From NCBI GenBank assembly GCA_947629955.1, contig CANRFT010000008.1, positions 1-64,000 on the forward strand: a DNA stretch of 64,000 nucleotides, read 5' to 3'. Shown here in pieces: positions 1 through 64,000 of the stretch; position 1 is the stretch's first letter, and each line of letters begins with the position of its first letter. Under the pieces are notes generated by a model that was not told where the DNA came from, searched no databases, and saw only the letters and a program-made list of their open reading frames with translations. Both the position numbers and the translations under genes were made by a program. This stretch comes from an uncultured Oscillospiraceae bacterium (lineage in GTDB: Bacteria; Bacillota; Clostridia; Oscillospirales; Oscillospiraceae).

Positions 1-189
1 ATCCAGCGGGTACACAAGTACACGGAACTGAAAGAATTGACGCCCTACGCTCTGCGGGAACTTGTCAAGGCCATCTATATCGAGGCCCCGGACAAGAGCA
101 CCGGCAAGCGGCGTCAGGGCATCCGCATCGCTTATGACCTGGTGGGATTTATCCCGCTGGAAAAGTTGGCAAAAGAGGAAACGGCATGA
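1..189 (+). CDS. Serine recombinase, C-terminal end (partial)
   Basis: The reading frame is open from the first base and stops with TGA at 187-189, giving 62 residues. The fragment (KELTPYALRELVKAIYIEAP ... RRQGIRIAYDLVGFIPL) looks like the C-terminal DUF4368-type domain of large serine recombinases that move transposons and small integrative elements of clostridia; there an 'LTPxxLRELVxxIxI' helix precedes a short strand with a Y-D/N-x-(V/I)-G-x-I motif. The catalytic N-terminal domain lies outside the window. Codon use is visibly less GC-rich than in the genes that follow, which fits horizontally acquired DNA. Such genes usually lie at one end of their element, so an element boundary is expected within the next few tens of bases. 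The family call is moderately firm; the element type cannot be judged. Confidence 0.7.
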   Translation: MQRVHKYTELKELTPYALRELVKAIYIEAPDKSTGKRRQGIRIAYDLVGFIPLEKLAKEETA

Positions 190-263
190 CCTAAAGGCCA
201 TACCGTTCCCTCTAAATGGATTACTTTCTTATGGCACCCCAGCCAAACTCCGGGGCCGCGTTT

Positions 264-1097
264 TTATACTCTGCGGTAACAGTGGATGTCGAACCCGATC
301 TCGGTGGTGAGGGAATCCAGCCCCTCCAGCCGGGCCACCCCCTCCCTGGGCGTCTTCCAGGCGTAAGGCGTCATGCCGAACAGGGCCGTGATATCCGCCC
401 GCTCGGTGAGGGTGACGGTATCTCTGATCTCCGTCACGCCCTGATAGGCGAAGCCGGGGTAGTCCTCCACCTTCACCGGGTTCTCGTAGGGCTCCGGGTA
501 GAGGATCTCTTTCATCTGCCACAGGTGCCTGGCCGAGGGGACCACATAAAAAAACCACCCGCCGGGCCTCACCACGCGGGCGAACTCCGCCGCCGCCAGG
601 GGCGAGAACACATCCAGCAGCAGGTCGGCGGAGGCGTCCCCCAGCGGCAGCCGGTAGACGGAGGCCACGGCGAACTCCCCCTCCGGCAGCCGGCGGGCTG
701 CCCGCCGCAGGGCGTATCTGGACAGGTCCACCCCGGCGGTCCGGGGCACCCTCCCCGCCCGCGTCAGGGCGGCGTGGACGCCGGCGGTGTACCAGCCCTC
801 CCCGCAGCCGCTGTCCACCGTCACGGGGGCGGGGATGCCCTCGGTGTGCCGGACGGCCAGCTCCTCCAGGGCGCTTCGCAGGGGCAGGTAATATCCCCTC
901 TCCAGAAAGGCGGACCGGGCGGCCACCATGTCCCGGTCGTCGCCGGGGTCCTTGGAGCGCTTCCGGTTGGGGGGCAGGAGGTTCACATATCCCTCCCGGG
1001 CCATATCGAAGCTGTGGCGGGCGGAGCAGCGGAGGGTCCTCCCCTCCCGCTCCAGCGGCGCGCCGCAGTTGGGGCAGCGGAACAAGCTGGCGGTCAC
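264..1097 (-). CDS. rlmA: 23S rRNA (guanine-N1)-methyltransferase RlmA-type
   Basis: A 277-residue SAM-dependent methyltransferase that modifies a guanine of 23S rRNA. The N-terminus carries the RlmA zinc finger (FRCPNCGAPL ... LRCSARHSFD: C-x2-C, then C-x3-H), followed by the family stretch 'GYVNLL'. The Rossmann SAM motif is VDSGCGEGWYT near residue 95, and the acidic end of strand 2 is GVDLSRYAL. The start is GTG at 1095-1097, which overlaps the TGA of the upstream marR gene (GTGA), so the pair is translationally coupled. A longer in-frame extension exists but only runs through the marR gene. RlmA relatives include tylosin or mycinamicin resistance methyltransferases (TlrB); nothing here points to a resistance role. 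Confidence 0.88.
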   Translation of the reverse strand: MTASLFRCPNCGAPLEREGRTLRCSARHSFDMAREGYVNLLPPNRKRSKDPGDDRDMVAARSAFLERGYYLPLRSALEELAVRHTEGIPAPVTVDSGCGEGWYTAGVHAALTRAGRVPRTAGVDLSRYALRRAARRLPEGEFAVASVYRLPLGDASADLLLDVFSPLAAAEFARVVRPGGWFFYVVPSARHLWQMKEILYPEPYENPVKVEDYPGFAYQGVTEIRDTVTLTERADITALFGMTPYAWKTPREGVARLEGLDSLTTEIGFDIHCYRRV

Positions 1098-1540
1098 GGC
1101 TCCACCACGGTCCGCCCCAGCATCTTGTAGAGCAGGCGGTACAGGCGGTCGGCCTCCTCGTGGGTCAGGCCGACGCAGGCGGAGATCTGGGGCGGCACCG
1201 CCAGCGCCTTCTGGCGGAGGGCGGCGCCCTTGTCCGTCAGGGAGACGATCAGATTGCGCTCGTCCCGCTCGTCCCGCCTCCGGGTGACCAGGCCCTTGGC
1301 CTCCAGCTTCTTCAGCAGGGGGGTCAGGGTGCCGGAGTCCAGGCACAGGATGCTGCCCAGCTCCTTCACCATGGCGGACTTGCGGTCCCAAAGGATCATC
1401 ATGGCGATGTATTGGGTGTAGGTCAGATCCAGCTTGTCCAGAAAGGGCTTATACTGCCGGATCAGATTACGGGAACAGGCGTACAGGGGAAAGCACAGCT
1501 GGTTTTCGATCTTCAGGGGATCATAGCTCTCTTTGCTCAT
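1094..1540 (-). CDS. MarR-family regulator, OhrR-like
   Basis: A 148-residue winged-helix regulator. The N-terminal segment ENQLCFPLYACSRNLI matches the OhrR subgroup, in which the cysteine of 'NQLCF' is the peroxide-sensing residue; helices TYTQYIAMMILW and a wing with RRRDERDERN follow as in MarR proteins. OhrR proteins repress organic hydroperoxide resistance genes until the cysteine is oxidised. No ohr gene is visible nearby. The operon partner downstream is rlmA, overlapping by four bases. A strong sigma-A type promoter lies at 1594-1622 and a Shine-Dalgarno (GGAGG) precedes the ATG. The MarR call is firm; peroxide sensing is inferred from the cysteine context. Confidence 0.85.
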   Translation of the reverse strand: MSKESYDPLKIENQLCFPLYACSRNLIRQYKPFLDKLDLTYTQYIAMMILWDRKSAMVKELGSILCLDSGTLTPLLKKLEAKGLVTRRRDERDERNLIVSLTDKGAALRQKALAVPPQISACVGLTHEEADRLYRLLYKMLGRTVVEP

Positions 1541-1593
1541 GGTTACCTCCGCAGGGACAGGCCGACCGGCCGGAAAATTTTTGCGACTGTGTC

Positions 1594-1622
1594 AGTATAA
1601 CACACAAACCGCCGCCGTTCAA
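1594..1622 (-). promoter_or_regulatory. sigma-A type promoter of the marR-rlmA operon
   Basis: On the minus strand TTGAAC (1617-1622) and TATACT (1594-1599) are separated by exactly 17 bp, about 50 bp upstream of the marR start codon. Confidence 0.75.
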
Positions 1623-1668
1623 GCCATTCCGCGGTTTTTCCGCAAAAAGCGCCGAAGCGCCCGTACAC

Positions 1669-1697
1669 AAAAAGTCCCCGGCCTTCCGGCCGGGGAC
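1669..1697 (-). terminator. Rho-independent terminator after mreB
   Basis: A perfect 10-bp stem (GTCCCCGGCC with its complement, four-base loop) is followed on the minus strand by TTTTT, just downstream of the mreB stop codon. Confidence 0.9.
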
Positions 1698-1714
1698 GCG
1701 GGTTCCGCTTCCGA

Positions 1715-2743
1715 TCACAGCATCTGGCGGCTGCGGGAGATGTTCATGGTGCCGTCCTGCATGTCGTTGATCCAGTCCAGGCTCTTGCCGGTGCCGTGGG
1801 CCACGCAGGAGATGGCGTCGTCCGCCACATAGGTCTCGATGCCGGTGTGGGACTCGATGAGCTTGTCGAAGCCCCAGACCAGGGAGCCGCCGCCGGTCAT
1901 GATGATGCCGTTGCTGGAGATGTCGGCCACCAGCTCGGGCGGGGTGCGCTCCAGCACCCCGTGGACCGCCTCCAGGATGCGGGAGCAGGGCTCCTCGAAG
2001 GCCTCGATCATCTCGCTGGAGGACACGGAGAACACCCGGGGCAGGCCGGTCATCAGGCAGCGGCCCTTGATCTCCATGGTGATCTCCTCTGGCCGGGGGA
2101 ATACGCAGCCGATGGTCATCTTCAGCTCCTCGGCGGTGCGGTCGCCGATGAGCACATTGTGGCGCTTGCGGATATACTTCACCACCGCCTCGCTGAAGGC
2201 GTCGCCCGCCACCTTGATGGAGGCGGACTCCACGATGCCGGACAGGGAGATCACGGCGATGTCGGCGGTGCCGCCGCCGATGTCCACCACCATGTGGCCG
2301 TCGGGCTGGGTGATGTCCACCCCCGCGCCGATGGCGGCGGCCAGAGGCTCCTCGATCAGGTACACCTTCCGGGCGCCGGCCTGGATGCCCGCGTCGATGA
2401 CGGCGCGCTCCTCCACCTCGGTGATGCCGGAGGGCACACAGATGACCACACGGGGCTTGAACAGCCGCACCGGAGCCACCTTGCGGATGAACTCCCGGAG
2501 CATCCGCTCGGTCATGTCGTAGTCGGAGATGACGCCCTCCCGCAGGGGCCGGATGGCCACGATGTTGCCGGGGGTGCGCCCCAGCATCTGCTGGGCCTCG
2601 GTGCCCACCTTCAGCAGCTTGCCGGTGTTCTTGTCCAGGGCCACCACGGAGGGCTCCCGCAGCACGATGCCCTTATCCTTGATATAGACCAGCACGGTGG
2701 CGGTGCCCAGGTCGATACCGATATCCTTCGCAAACAGAGACAT
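1715..2743 (-). CDS. mreB: Rod shape-determining actin homologue MreB/Mbl
   Basis: A 342-residue bacterial actin that assembles membrane-bound filaments and guides lateral cell-wall synthesis. Actin-fold motifs are visible: phosphate 1 GIDLGTATVLVY at the N-terminus, connect 1 'VCVPSGITEVEERAVIDA', phosphate 2 'VVDIGGGTADIAVI', and the adenosine motif 'NGIIMTGGGSLVWGFD'. The start ATG at 2743 has a Shine-Dalgarno (AGGAG) and begins with MSLFAKDIGIDLG as usual for the family. A longer in-frame start at 2800 would add an unconserved tail. The gene stands alone, without mreCD, so it could be an Mbl or MreBH paralogue; sequence alone does not decide which. Confidence 0.93.
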   Translation of the reverse strand: MSLFAKDIGIDLGTATVLVYIKDKGIVLREPSVVALDKNTGKLLKVGTEAQQMLGRTPGNIVAIRPLREGVISDYDMTERMLREFIRKVAPVRLFKPRVVICVPSGITEVEERAVIDAGIQAGARKVYLIEEPLAAAIGAGVDITQPDGHMVVDIGGGTADIAVISLSGIVESASIKVAGDAFSEAVVKYIRKRHNVLIGDRTAEELKMTIGCVFPRPEEITMEIKGRCLMTGLPRVFSVSSSEMIEAFEEPCSRILEAVHGVLERTPPELVADISSNGIIMTGGGSLVWGFDKLIESHTGIETYVADDAISCVAHGTGKSLDWINDMQDGTMNISRSRQML

Positions 2744-2830
2744 ATCGCTCACTCCTGTATCATACGCCCCCGGTCCAGCCCGGCGGCGGTAAAATGGCAA
2801 ATCTCACCTTTCGATGAAAACGCATATATT

Positions 2831-2859
2831 ATAATACAGGAGGACATCCCATTTTGCAA
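2831..2859 (-). promoter_or_regulatory. Promoter of mreB
   Basis: On the minus strand TTGCAA (2854-2859) and TATTAT (2831-2836) have a 17-bp spacer, about 90 bp upstream of the mreB start codon. A TATAAT overlaps the -10 region a few bases further on. Confidence 0.6.
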
Positions 2860-2907
2860 TACCCATTTCTGTAAACTTTCCGCCAATTTTTCCTCCACCG
2901 GTTGGGC

Positions 2908-2940
2908 AAAAAAAGACCCGGCCAGACGCCGGATCGGGCC
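2908..2940 (-). terminator. Second minus-strand terminator-like hairpin
   Basis: A GC-rich inverted repeat (2915-2940) is followed on the minus strand by seven T residues (2908-2914). It lies just beyond the terminator of the small RNA gene and would insulate mreB from read-through. Confidence 0.6.
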
Positions 2941-2954
2941 CCGCCAACAGCCCC

Positions 2955-2999
2955 AAAAAACACCTGGCCCCCAGCCGTCCTACATCGCGGCTGGGGGCC
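2955..2999 (-). terminator. Terminator of the small RNA gene
   Basis: On the minus strand an 11-bp perfect stem (arm GGCCCCCAGCC at 2989-2999, complement at 2966-2976) is followed after five bases by TTTTTT (2955-2960). Confidence 0.9.
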
Positions 3000-3246
3000 T
3001 ACTTCTGGCTTAGATTGTTCATTGGCGGATACCTTCGCTTTCCGAGATATTGCCCGTGATGGATGCGCTGTTGAAACTACTTTCTCTCTGTTTCTGCAAA
3101 CTGATTTGGACGCTTCAGACTCCTCTGGCTTCCGATGCTTACTTAAGCACGTTTGGAACGGTCAAGGGTTCGTTTCACACCTGCGGGTCCATCCTGAAAG
3201 GGATTTGGGCGGCTCCTCAAATCATTGGAATCACCTTTTCCTTTCT
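2955..3246 (-). ncRNA. Unidentified small structured RNA gene (about 290 nt)
   Basis: No convincing reading frame covers this stretch on either strand, yet it is a complete transcription unit on the minus strand. A perfect sigma-A promoter sits at 3253-3281 and a strong terminator at 2955-2999. The predicted transcript begins near 3246 and ends in the T-run at 2955-2960. Internal helices are visible: GATTTG pairs with CAAATC early in the RNA, TGCTT pairs with AAGCA around an AAGT loop in the middle, and GGA(G) segments can pair with TCC. I did not find the 5' GGGGGC and TTCGA/CCA ends of tmRNA, or the GAGGAAAGTCC / ACAGAAA core of RNase P. It could be a 6S-like or raiA-type RNA, or a new class; I cannot assign it. 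Confidence 0.7.
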
Positions 3247-3252
3247 GTTTGT

Positions 3253-3281
3253 ATTGTACTACCGTGCGTCCCGTTTGTCAA
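3253..3281 (-). promoter_or_regulatory. Promoter of the small RNA gene
   Basis: A consensus -35 TTGACA (3276-3281) and a near-consensus -10 TACAAT (3253-3258) are separated by 17 bp on the minus strand. This is one of the strongest promoters in the window and it drives a region with no gene. Confidence 0.85.
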
Positions 3282-3315
3282 CCCCTTTTTGTGAAAAATT
3301 TATAACCTTTTTCAG

Positions 3316-3355
3316 GAAAGCAAGGGAGGGAATGGCTTTTCGCCATCCCCTCCCT
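3316..3355 (-). terminator. Hairpin at the end of the phage-like operon
   Basis: On the minus strand GGGAGGGGATGGC, a GAAA loop and the near-complementary AGCCATTCCCTCCC are followed by TTGCTTTCC. The hairpin lies seven bases past the last stop codon of the phage-particle operon. The T-run is imperfect. Confidence 0.65.
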
Positions 3356-3361
3356 CTCCTG

Positions 3362-3940
3362 TCACACCCACGGGTCGTGCTCGGTGGCGACGCCGTACCA
3401 GCTCAAGGCCGCGGCCATGGCGTCCCCCCAGGTGGGGTGCCTGTCCCGGGCCATGGCCCAGGTGTTGTACCAGAACTTGTACCCGATCTCCAGCTGGCTG
3501 GGCAGGAGCTCCTCGATGATCTCCTTCATCCGCTCGAACCCCTCCGGGATGCCCGCCACGTCGGGGAAGCGCACCTGCACATGGTTGGGCTCGCCGGTCT
3601 CCTCCGCCACGGCGTTGAGCCCGCAGCCGGCCAGAGTGTCGTTGATGGCCGCCGGGGTAAAGCTGTCCCCGCTGACCCGCAGCAGAGCCGCCAGCGCCCG
3701 CCGCCGCTGGTCCGCCGTCACACACACCGGCCGGTAGGGCAGCAGCGCCTCGATCCGCTCCAGCCCGAAGCTCTCCGCGGTGGCCAGAGACATCTCCCGG
3801 GCGGTGCCGTCCAGCTCCGCCCCGACGCCGTCCAGCGCCCCGCCGTAAGCCGCCAGCTCCCCCCGGTTGACGGTGCCCTCCCGCAGGTCGTACACCCCCA
3901 GGGGCCGCAGCAGCTCCGCCAGATAGCTCTCATAGCTCAT
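3362..3940 (-). CDS. Phage tail protein, XkdU/YmfQ-like (DUF2313)
   Basis: A 192-residue protein that begins MSYESYLAELLRPLGVYDL and has the family-typical middle 'RRRALAALLRVSGDSFTPAAINDTLAGCG' (quoted here in part). This is the pattern of the XkdU / YmfQ / DUF2313 proteins that follow the baseplate J gene in PBSX- and Mu-like contractile tails; they form part of the baseplate wedge and often connect to tail fibres. It is the last gene of the operon: only a terminator hairpin follows, and no fibre or fibre-assembly gene is present. It lies 13 bp downstream of the baseplate J gene. Confidence 0.8.
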   Translation of the reverse strand: MSYESYLAELLRPLGVYDLREGTVNRGELAAYGGALDGVGAELDGTAREMSLATAESFGLERIEALLPYRPVCVTADQRRRALAALLRVSGDSFTPAAINDTLAGCGLNAVAEETGEPNHVQVRFPDVAGIPEGFERMKEIIEELLPSQLEIGYKFWYNTWAMARDRHPTWGDAMAAALSWYGVATEHDPWV

Positions 3941-3953
3941 ATCCGCCGCCCCC

Positions 3954-5015
3954 TCACGCCGGAGCGCCGTCGGTGATGGTCACCGTCTCCAGCACCGGCA
4001 GGGTGGACTTCTCCGCCTCCTGATCGGCCTCCGGCGCGGTGACGGTCACGTTGGCCACCCCGTCCACATTGAAGATCAGCGCGGTGAGCTCCGCCCGGGT
4101 CAGCGCCTTCCCCAGCCGCTCCCCGGTGAACCAGCCCCGCACCGCCGCCTCTACGGCGCTCTTCACCGTGTCGAACTCCAACCCGGCCTCCGCCGTGACC
4201 GCCGCCGCCACCGTCACCTTCCGCTCCTTGGGCGCCTCCACCTTGACCTCCACCGCGATCTCCCGCGCCTGGTCGAAGTAGGCCTGGAGGGCCTCCAGCA
4301 GCTCATGATCCGGCATGCCGCCCTGGGCGGCCACCACCAGGTCCACGGTGCCCACGCCCCGGACCTTGGACAGCACCGTCACCGCCGCCACCCCGTCAAA
4401 GGACATGGCCGCCTGCCGGTAGAAGGCGCTGTTGGCCCCGTTGGCCAGCCGGCGGTAGCTCTCCAGCACCCGTTCCCGGAGGCTCTCGTCGTCCTCCGCG
4501 TCCTTGCCGCCCGTCAGGGCGGCGGGATTGGCGCAGGCGGATATCCCCGTGGGCGGCAGCGCCATATACACCACGGTGTCCGGCGCCGCGTTGCCGGCCG
4601 CCCCCGCCTCCGCCGCCTCCACGGCCACGTCGGTCTGGGTGGAGCCGGCCGCGACCTTGCCGGCCTCCACGGTCAGGAACCGGGTCCCGGCGGCGGTCAT
4701 GCACACCGTCCCCTCCGGGATGTCCACGTCCTCCTCCCGGCTCCCGTCCACAAAGAAGCGCACCGTGCCGGTCGCCTTCACCGCCTGCCGCCGGTCGATG
4801 CCCCGCAGCCAGGCGTGGTTGTCCAGGTCCTCCCCTACGGCGGTCTGGGGGAAGCACTGCCGCCTGGTCCACTCGGCCTGGACATACAGGCTGTAGATCT
4901 CCGCCGCCACCGCGTAGAACCGCACCGCCAGCTCGCTGCTTCCCGCCGCGCTCTGGCCGGTCCTCTCCTGGAAGACCGCCGCCAGGTCCTGATAGATCTC
5001 CTCCAAGGTCACCAT
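3954..5015 (-). CDS. Baseplate J-like protein (XkdT-like)
   Basis: A 353-residue baseplate wedge protein. The N-terminal part MVTLEEIYQDLAAVFQERTG leads into 'SELAVRFYAVAAEIYSLYVQ' and then 'GEDLDNHAWLRGIDRRQAVKA', a diagnostic stretch of gpJ / XkdT proteins. The central 'AGAAGNAAPDTV' and 'GGKDAEDDESLRERVLE' motifs are also family-typical, and a C-terminal ferredoxin-like part ends at 'VDGVANVTV'. In contractile tails it joins the wedges around the central spike. It lies four bases after the gp25-like gene. Intact length argues against decay. Confidence 0.92.
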   Translation of the reverse strand: MVTLEEIYQDLAAVFQERTGQSAAGSSELAVRFYAVAAEIYSLYVQAEWTRRQCFPQTAVGEDLDNHAWLRGIDRRQAVKATGTVRFFVDGSREEDVDIPEGTVCMTAAGTRFLTVEAGKVAAGSTQTDVAVEAAEAGAAGNAAPDTVVYMALPPTGISACANPAALTGGKDAEDDESLRERVLESYRRLANGANSAFYRQAAMSFDGVAAVTVLSKVRGVGTVDLVVAAQGGMPDHELLEALQAYFDQAREIAVEVKVEAPKERKVTVAAAVTAEAGLEFDTVKSAVEAAVRGWFTGERLGKALTRAELTALIFNVDGVANVTVTAPEADQEAEKSTLPVLETVTITDGAPA

Positions 5016-5019
5016 ATCG

Positions 5020-5367
5020 TCACTCCTCCAACTCCACCGTCGCCGTCAGCTCCTCCCCCCGCCACTGCAGGGAGACGGCCGCCGTCAAAACATCGCCCGC
5101 CCGGCTCACCGCCGCCCCGGTCACCGTCAGATTGGGCAGATCGGTCAGGGCCTCGGCGGCGTACTGGCACGCCAGGTCCGCCCAGGCGGAGGGCTTCTCC
5201 CGACGGAGCAGATACATCCTGCTGCCCAGCTCGGGCAGGAAGGGGAAACTCCCCCGCCGGACAGCCAGTCGGAACAGCACCTCGTCCAGCAGGGCCTCGC
5301 CGCCGGTATCGGAGATCAGCCCGCCGGCCCCCGCCGCGTAATCCCTGTTCACCAGCCGCAGGCTCAT
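5020..5367 (-). CDS. Baseplate wedge protein, gp25/XkdS-like (DUF2634)
   Basis: A 115-residue protein. The middle part 'GGEALLDEVLFRLAVRRGSF' followed by 'FLPELGSRMYLL' matches the gp25 / Mu gp46 / XkdS group, where a conserved 'RxGxxPxxPxxGsxl' segment precedes a small alpha/beta domain. It belongs to the inner baseplate ring that contacts the sheath. It overlaps the upstream spike-like gene by four bases (ATGA), so the two are translationally coupled, and it precedes baseplate J as in PBSX and Mu. Confidence 0.82.
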   Translation of the reverse strand: MSLRLVNRDYAAGAGGLISDTGGEALLDEVLFRLAVRRGSFPFLPELGSRMYLLRREKPSAWADLACQYAAEALTDLPNLTVTGAAVSRAGDVLTAAVSLQWRGEELTATVELEE

Positions 5368-5720
5368 CCCTCTCCCCCCATCATACCGCCCACAATGGCG
5401 GCGATATAGCTCTCCAGAGGGGTCCCCTGGATCAGCACGTTCCCGTCCAGATCAAGGGTGCCCGCCTGGATGGTCACCCGGCCGGGCACATAGGCCCCCG
5501 TTCTGGTCCCCACCACGCAGGGGGTCTCCCCCCTGCCCTCGATCACCAGCACCCGCTGCCCCACCTCGGGGGTCCAGCGGTAGCCGGCGGGGCCGTACAG
5601 CTCCAGCCCCCGGCGCTCGCTGTCCAGCTCCACCGCCAGCTCGCCCCCGCTGATGGTCACGGTGCCAGTCTGGCCCTCGCCGCTCTCCGGGGGCCGTCTC
5701 TGCTGTCCGCTCAGCCACAT
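5364..5720 (-). CDS. Baseplate spike-like protein (XkdR / gpV-like)
   Basis: A 118-residue protein whose core 'ELYGPAGYRWTPEVGQRVLV' followed by 'IEGRGETPCVVGTRTG' resembles the OB-fold of baseplate assembly protein V / Mu gp45 spikes, where 'PYGYxSrPxxGdeVlVl' is typical. By position it also equals PBSX XkdR (DUF2577). After the OB-fold a repetitive strand region ('GRVTIQAGTLDLDGNVLIQG') fits the start of a beta-helical needle. The protein is short compared with full spikes. I cannot decide between a true piercing spike and a DUF2577 adaptor. Confidence 0.65.
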   Translation of the reverse strand: MWLSGQQRRPPESGEGQTGTVTISGGELAVELDSERRGLELYGPAGYRWTPEVGQRVLVIEGRGETPCVVGTRTGAYVPGRVTIQAGTLDLDGNVLIQGTPLESYIAAIVGGMMGGEG

Positions 5721-5737
5721 AATTCTCGTCCTCCTGT

Positions 5738-6691
5738 TCAGATCATGCTGTCCGGCTCGCCCAGGACCAGGGTGGTGGTCAGCCCGTTCTCCCCGCAGGA
5801 GACCTCCGCCTGGGCCGCCCGATACCGCCCGTTGGCCCCGCAGCCGGTGAGGGCCACGTCCACCAGCTGCCCCGGCCAGGCCAGAAAGGCCCCGGCCAGC
5901 GCCACCGTCAGCCGCTTCCGCTCCCGGCGGGAGGCTTTCATCTGATAGTCCGCCGTGTACCGCATGGCCGCCGTCCCGGTGATGTTGGGCACCGTCACCA
6001 CCCGCCGGGCCCTGCCGCCCTCGGCGATGAAGCTCCGGTCAGACACCCACTGGGTCCCCGGATGGGACCGCCGCCGCACCGCCACCTGGCTCAGCACCCC
6101 GTGGCGGTCCTCCCGGTACTCCCATCCGGTGAGGACGGTGTCGTCCCCGATCCGCAGAACGTTTTCGTTCCCGTGTCGGTCCAGCACCAGCCGGCCCATC
6201 CGGTCGAACCGGGGCACCACCCCGCCGTAGCAGCAGGCGAAGGTCCGCACCACGCCCCACTCGCTCTCTCCGCTGCTCACCGTGAAGTTGCTCACCACCG
6301 GCAGGCCGCCCCCGCCGACGGCGGTGATGCCGTAGGGGGTCACGTGGTCCGCCACGATGACCGCCCTGGTGGCCCGCTGATACTGGGCGGGCATGGCCTC
6401 GTTGTCCAGCAGCAGGGCGGCCATCCCCCGGCCGGAGATCTCCAGGTACAGCCCCTCTCTGCCGCATACCACCGCGTACTCGTCCACCACCCCGGTGAAC
6501 ACCCGCTCGCCCTCCCACTGGGCGTAGAAGCGGCACGCATCGGACAGCTCCCTCTCCTGGCCCTTCTCCCACAGGCACTTCACCTCGTAGCTGTCGCAGG
6601 GGGTGTCCGTCCCGTAGCAGAACCGCCAGCTCACCGCCGTGGGCAGGGTCAGCATCCCGCCGTTCCCGCGGGTCACCCAGCACTCGATCAT
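5738..6691 (-). CDS. Tail hub protein, XkdQ-like
   Basis: A 317-residue protein in the XkdQ position between the LysM protein and the baseplate genes. Visible elements are an N-terminal beta-rich segment with '[20 protein letters not shown]', a central '[23 protein letters not shown]' motif (given here in outline), and a late '[33 protein letters not shown]' region that resembles hub proteins of the gpD / gp27 fold. Tail hubs anchor the spike and join tube to baseplate. The start ATG overlaps the stop of the LysM gene (ATGA). PBSX XkdQ has a similar length. Confidence 0.78.
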
Positions 6692-7272
6692 CGCACCCTC
6701 ACCTTCTGTCCCACAAAGATCAGATTCGGATTCTTGATCTGGGGGTTCAGGGCGATGATCCGCGCCAGGGTGATGCCGTACCGCCGGGAGATGCCCCAGA
6801 GGGTGTCCCCCTTCACCACGGTGTACCAGCTCCCGCCGCCGGACCGGCTGCCGGCGCCCCCGGCCTGGCCCGAGGTCCCGCCGGATACCGCGGCGGCGGT
6901 CAGGGCGGTCTGCTCTCCGGCGCTCACCACCTCCCAGAACTCGAAGGAATAGGCCACATAGTCCCGCCGGGGCTCCTGCCTTACCTCCAGCGCCGCGAAC
7001 CAGGCGTTGGTGGTGGCCCAGACCGGGTGGATCAGCACCCCCGGCGTCTCCTCATAGAACACATTAGCCAGCTTTTTGAAGGTGTCATAGGCCCCCTCGC
7101 CCGCGAACTCCCCCTCCCCCCGGAGCACCCGCCGGGTCTGGCCCAGGCTCTGGAGATAATGCCGCCCGAAGGGGATCTTGTGGACCGCCATCTTCCGCTC
7201 AAAGGCGACGGTATAGGTCCTGGGATTGTGGGGCCACACGAAATTCTTGAACCGCATGGGGGAAAGCTCCAT
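6688..7272 (-). CDS. LysM tail protein, XkdP-like
   Basis: A 194-residue protein with two parts. Residues 1-115 ([20 protein letters not shown], later YSFEFWEV) match the N-terminal domain of XkdP-type proteins. After a Gly/Ser-rich linker, residues 148-194 form one LysM domain ([18 protein letters not shown] ... [13 protein letters not shown]). LysM binds peptidoglycan or glycan; in contractile tails this protein (gp53-like) connects tube, hub and baseplate. It follows the 219-residue acidic gene by 16 bp and overlaps XkdQ by four bases. Confidence 0.88.
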
Positions 7273-7288
7273 CCGCCCCGCTCCTCTC

Positions 7289-7948
7289 TCAATAGATGGT
7301 CATGCCGCCGTCGTACCGGCGGCTGTCCCGGCGCATGGCCCGGTCCAGCTCCTCCACTGACATCCGGGCGGCCTGGGACAGCACCGGGTCCGGCAGAGGC
7401 CGGTCCCCGGTCTGCCCCGCCGCCGGGGCCTCAAAGACCGGCTCCGCCGCCCGGGCCGCCGCCCGGTACAGCAGCTCCAGCCCAGACGGGTCCCCGCCCT
7501 GTCCGGCGGCGGGCGGCCAGATCGCCTCTCCAAAGCGTTTTGCCGCCCCCTCCGGGACCGGACCGTCCTCCCCCGTCAGCGCCGGGAGGGGGTCGGCCAT
7601 GCCGCCGTCCTCTTTCGGCGCGCCGCTGCGGGCCGCCCGGACGGCGTCCGTCTCCCGAACCGCCTGGGCCAGCTCCTCCGGGACGGGCTCCGATAGGTCC
7701 TCCTCCGGGATCGCCGGGACCTGCGGGCCGCCCTCCTCCGGGGCGGTCCCGTCCTTTTGGCGCGTCCCCGGGGCAGGCTCCGCCTCTCCCGGCTGTTCCG
7801 GGGGCTCCGTCTCCGCCGGGACCGGGGCGGTCTCTCTCCGCTCCGGCCCGGTCAGGGGGGCGGCGTCCACCACGTCCTCGTCCTGTTCTCTCTCGTCCTC
7901 GTCCTCAGTCTCCAAAATGCCCAGCAGCTCCGCCAATCGGTCGATCAC
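7289..7948 (-). CDS. Acidic low-complexity protein in the tape-measure position
   Basis: A 219-residue protein that I cannot assign. It starts with GTG immediately after the stop codon of the frameshifted chaperone extension. Residues 14-35 are almost all Asp/Glu, residues 40-140 are rich in Pro, Ala and Glu without hydrophobic pattern (probably disordered), and the C-terminus ([20 protein letters not shown]) is basic and looks ordered. In PBSX and Mu this slot holds the tape-measure gene, normally 600-1500 residues with long helices and membrane-active segments. None of that is present. It could be a truncated tape measure, a replacement for it, or a hinge protein. Confidence 0.6.
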
Positions 7949-8197
7949 TTACACGCCGCCCTCCTTCAGCTTCACATACCGCGCCCAGTCGAACCCGGCG
8001 TTGACCCCCCAGCTCTCCCTGGGGGTGCCGCAGGCGGGGCAGGGCTCCCGCTCCGCCCGCTCCCGGCAGGAGGGGCACAGCCGCGCCAGCTCCTCCTCCC
8101 GGTCCAGCGCCAGGTTCAAAGCGCACCACAGATAGTCCCGGTCCTTCATCTTCCGGGCCCGTTCCTCCGTGGGAAGAGCGCCGAACAGGCGGAGCAC
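7949..8197 (-). CDS. Frameshift extension of the tail-assembly chaperone (zinc ribbon)
   Basis: An 82-residue open frame that is in the -1 frame relative to the preceding chaperone and overlaps it by 52 bases. It has no good ribosome-binding site of its own and can start only at GTG. The frame stays open upstream to the slippery site at 8236-8242, so it is best read as the C-terminal half of a gpG-gpT type fusion of about 203 residues. Its sequence contains a zinc ribbon (LCPSCRERAE ... CPACGTPRE) ahead of 'GFDWARYVKLKEGGV'. Such two-domain chaperones wrap the tape-measure protein before tube assembly. The call rests on frame geometry and the classical slippery heptamer. Confidence 0.75.
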   Translation of the reverse strand: MLRLFGALPTEERARKMKDRDYLWCALNLALDREEELARLCPSCRERAEREPCPACGTPRESWGVNAGFDWARYVKLKEGGV

Positions 8198-8559
8198 GCG
8201 CCATTGAAGGCGCTCATAACGCGCGTGCTCCAGGCTTTTTTTCGCCGTTCCTGCTCCTCAGCGTCCCCCACCGGGGAGGGGTTCTGTTCCCGGTTGAATT
8301 TGGCCCACGCGTCGGACAGGCGGGCGATGTCCTCCACCCGCAGTCCGGCCAGCGCGGCCCGCCCGTCGGCAAAGACGGGCCTGCCGTCCTTTTCCAGCGC
8401 CCTGGCGAGGAGGCAGGCGTTGTCGCACAGCGCCCGCTCCTTCTCATCGGCGGCCAGGGCGGCCCCCTCCCGTCGGGCCTCCAGGGCCTCCAGGGCGGAC
8501 AGCAGCCGCAGCTCCCCCTCGGGCACCGTCATCCGCTCCCGTCCCGCCCGGATGCTCAT
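8146..8559 (-). CDS. Tail-assembly chaperone, XkdN-like
   Basis: A 137-residue mostly helical protein. The start ATG at 8559 overlaps the stop codon of the tail-tube gene (ATGA). Its C-terminal part DIARLSDAWAKFNREQNP (about residues 83-100) is typical of XkdN/gpG-type tail-assembly chaperones, which have a conserved tryptophan-containing helix before the frameshift point. The gene holds an A AAA AAA heptamer in the correct frame (8236-8242). About 108 residues precede the slip site, and unshifted translation ends at 8146. The gene position after sheath and tube fits. Confidence 0.8.
   Translation of the reverse strand: MSIRAGRERMTVPEGELRLLSALEALEARREGAALAADEKERALCDNACLLARALEKDGRPVFADGRAALAGLRVEDIARLSDAWAKFNREQNPSPVGDAEEQERRKKAWSTRVMSAFNGACSACSALFPRRNGPGR
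8236..8242 (-). promoter_or_regulatory. Programmed -1 ribosomal frameshift site
   Basis: On the minus strand the codons read CGA AAA AAA GCC, so the heptamer A AAA AAA lies exactly in the X XXY YYZ register. A -1 slip continues AAA AAA AGC CTG GAG and leads without a stop into the 7949-8197 frame. This matches the -1 frameshift of lambda gpG-gpT and Mu/PBSX-like tail chaperones. I did not identify a downstream stimulatory structure with certainty. Confidence 0.75.
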
Positions 8560-8957
8560 GTCCTGATCTCCAGCCGCTTCCGGGCCACCAGGGTCAGCTT
8601 CTCCACCACGGTCTGGCCCAGCTTGGCGTCCTCCTGGATGTCGCTCCACTGGCAGTCGGAGTAGATGATCTTCCGGTCCGGCTTACAGATGACCAGGGAA
8701 AAGTTCTTCAGATCGTAGAAGTCCAGTCCGTCGGCGATGGCCCCGTCGGTGGCGTACAGCCGGCTCAGCTGGATGGTGTGGGTCTGGGGTCCCTGCACAG
8801 TGGCCACCGGCTCGCTCTCACCGAAGGCCTCCACCGTGCCGGAAGCCCTGGTGGACTTGCTGGAATAGCTCTGCACCACGGCCACCTTTTTGCCGTCCAG
8901 CTCCAGCCAGATGTCGCTGCTGGTGGGGAACCCCGCCTGTCCAAAGGAAATACTCAT
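8556..8957 (-). CDS. Phage tail tube protein (XkdM-like)
   Basis: A 133-residue protein that follows the sheath gene by 15 bp. Beta-strand pattern and motifs such as 'GTVEAFGESEPVATVQGPQT' and 'YDLKNFSLVICKP' fit the tube proteins of PBSX-like contractile tails. Hexamers stack into the inner tube through which DNA or the spike passes. It is full length for the family and overlaps the chaperone gene by four bases. A Shine-Dalgarno (GGGGGAG) precedes the ATG. Confidence 0.85.
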   Translation of the reverse strand: MSISFGQAGFPTSSDIWLELDGKKVAVVQSYSSKSTRASGTVEAFGESEPVATVQGPQTHTIQLSRLYATDGAIADGLDFYDLKNFSLVICKPDRKIIYSDCQWSDIQEDAKLGQTVVEKLTLVARKRLEIRT

Positions 8958-8972
8958 GTCCTCTCCCCCTTA

Positions 8973-10025
8973 TCAAACGGTGATGTGGGCCGACAGCCAG
9001 ATCTGATTCAGCCCGTGGGCCACGGTGAAGGCGAACTCCACCAGACACACGGTGGGGTCCTCCGGCAGGGCGGACACGGTCACGTCCTCATAGCTGTCGA
9101 TGATCTCCCGGTCCACCCGCCGCTCCAGCTCCATCACGGTCTGGGAGCGGATGGCCCCTCTGGTCTGCTCGGTGTTCTTGGCCCGGCTGAACCGGGCGCG
9201 CAGGGCGTCCCGGATGCCGGGGATGACCTCGTCCACCACCAGGATGGTGGTCAGCTCCCGCCAGGTGGCGTCCTCAGCCGCGCCGGTGGTGGTCCGGGTG
9301 GTGACGGCCCGCACCACATAGCAGTTCCCCGCCAGCGTCTCCAGAGGGGTGACCCCGCCCCGGATGAGCAGGTCGATATCGCCGTCGTCATAGTTGGTCT
9401 CGATGCCGTTCAGGCCGTAGAGCCGCACCCCGCCCAGAGGCAGGGCCGGGTCGGCGTTGCCGGCGATGGCCCCCGCCAGCGCCGCGGCGCAGAGGGCGCC
9501 GCCGATCCCCTTGCCGGCGCTGTCCACCGCGCCGGGGGCCGCCAGCACCACCCGCTCGCTGTTGAGGGCCTTGGCCCGTGTGGTGAGCTGCTCCACTGTC
9601 TCGGCGGCCCTGCCGCCCACCACGGCGATACGCTCCTTCCGGGCAGCGGAGCAGGTCCGCACCATCTCCATCAGCTTCTTCTGCACGTCCTGGTCGTCGC
9701 TGTCGCACACCGCCACGGCCACGTCCTCCAGCCCCGCCGCCAGGGCGAAGGCGTCGTCATAGCCCTCGTCCGCCTTCACGGGGAGGCCGTACACCAGCCC
9801 CGCGCCGTTGCGGATGGCCAGCCGCGCCATCTCGCTGAGGGTGCCGGCGCCCACGTCGCCCACGGCCCGGCTGTAGCTGCTCCAGGTGTAGACCTTCTGG
9901 GCGTCCTCCTTCTCCAGCCTGGCGATGACGGCCACCGCCCCGCCCCGGTCCACGGCCGCCGTCAGGCTGGACGCCTCATAGGAGGAGTACACCCCCGGCC
10001 GCTCATGCTGTACTGTCATGCTCAT
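8973..10025 (-). CDS. Tail sheath protein (XkdK-like)
   Basis: A 350-residue contractile sheath protein. The N-terminal segment 'MTVQHERPGVYSSYEASS' is the usual beginning of sheath proteins ('.. RPGVY ..'). The C-terminal domain has 'CYVVRAVTTRT', 'ILVVDEVIPGIRDALRARF' and 'CLVEFAFTVAHGLNQIWLSA', which correspond to the conserved sheath core that interlocks neighbouring subunits. Its presence makes the particle myovirus-like (contractile). The start ATG overlaps the upstream stop codon (ATGA); a second ATG two codons later is also possible. Confidence 0.92.
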   Translation of the reverse strand: MSMTVQHERPGVYSSYEASSLTAAVDRGGAVAVIARLEKEDAQKVYTWSSYSRAVGDVGAGTLSEMARLAIRNGAGLVYGLPVKADEGYDDAFALAAGLEDVAVAVCDSDDQDVQKKLMEMVRTCSAARKERIAVVGGRAAETVEQLTTRAKALNSERVVLAAPGAVDSAGKGIGGALCAAALAGAIAGNADPALPLGGVRLYGLNGIETNYDDGDIDLLIRGGVTPLETLAGNCYVVRAVTTRTTTGAAEDATWRELTTILVVDEVIPGIRDALRARFSRAKNTEQTRGAIRSQTVMELERRVDREIIDSYEDVTVSALPEDPTVCLVEFAFTVAHGLNQIWLSAHITV

Positions 10026-10522
10026 GCTCTTCTCCCTTTCACTTCAAAGTCCGTAAAGCCCGGGCCGCCCTCGGCCTCCGCGGCCACGGTGAGCCACGCC
10101 CGGCACAGGCACTCGGTCCGCATCCGGTACATGCCCTCCCGGTCCAGCCACTCGGCCCGCTCCGCCGTCCACTCGGCGGCCTCCAGGCCGCCCGCCCCCC
10201 GGGTCAGCAGCAGCTCAGCGATCTTCTCCGCCGCCTCCTGGCAGGCCCCCTCGCCCCCGTCCGAAGGGGCGTACACATCGATGGCCAGAGTGATGTCCGC
10301 CGCCCGGCCGTAGAGCTCCGTCACCCTGCTGCCGTTGGTCTCGTTGCCCAGATAGTTCTCAAACCCGCTGTCGGCGCACCGCACCCGCTTCACGGACACC
10401 GCCGCCGCGGCCTCTCTCCACCGGCCCGCCGGCTCCGGCGCTCCGGCGGGCACCGCGTTGACCCCGTTCTCCCGCAGGAGGGAGACGACCCGCTCCCGCA
10501 GTCCGTTGAACCCGCCGCTCAT
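10022..10522 (-). CDS. Putative tail terminator / connector protein
   Basis: A 166-residue protein. The ATG at 10522 overlaps the stop codon of the upstream gene (ATGA), so this start is preferred over an upstream in-frame one. An N-terminal helix (GGFNGLRERVVSLLRENGV) precedes beta-rich sequence with 'ITLAIDVYAPSDGGEGACQE' and a helix (AAEKIAELLL). This layout resembles tail-terminator or head-tail joining proteins that cap the tube, and the position just before the sheath gene agrees with it. The family match is by position and fold pattern only. Confidence 0.6.
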   Translation of the reverse strand: MSGGFNGLRERVVSLLRENGVNAVPAGAPEPAGRWREAAAAVSVKRVRCADSGFENYLGNETNGSRVTELYGRAADITLAIDVYAPSDGGEGACQEAAEKIAELLLTRGAGGLEAAEWTAERAEWLDREGMYRMRTECLCRAWLTVAAEAEGGPGFTDFEVKGRRA

Positions 10523-10854
10523 GGGGCGACCGCCCCGCAGGGCCGCAGGGCCAGCCACAGGTGGGTGACGGCGTCCCCCACCGGGATGGGCTGGCAGTTC
10601 AGCACCTCATACCGCTGGCCGCTCCACTCCAGCCAGCCGCCGGGGCCGATGTTTTCCACCGGCGTCCCCGGCTCGGCCAGCCCCAAAAACCGGTCGTTCC
10701 GCTCGCTGCCCAGCGCCCCGCCGGCGGTCTGCCGGTCCTTCCCGTTCATGGGCCGGACGATGGCCATCCCCCGGCCCGTCTCGGCTCCGTCCTCCCTCCG
10801 GCAGATGAGCTCCTTTCCACAGGCGCGGATGACCTCTCCGAACAGCTCCGTCAT
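10519..10854 (-). CDS. Putative head-tail connector protein
   Basis: A 111-residue protein. Its ATG at 10854 overlaps the stop of the preceding connector gene and its own stop overlaps the next start, so three genes in a row are ATGA-coupled. Features include 'MAIVRPMNGKDRQTAGGALG' and 'FLGLAEPGTPVE' followed by 'GGWLEWSGQRYEVLNCQPIP', a beta-barrel-like pattern seen in XkdI/XkdH-type joining proteins. No catalytic motif was seen. The role is inferred from position between the head and tail modules. Confidence 0.55.
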   Translation of the reverse strand: MTELFGEVIRACGKELICRREDGAETGRGMAIVRPMNGKDRQTAGGALGSERNDRFLGLAEPGTPVENIGPGGWLEWSGQRYEVLNCQPIPVGDAVTHLWLALRPCGAVAP

Positions 10855-11198
10855 CCCCGCACCCCCCGGAACACGAACCCGGTATCCCGGATGTAGGGGG
10901 CCATCAGCTCCATGGCCCTGCCGGACAGCTTCCCGGCGGACGACCCGCTCTCCCGGCGGACGCTCAGGTCCCCGGCGGACAGGGCGGTGATCTCCGCCGC
11001 CCCGCCGCAGTCCCGCAGCCAGTCGGCGGCCATCCACGCCGCCGCCAGGGGATACCGCCCGCCGCAGTCCTCCGGCTTCACGCCGTCCCGCAGCAGAGCG
11101 TCCAGCGCCTCGCAGGCAGCGGCGCACAGCAGCCGCAGCAGCTCCTCGTCCTGTCCGGGGCACAGTCTTTTCACGATCTCCAGCACCGCGTCAGTCAT
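10851..11198 (-). CDS. Putative head-tail adaptor (gp6-like)
   Basis: A 115-residue mostly helical protein: 'AVLEIVKRLCPGQDEELLRL', an Ala-rich helix, 'YPLAAAWMAADWLRDCGG', and a C-terminal 'GRAMELMAPYIRDTGFVFRG'. Helical adaptors of this size bind the portal in HK97 gp6 / SPP1 gp15-type connectors, and genes of this kind come directly after the capsid module. It starts 15 bp after the protease gene and overlaps the next connector gene by four bases. Confidence 0.6.
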   Translation of the reverse strand: MTDAVLEIVKRLCPGQDEELLRLLCAAACEALDALLRDGVKPEDCGGRYPLAAAWMAADWLRDCGGAAEITALSAGDLSVRRESGSSAGKLSGRAMELMAPYIRDTGFVFRGVRG

Positions 11199-11213
11199 GT
11201 CCGCGCCCCCTTA

Positions 11214-12080
11214 TCAGATGAGATAGGCCCCGTCGGCGATCTCCGGCTCCTGTCCTTCCTCGCCGTAGCTAAGCTGGGGCCGCCCGGTGAGCAGCTTATC
11301 GGTCCTGCCCCGGTACAGCTTGATAAGGCCCAGCAGCTCCTCCTCGTCCAGCCTGGCGCACACCCGCTCCAGCAGGGCCCGGTCGGCCTCCGGCTCGGCG
11401 ATGCCCGCCAGCCGGGCCGTCTCCCGGCGCAGGCTCTTCAGGTACTTCCGTCCCAGCCGGGCCTCATCCTCCAGCCGTCTGGCGCTCTTGATGACCCCGG
11501 CCTTCCGCTGGGCGGGCACCGCCACGAAGGACCACTCATAGGCGTCGGTGGCCCCGGTGAGGACGCCGCAGCACACCTGCCCGTCATACTCCTGCCCCTT
11601 CTCGTGGGGGCAGTCCTCCAGGGGCTCGCCGCAGATGGAGCACAGCACGCTCTCCACCGCGCAGCCCACGCTGACCTCCCGCTTGATGCCCCCGTCGATC
11701 TCGGCGATGAGGTCGGCGTTCTCCGCCGTGCGCATCATGTAGGCCCAGCCCTTCAGATACTTATAGGGCCGCCCGTCGGCGGTGACCACGCCGGGATCGG
11801 CCACCACCTCCGCCCGGTAGATGCGGGCCGTCTGGCCCCTGGCCGACCACTGGTGGTCGAACACCCCGGACACCCCCGGGAACAGCTCCGCCAGAGCGTC
11901 CAGCGCGCCATCGTCGAACCGCTCATAGTCCCGGTCGATGTCGTTGTCGCAAAGCCGCACCGCGAAGGTGTAGACCTCCTCCGGCGCCAGTTCCCGCCGG
12001 GCCAGGGCGTTGATGAGGCCCATGTCCTCCATCTCCGGCTGGCCGATGGCCTTCACCACCGCGTCCTTACTGATCTCCAT
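11214..12080 (-). CDS. Putative prohead protease / XkdF-like protein
   Basis: A 288-residue protein. The stretch 'VYTFAVRLCDNDIDRDYERF' leads to 'GVSGVFDHQWSARGQTARIY', which resembles the catalytic His region of phage prohead proteases ('.. llDHd .. iGri ..'). A later 'IKREVSVGCAVE' fits the serine-containing strand ('kevSvgf'). It also carries a CxxC pair (VLCSICGEPLEDCPHE) and ends in a helical region. The start overlaps the portal gene by 14 bases. Catalytic residues are suggested by motif only; a fused scaffold function is possible. Confidence 0.72.
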   Translation of the reverse strand: MEISKDAVVKAIGQPEMEDMGLINALARRELAPEEVYTFAVRLCDNDIDRDYERFDDGALDALAELFPGVSGVFDHQWSARGQTARIYRAEVVADPGVVTADGRPYKYLKGWAYMMRTAENADLIAEIDGGIKREVSVGCAVESVLCSICGEPLEDCPHEKGQEYDGQVCCGVLTGATDAYEWSFVAVPAQRKAGVIKSARRLEDEARLGRKYLKSLRRETARLAGIAEPEADRALLERVCARLDEEELLGLIKLYRGRTDKLLTGRPQLSYGEEGQEPEIADGAYLI

Positions 12081-13212
12081 TCTTTCCCTCCTCGATGGCC
12101 CCGGCCTGCGCCCGGTAGAGCGCCGCTCTGGCCTCGGCCTCCTCGTCCTGCAAATTCACGTCGATCCAGTCGATGTCCACCCGGTCGTCGTACCCCTTCA
12201 GCCGCAGCCACAGCTCGCAGATCCGCTCCACCACCGGCTCCAGGCTCCGCCGGATGGCGGCGATCTCGCTGGTGAGGATGTCCGCCTGCTGGCTGCTCAT
12301 CCGCTCGGTGGAGGACCAGCTTAAGCCCAGCAAAAAGGGCGGGATGCCCGTCTTGGCCACCAGCTGCTCCAAGATCTGACGCACCGGCACCTCGCTGTCC
12401 AGCACCTGGTTGTCCGCACCGATGGCCCGGATCTCCACGTCGCCCGCGGCCACAAAGTCCCGCACGGCCCCGTCCCGGCTGGCCTGCATGGCGCCGGACC
12501 ACTCCTTTGCCACCTGCCGGCACCGCTCCTCGGCCAGGCCCGCCTCGGCCCCCTTGCACACCACCGCGAAGCGCACGTTGCCCATCCGTTCCCAGTTCTT
12601 GCCCGTGGCGTCGAATATCTTCATCAAAATCTCCGTCAAAAAGGGCATGGACCGCAGCATGGACGCGCCGTAGGGCGACCCGGCCTCCGGCTGGAAGGGG
12701 GTGAACAGCAGCAGCTCCTGCCGGGGCAGCTCTCTCAGCTTCCCGTCGCTGTCCCTGGCCCAGAGGGTAAAGTCCAGGGGGCTGTCCCCCTCCCGGATCT
12801 CCACCCGGCTCACGTCGGCCCACAGCACCGCCGCCACATCCCGGCCGTCGGCGGAGGGCACGATCTCCCCCACCGCCCGGCCGGCCACCAGCATGGAGTC
12901 CAGATAGCCGTCCAGAAAGGACTGGATGCCCCGCTGGCCCCGGCCGGTGGGGACGGTGCGGAGGAACCGCTCCATCCCCTCCTGGGCCTTTCGGTCCCTG
13001 CACCGGACGGTGACGCCGCCGCACAGCCGGACCAGCTTGTCGATGGCCGCGTCGATGACGGGCACCCCCTCCCGGATGGCCCGGTACAGGGCGGTCTCCC
13101 CGTTGTGGAGGGGCGCGTAGCCGTCCAGCATGGCAAAGGGATGCCGTCCGGCGTCCCGGAGCTGGGCGGCGGCCGCCGCCTGCCCCGCCTCTTTCCGTCT
13201 CAGAAGGCTCAT
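12067..13212 (-). CDS. Phage portal protein (DUF935/XkdE-type)
   Basis: A 381-residue portal protein, the dodecameric ring through which DNA enters the capsid. Typical parts are 'TALYRAIREGVPVIDAAIDK' near the N-terminus, the wing region with 'ELPRQELLLFTPFQPEAGSP YG' (gap inserted), and 'RQILEQLVAKTGIPPFLLGL' followed by 'ERMSSQQADILTSEIAAIRR', a stretch conserved in portals of the SPP1/Mu gp29 superfamily. Unusually it lies downstream of the capsid gene and not directly after the terminase. Confidence 0.85.
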   Translation of the reverse strand: MSLLRRKEAGQAAAAAQLRDAGRHPFAMLDGYAPLHNGETALYRAIREGVPVIDAAIDKLVRLCGGVTVRCRDRKAQEGMERFLRTVPTGRGQRGIQSFLDGYLDSMLVAGRAVGEIVPSADGRDVAAVLWADVSRVEIREGDSPLDFTLWARDSDGKLRELPRQELLLFTPFQPEAGSPYGASMLRSMPFLTEILMKIFDATGKNWERMGNVRFAVVCKGAEAGLAEERCRQVAKEWSGAMQASRDGAVRDFVAAGDVEIRAIGADNQVLDSEVPVRQILEQLVAKTGIPPFLLGLSWSSTERMSSQQADILTSEIAAIRRSLEPVVERICELWLRLKGYDDRVDIDWIDVNLQDEEAEARAALYRAQAGAIEEGKNGDQ

Positions 13213-13231
13213 GCTTCGCCTCCTATCGGGC

Positions 13232-14254
13232 TCAGCCCGCCGCGTTCATGGACAGGGCGCGGCTGGCGTCCTCAAAGATCTTGGCGTAGCCGGAGATGGT
13301 GGTGATGGCCGCACGCTCCAGCTGTCGGTCGATGATCTTGTCGTACTCCACCATCACGTCGCCGGCCTTCACCATCTCCAGGGCGTAGTTCTTGTCCAGG
13401 CCGATGATGGTGTCCTTAGGCATGGCGGAGGTGCGCAGCACCCTGGCACCCATGGGGGTGATGAGCCTGCCGGTGCCGTGGAAGTCCAGCCCGGCGGCGG
13501 CGTCCTGCATCTGGCTCATAGACAGCAGCTTGGTCATGGTGTCGGTGCCCACCAGCAAGGTGTTGAGCTGATAGGGCTCAAAGCTGTTCCAGAAGGCCAG
13601 CAGGTCGTCATAGGTCAGCTTGCCGGTGGCGGCCACATGGGACACCTCCGCCTTGTTGTCATTGCCGTCCCCGTTGAGGATCACGTCGATGGCGTCCTCC
13701 AGGTGCATCCGTCCGATCTGGGCGCCGATCTGCCGCAGGGTGACGGAGAACAGGTCCAGCTTCTGGAACCGGATGGCCTCATAGGAGGCCACCAGCATAC
13801 GGCCCCGCTTGTGGAGCTTCACCAGGCTGTCCCTGGTGCGCACGGTGGTCTGGGGGATGGCGGCCCCCTCGGCCACCCGCTTCAGGTTCTTCTCGTCCTC
13901 GGGCACGGAGGTGATGGAGCGGTAGTCCATCCCCTCGATGAGGGTCTCGGTGGCGGTGATGTCGGGGAGGATGTTGGCCTCCTCCATGCCCACCTTCACG
14001 GCCCGGGCGATGTACTCGGGGAACAGCACCGCCGACTGGGAGGTGGAGAAGAACTTGTCCACCAGGTCGGAGCCGGCCCCCTTCACCTTGATGTCGAACC
14101 GCTTCAGCTGCCGCTGATAGGCGTCCAGCCCCTCCAGGGCGGTGCCCTTGTACTGCTCGCTGGGATCCATTTTCTCCAGTACCTGGGTGAAGGACCTGCC
14201 CGCCTCGTGGTACATGCCCTTCTCCAGCTTCACATTGTCGAATCGATAAGCCAT
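13232..14254 (-). CDS. Major capsid protein (HK97 fold)
   Basis: A 340-residue capsid protein. The N-terminal arm is short, and 'LVDKFFSTSQSAVLFPEYIA' followed by 'RAVKVGMEEANILPDITATE' is the conserved entry into an HK97 fold. The E-loop region contains 'GMDYRSITSVPEDEKNLKRV AEGAAIPQ' (gap inserted), and 'DLLAFWNSFEPYQLNTLLVG' and 'PMGARVLRTSAMPKDTIIGL' mark the A and P domains. A Shine-Dalgarno (GGAGG) precedes the ATG. Length and motifs are intact. Confidence 0.87.
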   Translation of the reverse strand: MAYRFDNVKLEKGMYHEAGRSFTQVLEKMDPSEQYKGTALEGLDAYQRQLKRFDIKVKGAGSDLVDKFFSTSQSAVLFPEYIARAVKVGMEEANILPDITATETLIEGMDYRSITSVPEDEKNLKRVAEGAAIPQTTVRTRDSLVKLHKRGRMLVASYEAIRFQKLDLFSVTLRQIGAQIGRMHLEDAIDVILNGDGNDNKAEVSHVAATGKLTYDDLLAFWNSFEPYQLNTLLVGTDTMTKLLSMSQMQDAAAGLDFHGTGRLITPMGARVLRTSAMPKDTIIGLDKNYALEMVKAGDVMVEYDKIIDRQLERAAITTISGYAKIFEDASRALSMNAAG

Positions 14255-14274
14255 AGTTGATCTCCTCCCGTTTT

Positions 14275-14625
14275 TTACAGCTTCACGGTCACGGTCTTGG
14301 CAGTCTCGTCCACGGCCAGCACCAGGCAGGTGAGCCCGCTGTCCTCGGCCTTGACCAGCATCCCCTTGCCGTCGCAGGTCAGGCTCTCATAGCCTGCCTT
14401 GGGCACGGTCTCGCCGGAATAGGCCACCGTCACCGCCCCCGCGATCTGGACGGCCACCGCGCCGTTCCGGGCCGCGCCCACCGTGACGCCGCAGGGCAGC
14501 GCGCCGCTCTCGCCCAGGCCCACGGTGGAGCTGCCGGTCAGCGCCACCGCCTGGCCGGCGCTCAGCTCCGCCTCCGTCCGGAAGGTGGCCACCGCCTGAC
14601 CGATGCCCTCAAAGCAAATCTCCAT
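14275..14625 (-). CDS. Putative capsid decoration / stabilisation protein
   Basis: A 116-residue, Gly/Ala/Val-rich, beta-strand protein ('ELSAGQAVALTGSSTVGLGE', 'NGAVAVQIAGAVTVAYSGET') without Cys clusters other than scattered ones. Small beta-rich proteins of this kind (DUF2190-like) sit next to the capsid gene and trimerise on the capsid surface. It lies 20 bp upstream of the capsid gene in the transcription direction and downstream of a repeat-containing gap. The assignment is by composition and position. Confidence 0.55.
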   Translation of the reverse strand: MEICFEGIGQAVATFRTEAELSAGQAVALTGSSTVGLGESGALPCGVTVGAARNGAVAVQIAGAVTVAYSGETVPKAGYESLTCDGKGMLVKAEDSGLTCLVLAVDETAKTVTVKL

Positions 14626-14687
14626 GTCTCATGCTCCTCTCATTGGATGTATATCTGGAAACCCCGTTACGGGTATCTCCCGTTGAA

Positions 14688-14766
14688 AGCCCTCCAGCCT
14701 CCCCCCTCGGGGGAGGTGGCCCGAAGGGCCGGAAGGGGCTGTAGGGGCCGCCCCATGTGGCGGCCC
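14688..14766. repeat. REP-like palindromic repeat inside the phage operon
   Basis: The 149-bp gap between the decoration gene and terL contains two adjoining palindromes: a CCTCCCCC/GGGGGAGG-based one with 'GGCCCGAAGGGCC', and TAGGGGCCGCC followed by CCATGTGGCGGCCC. The second is the same unit seen at 19339-19365, 24289-24372, 30982-31071 and 48640-48680 between host genes. Confidence 0.8.
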
Positions 14767-14774
14767 TTTCCCTC

Positions 14775-16010
14775 CTACCCCGCCCTTCGTTCCACGCTCA
14801 CCGCCGCAAGCGGCTCCTCTGTTTCCAGGCTCATCACAAAGTACCTGATGTCGTCCATGGCGTGGTCATGCTCCTTGTGGACCCGGTCCTTCGTGCCGTC
14901 GTCCTCCCAGCGGTACAGCCCGAACTCTCGGAGGGCGGCCCCGCACCCCCTGCAGATGACCACCCGCCCCTCCTTCAGGGCCGCCGCCGTCCGCCGGATG
15001 CCCTCGATGACCCGGTTGTCCGCCTTCCGCACCGGCCAGCCCTTCCGCCGCAGCGCCTCGATGAAGCTGGCCGCCGACGGGTCCACGATCACCGCCTCGA
15101 TCCGCCGCCCCCCGGCCAGCCGCTCCAGGTCCTGGACGTACTCGCCGTCGGTCCTCTGGCTGCCCTCCGCCGCGGCGTCATAGTAGAACTCCCTCACCCG
15201 GTACCACACCCCGTCCTTCAGCCCCCACAGGCCGAAGGAGGCCGGGTTCCGGGTACCGTAGTCGCAGGAGATCCGCCACCGCTCACAGCCGCCCCTGGGG
15301 GCGGGCGGGACCCGGGCGGGGTCGAAAAAGTCGTACACCAGCCCCTCAGGGGACACCCACTCCCCCAGCACATACCGCCGGTAGAAGACCCCCCGGAACA
15401 TCCGCCGGTACCGCTCCTTGGCCCGCCTGGTCAGGGCCGGGTTGTCGTCCATGGTGAAGTGGAGATACAGCGCCCGCTTCTCCTCCGCCCGCTGGATCCA
15501 CTCCCGGTAGAACCAGTGGGCCTGCCCCGCCGGGTTGCAGGAGAACCACACCTTGGCCTCCGGCAGGGAGCACCGGGCCACGGCCTGCTCCACAAAGGAT
15601 CGGGGCATCAGCGCCACCTCGTCCAGCAGCGCCCCCGCCAGGGTCACCCCCTGGATGAGGGAGGCGCTGGCCTCGTTCCGCCCACCGTAGAGATAAAAGG
15701 TGTTCTCCCGTCCTCCGCCCCGGAGCACCACCTGGTTCCGGCTGAGCCGCTCCTCCCAGCGGAAGCCCAGCGCCTCCATCTCCCCCCGCACGGGGGCCAG
15801 CAGGTTCCGCCGCGCCCCGTTGATGGTGGGGGCGCACAGCCCGAACCGCTGCCGCTGGAACCGCACCATAGCCCACAGGAAGAACGCCACGGTCACGGCG
15901 TAGCTCTTGCCGGAGCGCACCGCCCCGTCGCAGATGACGGCGTCATAGTCCCCCGTCCTCCACCAGGTCAGCACCTTCCGCTGCTTCGGGGAAAATCCGC
16001 TCCCGCTCAC
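14775..16010 (-). CDS. Phage terminase large subunit (XtmB-like)
   Basis: A 411-residue packaging motor. The ATPase domain has Walker A GAVRSGKSYAV, Walker B with GALLDEVALMPR, and a coupling motif region 'VWFSCNPAGQAHWFYRE'. The nuclease domain has the acidic residues of the RNase H-like fold: ISCDYGTRNPASFGLW, VIVDPSAASFIEAL and DHAMDDIRYFVM. All catalytic positions look intact. The start is GTG at 16008-16010, overlapping the TGA of terS (GTGA); the longer in-frame extension is the terS gene in another frame. PBSX XtmB is of similar length. Confidence 0.92.
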   Translation of the reverse strand: MSGSGFSPKQRKVLTWWRTGDYDAVICDGAVRSGKSYAVTVAFFLWAMVRFQRQRFGLCAPTINGARRNLLAPVRGEMEALGFRWEERLSRNQVVLRGGGRENTFYLYGGRNEASASLIQGVTLAGALLDEVALMPRSFVEQAVARCSLPEAKVWFSCNPAGQAHWFYREWIQRAEEKRALYLHFTMDDNPALTRRAKERYRRMFRGVFYRRYVLGEWVSPEGLVYDFFDPARVPPAPRGGCERWRISCDYGTRNPASFGLWGLKDGVWYRVREFYYDAAAEGSQRTDGEYVQDLERLAGGRRIEAVIVDPSAASFIEALRRKGWPVRKADNRVIEGIRRTAAALKEGRVVICRGCGAALREFGLYRWEDDGTKDRVHKEHDHAMDDIRYFVMSLETEEPLAAVSVERRAG

Positions 16011-16324
16011 TGTCCATCGCCGCTCTCCGCCGTGCCCAGCTCGTCCAGCAGCCTGCCCAGCTCCCGGTCGTCCCGCCGGTCCAGCAGCTGGCCCAGCAGG
16101 TCCAGCACCCGCACCTTGTCCACGAATTTCAGCTCGACGGACCCGTTGCCGTGCCGCTTCAGCTCGGTCACCCCCGTCAGGTCCAGCCCATCGATCTGGT
16201 CCGTCTGCTCCTCGCCGAGCCAGGCCAGCTTCACCGCGTCGTTGTTCTTCCACCGGGCCAGCCTGCGCAGATGTCTCACCGGCTCGCTGTACCGCCGGGC
16301 CGCTTTCTTCGTCTCCCCGTCCAT
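16007..16324 (-). CDS. Putative terminase small subunit (XtmA-like, short)
   Basis: A 105-residue protein that opens the phage-particle operon. It has a strong Shine-Dalgarno (GGAGGAGG) six bases before the ATG. Content is 'PVRHLRRLARWKNNDAVKLA', a beta hairpin 'VTELKRHGNGSVELKF', and 'DKVRVLDLLGQLLD', which resembles the oligomerisation part of terminase small subunits ('.. kv kALemLgk hlgl'). A classic N-terminal helix-turn-helix for pac-site recognition is not obvious, so DNA recognition may be reduced or non-specific. Identity is inferred mainly from position directly before terL. Confidence 0.65.
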   Translation of the reverse strand: MDGETKKAARRYSEPVRHLRRLARWKNNDAVKLAWLGEEQTDQIDGLDLTGVTELKRHGNGSVELKFVDKVRVLDLLGQLLDRRDDRELGRLLDELGTAESGDGQ

Positions 16325-16347
16325 GCCGAACCTCCTCCGCGACTCCG

Positions 16348-16360
16348 TGACGTACCGTCA
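16348..16360. promoter_or_regulatory. Perfect palindrome upstream of the phage operon
   Basis: TGACG-TAC-CGTCA lies about 25 bases upstream of the first start codon of the phage-particle operon. No clear sigma-A promoter is visible in the 64 bases between the recD2 terminator and this gene. The palindrome is an operator candidate only. Confidence 0.35.
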
Positions 16361-16387
16361 TTTGTTGCCCGTTCCGGTGCAAGACAC

Positions 16388-16421
16388 AAAAAATCCCCGG
16401 AGCGATCTCTCGCTCCGGGGA
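16388..16421 (-). terminator. Rho-independent terminator of recD2
   Basis: A perfect 12-bp stem (arm TCCCCGGAGCGA, four-base loop) is followed on the minus strand by TTTTTT, 20 bases past the recD2 stop codon. It separates recD2 from the phage operon. Confidence 0.92.
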
Positions 16422-16441
16422 CTCCCCTTCTATTTAAAATA

Positions 16442-18691
16442 TCACGCCTCCGCGCCCATCTCCCGCAGCAGCCGGGTGCGGAGGGCGGAGTACCGCCTGG
16501 TGTGCCGGTCGTTGGCCACCATTTTGGCCATCAGCTCGTCGCTGCCCACCAGGATGAACAGCTCCCGGGCCCTGGTGATGGCGGTGTACAGCACCCCTCG
16601 GGCCAGCAGCGTAGGCGGCACGTCGCTGAGGGCCAGGATCACCGCCCGGTACTCGCTGCCCTGGGCCTTGTGGACGGTGACAGCGTAGGCCGGCTCCAGC
16701 TCCCCCAGCAGCTCCGGGGGATAGACCACCATGTGCCCGTCAAAGGACACGGTGACCCCGCCGCCGTTGGCCTCCGCCACGGTGCCCACGTCGCCGTTGA
16801 ACACCCCCATGTCCCGCTCGCCGGTGGCGGGGTCCTCCCAGAACAGGTCGTAGTTGTTCTTCACCTGCATCACCCGGTCGCCCACCCGGAAGATATACTG
16901 CCCGAAGGCCCGCTCCCCCTTCCCGTCGGCGGGGGGATTGAGGGCCGCCTGCAGGGCCCGGTTGAGGGCGGCGGTGCCCGCCCCCCTCCGCCGGGTGGGG
17001 GACAGCACCTGGATCTGCTCCGCCGGGATGCCCATATTATTGGGCAGCCGGGTCTGACACAGCTCCACGATGGTCTCGGCGGTGCGCGCCGCGTCTCGCC
17101 GGCCCAGATAGAAGAAATCCTTGCTCTTGTTGTCCAGTCTGGGCGGGATCCCCTGGTTGACCCCGTGGGCGTTCATGACGATGGCGCTCTCCCGTGCCTG
17201 CCGGAAGATCTCGGTGAGCCGCACCGAGGGGACCACACCGCTGCGCAGCAGGTGGTCCAGCACGTTCCCCGGCCCCACCGAGGGCAGCTGGTCCGGGTCG
17301 CCCACCAGCACCAGCCGGCAGTCGGACCGCAGGGCGGCCAGCAGCGCCGCCATCAGGGACACATCCACCATGGAGGTCTCGTCCACGATGACCGCGTCCG
17401 CCTCCAGGGGCTCGTCCTGGTTTTTGGTAAAGGCCAGCTGCCCGGTGAAGGGGTCCAGCTGGGTACACAGCAGCCGGTGGATGGTGGCCGCCTCCGCCCC
17501 GCAGGTCTCGGCCAGTTTCTTGGCCGCCCGCCCCGTGGGGGCCGCCAGCGCGGTCTTTAGCCCCAGCCGCTCGAACAGGGCCAGCACCCCCCGCAGGGAG
17601 GTGGTCTTGCCGGTGCCCGGCCCCCCGGTGAGCAGCATCACCTGCCGGGAGGCCGCCAGCTCCACCGCCTCCCGCTGCTGCGCCGCGTAGACGATGCCCT
17701 GCTCCTTCTCGATGCGTTTGATGAGCCGGCCCAGGTCCTCCGGCGGCCGCAGCTCGGCGCAGCACATCTCCCCCAGCCGCATGGCCACATAGCACTCCGC
17801 CTCATAGAGCTCCGCCGGATAACAGGCAGTGACCCCGGCGATGTCCTCCCGGACCACCTCGCCCCGTTGGATCAGCTCCTCCAGCCCCCTGTCCAGGCAG
17901 TCCCCCTCCACACCGATGAGGGCGCCCGTGGCCGCGATCAGCTTCTCCCGGGGCAAAAACACGTGTCCGTTGTTGGCGTTGTGGTCCAATTCAAATTGGA
18001 GGGCGGCCTCCACCCGCTGGGGGTCGTCCCCCGCCACGCCCAGCTCGATGGCCAGGGCGTCCACCTGGGCGAAGGGCACCTCCAGCGACTTGTCCGCCAG
18101 CAGGTACGGATTGTCCCGCACCACCTCCACCGCCACGTCGCCGAACCGCTTATAGAGGGGCACCGCCGCCGCCAGGGGCAGCTTGTGCTCGGAGAGGAAC
18201 TCCGCCAGCCGCCGCATGCCCATCTGCTCCCGGAATGCCTCGCCGATGGCCCTGGCCCGCTTGGGGGTGATGCCCCGGATCTCCGCCAGCCGCTCCGGCT
18301 CGTTCTCGATAACCTCCAGGGCCCTCTCCCCGAACCGGTCCACGATCTGCCTGGCCGTCCCCATGCGGATGCCCTTGACGGCCCCGGAGGCCAGATATTC
18401 GAAGATAGCCCGCTCCCCCTCGGGCAGCCGCCGGACCACCACCTCCGCCTTGAACTGCTCCCCGTAGCTGGGGTGGCGGCCCCAGGTGCCCTCCAGCTCC
18501 AGCCGCTCGCCGGGGGCCGCGCCGGGCATACAGCCCACTGCCGTGACCTCTCCCCGCTCGCCGCAGTCCAGGGCCAGCACGGTATAGCCGTTCTCCTCGT
18601 TGCGGAACAGCACCGCCCGCACCGCGCCTTCGATATGGTTCCACGCCTGCCCTTCCGGTCTCTCCACAGCCATGGCGGCCTCCTCAAACAT
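16442..18691 (-). CDS. recD2: ATP-dependent DNA helicase RecD2
   Basis: A 749-residue 5'-3' helicase of the RecD2/YrrC type, used in DNA repair outside RecBCD. The N-terminal part has an OB-like domain (VLFRNEENGYTVLAL) and helix-hairpin-helix repeats ('EIRGITPKRARAIGEAFREQ'). The helicase core has Walker A LLTGGPGTGKTTSLRGVLAL, DEAD-like box IVDETSMVDV, 'LVGDPDQLPSVGPGNVL', and C-terminal motifs 'YAVTVHKAQGSEYRAVI' and 'LYTAITRARELFILVG'. The start used is the ATG nearest the promoter with AGGAA in front. A second ATG six codons later (18673) has a stronger GAGGAGG and may be the real start. Confidence 0.93.
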   Translation of the reverse strand: MFEEAAMAVERPEGQAWNHIEGAVRAVLFRNEENGYTVLALDCGERGEVTAVGCMPGAAPGERLELEGTWGRHPSYGEQFKAEVVVRRLPEGERAIFEYLASGAVKGIRMGTARQIVDRFGERALEVIENEPERLAEIRGITPKRARAIGEAFREQMGMRRLAEFLSEHKLPLAAAVPLYKRFGDVAVEVVRDNPYLLADKSLEVPFAQVDALAIELGVAGDDPQRVEAALQFELDHNANNGHVFLPREKLIAATGALIGVEGDCLDRGLEELIQRGEVVREDIAGVTACYPAELYEAECYVAMRLGEMCCAELRPPEDLGRLIKRIEKEQGIVYAAQQREAVELAASRQVMLLTGGPGTGKTTSLRGVLALFERLGLKTALAAPTGRAAKKLAETCGAEAATIHRLLCTQLDPFTGQLAFTKNQDEPLEADAVIVDETSMVDVSLMAALLAALRSDCRLVLVGDPDQLPSVGPGNVLDHLLRSGVVPSVRLTEIFRQARESAIVMNAHGVNQGIPPRLDNKSKDFFYLGRRDAARTAETIVELCQTRLPNNMGIPAEQIQVLSPTRRRGAGTAALNRALQAALNPPADGKGERAFGQYIFRVGDRVMQVKNNYDLFWEDPATGERDMGVFNGDVGTVAEANGGGVTVSFDGHMVVYPPELLGELEPAYAVTVHKAQGSEYRAVILALSDVPPTLLARGVLYTAITRARELFILVGSDELMAKMVANDRHTRRYSALRTRLLREMGAEA

Positions 18692-18711
18692 TTGTTCTTT
18701 CCTTACAGCCC

Positions 18712-18740
18712 ATTGTAGCAAAAAAATTTGGCATTTTCAA
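18712..18740 (-). promoter_or_regulatory. Promoter of recD2
   Basis: On the minus strand TTGAAA (18735-18740) and TACAAT (18712-18717) are separated by 17 bp, directly upstream of the recD2 start codons. Confidence 0.75.
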
Positions 18741-18792
18741 CTGGGAATTTGGGGCGCATACTAACCTCACATGAGATTCGAGGTGAAATGAA

Positions 18793-19221
18793 ATGCTGAC
18801 CGAGACCCAACTGCTCAATCACATCTACCAGACCGCCGAGATGGGGGTGGACGGCATCGACACGGTGCTGCGCTACGCCCGGAACCCACGCCTGCTGGAC
18901 GCCCTCTCCGCCCAGCGCGCCGAATATGAAAAGCTGCTGACCAGCGCCGACACCATGCTCCACGCCCGGGGCGAGCCCTCCAAGGGCATCAGCCCGGTGG
19001 CCAAGCTCTCCAGCGAGGCCATGAGCACCGTCAAGGCCATGACCGACCGCTCCTCCGCCAACATCGCGGAGATGATGATCCAGGGCTCCACCATGGGGGT
19101 GACCAAGAGCCTGCGCACCATCCGGGACTGCGACCTGCACGACGGCGAGGTCCGCGCCCTGGCGGACAAGCTCCTCCGCACCGAGCAGTCCAACATCGAG
19201 GAGATGAAAAAGTTCCTCTAA
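18793..19221 (+). CDS. Ferritin-like four-helix-bundle protein (hypothetical)
   Basis: A 142-residue, almost fully helical protein. Four amphipathic helices can be read: LTETQLLNHIYQTAEMGVDG, LDALSAQRAEYEKLLTSADT, 'AMSTVKAMTDRSSANIAEMM' with the following residues, and 'VRALADKLLRTEQSNIEEMK'. This is the pattern of ferritin-like / DUF2383-type proteins. Carboxylate and histidine ligands of a di-iron site are not clearly conserved. It is transcribed divergently from recD2, with AGGTG ahead of the ATG, and is followed by repeats. A heptamer CATACTA at 18757-18763 resembles a forespore sigma-factor -10 box, but no matching -35 was found. Confidence 0.6.
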   Translation: MLTETQLLNHIYQTAEMGVDGIDTVLRYARNPRLLDALSAQRAEYEKLLTSADTMLHARGEPSKGISPVAKLSSEAMSTVKAMTDRSSANIAEMMIQGSTMGVTKSLRTIRDCDLHDGEVRALADKLLRTEQSNIEEMKKFL

Positions 19222-19435
19222 AAGCCTTCCCCACTTGTGGGGAAGGTGGCAGCCCGCAGGGCTGACGGATGAGGCCGGGGAGATGGAGGATGCAGGGGCG
19301 GGTCCCAGACCCGCCCCGCGATATTCCGCAAGACGACCTGTAGGGGCCGCCCCATGTGGCGGCCCGCCTTACGGTGCGCGGATGGAAATGGGTCGCCGAG
19401 GGCGGCGGCCCCTGCGGTCATTTATGGCAACAGTC
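19222..19435. repeat. Repeat-rich intergenic region
   Basis: This gap holds no credible gene. It consists of dispersed repeats: a CCTTCCCCAC / GTGGGGAAGG hairpin followed by 'GGCAGCCCGCAGGGCTGACG' and GATGAGG (19222-19275, also near 47795-47840), a GGGGCGGGTC / GACCCGCCCC hairpin at about 19292-19317, the TAGGGGCCGCCCC unit at 19340-19366, and GGGTCGCCGAGGGCGGCGGCCCC near 19390 (broken here as a description of the unit's end). The first hairpin may serve as terminator of the ferritin-like gene. Confidence 0.75.
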
Positions 19436-19460
19436 GAGGCCCCGGCTTCCGCCGGGGCCT
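19436..19460 (-). terminator. GC-rich hairpin after the ABC exporter genes
   Basis: On the minus strand a stem GGCCCCGGC / GCCGGGGCC with a four-base loop lies 19 bases past the stop codon of the second exporter gene. There is no good T-run, so termination strength is uncertain. Confidence 0.5.
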
Positions 19461-19478
19461 CTCGCTTTGCGTATGCGC

Positions 19479-21371
19479 TTATTCCAGCTCGAACGCGCCG
19501 GTGTAGAGCTGATAGTACTTGCCCTTTTCGGCGATGAGCTTTTCGTGGCTGCCCCGCTCGATGATGCGGCCCTGCTCCAGCACCATGATGACGTCGGAGT
19601 TCTGGACGGTGGACAGCCGGTGGGCGATGACGAACACGGTGCGCCCGGTCATGAGGGCGTCCATGCCCCGCTGGACGATGGCCTCGGTGCGGGTGTCGAT
19701 GGACGACGTGGCCTCGTCCAGGATCATCACCGGCGGGTCGGCCACGGCGCACCGGGCGATGGCCAGCAGCTGCCGCTGGCCCTGGGACAGGTTGGCCCCG
19801 TTGCCGGTGAGCATGGTGTTATAGCCGTCGGGCAGGCGGGTGATGAAGTCGTGGGCCCCGGCCAGCTCCGCCGCGGCGATGCACTCCTCGTCGCAGGCGT
19901 CCAGATTGCCGTACCGGATGTTCTCCATCACGGTGCCGGTGAACAGGTTGGTGTCCTGGAGGACGATGCCCAGGGACTTGCGGAGGGCGGACTTTTTGAT
20001 GTCCATGATGTCGATGCCGTCATAGAGGATCTGGCCCTTGCGGATGTCATAGAACCGGTTGATCAGGTTGGTGATGGTGGTCTTGCCCGCGCCGGTGGCC
20101 CCCACGAAGGCCACCTTCTGGCCGGGCTCGGCGAACAGGGTGATGTCGTGGAGGACGGTCTTCTCGGGCACATAGCCGAAGTCCACGTCCTTGAACCGCA
20201 CGTCTCCGGTGAGCCGGGTATAGGTGCAGGAGCCGTCCGCCTGGGGGACCTTCCAGGCCCACACGTTTGTCCTTTCGGGGCACTCGGTCAGGGAGCCGTC
20301 CCGCTGCTCCTTCACGTTCACCAGGGTCACGGCGCCCTCGTCGGTCTCGGGCTGCTGATCCATCAGGTCAAAGACCCGCTGGGCGCCCGCCATACCCATG
20401 ACGATGGGGTTCACCTGCTGGGACACCTGGCTGATGCTGCCGGAGAACTGCCTGGTCATGTTCAGGAAGGGCACCACGATGTCGATGCCGATGACCATGC
20501 CGGACAGGCAGGGGTTGGGGGCGTTCAGGATGAGCATGAGCCCGCCCACCATGGCGCAGGCGGCGTAGATGACGTGGCCCATGTTGTTGAGGATGGGCAT
20601 GAGGGTGTTGGCGTAGCGGTTGGCGGCCTTGGAGTCCTCGTAGAGCTGGTCGTTGACCTTGACGAAGTCCTTTTTGGTCTCGGGCTCGTGGTTGAAGACC
20701 TTGACCACCTTCTGGCCCTCCATCAGCTCCTCCACGAAGCCCTCCAGCCGGGCCACGGATTTCTGGGTCCGGCGGAAGTATTTGGCGGAGCCGCCCCCCA
20801 CCTTCCGGGTGATGACGAACATGATGGCCACGCCCGCCAGCACCACCAGGGTCAGCGGCACACTGAACCACAGCATGATAAAGAGGTTGGTGACCACGAT
20901 GACGCCGGAGTTCAGCAGGTTGGGCAGGGACTGGGAGATCAGCTGCCGCAGGGTGTCGATATCGTTGGTGTAGAAGGACATGATGGTCCCGTGGCCGTTG
21001 GTGTCGAAATAGCGGATGGGAAGATCCTGCATCCCGTCGAACATCCTGCACCGCAGCTTTTTCAGGGTGCCCTGGGTGATGATGGCCATGAGCCGGTTCC
21101 ACAGGAACACGCTGACGAGGGACAGCAGATAGAGCGCCGCCAGGATCACGATGACCCCGAAGATGCGCCCCGAGGCCCCCGCCCAGTCCCTGGTGGGCCA
21201 GCACTCCTCGATGATGGCGATGACCCTCTGCATGAACAGGGAGGGGACGGCGCTCACCGCGGCGCTGAACAGGATACAGGCCAGCGTCACCGGCAGCATC
21301 ACCGGGTAGAAGCCGATCAGGGTCTTCCAGATGCGGGCCAGGGTGGGGCCGAGCTTCACGTTGGGCTTCAT
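19479..21371 (-). CDS. Heterodimeric ABC exporter, subunit 2
   Basis: A 630-residue half-transporter with six transmembrane helices in the first 330 residues and a C-terminal ATPase. The ATPase has Walker A VGATGAGKTTITNL, signature NLSQGQRQLLAIAR, Walker B 'PPVMILDEATSSID' and H-loop 'IAHRLS'. An insertion of about 35 residues ahead of the ATPase (containing 'ECPERTNVWAWKVPQ') is characteristic of this Firmicute subgroup. Its start codon overlaps the stop of subunit 1 (ATGA), so the two form one exporter. The Walker B glutamate is present here. Substrate (drug, lipid or peptide) cannot be told from sequence. Confidence 0.9.
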   Translation of the reverse strand: MKPNVKLGPTLARIWKTLIGFYPVMLPVTLACILFSAAVSAVPSLFMQRVIAIIEECWPTRDWAGASGRIFGVIVILAALYLLSLVSVFLWNRLMAIITQGTLKKLRCRMFDGMQDLPIRYFDTNGHGTIMSFYTNDIDTLRQLISQSLPNLLNSGVIVVTNLFIMLWFSVPLTLVVLAGVAIMFVITRKVGGGSAKYFRRTQKSVARLEGFVEELMEGQKVVKVFNHEPETKKDFVKVNDQLYEDSKAANRYANTLMPILNNMGHVIYAACAMVGGLMLILNAPNPCLSGMVIGIDIVVPFLNMTRQFSGSISQVSQQVNPIVMGMAGAQRVFDLMDQQPETDEGAVTLVNVKEQRDGSLTECPERTNVWAWKVPQADGSCTYTRLTGDVRFKDVDFGYVPEKTVLHDITLFAEPGQKVAFVGATGAGKTTITNLINRFYDIRKGQILYDGIDIMDIKKSALRKSLGIVLQDTNLFTGTVMENIRYGNLDACDEECIAAAELAGAHDFITRLPDGYNTMLTGNGANLSQGQRQLLAIARCAVADPPVMILDEATSSIDTRTEAIVQRGMDALMTGRTVFVIAHRLSTVQNSDVIMVLEQGRIIERGSHEKLIAEKGKYYQLYTGAFELE

Positions 21372-23110
21372 TCCTGCTCACCTCCCGCCTTGTTCTGGGA
21401 GTGATAGATCTCCTGGTAGATGGGGTTGGAGGCCAGCAGCTCCTCGTGGGTGCCCACGGCGGCGATGGCGCCGCCGTCCAGGATGAGGATGCGGTCGGCG
21501 TCCTCCACCGAGGCCACCCGCTGGGCCACGATGATCTTGGTGGTCTCGGGCAAAAACTCCCGGAAGGCCTTGCGAATCAGGGCGTCGGTCTTGGTGTCCA
21601 CCGCGGAGGTGGAGTCGTCCAGGATCAGCACCTTTGGCTTTTTCAGCAGGGCCCGGGCGATGCAGAGCCGCTGCTTCTGACCGCCGGACACGTTGGTGCC
21701 CCCCTGCTCGATGTAGGTGTCGTACCCGTCGGGGAACTGGCTGATGAACTCGTCGGCCTGGGCCAGCTTGCAGGCGTGGACCAGCTCCTCGTCGCTGGCG
21801 TTCAGGTCGCCCCAACGCAGATTCTCCTTGATGGTGCCGGAGAACAGCACGTTTTTCTGGAGCACCACCGACACCGCGTCCCTGAGGGCGGTGAGGTCGT
21901 AGTCCCGCACGTCCACGCCGCCCACCTTCACGCTCCCCTCGGTCACGTCGTACAGCCGGGAGATCAGCTGGATCAGGGTGGACTTGGACGAGCCGGTGCC
22001 CCCCAGGATGCCGATGGTCTCCCCGGAGCGGATGTGCAGATCCACGTCGGACAGGGCCATCCGCTGGGCGTGCTCGGAGTACCGGAAGGACACGTGGTCA
22101 AAGTCGATGGAGCCGTCCTTCACCGTCTCCACGGCGTTCTCCGGGCTGGTGATGGTGGAGGTCTCCTCCAGCACCTCGGCGATGCGCCGGCCGGACTCCA
22201 CCGACATGGTGATCATCACGAACACCATGGACAGCATCATCAGGCTCATGAGGATCTGGAAGCTGTAGGTCATCAGGGCGGACATCTGCCCCACGTTCAG
22301 CGCCGTGCCGCCGGTGCTGATGATGAGCCAGGAGCCCAGGGAGGAGATGAGCAGCATCCCGGTGTAGACGCAGAACTGCATGATGGGGCTGTTCAGCGCC
22401 AGGATCTTCTCCGCCCTGGTGAAGTCCACGCACACGTCCTCGGCGGCGTCGTTGAACTTCTTCTTCTCGTAGTCCTCCCGGACGAAGGACTTGACCACCC
22501 GCATGGCCTGCACGTTCTCCTGGATGGACTCGTTCAGCCGGTCATACTTGCGGAACACCCGCCGGAACAGGGGCATGGTCTTCCAGATGACCAGGGACAG
22601 GCCCACCAGCAGCACCGGGATGGTGAACAGGAAGACAAAGGCCAGGGACCCGCCCATGGTGTAGGCCATGAAGAAGGAGAACACCAGCATGAAGGGGGAG
22701 CGGATTGCCCCCCGGATCAGCATCATGAAGGCCATCTGCACGTTGGTCACGTCGGTGGTGAGGCGGGTCACCAGGGAGGACGTGGAGAACTTGTCGATGT
22801 TGGCGAAGGAGAACCCCTGGATGGCGAAGAACATATCCTGCCGCAGGTTCCGGGCGAACCCGGTGGAGGCGATGGCGCAGGTGGTGCCCGCCGCCCAGCC
22901 CATCACCAGGGAGAAGCCCGCCAGCAAAATCAGCGCCCCGCCGAACCGAACGATGACGTCCAGCCCGCAGCCGGCCTCGATCTGCCTGATGAGCTCCGCC
23001 ATGACCATGGGGATGACGCACTCGGCGATCACCTCGAAGGACACCAGGACAGGCGTGGCGATGGCCGGGCCCTTGAACTCCCGGACCGACGCCGCTAACC
23101 GTTTCAACAT
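21368..23110 (-). CDS. Heterodimeric ABC exporter, subunit 1
   Basis: A 580-residue half-transporter: six membrane helices, then an ATPase with Walker A LGGTGSSKSTLIQL, signature NVSGGQKQRLCIAR, and Walker B 'PKVLILDDSTSAVD'. Two features are atypical of a symmetric transporter: the Walker A motif has SSKS in place of SGKS, and the Walker B glutamate is replaced by Asp (LDDS). This is usual for the degenerate site of heterodimeric exporters such as BmrC/BmrD or TM287/288, where only the partner hydrolyses ATP efficiently. The ATG at 23110 is preferred over a far upstream start; AGGAG lies about 12 bases before it. Confidence 0.9.
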   Translation of the reverse strand: MLKRLAASVREFKGPAIATPVLVSFEVIAECVIPMVMAELIRQIEAGCGLDVIVRFGGALILLAGFSLVMGWAAGTTCAIASTGFARNLRQDMFFAIQGFSFANIDKFSTSSLVTRLTTDVTNVQMAFMMLIRGAIRSPFMLVFSFFMAYTMGGSLAFVFLFTIPVLLVGLSLVIWKTMPLFRRVFRKYDRLNESIQENVQAMRVVKSFVREDYEKKKFNDAAEDVCVDFTRAEKILALNSPIMQFCVYTGMLLISSLGSWLIISTGGTALNVGQMSALMTYSFQILMSLMMLSMVFVMITMSVESGRRIAEVLEETSTITSPENAVETVKDGSIDFDHVSFRYSEHAQRMALSDVDLHIRSGETIGILGGTGSSKSTLIQLISRLYDVTEGSVKVGGVDVRDYDLTALRDAVSVVLQKNVLFSGTIKENLRWGDLNASDEELVHACKLAQADEFISQFPDGYDTYIEQGGTNVSGGQKQRLCIARALLKKPKVLILDDSTSAVDTKTDALIRKAFREFLPETTKIIVAQRVASVEDADRILILDGGAIAAVGTHEELLASNPIYQEIYHSQNKAGGEQE

Positions 23111-23237
23111 ACGCGAAATAAGCTCCTTTCCCGGCTCGAACCGCCCGGAACAGGCCCGGCGGCCGCCGTAAACAATACAGTTTGGGGAATAGTATATACT
23201 CATCGTCCCCAACATGGAAGGGTCAATTTATACAAAA

Positions 23238-23250
23238 TTACGTTCCGTAA
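23238..23250. promoter_or_regulatory. Palindrome upstream of the exporter operon
   Basis: TTACG-TTC-CGTAA is a perfect 5+5 inverted repeat about 128 bp upstream of the exporter start codon, in an AT-rich stretch. It is a candidate repressor site. It resembles the palindrome at 16348-16360. Confidence 0.35.
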
Positions 23251-23294
23251 AAAAATATATGTGATGAACATATGATAGCCCCTCTCCTCCCCTC

Positions 23295-23323
23295 TTGACA
23301 CCTTCTTCCGCCCGTGATAATAT
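23295..23323 (+). promoter_or_regulatory. Promoter of the T-box cysE-cysS operon
   Basis: TTGACA (23295-23300), a 17-bp spacer and TAATAT (23318-23323) precede the T-box leader; transcription should start near 23330. Confidence 0.85.
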
Positions 23324-23330
23324 ACTGGCA

Positions 23331-23566
23331 CGACAAGAGAATATCGCGATGAACGCGTTGAGTAGTCCGTTTCGGAAACGTCAGAGAGGGGCCGCCGCCG
23401 GCTGAAAGCGGCCCTCGCGGAGGGGCGGCGCGAATTGCGCGCGGGAGCGAGCGGGACACGGGTGCCCGCCGTCCGGCCACGTCACGGCCGTCGAGCGATA
23501 AACGAGAGTGGAACCGCGAACGACCTTCGCCTCTCATGCCTTCGGGCGTGGGGGGATTTCTTTTTG
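23331..23566 (+). promoter_or_regulatory. T-box riboswitch, cysteine type
   Basis: The leader has the landmarks of a T-box: GAGTAG near the start of stem I, 'CAGAGAGGGGCC' with the later 'GGCTGAAAGCGGC' of the apical stem, the T-box core TGGAACCGCGAA (23509-23520), and a terminator hairpin (CTCATGCC-TTCG-GGCGTGGG followed by a T-rich tract at 23557-23565). Uncharged tRNA pairs with the T-box and prevents termination. A TGC (Cys) triplet at 23436-23438, on the 3' side of stem I, is the likely specifier codon, in agreement with the downstream cysE and cysS genes. Confidence 0.88.
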
Positions 23567-23579
23567 AGGAGCGATCATT

Positions 23580-24290
23580 ATGACCCGATTGGGCGAAACT
23601 TTGCGGGCCTATCAGGCCCGGGACCCGGCGGCCCGGAGCCGGCTGGAGATCTTCCTGCTGTACCCCGGCGTCCACGCCGTCATCTACCACCGCGTCGCGC
23701 ACTTCTTCTACAAGCACAACCTGAAATTCATCGCCCGGTGCGTCTCCCAGTGGAGCCGCTGCTGGACGGGGATCGAGATCCACCCCGGCGCCAAGATCGG
23801 CCGCCGCCTGGTCATCGACCACGGCATGGGCATCGTCATCGGCGAGACCGCCGAGATCGGGGACGACTGCCTGATCTACCACGGGGTCACCCTGGGCGGC
23901 ACCGGCAAGGACCACGGCAAGCGCCACCCCACCATCGGCAACAACGTGCTGATCTCCACCGGCGCCAAGGTGCTGGGCCCCTTCAAGGTGGGGGACGGCG
24001 CCCGCATCGCCGCCAACGCCGTCGTGCTGAGCGAGATCCCCCCCAACGCCACCGCCGTGGGCGTCCCCGCCCGGGTGGTCCGCATCGCGGGGGAGAAGGT
24101 GGACTTCGCCGGTCGGGTGGATCAGATCAGCGTGTCCGACCCGGTGCAGAAGGAGCTCCAGGCCCTGAACTCCCGTCTGGAGTTCCTGGAGCGGCTGGCG
24201 GAGCGCCAGGCCGCCGCCCTGGCCGACGAGCCCTTCCTGAAGGCCGCCGACGATTACAAGCCACAGGAGAAACCCTCAGATCAAAAGTAG
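23580..24290 (+). CDS. cysE: Serine O-acetyltransferase CysE
   Basis: A 236-residue enzyme that acetylates L-serine with acetyl-CoA, the committed step of cysteine synthesis. The N-terminal helical part ends at 'LLYPGVHAVIYHRVAHFFYK'; the left-handed beta-helix contains the catalytic histidine region IDHGMGIVIGETAEIG and 'IYHGVTLGGTGKDHGKRHPT'. The C-terminal tail is extended and helical compared with short Firmicute CysE proteins. The gene sits directly behind the T-box leader with GAGGAG before the ATG, so it is expressed when tRNA-Cys is uncharged. cysS follows in the same direction. Confidence 0.95.
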   Translation: MTRLGETLRAYQARDPAARSRLEIFLLYPGVHAVIYHRVAHFFYKHNLKFIARCVSQWSRCWTGIEIHPGAKIGRRLVIDHGMGIVIGETAEIGDDCLIYHGVTLGGTGKDHGKRHPTIGNNVLISTGAKVLGPFKVGDGARIAANAVVLSEIPPNATAVGVPARVVRIAGEKVDFAGRVDQISVSDPVQKELQALNSRLEFLERLAERQAAALADEPFLKAADDYKPQEKPSDQK

Positions 24291-24372
24291 GGGCCGCCCC
24301 CCTGGGCGGCCCGCCCTCTCAAGCCCAGATCCTGTTTCGCAGGCCGCCGAAGGCGGCGGCCCCTACAAAGGA
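24291..24372. repeat. REP-like repeats between cysE and cysS
   Basis: Two head-to-head units of the dispersed family (TAGGGGCCGCC ... GGGCGGCCCGCC, then GCCGCCGAAGGCGGCGGCCC followed by CTAC) fill the intergenic space. They could form a long hairpin and dampen or separate expression of the two genes. Confidence 0.8.
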
Positions 24373-24393
24373 ACCTTTAAGGAGGCACCCATT

Positions 24394-25845
24394 ATGTATC
24401 TATACAATTCCGCCACCCACAAAAAAGAGGAGTTCACCACCCACACCCCCGGCCGGGTGGAGATGTACACCTGCGGCCCCACGGTGTACCATTTCGCCCA
24501 CATCGGCAACCTGCGCTCCTACATCATGGAGGACGCCCTGGAGAAGTACCTCCGGTACGAGGGGTACGACGTGAACCGGGTCATGAACATCACCGACGTG
24601 GGCCACCTCAGTTCCGACGCCGACACCGGCGAGGACAAGATGCTCAAGGGCGCCAAGCGGGAGCACAAGACCGTCATGGAGATCGCCAAATTCTACACCG
24701 ACGCCTTTTTCGACGACTGCCGGAAGCTGAACATCAAGACCCCCGAGGTGGTCCAGCCCGCCACCGGCCTCATCGACGAGTTCATCAAGGTGGTCCAGGG
24801 CCTCATGGACAAGGGTTGCGCCTACTTCGCCGGCGGCAACGTGTACTTCGACACCTCCAAGCTGGACCACTACTATGTGTTCAACGACCACGACGAGGAG
24901 GACCTGGCCGTGGGCGTCCGGGAGGGGGTGGAGGAGGACACCAACAAGCGGAACAAGAACGACTTCGTCCTCTGGTTCACCAAGTCCAAGTTCGAGGACC
25001 AGGCCCTCAAATGGGACTCCCCCTGGGGGGTGGGCTACCCCGGCTGGCACATCGAGTGCTCCTGCATCTCCATGAAGTACAACGGCGAGTGGCTGGACCT
25101 CCACTGCGGCGGGGTGGACAACGCCTTCCCCCACCACACCAACGAGATCGCCCAGTCCGAGTCCTACCTGGGCCACCCCTGGTGCAAACAGTGGTTCCAC
25201 GTCCACCACCTGAACACCGACGACGGCAAGATGTCCAAGTCCAAAGGGGAGTTCCTCACCGTCTCCCTGCTGGAGGAAAAGGGGTATGACCCCCTGGTCT
25301 ACCGGTTCTTCTGCCTCCAGAGCCACTACCGGAAGGCCCTGGTCTTCTCCTGGGAGAACCTGGACAACGCCGCCAAGGCGTATCAGAAGCTCATCCGGCG
25401 GATCGCCGCCCTCAAGCCCGGCGACGGCCCCGTGGACGAGGCGGTGCTGGCCGAGTATAAGGCCAGATTCATCGAGCGGGTGGGCAACGACCTGAACACC
25501 GCCCTGGGCGTCACCTGCCTGTACGACGCGCTGAAGGCCGACGCCAACGACGCCACCCGCCTGGCCATCCTGGACGACTATGACAGGGTCCTCTCCCTGT
25601 CCCTGCTGGACAGGGCAGCGGAGCTCCGGGCCAGAGAGGCCGCCCAGGTGAAGGCGGCCCCGGCGGCCGGCGGCTTCACCGTCACCGGCGAGGGGGACCC
25701 GGACATCGACGCGCTGGTCCTCCAGCGGGCCGAGGCCAAAAAGGCCAAGAATTTCGCCGAGGCCGACCGCATCCGGGACGAGCTCAAGACCATGGGTGTG
25801 GAGATCACCGACGTGCCCGGCGGGGCGGTCTGGAAGCGGATCTGA
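24394..25845 (+). CDS. cysS: Cysteinyl-tRNA synthetase
   Basis: A 483-residue class I synthetase that charges tRNA-Cys. Landmarks are the zinc ligand region YTCGPTVYHFAHIGNLR with the HIGH-type HIGN motif, 'GYPGWHIECSCISMKY' and 'DLHCGGVDNAFPHHTNEIAQ' with the remaining zinc ligands, and the KMSKSKGEF loop. An inserted segment around residues 165-185 (DHDEEDLAVGVREGVEEDTN) is typical of this clade. AAGGAGG precedes the ATG. The gene shares the T-box leader with cysE, so charging enzyme and amino-acid supply respond to the same signal. Confidence 0.96.
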   Translation: MYLYNSATHKKEEFTTHTPGRVEMYTCGPTVYHFAHIGNLRSYIMEDALEKYLRYEGYDVNRVMNITDVGHLSSDADTGEDKMLKGAKREHKTVMEIAKFYTDAFFDDCRKLNIKTPEVVQPATGLIDEFIKVVQGLMDKGCAYFAGGNVYFDTSKLDHYYVFNDHDEEDLAVGVREGVEEDTNKRNKNDFVLWFTKSKFEDQALKWDSPWGVGYPGWHIECSCISMKYNGEWLDLHCGGVDNAFPHHTNEIAQSESYLGHPWCKQWFHVHHLNTDDGKMSKSKGEFLTVSLLEEKGYDPLVYRFFCLQSHYRKALVFSWENLDNAAKAYQKLIRRIAALKPGDGPVDEAVLAEYKARFIERVGNDLNTALGVTCLYDALKADANDATRLAILDDYDRVLSLSLLDRAAELRAREAAQVKAAPAAGGFTVTGEGDPDIDALVLQRAEAKKAKNFAEADRIRDELKTMGVEITDVPGGAVWKRI

Positions 25846-25854
25846 CCCGGAGAG

Positions 25855-25892
25855 CGCCCCCGCCTTTCCCGGAAAGGCGGGGGCTTTCCATG
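25855..25892 (+). terminator. Terminator of the cysE-cysS operon
   Basis: GCCCCCGCCTTT and its complement AAAGGCGGGGGC flank a short CCCGG-type loop and are followed by TTTCC, about 10 bases after the cysS stop codon. Confidence 0.8.
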
Positions 25893-25962
25893 TCCGGGCC
25901 GCCGGAGGCCCTTTGGGCCGCTCAAACATTGAAATCAGCAGGTTTGCCGATGAAAACCGCAC

Positions 25963-25991
25963 TTGCCAATTCCCATGGGGTCTGATACACT
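25963..25991 (+). promoter_or_regulatory. Promoter of the SLH lipoprotein gene
   Basis: TTGCCA (25963-25968) and TACACT (25986-25991) are 17 bp apart, about 115 bases upstream of the start codon, which leaves a long untranslated leader. Confidence 0.65.
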
Positions 25992-26104
25992 ATAGGCAGA
26001 TAGGTAAAAGAGTGTTGTGTCTCTTGTCCCCGGTGTCCTGCGCGCGTGTCCGACCGCCCGTTTCGCGCCCCGGCCGCCACCCGTTATCCGAGGAGGAAAA
26101 GAAA

Positions 26105-28666
26105 ATGAAAAAGCGTCTGTTAGCCCTGCTGATGTGTACGGTCATGGTATTCACCTTAGTGGCCTGCTCCACCGGCGGGATCGTCGACCTGGACCACGAC
26201 CACGACGTCCCCCTGGCCGACGATCCCGGCGAGCCCACCGAGGCCCCCGCTTCCCCGACTGAGGCCCCGAACTCTGGCCCCTGTAATCACAACTGGGTGA
26301 CCCAGTCGACTACGAGAACTGATGACTGCATCTACGGAGTTACCGAGGTCGCCTACCAGGTATGCACGATCTGCGGAGAGCACCAGGATCTCGCCTACCG
26401 GCCTGAAGGGGCCGCGACGGGGCATCACGACTACCAGGTAGTCGCGAGAGACGATTCCTGCCCGGAGCATCCCTACATCAAGGAAAAGTGCAGCAAGTGC
26501 GGTACGATCAAGGAGACCTCCGGCGGCCACGTTTGGAGCGCCTGGACTGCCGTTGGCGGCAGTTGCGACAACGGCGAGATCAGAACGTGCAGCTACTGCC
26601 ATAAGACCGAGACCCAAAGCGCCAGCCATCGCTGGGTGAGTCAGACCTCTGTTCCCGCCACCTGCACGGAGGCCGAGCAGATCACCCAGCGCTGCTCCAG
26701 ATGCGGTCAGACCCGGACCCTGGACGGCCAACCCAAACTGGGCCACAACTTCGGCGGCCTCACGGACTGCACCGTCGCCCGGAAATGCGTCCGCTGTGAT
26801 GCGACCGTCCCCGCCGGCACCCACTCCTGGGGCGAGTACGTCAAGACCGCCGAGGGGCACTATCAGCGCTGCGCGCTCTGCTCGCAGACCACGCCCATCT
26901 CCGCTCACACCGACAACGGCGCCGGCTACTGCTCCGTCTGCGGCTATCAGATGAAGGCCAACGCCAAGCCCGTCCAGTGCCAGCACGACTACCAGGTCAC
27001 CTCCAAGTCCTCTTTCAGCCACATCGAGACCTGCTCCAAGTGCGGCGCCACCATCAGCGTCAACTGCTCCACCTCGGTCAGTCTCTCCTCCCGCAGCGAC
27101 TGCACTCAGACCGTCTACTGCAAGTGCGGCAATGTGGCCCTCCAGGGCTACGCCAGCCACGACCTGAGGGGCGAGACCATCAAGGACGCCAACGGCCACT
27201 CCGTGGCGTGCCGCCATGTGGGCTGCCAGTATAAGGAGACAGCCGCCCACACCTACGCCGCCTCCACCTCCTGCACCTCCCCCAGCAAGTGCACCGTCTG
27301 CGGCTACGCCAGCGGCAGCGCCGCCTACAGTGACCACGCCTGGGGCCCCTGGGTGAACAGCGGCACCGGCAGCCACTCCCGCTCCTGCACTCACCCCGGC
27401 TGCACCGCCAAGCAGAGCGCGGCCCACTCCGGCGGCAGCGGCAGCGGCGACTGCACCACCGGCATCACCTGTAAGGACTGCGGCGCCGTGGTGGTGGCCG
27501 GCAGCTCCGATCACGCCTGGGGCCACTGGATCAGCAGCGGCGGCAGCCATTACCGCTCCTGCACCCATCCCGGCTGCTCCGCCAAGCAGAGCGCGGCCCA
27601 CTCCGGCGGCACCGCCACCTGCGCCTCCGGCGCCCTGTGCAAGGACTGCGGAGCCGCTTACGGCGCCAAGGACCCCGCCAACCACAGCGGCGGCACCGAG
27701 ATCAGGAACGCCGTGGCCGCCAAGGTGGGCGAGAAGGGCTACACCGGCGACACCTACTGCCTCGGCTGCGGCCAGAAGCTGGCTGACGGCCAGGAGATCC
27801 CCGAGCTGACCAACGACCACACCCACAGCTACGGCGCCTGGTTCAGCGACGGCGCCCGCCACTGGCATGAGTGCTCCTGCGGCGACATCAAGGATACCGC
27901 CGCCCACACCTTCAAGGACGGCAAGTGCACCGTCTGCGGCGCCGCCGATCCCACCGCCGAGGCGGAGCACGTCCACACCTTCACCGAGAGCTGGAACGCC
28001 GACAGCCAGAACCACTGGCACGTCTGCACCGTCTGCGGCGAGAAGGCTGACGTCACCGCCCACGTGATCCTGGAGAACGAGGACGGCTCCGTCCAGTGCC
28101 TCACCTGCGGTCTGACCCTGGCGGAGAAGACCGAGAAGGAGAACACCGAGGCCGCCGTGGAGCAGTTCAGCGACATCAAGGAGACCGACTACTACTCCAG
28201 CGCCGTGGGCTGGGCCGTGAAGCTCGGCGTCACCAACGGCACCAACGCCGCCGGGACCACCTTCTCCCCCAACGCCGAGTGCACCGAGAAGCAGATCCTG
28301 ACCATGCTCTACCGGGCGCAGCGCGCCGCGGAGGACCCCGACTTCCAGGCCGACAGCTCCGATATGGAGGCCGCCCTGGCCTGGGCCTTTGAGTACGGCC
28401 TGGTGTCCCAGGACTTCGATCCCGACGCCGTCTGCACCCGCAGCAGCGCCGTGACCTACATGTGGAAGGCCGCCGGCAGCCCCGCGGCCGGCAGTGCGAA
28501 CTTCTCCGACGTGGCCGGCGACGCCGACTACGCGCAGGCCGTAGCCTGGGCCGTGGAACACGCGATCGTCAACGGCACCGGTGACGGGACCACCTTCTCC
28601 CCCGCCGTCGAGTGCACCCGCTCCCAGATCGTCACCCTCCTCCATCGTGAGGCGGTGGGCGCATAA
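26105..28666 (+). CDS. Cysteine-rich lipoprotein with C-terminal SLH domains
   Basis: An 853-residue surface protein. The N-terminus is a lipoprotein signal (MKKRLLALLMCTVMVFTLVA followed by the lipobox cysteine), then a His/Asp- and Pro/Thr-rich linker. Residues 55-680 contain about twenty CxxC units, for example CSKCGTI, CSRCGQTRT, CTHPGCTAKQSAAHSGG and CTVCGAAD, with His and Trp recurring at fixed distances (HAWGPW, HAWGHW). Two SLH-like modules follow (YYSSAVGWAVKLGVTNGTNA, YAQAVAWAVEHAIVNGTGDG). GAGGAGG precedes the ATG. A metal-chelating or disulfide-stabilised wall protein is plausible; a lipid anchor together with SLH modules is unusual. Function is unknown. Confidence 0.85.
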   Translation: MKKRLLALLMCTVMVFTLVACSTGGIVDLDHDHDVPLADDPGEPTEAPASPTEAPNSGPCNHNWVTQSTTRTDDCIYGVTEVAYQVCTICGEHQDLAYRPEGAATGHHDYQVVARDDSCPEHPYIKEKCSKCGTIKETSGGHVWSAWTAVGGSCDNGEIRTCSYCHKTETQSASHRWVSQTSVPATCTEAEQITQRCSRCGQTRTLDGQPKLGHNFGGLTDCTVARKCVRCDATVPAGTHSWGEYVKTAEGHYQRCALCSQTTPISAHTDNGAGYCSVCGYQMKANAKPVQCQHDYQVTSKSSFSHIETCSKCGATISVNCSTSVSLSSRSDCTQTVYCKCGNVALQGYASHDLRGETIKDANGHSVACRHVGCQYKETAAHTYAASTSCTSPSKCTVCGYASGSAAYSDHAWGPWVNSGTGSHSRSCTHPGCTAKQSAAHSGGSGSGDCTTGITCKDCGAVVVAGSSDHAWGHWISSGGSHYRSCTHPGCSAKQSAAHSGGTATCASGALCKDCGAAYGAKDPANHSGGTEIRNAVAAKVGEKGYTGDTYCLGCGQKLADGQEIPELTNDHTHSYGAWFSDGARHWHECSCGDIKDTAAHTFKDGKCTVCGAADPTAEAEHVHTFTESWNADSQNHWHVCTVCGEKADVTAHVILENEDGSVQCLTCGLTLAEKTEKENTEAAVEQFSDIKETDYYSSAVGWAVKLGVTNGTNAAGTTFSPNAECTEKQILTMLYRAQRAAEDPDFQADSSDMEAALAWAFEYGLVSQDFDPDAVCTRSSAVTYMWKAAGSPAAGSANFSDVAGDADYAQAVAWAVEHAIVNGTGDGTTFSPAVECTRSQIVTLLHREAVGA

Positions 28667-28698
28667 AACCCTCTCACACAACCGAATCCGCAAACACC

Positions 28699-28736
28699 AG
28701 GAGCGGCCAGCCGGAGATCCGGCCGGCCGCTCCCGG
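28699..28736 (+). terminator. Hairpin after the SLH lipoprotein gene
   Basis: GGAGCGGCC and its complement GGCCGCTCC bracket a second inner inverted repeat and are followed by CGGTTTA. It lies in the 160-bp gap before tex. Confidence 0.65.
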
Positions 28737-28826
28737 TTTATCTCCGGCAGGTCCCGCGGCTCTTTTTCTTTGCCTTTTCCCGCCCGCTGTGATATAATGA
28801 GAAAAATTCCCGCAAAGGAGGACCCT

Positions 28827-30983
28827 ATGGACGCCATCATCCGGCGGCTGGCCAAGGAACTTGACCGGCCCGTACAGCACATCGAGAACGTGGTGACCCT
28901 CCTGGACGAGGGCAACACCGTCCCCTTCATCGCCCGCTACCGCAAGGAGATGCACGGGGCCATGGACGACCAGCTGATCCGCCAACTGGCGGACCGGCTG
29001 CAATATCTGCGGAACCTCCAGGCCCGCCGGGACGAGGTGAAGTCCTCCATCGAGAACCAGGGCAAGCTCACCGAGGATCTGGCCGCCGCCATCGACGCCG
29101 CCGAGACCCTGGCCGAGGTGGAGGACCTGTACCGCCCCTATAAGCAGAAGCGCCGCACCAGAGCCACCGTGGCACGGGAAAGGGGCCTGGAACCCCTGGC
29201 CGACGCTCTTTTCGCCATGGGGACCCTGGAGGACACCCCGGAGCGTCTGGCCACCGCCTACATCGACCCTGAGAAGGGGGTGGAGAGCGCGGAGGACGCA
29301 TTGCAGGGCGCCTCCGACATCATCGCCGAGACCATCTCCGACGACGCGGACGTGCGCAAGCGCCTGCGGGCCCTGTGGCAGCAGAAGGCCATGTTGGTGT
29401 CCCGCGCCGCCGCCAAGGAGCCGGAGGACAGCGTCTACCGGCTCTACTACGACTTCTCCGCCCCGGTGAGCCGGGTGCAGGGCCATCAGGTGCTGGCCGT
29501 CAACCGGGGCGAGCGGGAGGAGATCTTAAAAGCGTCGGTGGAGATGGACCGGGAGGCCGCCCTGGTGGCCCTCCGCCGGATGGTGGTGCCCGGCCGGGCG
29601 GCGCTGGACTTCGTCAAGGCCGCCGCCGAGGACGCCTATGACCGGCTCATTGCCCCCTCTCTGGAGCGGGAGGTCCGCTCCGATCTCACCGACAAGGCCA
29701 ACGAGGGGGCCATCGGCCAGTTCGCCCTGAACCTGAAACCCCTGCTCATGCAGCCGCCGGTAAAGGGGTTCGTCACCATGGGCCTGGACCCCGGCTACCG
29801 CATGGGCTGCAAGGTGGCGGTGGTGGACCCCACCGGCAAGGTGCTGGACACCACCGTGGTCTACCCCACCCACGGCGAGCGGGGCAAGAGCGAGGCCATT
29901 GTGAAGCTGGCCGCCCTCATCAAAAAGCACAAGGTGGCCCACATCGCCATCGGCAACGGCACCGCCAGCCGGGAGACGGAGCAGATGACGGTGGAGCTGC
30001 TGAAAAAGGTGGGCGGCGGCGTCAGCTACGCCATCGTCAGCGAGGCGGGGGCGTCGGTGTACTCCGCCTCCAAGCTGGCCGCCGAGGAGTTCCCGGAGTT
30101 CGACGTGAATCTCCGCTCCGCCGTGTCCATCGCCCGGCGCTTGCAGGACCCGCTGGCGGAGCTGGTGAAGATCGACCCCAAGGCCATCGGGGTGGGCCAG
30201 TACCAGCACGACATGCCCCAGGCGAGGCTGGGCGAGGCCCTGGACGGCGTGGTGGAGGACTGCGTCAACGCGGTGGGGGTGGACGTGAACACCGCCTCCG
30301 CCCCCCTGCTGACCCGGGTGGCCGGGCTCAACGGCACCACCGCCAAAAACATCGTGAAGTACCGGGAGGAGAACGGCCCCTTCACCACCCGGCGGCAGCT
30401 CCTCAAGGTGCCCAAGCTGGGCCCCAAGGCATTTGAGCAGTCCGCCGGCTTCCTGCGGGTGCCCGAGAGCAAGTCGCCCCTGGACAACACCGCCGTCCAC
30501 CCGGAGAGCTACGGCGCGGCGGAGAAGCTGCTGGCCCTGTCCGGCCACACCGCCGCCGACGTGAAGGCGGGCAAGATGGCCGGTCTGGACAAGTTCGTGG
30601 CCTCCTACGGCCGGGAGAAGGCCGCCGCCGAGTGCGGCGTGGGCGTGCCCACCCTGCTGGACGTGTGCGCCGAGCTGATGAAGCCTGGCCGGGACCCCCG
30701 GGACGAGCTGCCCGCGCCGGTGCTCCGCACCGACGTGATGGAGATCAAGGACCTGAAGCCGGGCATGGAGCTGAAGGGCACGGTGCGCAACGTCATCGAC
30801 TTCGGGGCCTTCGTGGACATCGGCGTCCACCAGGACGGGCTGGTCCACATCAGCCAGATCGCCGACCGGTACATCAAACACCCCTCCGAGGTGCTGTCCG
30901 TGGGCGACGTGGTGACGGTGTGGGTCAAAGAGGTGGACGAGAAAAAGAAGCGCATCTCGCTGACCATGCGGAAGGACAGGTAG
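28827..30983 (+). CDS. tex: Tex, RNA-binding transcription accessory protein
   Basis: A 718-residue Tex protein. Order of parts: helical N-terminal Tex domain (VTLLDEGNTVPFIARYRKEM), YqgF/RNase H-like domain (MGLDPGYRMGCKVAVVDPTG), helix-hairpin-helix region with 'VGVDVNTASAPLLTRVAGLN' and 'GPFTTRRQLLKVPKLGPKAF', and a C-terminal S1 RNA-binding domain (LKGTVRNVIDFGAFVDIGVH). It affects RNA polymerase complexes, ribosomal RNA and stress tolerance in the species studied. GGAGG lies six bases before the ATG; an upstream open extension contains no conserved sequence. Confidence 0.95.
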   Translation: MDAIIRRLAKELDRPVQHIENVVTLLDEGNTVPFIARYRKEMHGAMDDQLIRQLADRLQYLRNLQARRDEVKSSIENQGKLTEDLAAAIDAAETLAEVEDLYRPYKQKRRTRATVARERGLEPLADALFAMGTLEDTPERLATAYIDPEKGVESAEDALQGASDIIAETISDDADVRKRLRALWQQKAMLVSRAAAKEPEDSVYRLYYDFSAPVSRVQGHQVLAVNRGEREEILKASVEMDREAALVALRRMVVPGRAALDFVKAAAEDAYDRLIAPSLEREVRSDLTDKANEGAIGQFALNLKPLLMQPPVKGFVTMGLDPGYRMGCKVAVVDPTGKVLDTTVVYPTHGERGKSEAIVKLAALIKKHKVAHIAIGNGTASRETEQMTVELLKKVGGGVSYAIVSEAGASVYSASKLAAEEFPEFDVNLRSAVSIARRLQDPLAELVKIDPKAIGVGQYQHDMPQARLGEALDGVVEDCVNAVGVDVNTASAPLLTRVAGLNGTTAKNIVKYREENGPFTTRRQLLKVPKLGPKAFEQSAGFLRVPESKSPLDNTAVHPESYGAAEKLLALSGHTAADVKAGKMAGLDKFVASYGREKAAAECGVGVPTLLDVCAELMKPGRDPRDELPAPVLRTDVMEIKDLKPGMELKGTVRNVIDFGAFVDIGVHQDGLVHISQIADRYIKHPSEVLSVGDVVTVWVKEVDEKKKRISLTMRKDR

Positions 30984-31071
30984 GGGTCGCCGCCCTCGGC
31001 GACCCGTGCCCATCCGCCCCGCCCCACATTTTGCGGGCCGCCCAGGGGGGCGGCCCCTACACAGGAAAGGA
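30982..31071. repeat. REP-like repeats between tex and rsmI
   Basis: TAGGGGTCGCCGCCCTCGGC followed by GACCC, and, 40 bases on, GGGCCGCCCAGGGGGGCGGC followed by CCCTACA belong to the same dispersed family as at 24291-24372. Arrangement and spacing are alike. Confidence 0.8.
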
Positions 31072-31080
31072 GCCACCCCA

Positions 31081-31920
31081 ATGGGCAAACTCTATCTGGT
31101 CCCCACCCCCATCGGCAATTTGCGTGACATCTCCCCCCGGGCGGCGGAGGCGCTGGCCGCCGTGGACTTCATCGCCGCCGAGGACACACGGGTGACGGTG
31201 AAGCTGCTGAACCATCTGGAGATCAAAAAGCCCATGGTCATCTACCACCGGCACAACTGCGGCACCGCCGGCCCCGCCATCCTGGACCGCCTGCTGGGCG
31301 GCGAGGACTGCGCCCTGGTCACCGACGCGGGCACCCCCGCCATCTCCGACCCCGGCGAGGACTTGGTGGCCCTCTGCGCCCAGAACGGGGTGCCGGTGGA
31401 GTCCATCCCCGGCCCCTGCGCCCTGACGGTGGCCCTGTCCGCCTCCGGCCTGCCCACGGCCCGGTTCGTATTCGAGGGGTTCCTGCCCACCAACAAGAAG
31501 AACCGCCGCTCCCGGCTGGAGGTCCTGGCGGGGGAGGAGCGCACCCTGGTCCTCTACGAGGCCCCCCACAAGCTGCGGGACACCCTGGCGGACCTGGCGG
31601 ACGCCCTGGGCGGGGACCGCCCCCTCTCCGTCTGCCGGGAGCTGACCAAGCTCCACGAGGAGATCTGGCGGGGGACCCTAAGAGAGGCCAAAGACCGCTG
31701 GGCCGCCCAGGAGCCCAGAGGCGAGTTCGTGCTGGTGATCGCCGGCGCGCCCCAGGGGGAGGAGGCCCCGCCCGACGAGGAGGCCGCCCTGGCCGAGGTG
31801 GCGGCGCTCCGGGCACAAGGGCTGTCTCTAAAGGACGCCTCGGCCCAGGCGGCGGCCCGGTTCGGCATAAAAAAACGCCGGCTCTATGAGCTGGCGTTGG
31901 ATAAAGGCAGATTCGATTGA
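31081..31920 (+). CDS. rsmI: 16S rRNA (cytidine-2'-O)-methyltransferase RsmI
   Basis: A 279-residue tetrapyrrole-methylase-fold enzyme that 2'-O-methylates a cytidine of 16S rRNA in the decoding centre. Diagnostic motifs: N-terminal LYLVPTPIGNLRDISPRAAE, 'VDFIAAEDTRVTVKLLNHLE', the SAM loop 'VTDAGTPAISDPGEDLV', and 'LYEAPHKLRDTLADL'. The C-terminal helical domain ends with a short basic tail. The start ATG has AAAGGAG before it. It lies downstream of tex with a repeat in between. Confidence 0.96.
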   Translation: MGKLYLVPTPIGNLRDISPRAAEALAAVDFIAAEDTRVTVKLLNHLEIKKPMVIYHRHNCGTAGPAILDRLLGGEDCALVTDAGTPAISDPGEDLVALCAQNGVPVESIPGPCALTVALSASGLPTARFVFEGFLPTNKKNRRSRLEVLAGEERTLVLYEAPHKLRDTLADLADALGGDRPLSVCRELTKLHEEIWRGTLREAKDRWAAQEPRGEFVLVIAGAPQGEEAPPDEEAALAEVAALRAQGLSLKDASAQAAARFGIKKRRLYELALDKGRFD

Positions 31921-31980
31921 TAACAAAAAGATTACAAGCTGTATAAAATTGCTATTTCATCACGGGCCACTTTAGAGCAC

Positions 31981-32026
31981 AAAAATGCCGCCGGGACGTT
32001 TGAGACCGGCGGTTCATTTTTGCCGG
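31981..32026. terminator. Bidirectional terminator between rsmI and abrB
   Basis: AAAAATG-CCGCCGG, a 10-base loop and CCGGCGG-TTCATTTTT form a hairpin with T-runs on both strands. It can stop transcription from rsmI (plus) and from abrB (minus). Confidence 0.85.
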
Positions 32027-32032
32027 GCCTGT

Positions 32033-32275
32033 TTATTTTGCGTGGAGCTCCTTCATGCAGAAGCCGCAGATGTTCTTCCCCTTGTAGGAGATGATGTCTT
32101 TGGAGTCTCCGCAGAAGATGCAGGCGGGCTGATACTTGTTTAAGACGATCGAAGACCCATCCACATAGATCTCCAGAGGGTCTCGCTCCGCGATGTCCAG
32201 TGTTCGTCGGAGTTCGATCGGCAGGACGATGCGGCCCAGTTCATCGACCTTGCGCACGATGCCGGTGGCTTTCAT
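32033..32275 (-). CDS. AbrB-family transition-state regulator with CxxC pair
   Basis: An 80-residue DNA-binding protein. Residues 1-48 are an AbrB/SpoVT swapped-hairpin domain (MKATGIVRKVDELGRIVLPI, then ELRRTLDI). The C-terminal part carries two CxxC pairs (CIFCGDS ... ICGFCMKEL), which probably bind zinc. AbrB proteins repress stationary-phase and sporulation genes; the CxxC version is common in clostridia. The start at 32275 has a strong GAGGAGGAG and excludes an unconserved N-terminal tail. It has its own promoter and is divergent from spmA. Confidence 0.9.
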   Translation of the reverse strand: MKATGIVRKVDELGRIVLPIELRRTLDIAERDPLEIYVDGSSIVLNKYQPACIFCGDSKDIISYKGKNICGFCMKELHAK

Positions 32276-32325
32276 TTTTTCTCCTCCTCTTTTTGTCACG
32301 AGAAATTCCACCTCTAACCAGCTTC

Positions 32326-32353
32326 ATTATAACACACCGTATTCATTTGTCAA
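32326..32353 (-). promoter_or_regulatory. Promoter of abrB
   Basis: Consensus TTGACA (32348-32353) and TATAAT (32326-32331) with a 16-bp spacer on the minus strand, about 50 bases before the start codon. Confidence 0.85.
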
Positions 32354-32519
32354 CCAGAAATCCGCAAAAAAAGTAAATTTTTTGGAGAAATTGCCGGAAA
32401 TTTTCCTCTTAATTTCCTTAAAATGGGTATAATGGGTATATTGTGAATTTTTTCCGCATAGTCTGGGACATGCCCGTCTTCCGATACTCTGAGTACACCC
32501 AATAAAGGAGCGTGGTCCC

Positions 32520-33095
32520 ATGGCGATGTCGGTGATCTGGACGGTGATGGTGGGGGCGGCGGTGCTGTGCGGCCTTGCCACCGGCAATGGCCCCGCGGTG
32601 GCGAAGGGGGCCCTGGATGGCGCCGCCGCCGGGGTGGAGCTGTGTCTGTCCACCATGGGAGTCATGTGCCTGTGGACGGGGGTGATGGAGGTCATGCGCC
32701 GCTGCGGCATCGCCGACGCCCTCTCCCGGCTGCTGCGGCCCGTCCTGCGCCGGCTCTACCCCGGCTATGCCCAGGATCAGCGGGTGATGGACGCGGTGAG
32801 CGCCAACCTCTCCGCCAACCTGCTGGGTCTGGGCAACGCCGCTACCCCTCTGGGGCTGGAGGCCGCCCGGCGCATGGCGGAGGGCTCCGGCGGCACGGCC
32901 TCCGACGGGCTGTGCATGCTGGTGGTGTGCAACACCGCCTCCCTCCAGCTCATCCCCACCACCGTGGCAAGCGTCCGGGCGGCGGCGGGCAGCGCCGCCC
33001 CCTTCGACATCCTGCCGGCGGTGTGGCTGGCGTCGGTCATCTCCGTGACCGTGGGGATCACGGCGGCCAGGCTGCTCTCTAAGGTCTGGAGGTGA
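32520..33095 (+). CDS. spmA: Spore maturation protein A
   Basis: A 191-residue membrane protein with about five hydrophobic segments. It has the nucleoside-recognition-type signature of SpmA: 'NGPAVAKGALDGAAAGVELC' near the N-terminus and 'SANLSANLLGLGNAATPLGL' in the middle, followed by 'MLVVCNTASLQLIPTTVASV'. In Bacillus subtilis SpmA and SpmB are needed for spore core dehydration. AAAGGAG precedes the start. spmB follows after four bases. The AT-rich 240-bp upstream region contains a TATAAT at 32428-32433, but no good -35, so the promoter (possibly a forespore one) is unassigned. Confidence 0.94.
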   Translation: MAMSVIWTVMVGAAVLCGLATGNGPAVAKGALDGAAAGVELCLSTMGVMCLWTGVMEVMRRCGIADALSRLLRPVLRRLYPGYAQDQRVMDAVSANLSANLLGLGNAATPLGLEAARRMAEGSGGTASDGLCMLVVCNTASLQLIPTTVASVRAAAGSAAPFDILPAVWLASVISVTVGITAARLLSKVWR

Positions 33096-33099
33096 GAGG

Positions 33100-33627
33100 A
33101 TGGAGCTGTTCTTCACCATGCTGGTGCCCTGCGTCATGCTGGCGGTGGCGGTGACCGCCCTCCTCCGCCGGGTGGATGTGTGGGGAGCTGTCACCGACGG
33201 GGCCCGCATGGGATTGAAGGTGTCCCTCAGCATCATGCCGCCGCTGATCGGCCTGCTGACGGCGGTGTATATGCTCCGGGCCTCCGGGGCGCTGGATCTG
33301 CTGCGGGACGTCCTCTCCCCCGCCCTGACCGCCGTCGGCATCCCGCCGGAAACGGTGTCCCTCCTGCTGGTCCGCCCGGTGAGCGGCTCCGCCGCCCTGG
33401 GGGTGGGGGCGGAGCTCATCCGGACCTACGGCCCCGACTCCCTGATCGGCCGGACGGCGGCGGTGATGCTGGGCTCCACCGAGACCACCTTTTACACGAT
33501 CGCGGTGTACTTCGGCGCGGCGAAGATCGCCAGGACCCGGTACGCCGTCCCCGCCGCCCTGTGCGCCGACGCGGCGGGCTTCCTGGCCGCCGCCTGGGCG
33601 GTGCGGCTCATTTTCGGGGGGAACTGA
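33100..33627 (+). CDS. spmB: Spore maturation protein B
   Basis: A 175-residue membrane protein, partner of SpmA. Hydrophobic segments include LFFTMLVPCVMLAVAVTALL and 'PLIGLLTAVYMLRASGALDL'; the family motifs 'LVRPVSGSAALGVGAELIRT YGPDS' (gap inserted) and 'MLGSTETTFYTIAVYFGAAK' are present. It is translated four bases downstream of spmA with GAGAGG before the ATG. The pair marks the organism as spore-forming. Confidence 0.94.
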   Translation: MELFFTMLVPCVMLAVAVTALLRRVDVWGAVTDGARMGLKVSLSIMPPLIGLLTAVYMLRASGALDLLRDVLSPALTAVGIPPETVSLLLVRPVSGSAALGVGAELIRTYGPDSLIGRTAAVMLGSTETTFYTIAVYFGAAKIARTRYAVPAALCADAAGFLAAAWAVRLIFGGN

Positions 33628-33679
33628 GGGCGCGCCTGTCTGGAAAGTACAGCGGGGCTGACGCGATCCGCAATACGCA

Positions 33680-33711
33680 AAAAAGGGAGGGCCTTTCGGC
33701 CCTCCCCGAAT
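33680..33711 (-). terminator. Terminator of the rnf operon
   Basis: On the minus strand GGGGAGGGCC, a GAAA loop and GGCCCTCCC are followed by TTTTTT, about 10 bases past the rnfB stop codon. On the plus strand the same hairpin follows spmB with an A/T-rich tail. Confidence 0.88.
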
Positions 33712-33721
33712 TATATGCGGT

Positions 33722-34546
33722 CTATTCCGCGTTGACCGCGTTGGCGGCGGAGATGTTCAGGGCCACAAGGCAGCCCGCCTTGCAGACCTCGATGCACTTG
33801 CCGCAGCCGTCGCATTTGGCGTAGTCGATGGAGGCCAGGTTGTCGGTGACGGTGATGGCCCCGGTGTGGCAGTTGCGCTCGCACAGCTTGCAGCCGATGC
33901 ACCCGGCCTTGCAGGCCTTGCGGGTGCCGGCGCCCTTCTGGCGGCTGTTGCAGTCCACCACCATGTGGGCGCTGGCCGGCCGGATGGCGATGACCCCGTT
34001 GGGACAGGTCTTGGCGCACTTGCCGCAGCCGATGCACATGTCGGTGTCCACCCGGGCCAGGTCGCCGCCGATGTGGATGGCGTTCACCGGGCAGACTTTG
34101 GCGCAGTCCCCCAGGCCGATGCAGCCGTAGACGCAGGCGCCGGTGCCGCCGAACAGCAGCTTGGCGGCGGCGCAGCTGTCCAGGCCGTTATAGTCCATCT
34201 TGACGGAGGTGGCCTCGCAGGTGCCGGAGCAGCGGACCTCGGCCACCATCTTCTCCACGTCGCCGGCGGCGCGGCCCAGCACCTCGCCGATGCTGGCGGC
34301 GGCGGTGGCCCCGCCGGGGACGCACAGGGACACGGACAGCTCCGGGTCCTCCACCAGGGCCTTTGCGTACCCGTCGCACCCGGCGAAGCCGCAGGCGCCG
34401 CAGTTGGCGCCGGGGAGGCACTCACGGACCTTGGGGATGCGCTCGTCCACCTCCACCGCCATGAATTTGGAGGCCACGGACAGCCCCGCGCCGCAGATCA
34501 GGCCGATGACGGTGACGGCCGCCACCGCGATGATGATCCCAGTCAT
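33722..34546 (-). CDS. rnfB: Rnf complex subunit B (polyferredoxin)
   Basis: A 274-residue membrane-anchored iron-sulfur protein, entry point of electrons from ferredoxin. An N-terminal membrane helix (IIIAVAAVTVIGLICGAGLS) precedes a [4Fe-4S] domain (CLPGANCGACGFAGCDGYAK). The C-terminal half has four ferredoxin-type repeats: CIGLGDCAKVCP, CIGCGKCAKTCP, CIGCKLCERNC and CDGCGKCIEVC. The last gene of rnfCDGEAB, as in acetogens and other clostridia. ATG with AGGAG-like sequence 13 bases after rnfA. Confidence 0.96.
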   Translation of the reverse strand: MTGIIIAVAAVTVIGLICGAGLSVASKFMAVEVDERIPKVRECLPGANCGACGFAGCDGYAKALVEDPELSVSLCVPGGATAAASIGEVLGRAAGDVEKMVAEVRCSGTCEATSVKMDYNGLDSCAAAKLLFGGTGACVYGCIGLGDCAKVCPVNAIHIGGDLARVDTDMCIGCGKCAKTCPNGVIAIRPASAHMVVDCNSRQKGAGTRKACKAGCIGCKLCERNCHTGAITVTDNLASIDYAKCDGCGKCIEVCKAGCLVALNISAANAVNAE

Positions 34547-34559
34547 ATCTCAGCCCTCC

Positions 34560-35180
34560 TTAACCCAGCAGGTTCTCCACCAGGCCCGCGAAGCCCATGA
34601 AGGACACCGACAGGATGGCGGCGGAGATCAGGGTGATGGGCATGCCCTTGAAGCACTCGGGGCAGTCGCACTTATCCACCCGGCTGCGCACGCCGGCGAA
34701 CAGCACCATGGCCAGCAGGAAGCCCAGGCCGGAGCCGGCGGCGTTGAACAGGGCCTGCACGAAGGAGGGGCCAAAGGCGGCCTTCTCCAGCATGTAGCTG
34801 TCCACGTTGCTGATGCACACGCCCAGCACCGCGCAGTTGGTGGTGATCAGGGGCAGATACACGCCCAGGGAGGCGTGCAGGGCGGGGATGTACCGCTTCA
34901 GCACGATCTCCACCAGCTGCACCAGGGCGGCGATGACCAGGATGAACACGATGGTCTGGAGATAGCCCATGTCGTTGGGGTTCAGCAGGAAGTACTGGAT
35001 GGGATAGGTGACGGCGGTGGCCAGCACCATCACGAAGATGACGGCCACCGACATGCCGGCGGCCTGGTCCAGCTTCTTGGACACCCCCAGGAAGGGGCAG
35101 ATGCCCAGGAACTGCTGGAGCACGTAGTTGTTCACCAGAACGGCGGCCATAACGATGGCGATCAGGCCCTTGATATCCAT
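34560..35180 (-). CDS. rnfA: Rnf complex subunit A
   Basis: A 206-residue membrane subunit with six predicted helices, part of the RnfA/E pair that holds an iron centre in the membrane and forms the ion path. The conserved N-terminal half-helix 'VNNYVLQQFLGICPFLGVSK' and the central 'LPLITTNCAVLGVCISNVDS' are present, each with one of the membrane-centre cysteines. Odd feature: the loop before the last helix contains CDCPEC (around residue 172), where other RnfA proteins that I know have no cysteines. It overlaps rnfE by one base. Confidence 0.95.
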   Translation of the reverse strand: MDIKGLIAIVMAAVLVNNYVLQQFLGICPFLGVSKKLDQAAGMSVAVIFVMVLATAVTYPIQYFLLNPNDMGYLQTIVFILVIAALVQLVEIVLKRYIPALHASLGVYLPLITTNCAVLGVCISNVDSYMLEKAAFGPSFVQALFNAAGSGLGFLLAMVLFAGVRSRVDKCDCPECFKGMPITLISAAILSVSFMGFAGLVENLLG

Positions 35181-35866
35181 TACGCGGCGGCCTCCTTCCT
35201 GTCACAGCCCTTCTGGCCGCAGGCGGCGGCGGAGGGACAGCCCTCGCAGCCAAATTCCTTCTTCTTGATGGCCTTGCCGTGGCTGGCCTTGTTGATGACG
35301 GCGATGAGCAGGCCGAACACGGCGAAGCCGCCGGGGGCCATGGTCATGATGGAGATGTTGTTGTCCGCCAGCACGGGGATCTTCATGCCGAACCAGGTGC
35401 CGGCCCCGAAGATCTCCCGGATGGAGGCCATCACCAGCATGGCCAGCATGTAGCCCACCCCCATGCCGATGGCGTCCAGGGCGGAGTCCACCACGCCGTT
35501 CTTGTTGGCGAACATCTCCGCCCGGCCCAGGATGATGCAGTTGACCACGATCAGGGGCAGATACAGGCCCAGGGCGGTGTCCAGGGCGCTGAAGTAGGCC
35601 TTGACGATCATCTGCACCAGAGTGACGAAGGAGGCGATGACCACGATGTAGCAGGGGATGCGGACCTTGTCGGAGATCACGTTCCGCAGCAGGGAGATCA
35701 TCACGTTGGAGCACAGCAGCACGAAGGTGACCGCCAGGCCCATGCCGATGGCGTTGGACGCCTGGGTGGTGACCGCCAGGAAGGGGCAGGTGCCCAGGAT
35801 CAGCACCAGGATGGGGTTCTCCTTGATGATGCCGTTGGTGAGGATGGCGAGTTTACTTTTTTTCAT
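35180..35866 (-). CDS. rnfE: Rnf complex subunit E
   Basis: A 228-residue membrane subunit homologous to RnfA. It has the paired cysteine half-helices 'ENPILVLILGTCPFLAVTTQ' and 'LYLPLIVVNCIILGRAEMFA', and 'DAIGMGVGYMLAMLVMASIR EIFG' (gap inserted). The C-terminus is extended by about 25 residues with five cysteines (GCEGCPSAAACGQKGCDRKE), which is not part of the canonical family. rnfG lies six bases upstream. The core function in the complex is secure, and the tail is of unknown role. Confidence 0.95.
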   Translation of the reverse strand: MKKSKLAILTNGIIKENPILVLILGTCPFLAVTTQASNAIGMGLAVTFVLLCSNVMISLLRNVISDKVRIPCYIVVIASFVTLVQMIVKAYFSALDTALGLYLPLIVVNCIILGRAEMFANKNGVVDSALDAIGMGVGYMLAMLVMASIREIFGAGTWFGMKIPVLADNNISIMTMAPGGFAVFGLLIAVINKASHGKAIKKKEFGCEGCPSAAACGQKGCDRKEAAA

Positions 35867-35872
35867 GGCGGA

Positions 35873-36421
35873 TCAGCCCTCCTTTACCAGTTCATAGACC
35901 GCGAAGGCGTCGCGGACGGCGCGGATGTAGAAGTTGGACGAGAAGGTGGCGCCGGTGATGGTGTCCACCCCTTCCAGGGAGGAGTCCTTGCCGGGGAACT
36001 GGCCCTTGAAGTCGTCCCCGGTGACCTTGGAGCCCATGCCGGGGGTCTCCTTGTTGCTGATGACCTTGGTCTCCACGATCTTCCCCTCGCCGTCGATCCC
36101 CACGCTCATGACCAGGGTGCCCTTGCCGCCGTAGCCCTCGGCGGTGAGCATGAACACATAGCCCGCGCCGTTGGCGGCCTTATAGGCCTCGGTGACCTGG
36201 TTGCCGTCGGGGACGGCGATCTCGATCTGCAGGAAGGAGTCGGCCCCGGGCAGCACCTCCAGCCGGGCCTCCTCGGCGATCCGGGCCTGGGTGGCGGCGA
36301 TGATGGGGGCGGTGATGTGGTTGGTGACGGCCAGCAGCAGGGTCATCACCAGGCAGATGGCGGTGAGCACCCCGATGGGGGCCACGAAATCGCTCACCAC
36401 GTTGGATTTTGCTTTCGTCAT
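35873..36421 (-). CDS. rnfG: Rnf complex subunit G (covalent FMN)
   Basis: A 182-residue subunit: one N-terminal membrane helix (APIGVLTAICLVMTLLLAVT) and an extracytoplasmic FMN-binding domain. The flavinylation motif is DTITGATFSS near residue 155, in which the Thr after 'TGA' binds FMN through a phosphoester. The start at 36421 overlaps the rnfD stop codon (ATGA), which excludes the long upstream open frame. The apparently complete motif suggests a functional subunit; a separate flavin transferase gene (apbE) is not in the window. Confidence 0.95.
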   Translation of the reverse strand: MTKAKSNVVSDFVAPIGVLTAICLVMTLLLAVTNHITAPIIAATQARIAEEARLEVLPGADSFLQIEIAVPDGNQVTEAYKAANGAGYVFMLTAEGYGGKGTLVMSVGIDGEGKIVETKVISNKETPGMGSKVTGDDFKGQFPGKDSSLEGVDTITGATFSSNFYIRAVRDAFAVYELVKEG

Positions 36422-37380
36422 GCCGTCACACCTCCAAACGGTTTGGTGCGGGTCCACTGGCAGATGTACGGGTTGAGGATGTTCATCAGCAGGATGGAGA
36501 AGGACACGCCCTCGGGGTAGTTGCCCCAGACCCGGATGCACACGGTGATGAGCCCGCAGCCCACGCCGAAGATGAGCTTGCCGGCGGGGGTGGGGGGAGA
36601 GGTGGTGTAGTCGGTGGCCATGAAGAACGCGCCGATGAACAGGCCGCCGGCCATGACCTGATAGAGGGGCTGCTGGCCCAGCAGGGCGGTGAGCACCAGC
36701 ACGGTGCCGATGAAGGCCACCGGGGTGTGCCAGGTGATGACCCGGCGGGCGATCAGATAGACGCCGCCGATGAGCAGGGCCAGGCAGGAGGTCTCGCCCA
36801 GGGAGCCGCCCCGGGCCCCCAGGAACATATTCAGCAGGGAGGGCAGGTCGGCGGCGGTGTTGGCGCCGGCGGACACGCCGTTGATCCCGGCGATGATGGA
36901 CAGGGGGGTGGCGGCGGTGACCGCGTCGGCCGGGGCGCCGGAGAAGGCGGCGGGGGCCCAGTGGGTCATGTTGGCGCCGAAGGCCACCAGCATGACGATA
37001 CGGGCGGTGATGGCCGGGTTGGCGAAGTTCATGCCGATGCCGCCGAACAGTTGCTTGACCATCACGATGGCCACCAGCGCGCCGAAGGCGGCCTGCCACA
37101 GGGGGATGGTGACGGGCAGGTTGAGCGCCAGCAGCAGGCCGGTGACTACGGCGGACAGGTCGCCGACGGTGACGGGCCGGTGGGTGAGCTTTTCAAAGCC
37201 CCACTCGCACAGCACGGCCACGGCGATGCACACCGCCTCCACCAGCAGGGACCGGACGCCGAAGAACAGCACCGAGGCCACCACGGCGGGGCACAGGGCG
37301 ATGATCACGTCCCGCATGATGGTGGTGGTGGTTTCGGGGGCGTAGACGTGGGGGTTGACGGATACTACCTTGTTAGCCAT
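36418..37380 (-). CDS. rnfD: Rnf complex subunit D (membrane, covalent FMN)
   Basis: A 320-residue integral membrane subunit with eight to ten hydrophobic segments, homologous to NqrB. The start segment 'VNPHVYAPETTTTIMRDVII' and the 'GLLLALNLPVTIPLW' and 'FGGIGMNFANPAITARIVML' stretches are family-typical. The flavin-carrying segment reads DAVTAATPLS, where most RnfD proteins have SGATPL; the flavin-binding Thr is kept while the Gly is Ala. It overlaps rnfC by eight bases and rnfG by four. Confidence 0.95.
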   Translation of the reverse strand: MANKVVSVNPHVYAPETTTTIMRDVIIALCPAVVASVLFFGVRSLLVEAVCIAVAVLCEWGFEKLTHRPVTVGDLSAVVTGLLLALNLPVTIPLWQAAFGALVAIVMVKQLFGGIGMNFANPAITARIVMLVAFGANMTHWAPAAFSGAPADAVTAATPLSIIAGINGVSAGANTAADLPSLLNMFLGARGGSLGETSCLALLIGGVYLIARRVITWHTPVAFIGTVLVLTALLGQQPLYQVMAGGLFIGAFFMATDYTTSPPTPAGKLIFGVGCGLITVCIRVWGNYPEGVSFSILLMNILNPYICQWTRTKPFGGVTA

Positions 37381-38737
37381 TGACGCCCGCCTCCTTCTTC
37401 GCCGCTTCCTTGGCCTTCTGCTTCTCCTCGGCCGCCTTCAGCTCGGCGTTGTATTTGTTCAGCAAGCCCTTGGCCAGCTTGTTCACCTGGACCAGGGGCC
37501 GGCGGGCGGGGCAGCCGTAGGAGCAGCACCCGCACTCCATGCACAGGTTGACCTTCAGGGCCTTCAGGGCGGCGCCGTCCCGCTCGTTATAGGCCCGCTC
37601 GATCTCCAGGGGCATGAGATGGAAGGGGCAGTGGGCCACGCACCGGCCGCAGCGGATGCAGGCGGTGGGGGTGGGGTCGGCAGCCTCCTTCTCAGCGAAG
37701 GCCAGGATGGCGTTGGTGTTCTTCAGCACGGGGGCGTCCAGATTGGGCACGCAGATGCCCATCATGGGGCCGCCGTAGAGGACCTTCCTGGGCTCGGCCT
37801 TGAGCCCCACGAAGTCCAGCACGTCCTTGATGGGGGTGCCCACCGGGACGATGATGTTCTGAGGGTTTGCCACGGCGGAGCCGTCCACGGTGATGACCTT
37901 CTCCACCAGGGGCATGCCCGTCTCGATGTACTTGGCGATGACCGCCAGGGTGGTGCAGTTGATGACGATGCAGCCCACGTCGATGGGCAGCTTGCCCTCG
38001 GGGACGATCTCGCCGGTGGTGTTGTAGATCAGCACCTTCTCGCCGCCCTGGGGGTAGAGGGCGGGCAGCTCGGCCACCTTAAAGCCGGGGACGCCCCGGC
38101 CCGCCTCTTTCATGATGGTGATGCACTCGGGCTTGTTGTCCTCGATGCCGATGATGATATCGTCAGCGGTATAGTACTTCTGGAGCAGCTGGGCCCCGTT
38201 GATGATGCGGCTGGCGTTGTCGATCATGGTGCGGGTGTCGGAGGTGATGTAGGGCTCGCATTCCGCCCCGTTGATGATGATGTGATGGACCCGGTCCGGG
38301 TCCACGTTCAGCTTCACCGACGTGGGGAAGCCCGCGCCGCCCAGGCCGATGACCCCGCAGGTCCGCACCGCCTCCACAAAGGACTTCTGGTCGGTGACCA
38401 CGGGCTTTTCCAGCCCCTCGTACTCAGTCTGGAGCCCGTCGCTCTCGATGACCACGGCGGTGTCGAACCGGCCGTTGGAGATGAGGATCTCGTCCAGCTT
38501 CTTCACTTTCCCGGACACGCCGGAGTAGATGGGGGCGGACATGAAGCCCCCCGCCTCGGCGATGAGCTGGCCCACCTTGACCTCATCGCCCGGTTTGACC
38601 ACCGGCTTGGCCGGCGCGCCGATGTTCATGGACATGGGCACCGTGATCACCGGGGGCGGCGGCATCCGGGTGGGCCGGTTCCCCGCGGTGTTTTTCATGT
38701 GCGGGGGGTGGACGCCGTGTAGTTTGGCCTTGAACAA
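37373..38737 (-). CDS. rnfC: Rnf complex subunit C (NADH-binding side)
   Basis: A 454-residue cytoplasmic subunit and the first gene of the operon. The N-terminal biotinyl-like domain (KPGDEVKVGQLIAEAGGFMS) leads into the Rossmann-type NADH/FMN part (GVIGLGGAGFPTSVKL, INGAECEPYITSD). Two [4Fe-4S] motifs follow: CIRCGRCVAHCP and CMECGCCSYGCPA. The C-terminal tail is Lys/Ala/Glu-rich. ATT... sequence precedes a GGAGG; the ATG lies at 38735-38737. It exchanges electrons with NAD+. Confidence 0.96.
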   Translation of the reverse strand: MFKAKLHGVHPPHMKNTAGNRPTRMPPPPVITVPMSMNIGAPAKPVVKPGDEVKVGQLIAEAGGFMSAPIYSGVSGKVKKLDEILISNGRFDTAVVIESDGLQTEYEGLEKPVVTDQKSFVEAVRTCGVIGLGGAGFPTSVKLNVDPDRVHHIIINGAECEPYITSDTRTMIDNASRIINGAQLLQKYYTADDIIIGIEDNKPECITIMKEAGRGVPGFKVAELPALYPQGGEKVLIYNTTGEIVPEGKLPIDVGCIVINCTTLAVIAKYIETGMPLVEKVITVDGSAVANPQNIIVPVGTPIKDVLDFVGLKAEPRKVLYGGPMMGICVPNLDAPVLKNTNAILAFAEKEAADPTPTACIRCGRCVAHCPFHLMPLEIERAYNERDGAALKALKVNLCMECGCCSYGCPARRPLVQVNKLAKGLLNKYNAELKAAEEKQKAKEAAKKEAGVNG

Positions 38738-38753
38738 TGTACTTCCTCCTTAT

Positions 38754-38775
38754 CGGATCCGGCGGCTCCGGATCC
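38754..38775 (-). promoter_or_regulatory. Hairpin in the rnf leader
   Basis: GGATCCGG and CCGGATCC form a perfect 8-bp stem with a six-base loop in the untranslated leader of rnfC, just upstream of its ribosome-binding site. It may influence translation or RNA stability. Confidence 0.45.
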
Positions 38776-38820
38776 CGTTTCTCATAAGACCGCGCCCGCT
38801 TTAGAGGTACAGTACCCTTT

Positions 38821-38848
38821 ATTATAGCACCTTCCCGGACAAAAGCAA
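38821..38848 (-). promoter_or_regulatory. Promoter of the rnf operon
   Basis: TTGCTT (38843-38848), a 16-bp spacer and consensus TATAAT (38821-38826) on the minus strand, about 85 bases upstream of rnfC. Confidence 0.7.
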
Positions 38849-38962
38849 GCCGGAAAACCGATACTTTTATGGAATATTTCACTCTTTTCGGCGGGAAAAC
38901 GGGGAAACTTTGTGAAAAATGTGACAGATTGCCCCGATCATCTTCCCTTTCCCGCCGGGATG

Positions 38963-38971
38963 TGTTATAAT
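38963..38971 (+). promoter_or_regulatory. Extended -10 promoter of the YhhN-like gene
   Basis: TGT-TATAAT (38963-38971) is an extended -10 element about 32 bases upstream of the start codon at 39003. No good -35 box is seen. Confidence 0.55.
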
Positions 38972-39002
38972 CGACCGTATCACACCGGGAGGGGGCGGAG
39001 CA

Positions 39003-39659
39003 ATGCGGCGGCCTGTCATCATCGGATTCGTGTGCGCCGAGGCGGCCCTGTACGCCGCCTTTCTCGCCGTGGACATCGGGGCCGCGGGTCCCTCCACCGT
39101 GCCGCTGAAATACACCGGTATCCTCTTATGCGCCGCCTTTGCCCTCTATGCCGCCCTCTGGGGCGGGGACCGGCTGGTGTTCCCCGCCCTGGTCCTCACC
39201 GTCCTGGCCGACTGGTTCCTGCTGGTGCGGAACGACGGGTACGCTGTGGGGGTGGCCCTGTTCCTGTGCGTCCAGACGGTGTATTACCTCCGCCTGCGGA
39301 GACTGGGGGCGGGGAGCGGCTGGCTCCTCCGGACGGCCCTGGCCCTACTGATCGGGGCGGGGCTGTTCGCCCTCCGCATGGCGACGCCGCTAAATCTGCT
39401 GGCGGGGCTGTACTTCTCCCAGCTTGTGTCCAACACGCTGCTGGCCTGGACGGCGCGGAGAGATGCCCTCCCGCTGTTCGCCCTGGGCCTGACCCTGTTC
39501 GTAGGGTGCGACGTGTGCGTGGGCCTCACCAACTCCGGCCTGGTGCCGCCGGGAGTCCTGCGTTTCGTGTCCGTGGGGATGTGGCTGTTCTATCTGCCCT
39601 CCCAGGTCCTGATCGCCCTGTCCGCCCTGCCGAAGGAGGATGACCGTGAAGACAAGTAA
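39003..39659 (+). CDS. YhhN/TMEM86-family membrane protein (lysoplasmalogenase-like)
   Basis: A 218-residue protein with about eight hydrophobic helices. The segments 'PLKYTGILLCAAFALYAALW', 'LVLTVLADWFLLVRNDGYAV GVALF' (gap inserted) and 'GLTLFVGCDVCVGLTN' resemble YhhN proteins, in which two conserved Asp residues in membrane helices are catalytic; here ADWFLL and GCDVCVGL provide them. Relatives in animals hydrolyse the vinyl-ether bond of lysoplasmalogen, and plasmalogens occur in anaerobic clostridia. GGAGGGGG precedes the ATG. The family is likely; the activity is inferred. Confidence 0.65.
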   Translation: MRRPVIIGFVCAEAALYAAFLAVDIGAAGPSTVPLKYTGILLCAAFALYAALWGGDRLVFPALVLTVLADWFLLVRNDGYAVGVALFLCVQTVYYLRLRRLGAGSGWLLRTALALLIGAGLFALRMATPLNLLAGLYFSQLVSNTLLAWTARRDALPLFALGLTLFVGCDVCVGLTNSGLVPPGVLRFVSVGMWLFYLPSQVLIALSALPKEDDREDK

Positions 39660-40305
39660 ACTGCTGACCGTTTTGCTGGCGGTGGTGCTGGCGGTGTTGC
39701 TGCTCACCGCCGCCATCGCCGTGCCCATCCTGTGCCGGCCCTTCTACTACGCCCACATCGGCCCGCTGCGCCTGGTGGAGAACACCGGCTGGTCGGAGGA
39801 GCAGATCAAGACTGCCTTCAACGAGATGCTGGACTACTGCCTGGGGGCGGAGACCTTCTCCACCGGCGATTTGAAATGGTCCCAGAGCGGGAAGGACCAC
39901 TTCACCGACGTGCGGGGGCTGTTTCTGCTGGACCTGCGGCTGTTGGCGGCGTCGGCCATCGTTTTGATCGCCCTGCTGATCGTGGAGCGGGCGGCGAAGG
40001 TGCGGGCCGCGCCCCTGCTGGGGAGAGGGCCCTCCTTCTGGGCGGGGGCCGGCCTGGGCGGGGCCTTTCTGACCATCGGGGGGCTGGCCGCCCTGGACTT
40101 CGACCGGGCATTCGTGATCTTCCACGCCCTCTTTTTTCCCGGGAAAACCAACTGGCTGTTCGACTACCGCACTGACCAGATCATCCTGATCCTGCCGGAG
40201 GTGTTCTTCCGCAACTGCGCCATTTTGATCCTGGCGATTTTGATCGTCGGGTGCGCGGGATTCATCCTATTCGATCTGAAACGCAAAAGGCCGCCGGTCG
40301 TCTGA
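39646..40305 (+). CDS. TIGR01906-family membrane protein (DUF1461)
   Basis: A 219-residue membrane protein: one N-terminal helix (LLTVLLAVVLAVLLLTAAIA), an extracytoplasmic domain with 'MLDYCLGAETFSTGDLKWSQ', and three further helices, with 'FHALFFPGKTNWLFDYRTDQ' between the third and fourth. This 'HxxFFpg..W..d...DqiI.llPe.fF' pattern defines the family, which has no known function. The GTG at 39646 has GGAGG six bases before it and is preferred over the ATG two codons earlier. It overlaps the YhhN-like gene by 14 bases. Confidence 0.82.
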   Translation: MKTSKLLTVLLAVVLAVLLLTAAIAVPILCRPFYYAHIGPLRLVENTGWSEEQIKTAFNEMLDYCLGAETFSTGDLKWSQSGKDHFTDVRGLFLLDLRLLAASAIVLIALLIVERAAKVRAAPLLGRGPSFWAGAGLGGAFLTIGGLAALDFDRAFVIFHALFFPGKTNWLFDYRTDQIILILPEVFFRNCAILILAILIVGCAGFILFDLKRKRPPVV

Positions 40306-40313
40306 CCGGCGGC
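40287..40313. terminator. Convergent hairpin
   Basis: GGCCGCCGGTC, a GTCT loop and GACCGGCGGC overlap the end of the DUF1461 gene and face the convergent coiled-coil gene. The stem is strong but T-runs are poor. Confidence 0.5.
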
Positions 40314-40319
40314 GCCGCG

Positions 40320-40658
40320 TTATTGGGCCATTTTAAGCTGTTCGATGTCCCTGCTGTGGGAGGCCACAACCGTTTTCAGGACCTGGAACTGGTCCCGGAC
40401 GTCCTGGACCTCCTCCTTGGTGGCAAAGCGCTTCAACTCCTGGTGGATCAATTCGTGGCCCTCGGCCAGGGCGTTGATGGCCGGGAGGACGACGTTCTCC
40501 TGGGTCAGGGCGACCCGGGTCACGGTCTCCTCCAGCCGGTCCATGCGTCCCTCGATAGAGGTCACCCGATCCTTCACGGAGGACAGGTCCTCCTGGATCG
40601 GCGCCAATTTGACGTCCATCAGCTGCGAAATGGCCTGCAGATCTTCTTTATCCAGCAT
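40320..40658 (-). CDS. Small coiled-coil protein (hypothetical)
   Basis: A 112-residue soluble protein that is almost entirely heptad-patterned (EDLSSVKDRVTSIEGRMDRL, 'EEVQDVRDQFQVLKTVVASH'), with a short break at 'NVVLPAINALAEGHELIHQE'. It has a poly-G Shine-Dalgarno and stands between convergent and co-directional neighbours. Proteins of this type are frequent in Oscillospiraceae, often near phage genes, and have no assigned function. It lies 41 bases downstream of hflX, so it may share its transcript. Confidence 0.7.
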   Translation of the reverse strand: MLDKEDLQAISQLMDVKLAPIQEDLSSVKDRVTSIEGRMDRLEETVTRVALTQENVVLPAINALAEGHELIHQELKRFATKEEVQDVRDQFQVLKTVVASHSRDIEQLKMAQ

Positions 40659-40699
40659 AGAGGTCCCCCCCTGTTTCCAGTTTGGCTGCGCCCATTCTA

Positions 40700-41971
<1,272 letters not shown>

Positions 41972-42066
41972 AGCGGCTCCTTTTCTCTTAAACTTGTACC
42001 AAAACGGGCAAACAACTCCCCGGTTTCTCCGGGAAGCAGAACAGAAACTCGGGAGGTTTTTCAAAA

Positions 42067-42519
42067 TTGAATCTGGAACCCAGAACACAATTTACCTTTT
42101 TCCGCTCCTATTACGAGGCCATCTCCACCCTGAAACCCAGGGCGCGGCTGGCCTGTTACGACGCCGTGGCACGATACGCCCTAGACGGCGAAACGCCTGA
42201 GCTGCAAGGCTCCGCGGCCACCGTCTTCATCCTCATAAAGCCCATCCTGGACAAGGGCCGGGCCCGGGCAGAGGCCGGGGCGCTGGGCGGAAGCAAAACC
42301 AAAGCAAACGGCAAGCAAACCGCAAGCGATAAGGAGAAGGAAAAGGAAAGGAATATACACTCACACAAGGAGTGGGAAAAGGAGGGCGGCGCTTTCCGCC
42401 ACAAGCCGCCCGCTCCGTATATTTCCTCCGACGAAGAACTGCTCCGGCAGAGGCGGGCCGAGTGGAAACAGGTGCTGGACGAACTGAAGGCGAACGGCCC
42501 TAAGTCCCCTACGGCCTGA
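42067..42519 (+). CDS. DUF6291-like phage-type protein (orphan)
   Basis: A 150-residue protein: 'FTFFRSYYEAISTLKPRARL' and 'CYDAVARYALDGETPELQGS' followed by 'FILIKPILDKGRARAEAG' and a Lys/Glu-rich tail. This arrangement is the N-terminal domain of many clostridial phage and plasmid replication-associated proteins (DUF6291), in which 'GGSKTKANGKQT' leads to a variable DnaD-like part. Here it stands alone between housekeeping genes. A TTG start with GGAGG nine bases before it is used. It may be a remnant of an integrated element. Confidence 0.65.
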   Translation: MNLEPRTQFTFFRSYYEAISTLKPRARLACYDAVARYALDGETPELQGSAATVFILIKPILDKGRARAEAGALGGSKTKANGKQTASDKEKEKERNIHSHKEWEKEGGAFRHKPPAPYISSDEELLRQRRAEWKQVLDELKANGPKSPTA

Positions 42520-42526
42520 CGGATCG

Positions 42527-43027
42527 TCAGCCCTTCTTCAGCGCCTCCACGATCTCGCCCCAGTACATGTCGTGGTAGTCCCCGTCGTAGCACCTCTCCC
42601 GGACGTCGGCGGGGATGCGGGCCTCCTCCATGGGGACCACCATCCGCTTCCGGCAGACCAGCACCAGGTCGGCCTCCTCAAAGTAGGGTGCGCCGCAGGC
42701 GGCGAAAGCGGGGGTGAAGCCGCACTCCTTCACCTTGTCCACGTCCCGGCCGCTCTTGGAGCCGCACAGGGACAGCTGCTTCCGGTACCGCTCGCCGTAG
42801 AAGGAGAGGGTGAAGTACTCGTTTTCGTCCACAAACCGCTTGGTGTACCGCTGGGGCCGGATGTAGGCGGTGGCCATGGGCACGCCCCACAGCACCCCCA
42901 GTCCGCCCCAGGAGGCGGTCATGGTGTTGAGCTTTTCGGGCGTGCCGGCGGTGATGAGCATCCACTGCTCGCCGATGGCGGCGAAGGGGTTCAGGTCCAG
43001 GGTCTTGGGGTCGACTTTTTGGAACAT
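42527..43027 (-). CDS. Flavin reductase-like protein
   Basis: A 166-residue protein with a split-barrel flavin-binding fold. The motif 'MLITAGTPEKLNTMTASWGG' followed by 'LGVLWGVPMATAYIRPQRYT' is that of flavin reductase / flavoredoxin families that bind FMN ('NxMTasWgg' contacts the phosphate). A C-terminal 'YDGDYHDMYWGEIVEALKKG' completes the fold. The substrate is unknown. The ATG at 43027 has GGAGG before it. It is convergent with the DUF6291 gene, and its upstream side is bounded by a repeat element. Confidence 0.85.
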   Translation of the reverse strand: MFQKVDPKTLDLNPFAAIGEQWMLITAGTPEKLNTMTASWGGLGVLWGVPMATAYIRPQRYTKRFVDENEYFTLSFYGERYRKQLSLCGSKSGRDVDKVKECGFTPAFAACGAPYFEEADLVLVCRKRMVVPMEEARIPADVRERCYDGDYHDMYWGEIVEALKKG

Positions 43028-43190
43028 GGTTATGGCCTCCTTACAAATTGGGTACATATCATGATATGCGGGCCGGCCGCGGGTGCGGCTTTGGAGGGCG
43101 TAAGCCCTCCGGCGGCGGGCGGTCTTTCCCGCCGGCAGCCTGCGCAAGCAGGCAAAGACGCACCCTTTAGGAGGCACGGCCCCCGGCGGG

Positions 43191-43218
43191 GTACTTTCTC
43201 TCACGCGAGAGAAAGTAC
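43191..43218. repeat. Palindromic hairpin (TACTTT family)
   Basis: Arm GTACTTTCTCTC, loop ACGC and the exact reverse complement of the arm. Confidence 0.9.
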
Positions 43219-43708
43219 CCAAAGAGCGCGCTCAGGGGGCAGAGCCGCGGTTCGCGTTGGACAGAGGGCGTCCAACGCTCTCAGCGTCACCGCCCCCTTA
43301 GGACCCCCGTTTACGGGGGCTCATGATGGCAGCGTAACACTTAGCCCTTCCGGCGCCAGCGGCTTTCGGATGCAGATACCTCTCTTTCCGTTGCCGCTGA
43401 CGGTCTAATGACCGGGAAGGATTCCGTCTACCAGCCTGCGCCTAAGGGGTCAAAGGCGCCCACGCCCCGAAAGGCGGGCTTTGCCCGCCGGGCTGCCCGC
43501 CCAGGCGCCCAAAAGAGACGCTTTTCGCGACGATGCGGAACACTTAGCGGCAGCGGAAACAGAAGGACCCTCATTCGGCCTTTGCGCGCCGGAAAAAGAG
43601 GGACCCAGACCGACGGCTCCCCCGTAGAAATGGGGGTCCTCAGGGGGCAAGGCGGCCTGTGGGGCGGAACGCTCCAACCCGGCCGCCGGCCCCTTGAGCG
43701 GCCTTTTG

Positions 43709-43736
43709 CCTACTTTTCCCCCGGGGGAAAAGTAGG
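43709..43736. repeat. Palindromic hairpin (TACTTT family)
   Basis: Arm CCTACTTTTCCCCC followed immediately by its reverse complement (a perfect 28-bp palindrome), near the 3' end of copy A. Confidence 0.9.
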
Positions 43737-43825
43737 TCGCCCGCAGGCGAAAACCGCCTTTTACGGGGAAAAGCGACCCGCCCGGGGGCGGAACCTCCCC
43801 GCCGGAGGCCGGGCCCCCTCCACGC

Positions 43826-43856
43826 AAAAAGCCCATGTCTTCTCGACATGGGCTTT
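43826..43856 (-). terminator. Terminator of rpmE
   Basis: On the minus strand AGCCCATGTC, a five-base loop and GACATGGGCT are followed by TTTT, about 15 bases past the rpmE stop codon. Confidence 0.88.
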
Positions 43857-43870
43857 TGAAATGGCACAGC

Positions 43871-44071
43871 TTACGCCAGACCGTACTTCTTGTTGAAGCG
43901 GCTGACACGTCCGCCGGTGTCCACGACCTTCTGCTTACCGGTGTAGAAGGGGTGACACTTGGAGCAGACTTCCACCTTGATGTCCTTTTTCGTCGAGCCG
44001 GTCTCGATGACGTTGCCGCAGGCGCAGGTGATAGTGGTGGCCTGGTACTTGGGATGGATGCCTTCCTTCAC
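43871..44071 (-). CDS. rpmE: 50S ribosomal protein L31 (zinc-binding type)
   Basis: A 66-residue ribosomal protein: [20 protein letters not shown], '[17 protein letters not shown]', and '[12 protein letters not shown]'. The cysteines (CAC ... CSKC) identify the zinc-containing C+ form, not the zinc-starvation paralogue. The start is GTG at 44069-44071 with AGAGGTG upstream. It is a single-gene unit with its own promoter and terminator. Confidence 0.97.
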
Positions 44072-44140
44072 GGGGATTCACCTCTTTCTGACGGTTCTCA
44101 ATGGCGAGGGGCACAATGACCCCCTGTAAACGCAAAACGT

Positions 44141-44169
44141 ATCTTACCACGGCTCGGGACAAATTGCAA
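44141..44169 (-). promoter_or_regulatory. Promoter of rpmE
   Basis: TTGCAA (44164-44169), a 17-bp spacer and TAAGAT (44141-44146) on the minus strand, about 70 bases before the start codon. Confidence 0.7.
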
Positions 44170-44211
44170 GGACTTTTTTTGCTTTTGCCGGGATTTTTTC
44201 TCGGACGGCCT

Positions 44212-47200
44212 CTAAACCTCCGCCTCACGGCCCAAGGCGAAGAACCACAGATACCGGTGGGCCACCGTCACCCCGGCCGCCTCGGACAGGGCGCGGCTGT
44301 ACGCCTCCAGCTGGGGCCGGTACTCCTCCGCACGGGCCCGGACGGTGGCGTCCGTCACCCGGTCGGTCTTGAAATCCACCACCGTGACCGCGCCGTCCGC
44401 CTCTTGGAACCAGCAGTCCACCACCCCCTGGAGGAGGACCTGTTCCCCTTCCTCGGCGTTGGGCCAGTAGTCGACCGCCGGGGCCAGCAGGGAGAACTTG
44501 AACTCCCGCTCCACCCGTGGGGCGGCCTTCAGCCGCCTGCCCAGATCGGAGCGGAAAAAGGCCAGGATGTCGTCGGGGTCCACCGCCTCCCCCTGCTGGG
44601 GGGTGATGTACTGGCCGGACACCAGCCGGGCGATCTCGTCCCGCACCTGCTCCGCCGTGTCGGTTTTGCCGTAGTCCAGGTACTGCATGACCATGTGGAG
44701 GGCGGTGCCCCGCTGGGCGGCGGTGAGGGGCCGCTGCCGCTCAAACACGGGCCGCCGGAGACTGACGGGCTGGGGGGCGGGGCGATATTCGGCGGCCTCC
44801 TCAGCGGCCTCCTTGTCCTTCTCCCGGCCCTTGAGCTGGGTGGCGGTGAGCTTGGAGGGCATGTCCGCCGACACGCCGTGGGGATACTTCCATTGAAGGA
44901 TGTCCGCCAGGTTTTCCGCCAGACGGGAGGGGCCGTCGTCCTCCGCCTCCCCCGCCGGGGCGGCGGTCTGAGGCGTTTCGTACTCCTGGCCGGACAGCAG
45001 CCGGATGTCCCAGCCATAGCCCTGCCCGGCGGGGGGCAGGGGCCGGGGCACGTCCAGGTCCCCCCACAGGGCCCCGCTGTCGGACCGGCACAGGGCCGGG
45101 GTCAGCACCCAGGCGGCCATGGAATTGGCCTCCGCCATCCGCCGGGGGGAGGGAGGGCACTGGGCCTGGGCGGCGACAGACGCCAGCGAGCCCATCCGCC
45201 CGTTCACCGCGGCGAACAGGACCAGCTTGTGTTCGGCTCTCGTCATGGCCACGTACAGCAGACGCATCTCCTCCGCCCGGAGCTGCTGCCGGAGGCGCAG
45301 GGCCACCGCGTCCCTTGCGATCGTGGTGTAGCGGAGCATCCGGGCCCGGTCGGCGCGCTTGGGGCCCAGCCCCAGGTCCGGGTGGAACAGGATGGTCTCG
45401 TGGGAGTCCCCCTCGTTGAAGCGCCGCTCCAGCCCGCACAGGAATACCACCGGGAACTCCAGCCCCTTGGACTTGTGGATGGACAGGATACGCACCCCGC
45501 CCCCCTCGCCGGAGGACACCGGCACGGGTACCCCGTTCTCCGCCATCCGGGACAGGTGGAGCAGAAAGGCCATGAGGCCCCGGTGGCCGGCGCTCTCGAA
45601 CCGGGCGGCCTCGTCGTACAGGGCCATCAGGTTTGCCCGCCGCTGGGGACCCTCGGGCATGGCGGCGAACACCGCCGGCACGTCCAGCCGGCCGTACAAC
45701 TCCCAGATCAGCCGGTGGCTGTTCTCCTCGGCGGCCAGCTCCCGCAGCTCGCCCAGCAGGGACAGGAAGGAGGCGCAGTCCGCCTCCCCCCGGGCCGCCC
45801 CGGCGGCAAGACAGTCGTAGACGGTCCCCTGGCACCCGGCCCGCAGGTATGCCAGCCGGTCCGGGGTGAAGTGGAACAGGGGGGAGCGGAGCACCGCCAG
45901 CAGGGGCACGTCCTGCCGGGGGTTGTCCAGCACCTGCAGCAGGGCGATGGCCACCGAGATCTCCGTGGAGCCGAAGAAGTCCCGGCCCCCCTCGGCGGTC
46001 CAGGGGATGGACAGCTCGTCCAGGGCGGCGGCGTAGTGCCGCAGCACCGGCCCCGGCGACCGGAGCAGGATCACGACGTCCTCGGGCCGCACGGGCCGGT
46101 CCCCGATGGGCAGGCCGCTTTGCAGCAGTTCTTTGGTCCGTTTGGCGGCGGCACGGGCCTCTACCAGGTCCTTGTCCTCTTTGCCCCGGTCCGGGTCGTC
46201 GGTGAGGTCGGACAGGTCCACGCAGTTCAGCTCCACCGCGTACCGGGGGTCGGGAGTGAGGTCGGCCCGGCCCGGTTTCAGCTCCTCGGCGGCGGTGTAG
46301 TCCAGCTCGCCGCTCTCCCGGCTCATCACGTTGCGGAAAATGAAGTTGACGGCGCTCAGCACCTCCGGCCTGGAGCGGAAGTTGGCGGACAGCAGCAGCT
46401 TGCGGCCCTCCCCGTCGGAGGCATCCTCCGCCAAGGGATACCGGTCGTACTTGTCCAGGAAGATGGCGGGGTCGGCCAGCCGGAACCGGTAGATGGACTG
46501 CTTCACGTCCCCCACCATGAACAGGTCATGATTACTTGCCAGGGCCCCGAAGATGGCGTTCTGGACGCCATTGGTGTCCTGGTACTCGTCCACCATGATC
46601 TCTTTGTATTGGGCACCCACGTCCAGGGCCAGATCTGAGGGGGAGCCGTCGGCCTCGGAGAGCAGTCGGGCGGTGAGGTGCTCCCCGTCGTTGAAGTCGA
46701 TGAGGTGCCGTTTGGCCTTGGCGGCGGCGAAGGCGTCCCCGAACTGGGCGGCCACCTCCAGAAGGGCCGTCATGGCGGGGGAGACCGCCCGCAGGTCCTC
46801 CATCACCTGGTCCCCGGCCACCTCGAACCGGGCGGCCAGCTTGACCATCTGGGCCTTGCACAGGTCCCGCTGGGCCTTGAGGCGGGCCTTCAGCCCCTCG
46901 TCGCAGTCCCCGCGCTTGGTCCCGATCCGGGAAAAGGGGACGGGGAAGCGGGCGGCGGCCGCGTCCCAGCCCTCGCTGAGGGCGGCGGAGAGGGCGTCCA
47001 GACCGGCCAGGGTGCCATCCAGGGAGTCCCCCCAGTTCTGCTCCAGCACCTCGTCGAAGCTGACCTCGTACCGGAGGGCGTCCAGGGCCGTGCGCCAGGA
47101 CTCGGTGAGGGAGCGGGCGTCGGCCAGCAGCAGGCTACCCCAGGGGGTGTCCTCGGGCATGGCCCCGGCGGGCAGGGCGAAGTCCTTTCGCCGGTCCAGC

Positions 47201-47766
47201 AGCCAGCCCCTGGGGTTGGTCTGGGCCTGGACCCGCCGGTGGACGTCCAGGATGACCTCCTCCAACGTCTGGTCGTCCCGCTCCCCGGCCAGCTCGTCGG
47301 CCAGGGCGGCAAAGGCGGGGTCGTCTGCGATGTTGGCGTACCGCGCCTCCAATACCTCCTCCAGGGCACGGGCCCGGAGCTCGTCGGCCTCCGCCTCGTC
47401 GCAGAGGCGGAAGTCCGGGTCCAAATCGATGAGGTGGCCCCACTGCCGCAGAAAGTCCAGGCAGAAGGCGTCGATGGTGCAGATGGGGGCCTTATAGACC
47501 AGGGTGGCGTTCCGGCGGAGGTGGGCGTCCCCCGGCCTCTTTGCCAGCAGGGCGTGGAGGGCGGCGGCGATGCGGCCTCTCAGCTGGCTGGCGGCAGCGT
47601 TGGTGAAGGTGATGACCAAAAACCGGTCGATGTCCTCGCCGGCCTCCACCCAGCCCATCAGCCGCTCTACCAACACCCGGGTCTTGCCCGACCCGGCGGC
47701 GGCGGCCACCAGCAGATCGCCGCCCCGGTCCTCCACGGCGGCGCGCTGTTCTCTTGTCAGGTCCAT
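44212..47766 (-). CDS. addA: AddA, helicase-nuclease subunit
   Basis: A 1184-residue UvrD-type helicase with a C-terminal nuclease, which with AddB resects double-strand breaks (the RecBCD equivalent of Firmicutes). Motifs: Walker A LLVAAAAGSGKTRVLVERLM, motif II IMVDEYQDTNGVQN, motif III 'FMVGDVKQSIYRFRLADP', motif V/VI region 'VRILSIHKSKGLEFPVVFLC' and 'RLLYVAMTRAEHKLVLF', and the RecB-type nuclease VVDFKTDRV. GGAGG precedes the ATG. It normally follows addB directly; here 0.9 kb of repeat separates them. Confidence 0.96.
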   Translation of the reverse strand: MDLTREQRAAVEDRGGDLLVAAAAGSGKTRVLVERLMGWVEAGEDIDRFLVITFTNAAASQLRGRIAAALHALLAKRPGDAHLRRNATLVYKAPICTIDAFCLDFLRQWGHLIDLDPDFRLCDEAEADELRARALEEVLEARYANIADDPAFAALADELAGERDDQTLEEVILDVHRRVQAQTNPRGWLLDRRKDFALPAGAMPEDTPWGSLLLADARSLTESWRTALDALRYEVSFDEVLEQNWGDSLDGTLAGLDALSAALSEGWDAAAARFPVPFSRIGTKRGDCDEGLKARLKAQRDLCKAQMVKLAARFEVAGDQVMEDLRAVSPAMTALLEVAAQFGDAFAAAKAKRHLIDFNDGEHLTARLLSEADGSPSDLALDVGAQYKEIMVDEYQDTNGVQNAIFGALASNHDLFMVGDVKQSIYRFRLADPAIFLDKYDRYPLAEDASDGEGRKLLLSANFRSRPEVLSAVNFIFRNVMSRESGELDYTAAEELKPGRADLTPDPRYAVELNCVDLSDLTDDPDRGKEDKDLVEARAAAKRTKELLQSGLPIGDRPVRPEDVVILLRSPGPVLRHYAAALDELSIPWTAEGGRDFFGSTEISVAIALLQVLDNPRQDVPLLAVLRSPLFHFTPDRLAYLRAGCQGTVYDCLAAGAARGEADCASFLSLLGELRELAAEENSHRLIWELYGRLDVPAVFAAMPEGPQRRANLMALYDEAARFESAGHRGLMAFLLHLSRMAENGVPVPVSSGEGGGVRILSIHKSKGLEFPVVFLCGLERRFNEGDSHETILFHPDLGLGPKRADRARMLRYTTIARDAVALRLRQQLRAEEMRLLYVAMTRAEHKLVLFAAVNGRMGSLASVAAQAQCPPSPRRMAEANSMAAWVLTPALCRSDSGALWGDLDVPRPLPPAGQGYGWDIRLLSGQEYETPQTAAPAGEAEDDGPSRLAENLADILQWKYPHGVSADMPSKLTATQLKGREKDKEAAEEAAEYRPAPQPVSLRRPVFERQRPLTAAQRGTALHMVMQYLDYGKTDTAEQVRDEIARLVSGQYITPQQGEAVDPDDILAFFRSDLGRRLKAAPRVEREFKFSLLAPAVDYWPNAEEGEQVLLQGVVDCWFQEADGAVTVVDFKTDRVTDATVRARAEEYRPQLEAYSRALSEAAGVTVAHRYLWFFALGREAEV

Positions 47767-47792
47767 GAGGCGTGGCCTCCTTTCGTAAAGGC

Positions 47793-47845
47793 TTCCACCC
47801 GCAGGGGGGAAGCTGGCAGCCCGAAGGGCTGACTGATGAGGGGGC
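47793..47845. repeat. Dispersed hairpin repeat upstream of addA
   Basis: CTTCCACCCGCAGGGGGGAAG with 'GGCAGCCCGAAGGGCTGACT' and GATGAGG repeats the unit at 19222-19275. Confidence 0.75.
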
Positions 47846-47960
47846 GCGGAGGGTTTTCTATCCGCTGTCCCCGTTAGGGCGGGGTACGCTCCTTAATGGA
47901 GGGCGGCCTCCGGCGGGGCACTTTCTCTCACGCGGAAAGGCGGGTTTCGCCTGCCGGCGA

Positions 47961-47988
47961 CCTACTTTCTGCGCGTGCAGAAAGTAGG
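47961..47988. repeat. Palindromic hairpin (TACTTT family)
   Basis: Arm CCTACTTTCTGC, loop GCGT and the exact reverse complement of the arm. The stem differs from that at 43191 on both arms in a compensatory way. Confidence 0.9.
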
Positions 47989-48483
47989 CAAAGACGCGCC
48001 GGGGGCAAAACACGGTTCCCGCCGGACAGAGTTCGTCCGGCGCTCTCAGTGTTTTGTCCCCTGGCCCCCCGGTTTTACGGGGGAGCCGTCGGTCTGGGTC
48101 CCTTTTTTGCCGGCGCGCAAAGACCGAATGAGGGTCCTCCTGTCTCCGCTGCCGCTCAGTGTTCCACGTCGTTGCGGAATGCGTCTCTTTTGGGCGCCTG
48201 GGCGGGCAGCCCGGCGGGCAAAGCCCGCCTTTCGGGGCGTGGGCGCCTTTGACCCCTTAGGCGCAGGCTGGTAGACGGAATCCTTCCCGGTCATTAGACC
48301 GTCAGCGGCAGCGGAAAGAGAGGCATCTGCATTCGAAAGCCGCTGGCGCCGGAAGGGCTAAGTGTTACGCTGCCATCATGAGCCCCCGTAAACGGGGGTC
48401 CTTAGGGGACGGAGACGCTGAGAGCGTTGGACGCCCTCTGTCCGACGCGAACCGCGGCTCTGCCCCCTGAGCGCGCTCTTTGG

Positions 48484-48511
48484 GTACTTTCTCTCGCGTG
48501 AGAGAACGTGC
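48484..48511. repeat. Degenerate hairpin (TACTTT family)
   Basis: Arm GTACTTTCTCTC, loop GCGT, and a second arm GAGAGAACGTGC with two mismatches. Confidence 0.8.
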
Positions 48512-48639
48512 CCCGCCGGAGGCAGGGCCTCCTAAGGGGCGCGTCTTTGCCTGCTTTCAGCAGGCTGCCGGCGGGAAGGCCGCCCGCCGTCGGAGGGCCT
48601 CCGCCCTCCAAAGCCGCGCCTGTTTCGGAGGCGGAACCT

Positions 48640-48680
48640 CCCTTACAGGACCCGGGCGGCCACATGGGGCCGCCCCTACG
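48640..48680. repeat. REP-like repeat next to addB
   Basis: GGCGGCCACATGGGGCCGCC followed by CCTACGGC is the reverse complement of the TAGGGGCCGCCCCATGTGGC unit seen at 14740 and 19340. It overlaps the 3' end of addB. Confidence 0.8.
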
Positions 48681-51600
48681 GCGTTGTATCGTTCTTTTTC
48701 GCCAGCCAATTCCAGAACTCCGCCGCCTTGACGCCCCGGCGGTAGCGGGCCCGGTCGCCGCAGTCCTCCTCAAAGTGGCAGGCGGCCTGATAGTCGCACC
48801 AGCGGCAGGCGTTGTGCTGGCCGTCCCGCCAGAAGGGGTCGGCGTCGATGTCCCCGGCGGCCAGCTCCCCGGCGGCCTTTTCCAGCGCCTGGGTGACGTA
48901 TTCGTCCAACAATTCCATCTGCTCTGATGTGACAAGGGATTCCCCCTTCTTATCCACGGGCAGGAAGCGGCAGCCGTCCTCTCCGACCCGCTCCATGGCG
49001 GCGATCACGTCCGGGTCGTCCAGCACCAGGCCCTGGCGTCGGAGCTGACGGCTCTGCTGCTTTTTCACGTCCTCGCCGGTCATGGACCGGTCGCCGTCCA
49101 CCACCGGGTTCCGGGCTGGAACGTACAGCACCCCGGCGGGCACGATCTCCTCCGGGCCGAACAGGCCGTCCCCCTCCTTGGCCAGGGTGAACAGGTACAG
49201 CAGCATCTGGAGGCCCCGGCCGTCCTCCACGTCGGCGAAGTCGAAGGATTTCTTGCCGGTCTTGTAGTCCACGACGCGGAGATAGCGCCTGCCGTCCTTC
49301 ACCCAGGAATCCACCCGGTCCACCGCGCCGGACAGCCGCAGGGTGACGCCGTTCTGGACCTCCACCGGGGGCAGGGTCCTGCCCCGGCCAAAGCCCAGCT
49401 CAAAGGCCACCGGGTCAAAGTCGGACACGGCCAGCTCGGCGCACACGCTGTCCGTCACCGCCAGGGCGGACTCCTTCATCCGCTGGAACAGCCAGCGGAA
49501 CCGGGCGGTCTCGCCCTCCAGGCCGGAAAGCGTCTCCGCCTCATACCGGTCGGCGGCCTCTTTCGCCAGTCGGGAGATGGCCGCGCCGTCGTCCAGAGGG
49601 ACGCCCTGCTGTCCGGCGGCGCGAAGGGTCTCTTCCAGCACCGCGTGGACGAAGGTGCCGTAGTCGGTGGGGCGGAATTTGGCCTGCTGCCGGGGCCTGG
49701 CGTCCAGGCCGAAGCGCATAAAGTGGCCGAAGTGGCAGGAGTTGTACAGGTCCAGCCGGGTGGCCGACATGGGCACCGCCGGGCCGAACAGGGCGGTCAC
49801 CGCCGCCGGGGACAGGGCCCCCCGCCTCCAGGCGGCGGCCCTATCCAGCCGGTCCACCCGCTGGCTCAATCCGGGAACCTGACGCAGAACAGCGGCCAGG
49901 GCCCGGTCCTGCCCCGCCAGCTCCAGGGCGGCGGCGGGGGCGGCCAGACGAGCGGGGCTGCCGGCGGCGTCGATCATCTTTTTTCCCGGGAACAGGGCGG
50001 CCAGCCGCTCCATCAGGAAGGAGGGGGCCTTTTCATTGTCCCCGGAGCCGGCAGCGTAACTGACATACAGCCTGTCGGTGGGCCGGACGCAGGTCTCGTA
50101 TGCGATGGTCATCTCCCGACGGAGCTTGTCCTCCTGCCGGGGGGCCAGCTCGATGGAATGGAGGGCCAGCCCGTCCCGATCCCGGTCGGAGAACAGGCCG
50201 GGGGAGGGGGCACAGTCGGGGATGGAACCGCTGTCCGCCCCCAGCAGGAACAGCGTCTTGACCTCCCGGTGGGCCATGCGGGGGGCGTTCCCCACCACCA
50301 CCCGGTCCAGGGACACGGGGATGGCCCCCACGTCGTACTGGGACAGCACCAGGGAGAACAGCCGGGAGAACTCGTCCGGTTCCAACTCGGTATCATTGAG
50401 CAGGAGGGCGCACTGCTCCAGGCCGCCCGTCAGGATGTCCCACAGCTGGCGGTACCGGGCGGCGGCGTTCAGGTCGCCCCGCTTTTCCAGGGAATCCGCC
50501 CGCTGCCCCAGCCGCTCCGGCAGGCCGATGTCCTCCAGCAGCCGCCAGAGGGCCAGGGCACGGCCCTTGCCTGTCCTGTCCGGGTCTTTGCGCAGCCGTT
50601 CCAGCGGCGTGATAACTTTCCGGCGAAGGGCGTCCAGCCGCGCCACCAGGGCGGTCTGCTCCTGGGAGAAGGGCAGGCCGTAGCCCTCCGGGTGCATATC
50701 CCAAGGCTTTTCCCTCGTCCACGTCCCGCCCCGGATGTCCCAGGTGAGCACGTAGTTTTCCAGCAGGTCCCGCTCCTCGTCCGTCACATCGGTGAGGCCG
50801 GTCTTGAGATAGCGGAACATCTCCTCATAGGGGTAATCCCCGGCCACAGCGGCCAGGGCGGAGGTCACCAGCGCCAGAGGGGGCGTCCGCAGCACGTCCT
50901 CCATGGCGCTCATGAACACCGGGACGCCGTACCGGGCGAACACGCTCTCGATCAGCTCTCCGTACCCGTCCAGCCGACGGGCGCACACGGCGATGTCCCG
51001 GCAGCGATAATGTTCCTCCCGCAGCAGCCGGAGGACTTCCGCGGCGCACCACTCCACCTCCTGCCGGGGATCGGCGGCCCTCACCCGGGTGACGGCGCAC
51101 TCCCCCTGCCAGGGGGCAACGCCCTCCCCGCCGAACAGGGTCTGCTCCAGATATTCCAGAGAGGGATGCCGGGGCAGAGGCCGGTCAAGCTGCTCCTCGG
51201 TGACGGGCAGGGCGCGCTCCCTCGCCAGCCGCTTCAGCCGTCCGGCGCACCGGAGGGCGGGGCGGAAGATGTCTGAATTGTCTTTCGTGTCGCACAGCAG
51301 GGAGACGGTGACCTCCCCCTGGGCCATGAGCCGGGCCAGCACCGCCTCCTCCTGGGGGGTGAAGTCGGTGAAGCCGTGGACGAACACCGCCATGCCGTCC
51401 GCCCAGCGGGACTGTTTCAGCTGCTCCGCCAGCCGGTCCAGGCGGCTCCGGGGGTCGGCGGCGGACTGGGATTCCAGCTCTTGGTACGCGGCGCAGATGA
51501 GCCCCAAGTCCCGCCACTTGTCCCCCTGCCGGCCCCCCAGCTCCTCCCCGGCGGCGATCAGGTCCTCCGGGGCCACCCGGTAGCTGCGGCACTCGTCCAC

Positions 51601-51960
51601 CGTGGCCAAGAGGCCGGTGAGAAAGGCGGGCTTCCGGGACGGGGCGCGGTATACCGTCAGGCTGTCGGCGATCTGCCGCAGGGCGGCGTACATGAGGAGC
51701 ATCCGCCCGCCGCCGTCCAGCATGGGGGCGGCCCCGCCGCCGCAGGCGTCAGCCAGCCGGCCCGCCAGCCGGGTGAAGGACAATACCTCGCAGGTCATGG
51801 AGGCGGAATTGCCCAGGGCGGCGCACATGGCCCGCTCGCTCTCGTGGGACCACTGCTCCGGCACGATGAGCAGGTTTTTCCGGGCCTCGGAGCGGCCCAT
51901 CCGCGCCAGCAGTTCGCCCAGGGCGTCCTGGCCGCCGCGGTGATATAACAGGGTCAGCAT
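48676..51960 (-). CDS. addB: AddB, helicase-nuclease subunit
   Basis: A 1094-residue subunit with an inactivated helicase fold and an iron-sulfur nuclease. The N-terminal P-loop is weak (MLTLLYHRGGQDALGELLAR), whereas 'LIVPEQWSHESERAMCAALG' and 'TLFLLGADSGSIPD' are typical. The nuclease has RVVDYKTGKKSFDFADVEDG and 'LQMLLYLF'. Four cysteines for the [4Fe-4S] clasp are present: one in YNSCHFGHFMRFGL and three in 'HNACRWCDYQAACHFEEDC'. GAGGAGG precedes the ATG. The subunit is complete. Confidence 0.95.
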   Translation of the reverse strand: MLTLLYHRGGQDALGELLARMGRSEARKNLLIVPEQWSHESERAMCAALGNSASMTCEVLSFTRLAGRLADACGGGAAPMLDGGGRMLLMYAALRQIADSLTVYRAPSRKPAFLTGLLATVDECRSYRVAPEDLIAAGEELGGRQGDKWRDLGLICAAYQELESQSAADPRSRLDRLAEQLKQSRWADGMAVFVHGFTDFTPQEEAVLARLMAQGEVTVSLLCDTKDNSDIFRPALRCAGRLKRLARERALPVTEEQLDRPLPRHPSLEYLEQTLFGGEGVAPWQGECAVTRVRAADPRQEVEWCAAEVLRLLREEHYRCRDIAVCARRLDGYGELIESVFARYGVPVFMSAMEDVLRTPPLALVTSALAAVAGDYPYEEMFRYLKTGLTDVTDEERDLLENYVLTWDIRGGTWTREKPWDMHPEGYGLPFSQEQTALVARLDALRRKVITPLERLRKDPDRTGKGRALALWRLLEDIGLPERLGQRADSLEKRGDLNAAARYRQLWDILTGGLEQCALLLNDTELEPDEFSRLFSLVLSQYDVGAIPVSLDRVVVGNAPRMAHREVKTLFLLGADSGSIPDCAPSPGLFSDRDRDGLALHSIELAPRQEDKLRREMTIAYETCVRPTDRLYVSYAAGSGDNEKAPSFLMERLAALFPGKKMIDAAGSPARLAAPAAALELAGQDRALAAVLRQVPGLSQRVDRLDRAAAWRRGALSPAAVTALFGPAVPMSATRLDLYNSCHFGHFMRFGLDARPRQQAKFRPTDYGTFVHAVLEETLRAAGQQGVPLDDGAAISRLAKEAADRYEAETLSGLEGETARFRWLFQRMKESALAVTDSVCAELAVSDFDPVAFELGFGRGRTLPPVEVQNGVTLRLSGAVDRVDSWVKDGRRYLRVVDYKTGKKSFDFADVEDGRGLQMLLYLFTLAKEGDGLFGPEEIVPAGVLYVPARNPVVDGDRSMTGEDVKKQQSRQLRRQGLVLDDPDVIAAMERVGEDGCRFLPVDKKGESLVTSEQMELLDEYVTQALEKAAGELAAGDIDADPFWRDGQHNACRWCDYQAACHFEEDCGDRARYRRGVKAAEFWNWLAKKNDTTP

Positions 51961-52036
51961 GAGCGCGCCTCCTCTCTGTGCAGCATGGTATCGGTTGGGG
52001 TGGGGCGTTTTGGGAACACGGGGCCCCGTCCGGCCC

Positions 52037-52732
52037 CTATGGTCTGTCTTTTTGCCGTTCCATCCGCCGGACGATGGCCGCCTCCGCCCGGTCCCCGTAG
52101 CGCAGGGCCAGGGCCGCCAGGACCAGCCCCAGGGCCCCCAGGGCGAGCATGGCGGGCAGGGGCAGCTTCACCGCGTTCCCGCCCACGGCGCAGGCCGCCA
52201 GCAGCCCCCAGGGCCGGGCGACCGCCACCAGCAGCAGGAACCGCCGGAAGGAGATCTTGGTGAGCCCCGCCAGGAGGCACAGCACGTCGTCCGGGAAAAA
52301 GGGAAACAGGAAGGCCACCAGCAGGAACACGTCCCGCTTGCGGCGGATCAGGTCCAGATACCTGCCGGAGGACCGCTCCCCCACCAGCCGCTGGACGAAG
52401 TCCCGGCCCAATCCCCTGGCCAGGGCGAACACCAGCGCCGAGCCCAGCGCCACCGCCCCCCAGGTGAGCAGGAAGGCGGGCCACACCCCGAAGAGCCATC
52501 CCGCCGCCGCGGCGGTGATGTTGCTGGGGATGGGGGCCACGATCACCGAGGCCAGCTGGATGGCGAAATAGGCCAGGTGGGACCAGGGGGCGCACCGGTC
52601 GATGTACTCCTCCATGGCCTCGGGGGAGGAGGCCGCCTCGAAAAAGCCGGTGGCCCACAGCGCCAGCAGGGTGCCGGCCAGCAGCAGAACGGTGACCGCC
52701 CACAGCAATCTCTTCACGGTCCTCTCCTTCAC
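52037..52732 (-). CDS. TVP38/TMEM64-family membrane protein
   Basis: A 231-residue DedA-superfamily protein with about six hydrophobic segments. The signature 'AGWLFGVWPAFLLTWGAVAL GSALVFALAR' (gap inserted) with the 'FPFFPDDVLCLLAGLTKISF' loop identifies the VTT domain. The family is tied to lipid and membrane homeostasis; the specific role is unknown. The start is GTG at 52730-52732 with GGAGG eight bases before it. It probably shares a promoter with addB, whose start lies 76 bp downstream. Confidence 0.88.
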   Translation of the reverse strand: MKERTVKRLLWAVTVLLLAGTLLALWATGFFEAASSPEAMEEYIDRCAPWSHLAYFAIQLASVIVAPIPSNITAAAAGWLFGVWPAFLLTWGAVALGSALVFALARGLGRDFVQRLVGERSSGRYLDLIRRKRDVFLLVAFLFPFFPDDVLCLLAGLTKISFRRFLLLVAVARPWGLLAACAVGGNAVKLPLPAMLALGALGLVLAALALRYGDRAEAAIVRRMERQKDRP

Positions 52733-52780
52733 CGGCGCTCCCTCCTTTCCGGGCGGCAGAAGCCCGCCGCCACGGGGATA

Positions 52781-52808
52781 AGTATAGCAGGATTTTCGAC
52801 AAACACAA
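52781..52808 (-). promoter_or_regulatory. Promoter of the TVP38-addB operon
   Basis: TTGTGT (52803-52808), a 16-bp spacer and TATACT (52781-52786) on the minus strand, about 50 bases upstream of the GTG start codon. Confidence 0.6.
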
Positions 52809-52890
52809 GAAAAGTTTTTGAAGATTTGGGAAACATTCCTTTACGATTTCCGGAACCGCCGCTTTTTGGCCCGAAAACCTCAATTTTTGC

Positions 52891-52919
52891 TTGACGGTCC
52901 GGCCTTCCGCTCATATACT
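52891..52919 (+). promoter_or_regulatory. Promoter of the debranching-enzyme gene
   Basis: TTGACG (52891-52896), a 17-bp spacer and TATACT (52914-52919), about 70 bases upstream of the start codon. Confidence 0.8.
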
Positions 52920-52987
52920 GTATAAGGTATGATTTTATGATATGTATCTCCGCGCGGCGGGCGCGCGGACAAGGGAGGTCCCCACGC

Positions 52988-55111
52988 ATGGATAACCCCG
53001 TACCCAACGATCCCCAACAGGCCGGCACGGCGCCCGGCCAGGCCGTCATCGAACTGCCCCGCACCATCCACCTGATCCCCCTGGACCGCATCGCCGGGTT
53101 CGACGTGCGCCCCGGCCTGTACGAGATGAACGGCGCCACCGCCATCCCCGGCGGGGTGAACTTCACCGTGATCTCCCGGGGGGCCACCTCCATCGAGCTG
53201 CTGCTGTTCCGGCGCAAGGCCGCGGAGCCCTACGCCGTCCTCCCCTTCCCGGAGCACTACCGCATCGGCAACGTGTACTCCATGATCGTGTTCGGCCTGG
53301 ACATCCGGGACTTTGAGTACGCCTACCGGGTGGACGGCCCCTGGAACCCCTCCAAGGGCCTGCTGTTCGACAGGACCAGGTATCTGCTGGATCCCTACGC
53401 CAAGGCGGTCACCGGCCAGAACAAGTGGGCCGAGCCTAACCCCCACGGCCAGCACTATCGGGCCAGAGTGGTGCGGGACACCTTCGACTGGGAGAACATC
53501 CGCTCCCCCCTGATCCCCATGGAGGATCTGATCATCTACGAGCTCCACGTCCGGGGCTTCACCCAGGACCCCTCCTCCGGCGTGGAGTACCCCGGCACCT
53601 TCGCCGGGCTCATCGAAAAGCTGCCCTACCTCCAGGAGCTGGGGGTCAACGCCGTGGAGCTCATGCCCATCTTCGAGTTCGACGAGATGCTGGACTACCG
53701 CAGCGCCAACGGGGAAAAGCTCTACAACTACTGGGGCTACAACCCGGTGTCCTTCTTCGCCCCCAACACCAGCTACTCCTCCTCCCAGGAGTTCAACCGA
53801 GAGGGCCGGGAACTGAAGCGGTTCATCCGGGCCTGCAAGCAGCGGGGCATCGAGGTCTACCTGGACGTGGTCCTCAACCACACCGCCGAGGGCAACGAGA
53901 ACGGCCCCTTCTTCTCCTTCAAGGGGTTCGACAACAACATCTACTACCTGCTCACGCCGGGGGGCGGCTACCAGAACTTCTCCGGCTGCGGCAACTCCCT
54001 GAACTGCAACCACCCCATCGTCCACCAGATGATCGTGGACTGCCTGCGCTACTGGGTCACCACCTACCGGGTGGACGGCTTCCGGTTCGATCTGGCCTCC
54101 ATCCTGGGCCGGGCGGAGGACGGCTCCCCCATGAACGAGCCTCCCCTGCTCCAGGCCCTGGCCTTCGACCCCATCCTGGCCGACGTGAAGCTCATCGCCG
54201 AGGCGTGGGACGCCGGCGGCCTCTACCAGGTGGGCTCCTTCCCCGCCTGGAACCGCTGGGCGGAGTGGAACGGCCGCTACCGGGACGATATGCGCCGCTA
54301 TCTGAAGGGCGACTACGCCATGGCCCAGAACGCCGCCCTCCGCCTCGGCGGCTCGCGGGACATCTACCCCGACTCCCGGAAAGACGCCTCGGTGAACTTC
54401 ATCACCTGCCACGACGGGTTCACCCTCTACGACCTGTTCGCCTACAACCAGAAGCACAACGAGAAGAACGGCTGGAACAACACCGACGGTGCCAACGACA
54501 ACAACAGCTGGAACTGCGGCGTGGAGGGAGAGACCGACGACGAGGCCATCAACGCCCTCCGCCGGCGGATGGTCCGCAACGCTTTCGCCCTGCTCATGTG
54601 CTCCAGGGGCACCCCCATGTTCCTGGCGGGGGACGAGTTCTGCAACACCCAGTTCGGCAACAACAACGCCTACTGTCAGGACAACATCACCTCCTGGCTG
54701 GACTGGTCCCTGCTGGAGAAGAACCGGGACACCTTCCGCTTTTTCCAGGCCATGATCCGCTTCCGCAAGGAACACAAGGTGCTGCGGACCAACCTGTCCA
54801 ACGGCGCCTGCGGCTTCCCCGACGTGTCCTTCCACGGCATCACCCCCTGGAAGCGGGTGTTCGAAGACCACGACCACTATATCGGGGTCCTGTTCGCCGG
54901 ATGGGAGCAGGACGCCGGGGAGCAGCTGGTCTACGTGGCCTCCAACGCCTACTGGGAGCCCCTCCAGGTGGAGCTGCCCCGCCTGCCCGACGGGCTGGGC
55001 TGGCACCTGGCGGTGGACACCTGGAACGAGGAGCCCCAGACCTACGGCCCCGTGGGGGACCGCTTCACCATCCGCCCCCGCTCGGTGATGGTGTTCATCG
55101 GGCGCTGGTAA
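52988..55111 (+). CDS. glgX: Glycogen-debranching / isoamylase-type glycoside hydrolase (GH13)
   Basis: A 707-residue enzyme that cleaves alpha-1,6 branches of glycogen or limit dextrins. An N-terminal CBM48-like domain (GVNFTVISRGATSIELLLFR) precedes the catalytic barrel. Its GH13 regions are visible: region I DVVLNHTAEG, region II GFRFDLASIL (nucleophile Asp), region III with LIAEAWDAGG (acid Glu), and region IV FITCHDGFTLYD. 'YNYWGYNPVSFFAP' is typical of GlgX / isoamylase. ATG at 52988 has GGGAGG before it. No other glycogen gene is in view. Confidence 0.93.
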   Translation: MDNPVPNDPQQAGTAPGQAVIELPRTIHLIPLDRIAGFDVRPGLYEMNGATAIPGGVNFTVISRGATSIELLLFRRKAAEPYAVLPFPEHYRIGNVYSMIVFGLDIRDFEYAYRVDGPWNPSKGLLFDRTRYLLDPYAKAVTGQNKWAEPNPHGQHYRARVVRDTFDWENIRSPLIPMEDLIIYELHVRGFTQDPSSGVEYPGTFAGLIEKLPYLQELGVNAVELMPIFEFDEMLDYRSANGEKLYNYWGYNPVSFFAPNTSYSSSQEFNREGRELKRFIRACKQRGIEVYLDVVLNHTAEGNENGPFFSFKGFDNNIYYLLTPGGGYQNFSGCGNSLNCNHPIVHQMIVDCLRYWVTTYRVDGFRFDLASILGRAEDGSPMNEPPLLQALAFDPILADVKLIAEAWDAGGLYQVGSFPAWNRWAEWNGRYRDDMRRYLKGDYAMAQNAALRLGGSRDIYPDSRKDASVNFITCHDGFTLYDLFAYNQKHNEKNGWNNTDGANDNNSWNCGVEGETDDEAINALRRRMVRNAFALLMCSRGTPMFLAGDEFCNTQFGNNNAYCQDNITSWLDWSLLEKNRDTFRFFQAMIRFRKEHKVLRTNLSNGACGFPDVSFHGITPWKRVFEDHDHYIGVLFAGWEQDAGEQLVYVASNAYWEPLQVELPRLPDGLGWHLAVDTWNEEPQTYGPVGDRFTIRPRSVMVFIGRW

Positions 55112-55123
55112 ACCGTTTGAAAA

Positions 55124-55160
55124 GAGCTCCTCCGGCCATGTGGGCCGGAGGAGCTCCTTT
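55124..55160. terminator. Terminator between the debranching enzyme and yfhO
   Basis: GAGCTCCTCCGGCC and its reverse complement, with a short loop, form a 14-bp stem followed by CTTT on the plus strand and by TCTTTTC on the minus strand. It can serve both convergent genes. Confidence 0.8.
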
Positions 55161-55163
55161 GCG

Positions 55164-57485
55164 TCAGCGTTTTTTCTTCCGCCCCGCGAACAGGGCCGCC
55201 CCCACGAGGGCCGCCGCGGCCAGGGCGCCCAGGGCCAGCCCCGGATACAGCCCCGGCGGGGTATAGTGGAGCTCCACCGTGTGCGCCCCGGCGGACAGGG
55301 GCGCCGCCAGAAACGTGTCCAGCCAGATCCCGCCGGCGACCTTCTCCCCGTCCACCAGGACGGTCCAGCCCTCCTCGGCGGGGACGGTGGTGAGCAGCGT
55401 CCGGGGCCCGTCCGCCGTCGCGGTCAGGCGCACCGTCCCGTTCTTCTCCACGGACAGCCCCTCCGCCGGGTCCACGGCGGCCACGGCGGCGGACAGGACC
55501 TCCCGGTCCAGGGTCCAGAGGAAGTCGTCCGGCGGGGCCCAGCTCCCGTCGTGCCAGACGGTGACCAGGCACTCCTCCCCCTCAGCGGGAGTCCCCAGAT
55601 AGTGGACGCTGGCCGCCTCGGTGGGGCCAAGGTACACCGTCTCGCCCCCCTCCAGCCACGCCTGGATCAGGCCGGAGCCGGACAGGTCGGCGTAGACGGG
55701 CCGGCCCGTGCCGGTGAAGGCGAAGCGGACCGCGCCTCCCTCGTCCCACCACTGGGCCTCCACGGGGGCGAAGGCCTCCGCCCCCTCCCCCGCCACATCG
55801 GACAGCAGGCCGTTCTGCCGCTCAAAGGGGGTGGCTCCGCTGAAGGCCGGAGCCTCCTCCCCGGCGCTGAGAAAGGCGATGGGCAGCGCGTCCGGGTTTT
55901 TGTAGAGGGTATAGTCCCCGCTCCGGGCCACGGCCTCATAGGGCGTCCCGCCTTTGGAGATCACATAGCGGAAGTCCAGCAGGGCGTCGGTCACCGGGGT
56001 GGAGCCGTAATAAGCGCACCACATCCAGGTCTGGGCGAAGCCCAGTTTGCGGGTGAGCTCGTTCACGTCGTAGTTGTAGAGGCTGCTGTAGTGGGTGATG
56101 CCGGGGTAGCCAAAGGCCAGGGGGCCGTTGTGGCCCCGGTCCTCGGCGGCCCCCATGCGGAAGAAGGCCCCGCCGGCATCCTCATAGGCGGCTGCGGTGA
56201 GGGCGCTGTTGGCCCGGTAGTCCTCCTGATAGGCGGCGCAGGACTGATACCGGAACTGCTCGTCCATGCCCCGGAGGATGTCCCTGGTGTTGAGGCCCAG
56301 GTCCAGCACCGTGAGGACCGCCAAAGCGGCCGCCGCCCACCGCTCCAGGGCGGGCCTCCGCTTCCCCGCGGCGGCCAGGATGGGCGGCAGGGCCATGTTG
56401 GCCAGGGCGATCACCACGAAGGACACCGCGAACCCGTACCGCCAGGGGAACCAGTTGGGCTTCTGGAGCAGGTGCCACAGCTTGTCCAGGGGGGACAGCA
56501 GCAGGGAGGCCGCCATGGCCGCCAGCAGCCCCAGCCAGGCCAGCTTCTCCCGGGGGGGATGCCGCTGGTAGAAGTAGAGGACCGCCAGCAGCACGGTGGC
56601 CGTCCCGCAGAACACATAGGGCAGGGCCGCGTAGGTGATGGAGGTAAAGGACCCGAAGAACAGCCGCCCCAGGATGTCCAGAGGTTCCCCGGTGAGGAGG
56701 CCGGCGTAGTCCACATTGCCGCCGCTGAACTTGCCGTTGAACATGGCCAGGAAGGTGGGCAGCCACAGCCAGGCGGTGAGGCCCAACGCGCAGGCCGCCC
56801 CGCCCAGGAACCGGCCCGAGGCCCGGGCCAGTTCCCTTCCCGTCAGCTCCAGCATCACGCACCGGGCGATGAAATACAGCAGGCAGAACGCCCCCACCAT
56901 ATAGGAGATATACCAGGTGGAGAAGAAGCATACCGTCAGCGCCGCCACGAAGGGGCCGAAGCCCCTCCCCTCCAAAACGCGCTCCAGCGCCAGCAAGATC
57001 AGCGGCAGCCAGATGACCCCGTCCAGCCACATGATGCACAGGGAATAGGCGGCGTTGTAGCTCATGAGGGCATAGCTGACGGCGCAGATCAGGGAGGCCG
57101 CTCCGCTCCGGGGGAACATCTTTTGCGAGTAGAGGGCAAAGGCCGCCCCCGCCAGCCCGATCTTCAATACCGTCAGGAACATGAGGCCCACCGGCATGGC
57201 CTCATTGGGGACCAGCAGGGTCAAAAGGGACAGGGGGCTGGACACATAATAGGAGAACACCCCGATGTAGGAGGTCCCCAGGGCCTTGGACCAGGAGAAG
57301 AACAGGTCCCCGCTTTTCAGGGCGCAGAAGAACTCCACGTACTGGTCCGCCATATCGGAGGCCAGAATGGTCTTGTCCCCCCAGGGGGCCATGCCCATAG
57401 AGGCGTAGGCCCACAGCATCACCGCTGCCGGGATCAGGAAGGCCAGCAGACAGACCGCCGTCCGTTTCCACTTACTCTTCGTCAT
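55164..57485 (-). CDS. yfhO: YfhO-family membrane protein
   Basis: A 773-residue polytopic protein: about twelve to thirteen membrane helices in the first 400 residues, an extracytoplasmic part, and a last helix near the C-terminus (LALGALAAAALVGAALFAGR). It starts with 'AVCLLAFLIPAAVMLWAYAS' and has the GT-C-like loop 'ILASDMADQYVEFFCALKSG' with an acidic motif near the first helix. In Bacillus, YfhO transfers a sugar from the lipid carrier made by CsbB to lipoteichoic acid. It overlaps the csbB-like gene upstream by 14 bases, exactly as the two co-occur elsewhere. Confidence 0.87.
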   Translation of the reverse strand: MTKSKWKRTAVCLLAFLIPAAVMLWAYASMGMAPWGDKTILASDMADQYVEFFCALKSGDLFFSWSKALGTSYIGVFSYYVSSPLSLLTLLVPNEAMPVGLMFLTVLKIGLAGAAFALYSQKMFPRSGAASLICAVSYALMSYNAAYSLCIMWLDGVIWLPLILLALERVLEGRGFGPFVAALTVCFFSTWYISYMVGAFCLLYFIARCVMLELTGRELARASGRFLGGAACALGLTAWLWLPTFLAMFNGKFSGGNVDYAGLLTGEPLDILGRLFFGSFTSITYAALPYVFCGTATVLLAVLYFYQRHPPREKLAWLGLLAAMAASLLLSPLDKLWHLLQKPNWFPWRYGFAVSFVVIALANMALPPILAAAGKRRPALERWAAAALAVLTVLDLGLNTRDILRGMDEQFRYQSCAAYQEDYRANSALTAAAYEDAGGAFFRMGAAEDRGHNGPLAFGYPGITHYSSLYNYDVNELTRKLGFAQTWMWCAYYGSTPVTDALLDFRYVISKGGTPYEAVARSGDYTLYKNPDALPIAFLSAGEEAPAFSGATPFERQNGLLSDVAGEGAEAFAPVEAQWWDEGGAVRFAFTGTGRPVYADLSGSGLIQAWLEGGETVYLGPTEAASVHYLGTPAEGEECLVTVWHDGSWAPPDDFLWTLDREVLSAAVAAVDPAEGLSVEKNGTVRLTATADGPRTLLTTVPAEEGWTVLVDGEKVAGGIWLDTFLAAPLSAGAHTVELHYTPPGLYPGLALGALAAAALVGAALFAGRKKKR

Positions 57486-58419
57486 GGCCGCCTCCCCCCT
57501 GCTCCCGCAGGATATAGATGGGCCGCTTTTTGGTCTCCAGATAGGTTTTCGCCAGATACTGGCCCAAAATGCCCATACAGAACAGCTGGATGCCGGCGAT
57601 CAGCAGGATGATGCACACCAGAGAGGGCCAGCCGTAGGCGCTCCCCTGCCAGATCAGTTCCCGGACGATGATGAACACGATGGCGAGGCCCGCCACCACG
57701 CACAGCACCAGCCCCAGCACCGAGGCGATGGCCAGCGGCGCGGTGGAAAAGGCCACGATGCCGTCCAGAGCGTAGAGCACCAGCTTGAAGAAGGACCACT
57801 TGGTCTCCCCGGCGGACCGGGGGATGTTCTCGGTCTCCACCCACTTGGTCCTGAACCCCACCCAGGAGAAGATGCCCTTGGAGAAGCGGTTGTACTCCTT
57901 CACCGCCAGCACCGCCTCCGCCATTTTGCGGGTCATGAGCCGGAAATCCCTGGCCCCGTCCACGATCTCGGTGTCGCTCATCTTATTGATGAGTTTGTAG
58001 AACTGCCGGGCGCAGAAGGAGCGGATGGGGGGCTCCCCCTTCCGGTCCACCCGGCGCACCGCCGCGCAGTCGTACCCCTCCTCCCGGACGGCGCGGAGCA
58101 GTTCGGGCAGCAGGGCGGGCGGGTCCTGGAGGTCGGCGTCCATCACCGCCACAAGGTCCCCTTTGGCGTGCTCCAATCCGGCGTACAGCGCCGCCTCCTT
58201 GCCGAAGTTCCGGCTGAAGGACAGCCACCGCACCGCCGGGTCGGCCGACCCCAATTTCTTGACAGCGGCCAGGGTGCCGTCGGTGGAGCCGTCGTCCACA
58301 AAGAGGTACTCCACCCGCACATCGGGCAGCCCGGCGGCCACGGGGCGGACCGCCTCGTAGAACCGGCCCAGGGCCGCCTCCTCGTTGTAACAGGGGACCA
58401 CGATGGACAAGAGCGCCAT
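57472..58419 (-). CDS. csbB: GT2 polyprenyl-phosphate glycosyltransferase, CsbB-like
   Basis: A 315-residue enzyme. The GT2 catalytic domain has 'LSIVVPCYNEEAALGRFYEA', the DxD-type AVMDADLQDPPALLPE, and 'RRVDRKGEPPIRSFCARQFY', typical for DPM1/GtrB-like proteins. Two C-terminal membrane helices (IASVLGLVLCVVAGLAIVFI, LVCIILLIAGIQLFCMGILG) and 'QYLAKTYLETKKRPIY' end the protein. It loads a sugar from UDP-sugar on undecaprenyl phosphate. Together with yfhO downstream it forms the CsbB-YfhO lipoteichoic-acid glycosylation pair. Confidence 0.9.
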   Translation of the reverse strand: MALLSIVVPCYNEEAALGRFYEAVRPVAAGLPDVRVEYLFVDDGSTDGTLAAVKKLGSADPAVRWLSFSRNFGKEAALYAGLEHAKGDLVAVMDADLQDPPALLPELLRAVREEGYDCAAVRRVDRKGEPPIRSFCARQFYKLINKMSDTEIVDGARDFRLMTRKMAEAVLAVKEYNRFSKGIFSWVGFRTKWVETENIPRSAGETKWSFFKLVLYALDGIVAFSTAPLAIASVLGLVLCVVAGLAIVFIIVRELIWQGSAYGWPSLVCIILLIAGIQLFCMGILGQYLAKTYLETKKRPIYILREQGGGGHDEE

Positions 58420-58457
58420 CCCATTCCCCTCCTTTTCCTGTAAAAATCACCGGTGCT

Positions 58458-58486
58458 ATCTTACCGCAAATCATCCGGGCTGTCAA
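58458..58486 (-). promoter_or_regulatory. Promoter of the csbB-yfhO operon
   Basis: Consensus TTGACA (58481-58486), a 17-bp spacer and TAAGAT (58458-58463) on the minus strand, about 40 bases upstream of the start codon. Confidence 0.78.
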
Positions 58487-58501
58487 TCGGCCCCTCCCGT
58501 C

Positions 58502-58530
58502 TTGACTTTTGGCCCACACACTAATAAAAT
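58502..58530 (+). promoter_or_regulatory. Promoter of the cysteine desulfurase gene
   Basis: TTGACT (58502-58507), a 17-bp spacer and TAAAAT (58525-58530), about 34 bases upstream of the start codon. The csbB promoter lies back to back with it. Confidence 0.8.
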
Positions 58531-58564
58531 AGGCTTGTTATGCAAAGAAAGGAGCCGTCTGCCC

Positions 58565-59704
58565 ATGGACGAGCCGGTCTATTTCGATTACGCCGCCACC
58601 ACCCCCGTCCGCCCAGAGGCCGCCGCCGCCATGACGGACGCCCTGGGGCAGTTCGGCAACCCCTCCTCCCGGTATGAGTACGGCCGCCGGGCCGCCCTGC
58701 GGGTGAAAGAGGGCCGTGAGGCCGTGGCCCGCGCCCTGGGCTGCGCCCCCGGCGAGGTGTACTTCACCTCCTGCGGCACCGAGGGGGACAACTGGGCCCT
58801 CCGCCGGGGGGTTGAGGTCAACCGGCGCAAGGGGAGGCACATTATCGCCACCGCCGTGGAGCACGCCGCCGTGCTGGAGACCTGCAAAGACCTGGAGCGG
58901 AACGGCTATGAGGTCACCTATCTGAAGCCCGACCGGGCGGGCCGGATCACCGTGGACCAGGTGACGGCCGCCCTCCGGCCCGACACAGCCCTGGTGTCCA
59001 TGATGCTGGTGAACAACGAGACGGGGGCCCTTCTCCCCGTAGCGGAGGCGGTCAAGGCCGTCAAGGCGGCAGATAAGGCCGTCCTGTTCCACACCGACGC
59101 CGTCCAGGGCTTTTTGAAGGTCCCCTTCCCCCTGTGCTCCACCGGGGCGGACCTCATCACCATCAGCGGCCACAAGATCGGCGCCCCCAAGGGGATCGGC
59201 GCGCTGTACGTGAAGAGGGGCGTCAAGCTGGCCCCCCTGCTCACCGGCGGTGGCCAGGAGGACGGCCTCCGCTCCGGCACCGAGGCCACCGGCCAGATCG
59301 CGGCCTTCGCCGCCGCCGTCTCCGCTGTGACAGCGGACCCCGCCAGGCTGGAAAAGACCGCCGCCGTGAAGGACTACACCCTTACACAGTTAAAGGCCGC
59401 CCTCCCAAAGCTGGAGGTCATCTCCGCCGGGGACGTGGGCCACATCTGCGCCGTGACCCTCCCCGGCTACAAGAGCGAAGTCGTCGTGCGTGTCCTGGGG
59501 GACAAAAACATCTGCGTCTCCTCCGGCTCCGCCTGCCACAAGGGCAGGCCCAGCCACGTGTTCGCCGCCATGGGCCTGCCCAAGCCCTGGCTGGACGGCG
59601 CCCTGCGCCTGTCCTTCTCCCCGGAGAGCACCAAAGAGCAGGCCGACGTCCTGGTGGCCGCCCTGAAAGAGGCGGCGGGCTCCCTGTTCACCACCCTGTC
59701 CTGA
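58565..59704 (+). CDS. Cysteine desulfurase, NifS/IscS family
   Basis: A 379-residue PLP enzyme that releases sulfur from cysteine for iron-sulfur clusters or thiolated molecules. Motifs: 'VYFDYAATTPVRPEAAAAMT' at the N-terminus, 'FTSCGTEGDNWALR', 'LVSMMLVNNETGALLPV', the PLP lysine in ISGHKIGAPKGIGALY, and the catalytic Cys loop CVSSGSACHKGRPSHV. GGAG precedes the ATG. It is not followed by iscU, so its acceptor is unknown; moxR follows 15 bases downstream and may share the transcript. Confidence 0.93.
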   Translation: MDEPVYFDYAATTPVRPEAAAAMTDALGQFGNPSSRYEYGRRAALRVKEGREAVARALGCAPGEVYFTSCGTEGDNWALRRGVEVNRRKGRHIIATAVEHAAVLETCKDLERNGYEVTYLKPDRAGRITVDQVTAALRPDTALVSMMLVNNETGALLPVAEAVKAVKAADKAVLFHTDAVQGFLKVPFPLCSTGADLITISGHKIGAPKGIGALYVKRGVKLAPLLTGGGQEDGLRSGTEATGQIAAFAAAVSAVTADPARLEKTAAVKDYTLTQLKAALPKLEVISAGDVGHICAVTLPGYKSEVVVRVLGDKNICVSSGSACHKGRPSHVFAAMGLPKPWLDGALRLSFSPESTKEQADVLVAALKEAAGSLFTTLS

Positions 59705-59719
59705 TCTGGAGGTATCCCC

Positions 59720-60661
59720 ATGAGCGAGACAAATCTGGCCGTTTCCGTGGTCAATGAGGTCAAAAAGGCCGTGGTCGGCAAGGACGACGTGATCTTCAAG
59801 GCCCTGCTGGTCATCCTGGCCCGGGGCCACCTGCTGCTGGAGGACATCCCCGGCGTGGGCAAGACCACCCTGGCCCTGGCCTTCTCCAAGGCGCTGGGCC
59901 TCAGCTACAACCGGGTGCAGTTCACCCCCGACGTGATGCCCTCCGACCTGACGGGTTTTTCCCTTTACAGCAAGGAGACCGGGCGGATGGAATATCAGCC
60001 CGGCGCCCTGCTGTGCAACCTGTTCCTGGCCGACGAGCTGAACCGGGCCACCAGCCGCACCCAGTCCGCCCTGCTGGAGGCCATGGAGGAGGGCAAGGTC
60101 ACCGTGGACGGGGTCACCCACCCCATCCCGGAGCCCTTCCTGGTCATCGCCACCCAGAACCCGGCGGGGGCCTCGGGCACCCAGCTGCTGCCCGACTCCC
60201 AGCTGGACCGCTTCGCCATGCGCCTGTCCATGGGCTACCCCTCCCAGGAGGACGAGCTGGAGCTGCTCCGCCGCAAGGCGAAAGGCAACCCCCTGGACAC
60301 CGTCGTCCAGGCGGCCAGCCATGAGGAGCTGGCCAACCTTCGCCGGCAGGTGGATCAGGTATACGTCAGCGACATCATCCTGAATTACATCATCCGCCTG
60401 GTCCGGGCCACCCGGGAGAGCCCCCAGCTGGCCCAGGGGGCCAGTCCCCGGGCTGCCATCGCCGTGGCCGCCCTGAGCCGGGCCGTGGCCTGGACCCGGG
60501 GCCGGGACTTCGTCGTCCCGGAGGACGTGAAATTCGTGTGGACCGACGCGGTGGCACACCGGCTCATCCTGCCCACCGGCGCGGTGGGCAGCACCGAGCG
60601 GGCCGTCCGGATCGCGGACGGGGTGCTCTCCGCCGTCCCCGCGCCCCGCCTGCCCCGGTAA
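59720..60661 (+). CDS. MoxR-family AAA+ ATPase
   Basis: A 313-residue AAA+ chaperone-like ATPase. Walker A is EDIPGVGKTTLALAFSKALG, Walker B with sensor sequence FLADELNRATSRTQSALLEA, and 'FLVIATQNPAGASGTQLLPD SQLDRF' (gap inserted) is the hallmark of MoxR proteins. The C-terminal lid contains 'GASPRAAIAVAALSRAVAWT'. It precedes a DUF58 and a transglutaminase gene, the common MoxR-DUF58-TgpA arrangement, in which MoxR helps assemble or activate a membrane-linked complex. Confidence 0.94.
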   Translation: MSETNLAVSVVNEVKKAVVGKDDVIFKALLVILARGHLLLEDIPGVGKTTLALAFSKALGLSYNRVQFTPDVMPSDLTGFSLYSKETGRMEYQPGALLCNLFLADELNRATSRTQSALLEAMEEGKVTVDGVTHPIPEPFLVIATQNPAGASGTQLLPDSQLDRFAMRLSMGYPSQEDELELLRRKAKGNPLDTVVQAASHEELANLRRQVDQVYVSDIILNYIIRLVRATRESPQLAQGASPRAAIAVAALSRAVAWTRGRDFVVPEDVKFVWTDAVAHRLILPTGAVGSTERAVRIADGVLSAVPAPRLPR

Positions 60662-60665
60662 GGCC

Positions 60666-61664
60666 ATGGTCTACCGCCGCCTGATCTGCCTGGCGGTCCT
60701 CCTGGCCGCCTTCGTCCTCCAGATCACCAGCGACAGCTACCTGGGCCAGTTCGTCTTCGCGCTGGCCCTGGCCCTGCCGGCGCTGTCCCTGCTGCTGTCC
60801 CTGCCGGGGATGCTGCGGGCGCGGCTGGCCCTCTCCTCCGACCGCCCCAGGGTCCTCCGGGGGGAGGCGGCCGACTGGCAGATGCGGCTGGAGGTCCCCG
60901 CCGGCCTGCCCCTGGCCCGGCTGAGCCTTCGCGTCACCGAGCGCAACCCCTTCACCGGGGCGGTGTGGCGGCGGTCGCTGACTCTGTCCGGCGGGGAGGG
61001 CGAGCCCGTCCTGCTGGCCGCCGCCACGGACCACTGCGGCCTGCTGGAGCTGTCCGCCGACCGGGTACGGGTGCTGGACTACCTGGGGCTGTTCTCCCTG
61101 CGCCGCCCCGCCCCCGAGCCCGCCCACATCCTGGTGGCCCCCGTCTGCGGGGAGGTCCGCCCCGTCCCCCAGCCGGAGGGGGGGTTCTCCCACATCTCCC
61201 CCGCCGGCACCGCCCGGAAGGGCTCCGGGGAGGACTACGACCTGCGGGAGTACCGCCCCGGCGACCCCATGCGCGCCGTCCACTGGAAGCTGTCCTCCAA
61301 GTGGGACGAGCTCATCGTCCGGGAGCGGACCGAGAGCCCCTCCCCCCTGCCCCTGCTCACCTTCGACCGGGACGGGACAGCGGAGGACCAGGATCAGATC
61401 ATGGACAAGCTGGAGGCCCGGTGCCGGTCCCTGCTCACCGCCCAGCGGCCCTTCGCCGTGCTGTGGCCGGGCGGGGACGGGAAGCCCCTCCTCCGCCGGG
61501 TGGGGGATGAAAAGGAGCTGGAGGACTGCCTGACCGCCGTCCTGTCCTCTCCCCCGCCCCCCGCCGGCGTGAGGCTGGACGCCCTGCCCAAACTCATCGA
61601 GCTGGCCGGGGAGCCCGTGTTCCGTCTCCACCTCGCCGCCGGAGAGGAGGACAGCTATGGATAG
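60666..61664 (+). CDS. DUF58 domain protein
   Basis: A 332-residue protein with two N-terminal hydrophobic helices (LICLAVLLAAFVLQIT, 'FVFALALALPALSLLLSLPG') and the DUF58 core GEDYDLREYRPGDPMRAVHW followed by KLSSKWDELIVRE, which resembles the start of a von Willebrand A-type fold. It overlaps the next gene by eight bases and follows moxR by four bases. It is a usual MoxR partner of unknown biochemical role. Confidence 0.92.
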   Translation: MVYRRLICLAVLLAAFVLQITSDSYLGQFVFALALALPALSLLLSLPGMLRARLALSSDRPRVLRGEAADWQMRLEVPAGLPLARLSLRVTERNPFTGAVWRRSLTLSGGEGEPVLLAAATDHCGLLELSADRVRVLDYLGLFSLRRPAPEPAHILVAPVCGEVRPVPQPEGGFSHISPAGTARKGSGEDYDLREYRPGDPMRAVHWKLSSKWDELIVRERTESPSPLPLLTFDRDGTAEDQDQIMDKLEARCRSLLTAQRPFAVLWPGGDGKPLLRRVGDEKELEDCLTAVLSSPPPPAGVRLDALPKLIELAGEPVFRLHLAAGEEDSYG

Positions 61665-63969
61665 GTCCTCCCGCCTCGGCTCCGCCGCCCTGGTCCTGGG
61701 CAACGGCGCGCTGCTGCTGTGCGCCTCCGCCGGCCTGGCCGTGTCCTTCGTGTCCCTCTACCCCCTGGGCGTCCCGGAAGCGGCCCTGCTGCCCCAGGCG
61801 GTCATCTTCGCCCTGGCCTCCCTGGCGGCCTGGTCCCTGCCCCGGTGGTCCGGCCGGGTGTGCCTGGGCCTGGCCGCCCTGTGGGGCCTCAATGTGTTCC
61901 TCAACTGGCAGAACGCCCTCCGGGGGGCCCTGCTGGTGTTCTCGGTCTGCCTGGACTTCACCTCCCGGCAGCTGGGATACGTGCCCCTGTACCGCTACGA
62001 CCCGCCCCCCGGCGTCTCCCCGGCGGAGATCACCGTCACCTTCCTCACCCTGGCTCTGGCACTTATCGTCCTGCTGCTGGGGGGCGCGGTGGTCCGGCTG
62101 CGGAGCTGGCTGCCGGCGGTCCTGCTGACCCTGGTCCCCCTGGCCCCCGGCCTGGCGGCAGGCGCCCTGCCCCGCTGGACGGCCTTTCTCGCCCTGTGCG
62201 TGTGCTGGTGCGCCCTGCTGCTGGCCGCCCTCTGCCGGAGGGCGGAGGGCCGGGGCTGGCTGATCCTGGCCGCCGCCGCGGCCTGCGCCGCGCTGATGGC
62301 GGGGATATGCGCCCTGTTCCCCATGGAGGGCTACGCCCGGCCCCAGTGGGCGCTGGACGCGGAGCGGGCCATCGTGGACTTCGGGGACCGGTGGATGGAG
62401 TTCCTCCGGGAGTGGGAGGGCCCCTTCCACGACAGCGAGCCCCCGCCCCCCGCCTCCCTTCCCGACGAGGAGGTGGAGCTGTCCGCCACCGGTGAGCAGC
62501 GCTTCACCGGCCGGACCGTCCTGGAGACCCGTGTCCCGGTGAGCGGCCATTACTATCTGCGGGGCCTCTCCTCTGACGTATACACCGGCTCCGGCTGGGA
62601 GCCCTTCCCCGACGAGGTGTGGGAAGAATATACCGCCGCCCTGCCGGAGGACGGCTGGACCGGCTCCCCCCTGCTGTTCCTGGGCGCCGCCAGCCCCTAC
62701 CGGACCTACCCCGCCGTGGTCCGCGCCGCGGGCGGCGGGGACGGGCCGGCCTTCCTGCCCTACCAGCCGGTGGAGCAGGACTGGGAGGCGGCCGGGGTCA
62801 CGCCCGTCCGGGACCTGGGCTTCTCCCCGGCGGAGGGGGCCACGGACTTTCTTGTGACCCTCACCGCCTACGACCGGGACCTGCTCGCTCTGCTCAGCTG
62901 GCCGGAGACCCATGACGGGGCCCTCAGCCCCCTCACCGGCCCCGTGGCCCGGGCGGAGGAGGTCTACCGGGACTACGTGCACCGGCACTATCTGGACGTG
63001 CCGGACTCCGCCCGGGAGGCGGTGGAGTCCCTGTTGAAAGAGGCCCTTCCGGAGGACCCGGAGGGCGGCCTGCCCGCCCTCTCCCGGCCGGAGGCGGCGG
63101 AACTCATCCCGCAGCTACTGGCGGAGCGGTGCGCCTACGACCTGGAGACCCCCGCCACCCCCCAGGGGGAGGACTACGTGACATACTTCCTCAACAGCAG
63201 CCGGCAGGGCTACTGCCTCCACTTCGCCACCACCGGAACGCTCCTGTTCCGGACCCTGGGCGTCCCCGCCCGGTTCGTCACCGGCTACACGGCGGAGCTG
63301 ACCCAGGACGTGGTCAACTACGTGCCCGACTCCGCCGCCCACGCCTGGGTGGAGATCTACGTGGACGGCTGGGGCTGGTACCCGGTGGAGGTCACCCCCG
63401 GCTTCTCCGACCGGTTCCCCACCGAGCTGCTGACGGAGGGGGACGCGCCCCTTCCGGGGGACGTGCCCACCCTCCCGCCGGAGACCGCCCCGCCCCCCGC
63501 GCCCACCCCCACCCCGGCCCCCAGCCGGGACCCGGACGCCGCCCCCTCCCAGGAGGCGGAGCCCCCCTCCGGCGGCGGGCCCCTGAGCGCTCTTCCGGCG
63601 GTCCTTACCGCGCTGGGCAGGGCCCTGGCGGGGCTGGCGGCCTGCGCCGCCCTGCTGTGGCTGGTCCAGTTCTGCCTGAAGCTCCGGCGCCGCCGCCGGC
63701 TGAAGGGGCCGGATCCCAACCGGGCCACCCTGGACTGCTACCGCTGGCTCAGCCGGATGCGGGCCTGGGGCGGCGAGATCCCGCCTGAGGCCAGGGCCCT
63801 GGCCGAAAAGGCCATGTACAGCGGCCGGACCCTCTCCGAGGAGGAGCGGCGGACCGCCGTCTCCCATTTCAACGCCCAGCGGCTGCGGCTGTGGAAGCGG
63901 CTGTACGGCTGGCGGCGGCTCACCTTCCTCTGGCTGTGGGGCGGGCCGAAACAGAAGGATATCCTATAA
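61657..63969 (+). CDS. Membrane transglutaminase-like protein (TgpA type)
   Basis: A 770-residue protein. About six membrane helices occupy residues 1-225, then an extracytoplasmic domain with a transglutaminase/protease core: catalytic Cys in RQGYCLHFATTGTLLFRTLG, His in AHAWVEIYVDGWGWYPVEVT. A Pro/Thr-rich linker leads to one more helix (LAGLAACAALLWLVQFCLKL) and a cytoplasmic DUF4129-like tail. TgpA-type proteins act at the cell envelope. It overlaps the DUF58 gene by eight bases. The catalytic triad appears complete. Confidence 0.92.
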   Translation: MDRSSRLGSAALVLGNGALLLCASAGLAVSFVSLYPLGVPEAALLPQAVIFALASLAAWSLPRWSGRVCLGLAALWGLNVFLNWQNALRGALLVFSVCLDFTSRQLGYVPLYRYDPPPGVSPAEITVTFLTLALALIVLLLGGAVVRLRSWLPAVLLTLVPLAPGLAAGALPRWTAFLALCVCWCALLLAALCRRAEGRGWLILAAAAACAALMAGICALFPMEGYARPQWALDAERAIVDFGDRWMEFLREWEGPFHDSEPPPPASLPDEEVELSATGEQRFTGRTVLETRVPVSGHYYLRGLSSDVYTGSGWEPFPDEVWEEYTAALPEDGWTGSPLLFLGAASPYRTYPAVVRAAGGGDGPAFLPYQPVEQDWEAAGVTPVRDLGFSPAEGATDFLVTLTAYDRDLLALLSWPETHDGALSPLTGPVARAEEVYRDYVHRHYLDVPDSAREAVESLLKEALPEDPEGGLPALSRPEAAELIPQLLAERCAYDLETPATPQGEDYVTYFLNSSRQGYCLHFATTGTLLFRTLGVPARFVTGYTAELTQDVVNYVPDSAAHAWVEIYVDGWGWYPVEVTPGFSDRFPTELLTEGDAPLPGDVPTLPPETAPPPAPTPTPAPSRDPDAAPSQEAEPPSGGGPLSALPAVLTALGRALAGLAACAALLWLVQFCLKLRRRRRLKGPDPNRATLDCYRWLSRMRAWGGEIPPEARALAEKAMYSGRTLSEEERRTAVSHFNAQRLRLWKRLYGWRRLTFLWLWGGPKQKDIL

Positions 63970-63994
63970 AACCATCATACAGGAGGTAATCGCT

Positions 63995-64000
63995 ATGATC
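63995..64000 (+). CDS. Start of the next gene (two codons only)
   Basis: ATGATC at the very end of the window is preceded by AGGAGG at a spacing of eight bases, so a further gene of this operon probably begins here. Nothing can be said of its product. Confidence 0.6.

Follow-up and report, generated by a model that had tools for sequence, protein, structure and literature searches.

Our analysis suggests that a run of genes on the minus strand of the window, the 64,000-nucleotide stretch of Oscillospiraceae DNA studied here, encodes a contractile, host-domesticated particle resembling a gene transfer agent (GTA) and inherited vertically throughout its order, presumably the Oscillospirales of GTDB; we give this reading, a candidate drawn from genes alone, a probability of about 0.72. 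It is based on a conserved gene set, near-constant single copy, head and tail genes that diverged in step with their hosts, the conserved motifs of the large terminase (TerL) and purifying selection, together with a truncated small terminase (TerS), the lack of integration and replication genes in the element and the very small size of the protein that fills the tape-measure slot. An earlier note on this DNA had described a long-resident, selected locus of the GTA or PBSX type, which family-wide presence, low dN/dS, the lack of a recognised integrase or att-like repeat and the vertical descent indicated by trees all bear out.

Table 1. Frames of the particle operon, with the evidence for each assignment.
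Feature	Position	Strand	Basis
TerS-like small terminase, N-terminal half missing, 105 aa	16007..16324	-	
TerL large terminase	14775..16010	-	Terminase_6N, phrog_2; catalytic residues conserved
Decoration / virion structural protein	14275..14625	-	phrog_4588
Major capsid protein	13232..14254	-	Phage_capsid_4, phrog_3922 3e-111
Portal	12067..13212	-	phrog_30703 3e-157
Head protein, 288 aa, conserved Cys; candidate protease or scaffold	11214..12080	-	phrog_16951 (no function assigned); AF2 model
Head-tail connector 1	10851..11198	-	weak phrog_541 adaptor match; position
Connector 2	10519..10854	-	position; no Pfam/PHROGs family match
Connector 3 / tail terminator	10022..10522	-	weak Tail_completion_gp17; phrog_25177
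Contractile sheath	8973..10025	-	Phage_sheath_1 and Phage_sheath_1C above cut-off
Tail tube	8556..8957	-	phrog_27038 (no function assigned), weak phrog_985; position after sheath
Tail assembly chaperone, first frame	8146..8559	-	position; -1 overlap at A7 slippery site; single ORF in L039, L041, L043
Chaperone -1 frame extension, Cys-rich zinc-ribbon-like end	7949..8197	-	weak zinc-ribbon matches; -1 overlap with first frame
Mini tape-measure candidate, 219 aa, Pro/Glu/Ala-rich, C-terminus (14 protein letters not shown)	7289..7948	-	position
LysM baseplate/tail protein (XkdP-like)	6688..7272	-	LysM, DNA_circ_N; also phrog_380 (label endolysin)
Baseplate hub (XkdQ-like)	5738..6691	-	phrog_177 2e-38
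Spike candidate	5364..5720	-	phrog_25991 (no function assigned); position
gp25/gp46-like wedge	5020..5367	-	GP46, phrog_180
Baseplate J (XkdT-like)	3954..5015	-	Baseplate_J 1e-52
Gp48/XkdU-like wedge	3362..3940	-	weak Phage_Mu_Gp48; phrog_521

The operon (3362-16324) comprises 20 co-directional frames, close-packed and in many cases overlapping (Table 1); the previous count of 19 genes is correct if the two chaperone frames are one gene, though not as a count of frames. Pfam and PHROGs matches back the identities proposed for terminase, decoration protein, capsid, portal, sheath, LysM protein, hub, gp46, J and XkdU, and weakly that of the adaptor. The label of protease for the 11214-12080 product was not sustained, as it has no Pfam match, its PHROG has no function assigned and a fold search with its AF2 model returned no PDB match at E<=0.001. 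Temperate prophages are recognised by their integrase, repressor and replication genes, none of which was found with Pfam and PHROGs profiles among the 20 proteins of the element or with Pfam among six flanking proteins. Likewise, no tail-fibre or large tape-measure gene was found among the 20 proteins of the operon, as had been claimed. That lysis genes are also missing depends on reading the LysM protein as an XkdP-like tail protein, in line with its DNA_circ_N match; it also matches an endolysin-labelled PHROG. The absence of a fibre gene and of a clear lysis gene from the window operon counts against the GTA-like reading.

The catalytic motifs of TerL are intact, in agreement with what had been noted from the window: in an alignment with rows from 58 of 60 loci, the Walker A lysine and the Walker B DE pair occur in 58/58 rows, and three aspartates, which we take to be the nuclease triad, are conserved in all 57 rows with a letter at the position. 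TerS appears to lack its N-terminal half, presumably the DNA-binding domain: in all seven matching relatives (10 scanned), the Terminase_2 match starts at position 55-68 of 141. The domain loss is read mainly from these Pfam boundaries because fold matches have low Z; fold comparison (VIA-align) gave a weak match, among unrelated rows, to the oligomerization core only, and a fold search returned no PDB match at E<=0.001. A TerS without a detectable DNA-binding domain, which the available part of PMC11841831 gives as a trait of known GTAs, is thus found here as judged by Pfam match boundaries.

The second chaperone frame is offset by -1 from the first, and an A7 slippery heptamer lies where the two overlap. 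In a script scan of 41 loci, the window included, this overlap was found in 10, all with the heptamer; the other loci were labelled as fused (12, a crude label, as L038, L042, L044 and L045 have two frames on inspection) or as without motif (19), and a genuine single-ORF chaperone was seen in three loci (Table 1). The earlier statement that a large tape-measure gene is missing holds, but the tape-measure slot is occupied by a 219-aa protein, which from its position we infer to be a mini tape-measure. This protein has no family match in Pfam or PHROGs and ends in a conserved motif (13 protein letters not shown) that is found by pattern in 28 of 40 family loci, with variants recognised by eye in five more; its dN/dS of 0.45-0.73 speaks against the GTA-like reading. 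The interval between tube and LysM genes was measured in 38 loci and never exceeds 1553 bases, so that none of these holds the large tape-measure of a PBSX-like element.

The element is fully endogenized, as is typical of GTAs: it lies in the chromosome between mreB and recD2, its GC3 (0.92) is close to that of five neighbouring host genes (0.94), in line with the reported likeness in codon use and GC, and no integrase was found in it or, by Pfam, among the six flanking proteins. MreB and RecD2 were verified by Pfam, and beyond them lie an RlmA-like methyltransferase, MarR and an ABC transporter; the terminators ascribed to both flanks were not borne out, with one terminator-like site on the mreB side (2935-2915) that is not above chance and none found on the recD2 side. 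No sigma70-like promoter was found between recD2 and terS, no tRNA in positions 1-25000, and no near-identical direct repeats bracketing the element among the 20 largest of 27 families. The mreB-recD2 interval, for which a synteny search had been proposed, is not a family-wide site: besides the window, recD2 adjoins the element in L073 and L074, and mreB does so in G247, whereas other loci have different flanks. One host site is common to four of the nine loci of family f23, spanning four genera. In the same-genus genomes without the element (G066, G145 and G202), mreB and recD2 lie on separate contigs.

The capsid gene was found in 89 of 250 family genomes (49 of 106 genera) at one copy each, one of them split across contig ends, and in 58 of 345 genomes of the order, 57 of them single-copy; the locus of G538, counted among the 58, is a siphoprophage whose capsid is distant. 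Presence is therefore not limited to one strain with att sites and an integrase, and extends to other families of the order. Complete sets of TerS, TerL, portal, head protein, capsid, sheath, tube, LysM protein, hub, spike, gp25, J and XkdU are found in 36 of 40 family loci (profile scores of connectors 1-3 and the chaperone frames were pooled and left out of the counts), and the capsid frame is open in all 40. Low profile scores of the L039 sheath, the L047 J and the L066 TerL suggest that genes are broken or cut in some relatives, whether in reality or through assembly error, and profile search obtained no TerS or TerL from the L251 locus. The element is absent from 161 of the 250 family genomes, incomplete MAGs counted, and from three of five same-genus genomes, and is therefore dispensable; this, like the apparent gene damage in some relatives, weighs against the GTA-like reading. 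In related families the tail is pared down further than in the window element, and no Baseplate_J was found anywhere in the nine genomes with reduced-tail loci.

Substitution rates show the main head and tail genes to be under purifying selection. Relative to the nearest relative, dN/dS of capsid (0.075), TerL (0.084), portal (0.12), tube and sheath falls between 0.075 and 0.16, far from 1 and with no sign of the relaxed selection that the earlier note had proposed to check for, and the main head genes lie at 0.08-0.20. The higher values of TerS, decoration protein and connector 2 (0.2-1.0) run against the GTA-like reading. Against that relative, dS of the element (0.23) is similar to that of the host (0.21). 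In comparison with L073, dS is 0.39-0.48 from mini tape-measure to XkdU versus 0.08-0.21 from TerS to chaperone, a contrast pointing to exchange and so unfavourable to the GTA-like reading.

The phylogeny of the element provides strong evidence for vertical descent. In 55 genomes, the head-gene tree has 39 of 52 splits in common with the host tree of RpoB and RpoC, against a mean of 0.2 and a maximum of 2 in 500 label shuffles; of the strongly supported splits, the element tree recovers 34 of 39 from the host, and the host tree 31 of 32 from the element. The tail-gene tree of 45 genomes shares 34 of 42 splits with the host tree (shuffles: mean 0.2, maximum 3) and recovers 29 of 31 strong host splits, and element and host distances are correlated within the family (Mantel r 0.87). 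G538 was part of the first tree comparison and was dropped afterwards for the reason given above, with hardly any change in the result. The control, a baseplate-J gene from a different prophage of the window genome, was found in nine of 40 genomes and in none of the other four same-genus genomes, and its identity does not follow host distance (rho -0.04, n=8), whereas that of the capsid does in the same eight genomes (rho -0.82); this count leaves out four genomes whose sole match is the element's own J, with which n is 12 and rho 0.15. The mostly vertical inheritance and co-diversification characteristic of GTAs is thus seen in head and tail genes alike. As a point against the GTA-like reading, the element tree does not recover families f23 and f26 as monophyletic, and recovers f1 only at support 74.

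These results bear on two other origins. Missing integrase and replication genes, patchy presence and probably broken genes in a few relatives could all be expected of a defective prophage remnant, unselected and decaying in place, but the open capsid frames, purifying selection, single copy per genome and the agreement of both head and tail trees with the host already largely contradict this explanation, to which we give hardly any credence. An active temperate phage or satellite, moving horizontally with its integrase merely out of view, is very improbable as well: the element co-diverges with its hosts, the prophage control gene behaves differently from it, four f23 genera have a host site in common, no integrase was found in the element or among the six flanking proteins and the closest annotated phage capsid is only 27% identical, even if sites differ between most genera and relatives are encoded on 284 IMG/VR stretches, many of them contigs of 12-14 kb.

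Tailocins and contractile injection systems are without capsid, portal and terminase, all of which are found in the element by Pfam and PHROGs. PBSX of Bacillus subtilis has a contractile, xkd-type gene order like that of the element, along with a large tape-measure, fibres and a lysis module; unlike it, the element has 219 aa in the tape-measure slot and an operon without fibres. The shared order of the xkd operon, the sheath and baseplate retained in 36 of the 40 family loci and the higher dS of baseplate-end than of head genes, expected if targeting diversifies, would suit a killer of the PBSX kind, with random host DNA in its heads, tailocin action on close relatives and no gene delivery. 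So would the description of PBSX, in the available part of PMC12946183, as a non-injecting, tailocin-like element that packages random host DNA of 13.4 kb. However, we consider such a killer unlikely here: the window operon is without a fibre gene, the tail must be very short, and the absence of Baseplate_J from the nine reduced-tail genomes makes contractile-tail killing, unlike the packaging head, an improbable order-wide conserved function.

The GTA-like reading can also be set against known GTAs, as far as the accessible parts of the literature describe them. These are endogenized in host genomes and mostly vertically inherited, with a head too small for the whole GTA genome (PMC9662315); few are known, and those formally recognised belong mainly to Alphaproteobacteria and Brachyspira (PMC12946183). 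RcGTA of Rhodobacter capsulatus co-diverges vertically and has a TerS without DNA-binding domain (PMC11841831), a tape-measure of ~216 residues (113+83+20) and a tube of five hexamers (PMC7296036). By description, the element is like RcGTA in its vertical co-divergence, truncated TerS and short tape-measure; RcGTA differs in being proteobacterial, with a non-contractile tail and proven delivery. FpGTA I and II of Faecalibacterium, like the element, belong to gut Clostridia, have a TerS without DNA-binding domain, TerL, portal, head protein and capsid in that order, and are described without replication genes in the available part of PMC12946183. They differ in being described as podovirus-like, with baseplate, fibre, holin and endolysin encoded in a second operon (PMC12946183); the reduced-tail relatives of the element are reminiscent of this podovirus-like, split layout. 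The element, likened to FpGTA by description and head-gene order, keeps sheath, tube and baseplate together in a single operon, in which no lysis gene is clear. No counterpart of FpGTA II, the second operon, was recognised in the window genome through its other Baseplate_J matches, which lie on contigs C2 and C44; C2 is an ordinary prophage, for which Pfam annotation gives a holin, a CHAP-domain lysin and a fibre. GTA-like DNA packaging has been reported for the Oscillospiraceae genus Onthomonas, with an operon named only for Faecalibacterium in the available part of the report (Borodovich et al. 2026, PMC12946183), and the element is a candidate for the operon missing behind it.

If the GTA-like reading is right, a subset of cells would assemble a small head under host control, which TerL and a specificity-free TerS would load by headful with arbitrary chromosomal DNA. 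The tail would be a very short contractile tube, its length set by the ~200-aa mini tape-measure, and genes elsewhere in the genome would supply release and receptor binding. The particle would then bring DNA to kin, or at least export DNA. Yet another possibility, to which we would give even odds, is that one GTA lineage ancestral to the Oscillospirales has been inherited since the origin of the order: it would have started as contractile, its tape-measure shrinking to ~200 residues, and would then have been stripped repeatedly and separately to baseplate-on-head, head and hub, or head and connectors, with the 'tailless' Faecalibacterium FpGTA as one end product and the window element as the least reduced form.

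Such loci would form a natural series in which the contractile tail is dismantled and the packaging head kept, and would make packaging accessible to genetics in cultured species, among them Oscillibacter valericigenes Sjm18-20 (L109 locus). Virus catalogues would also be affected, as IMG/VR lists many of these loci as viral contigs. If GTA-like across the order, the element could explain the packaged DNA of abundant gut anaerobes in faecal particles.

Our comparison of particle and host genes shows that the operon for a candidate particle resembling a gene transfer agent (GTA) has descended vertically with its hosts. A head tree (TerL, portal, head protein and capsid; 1372 columns) and a host tree (RpoB and RpoC; 2468 columns), both of 56 genomes, had 39 of 52 splits in common after genome G538 had been taken out, against a mean of 0.2 and a maximum of 2 in 500 label shuffles. 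The head tree recovered 34 of the 39 host splits with support of at least 95, and 31 of its own 32 splits with such support were found in the host tree. Within the window's own family, Oscillospiraceae, 26 of 34 splits were common, 25 of 28 strong host splits were recovered and the Mantel r was 0.87 (maximum of 999 permutations, 0.20). The tail tree (sheath, tube, LysM, hub, J and XkdU; 45 genomes) shared 34 of 42 splits with the host tree (500 shuffles: mean 0.2, maximum 3) and recovered 29 of 31 strong host splits. As a control we took the baseplate-J gene from a different, tail-bearing prophage that this genome carries on contig C2; it matched 13 of 40 genomes, or 9 when those whose sole match was the element's own J (G118, G182, G200, G169) were left out, and none of the other four genomes of its genus. 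Its identity was not correlated with host distance (rho -0.04, n = 8), whereas that of the capsid was (rho -0.80, n = 36; -0.82 on the same eight genomes). Of the families of the order, f23 and f26 did not form single clades in the element tree and f1 was monophyletic at a support of 74 only, so there may be exchange, or weak signal, at depth.

The earlier note would have abandoned a selected particle locus had selection been relaxed or presence limited to one strain, and neither is what we found. Between the window and L073, the nearest relative, Nei-Gojobori estimates of omega were 0.075 for capsid, 0.084 for TerL, 0.12 for portal, 0.14 for tube, 0.16 for sheath and 0.20 for the head protein; for the whole element omega was 0.25 (dS 0.23), compared with 0.14 (dS 0.21) for the host genes RecD2 and ABC. 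Omega was looser, at 0.2-1.0 over seven relatives, for TerS, decoration, the connectors and the candidate mini tape-measure. Since dS against L073 is 0.39-0.48 from the mini tape-measure to XkdU but 0.08-0.21 from TerS to the chaperone, the sequences suggest that the baseplate, or recognition, end has been exchanged by recombination.

As for distribution, the capsid occurs in 89 of 250 family genomes and 49 of 106 genera (E<=1e-10), in one copy per genome except for one match split over two contigs. It was also found in 58 of 345 genomes of the order (36 of 162 genera; two copies in one genome) and in 11 of 391 of the class, 8 of these within the order and the remaining three being weak matches (84 to 176 bits). 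One of the 58, G538, has a siphoprophage with a distant capsid at this locus and was for that reason left out of the trees. TerL was detected in 215 of 396 f26 genomes (E<=1e-40), 25 of which (best E above 1e-110) may hold ordinary phage TerL or cut copies. Carriers include Flavonifractor sp. An92 (G246), Pseudoflavonifractor sp. MSJ-37 (G064) and Oscillibacter valericigenes An860 (G155); Flavonifractor and Oscillibacter belong to Oscillospiraceae. The closest relative by capsid (98%) is L073, from a rabbit-gut MAG. In IMG/VR, relatives are encoded by 284 stretches, and the 80 retained include 31 on contigs 12.0-14.4 kb long, which suggests that these contigs are the element itself, called there as a provirus. 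The closest annotated phage capsid has 27% identity; five 'Bacteriophage sp.' records, all without annotation, are closer, and one, MT835769, gave 15 matches to element profiles. Another of the five, MT835508.1 (L258; 46.7 kb, human faeces), carries the head module. Read by eye, it is a piece of bacterial chromosome with ribosomal-protein, secY-, rpoA- and rnf-like genes, and could be packaged host DNA if it comes from a particle preparation.

Gene content of the operon in the window, as coordinates and in order of transcription
Feature	Position	Strand	Basis of names
Whole operon, 20 tightly packed frames	3362-16324	minus	
5' part: TerS, TerL, decoration, capsid, portal, Cys-containing head protein		minus	Pfam, PHROGs
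Cys-containing head protein	11214-12080		
Middle: three connectors, sheath, tube, two-frame tail chaperone			Pfam, PHROGs; connector 2 and chaperone by position
3' part: 219-aa protein (mini tape-measure candidate), LysM protein, hub, spike candidate, gp25/gp46, baseplate J, Gp48/XkdU			219-aa protein and spike by position; rest Pfam, PHROGs
Mini tape-measure to XkdU	3362-7948		

As had been read from the sequence, the operon holds no integrase, replication or fibre gene, and Pfam gives MreB and RecD2 for its flanks. The recD2-terS gap has no promoter-like site, so transcription is possibly by read-through from recD2 or from another promoter type. Among 40 family loci fetched, 36 have the whole 13-gene core run from TerS to XkdU (incomplete in L050, L057, L058 and L062), and full loci span 11.5-14.3 kb. 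The usual order is TerS, TerL, portal, head protein, decoration, capsid, connectors and tail; the capsid precedes the portal in the window, G247 and L073, and the head protein in L239. Capsid frames are open in all 40, the stops reported inside matches falling just beyond the true end. The sheath of L039, the J of L047 and the TerL of L066 scored low against their profiles, which suggests that these genes are broken or cut. A profile search found neither TerS nor TerL in L251. Flanks in the family are common mainly to near relatives; in f23, four of nine loci, in four genera, share one host site, where the element precedes hflX, flavin reductase, argG and argH (named by eye). After the last tail gene, a fibre-like ORF of 153-184 aa occurs in f23/f26 loci (G271, G385, G406, G459, G470, G494, G537) and a different one of 114-158 aa, carbohydrate-binding-like by eye, in family loci (G064, G150, G200, G246); the window has neither type there.

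In the window, an A7 slippery heptamer lies where the second chaperone frame overlaps the first in the -1 sense. By script, overlapping frames were found in 10 of 41 loci, the window included, and all ten have the heptamer; the second-frame motif was missing in 19, and 12 were labelled fused, a crude labelling. L039, L041 and L043 read as a single fused ORF. That the particle has no large tape-measure was borne out in the 38 loci measured, where the tube-LysM interval, at most 1553 bases, leaves no room for a long one. A short protein fills this slot in most family loci: 28 of the 40 matched a pattern for its C-terminal motif, in frames that measure 99-272 residues between stops, and variants of the motif are visible by eye in five more. 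The RcGTA tape-measure, of ~216 residues (PMC7296036), is a fitting comparison to the 219-aa protein. In L061 and L068, and in L051, L063 and L071, the motif ends frames that start like chaperone pieces, in a manner that differs between lineages. Six Cys of the head protein are the same in all 27 members aligned; the protein matched no Pfam family and, at E<=0.001, no PDB fold, and may be a protease or a scaffold.

Outside the family the tail is often reduced. Seven f23 loci (L243-L245, L250, L252, L253, L255) have no sheath and a missing or weak tube, and retain LysM, hub, spike and wedge proteins, often with a fibre-like gene; the operon stops 3' of the hub in f26 loci L238-L240 and 3' of the connectors in L242 (f23) and the chromosomal piece L258. 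A search for Baseplate_J in fourteen genomes gave no match anywhere in nine that have stripped loci and, in a tenth, G500, one match on a different contig. Three f26 loci (L246, L247, L254) are contractile, with sheath and tube. Given that the tail tree agrees with that of the host, a contractile ancestor from which the stripped forms arose is more likely than the reverse.

Gene content, conservation, descent, selection and TerS truncation are observed; in the mechanism that we propose, arbitrary host DNA would be packed by headful into a particle with a short contractile tail, produced under host control and released through genes elsewhere in the genome. The C2 prophage carries a holin, a CHAP-domain lysin and a fibre, and to link its lysis genes to this release is speculation. 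On contig C44 of the same genome there is another sheath, together with two matches to Baseplate_J. Searches of open-access literature on GTAs or PBSX-like elements of Oscillospirales, Faecalibacterium or Clostridia yielded no account of the element. The accessible part of Borodovich et al. 2026 (PMC12946183) reports 25 GTA events, of which the genus Onthomonas (Oscillospiraceae) accounts for three; the operons it describes are those of Faecalibacterium only, from an operon search that included the Onthomonas MAG. The element is a candidate for the operon missing for Onthomonas packaging.
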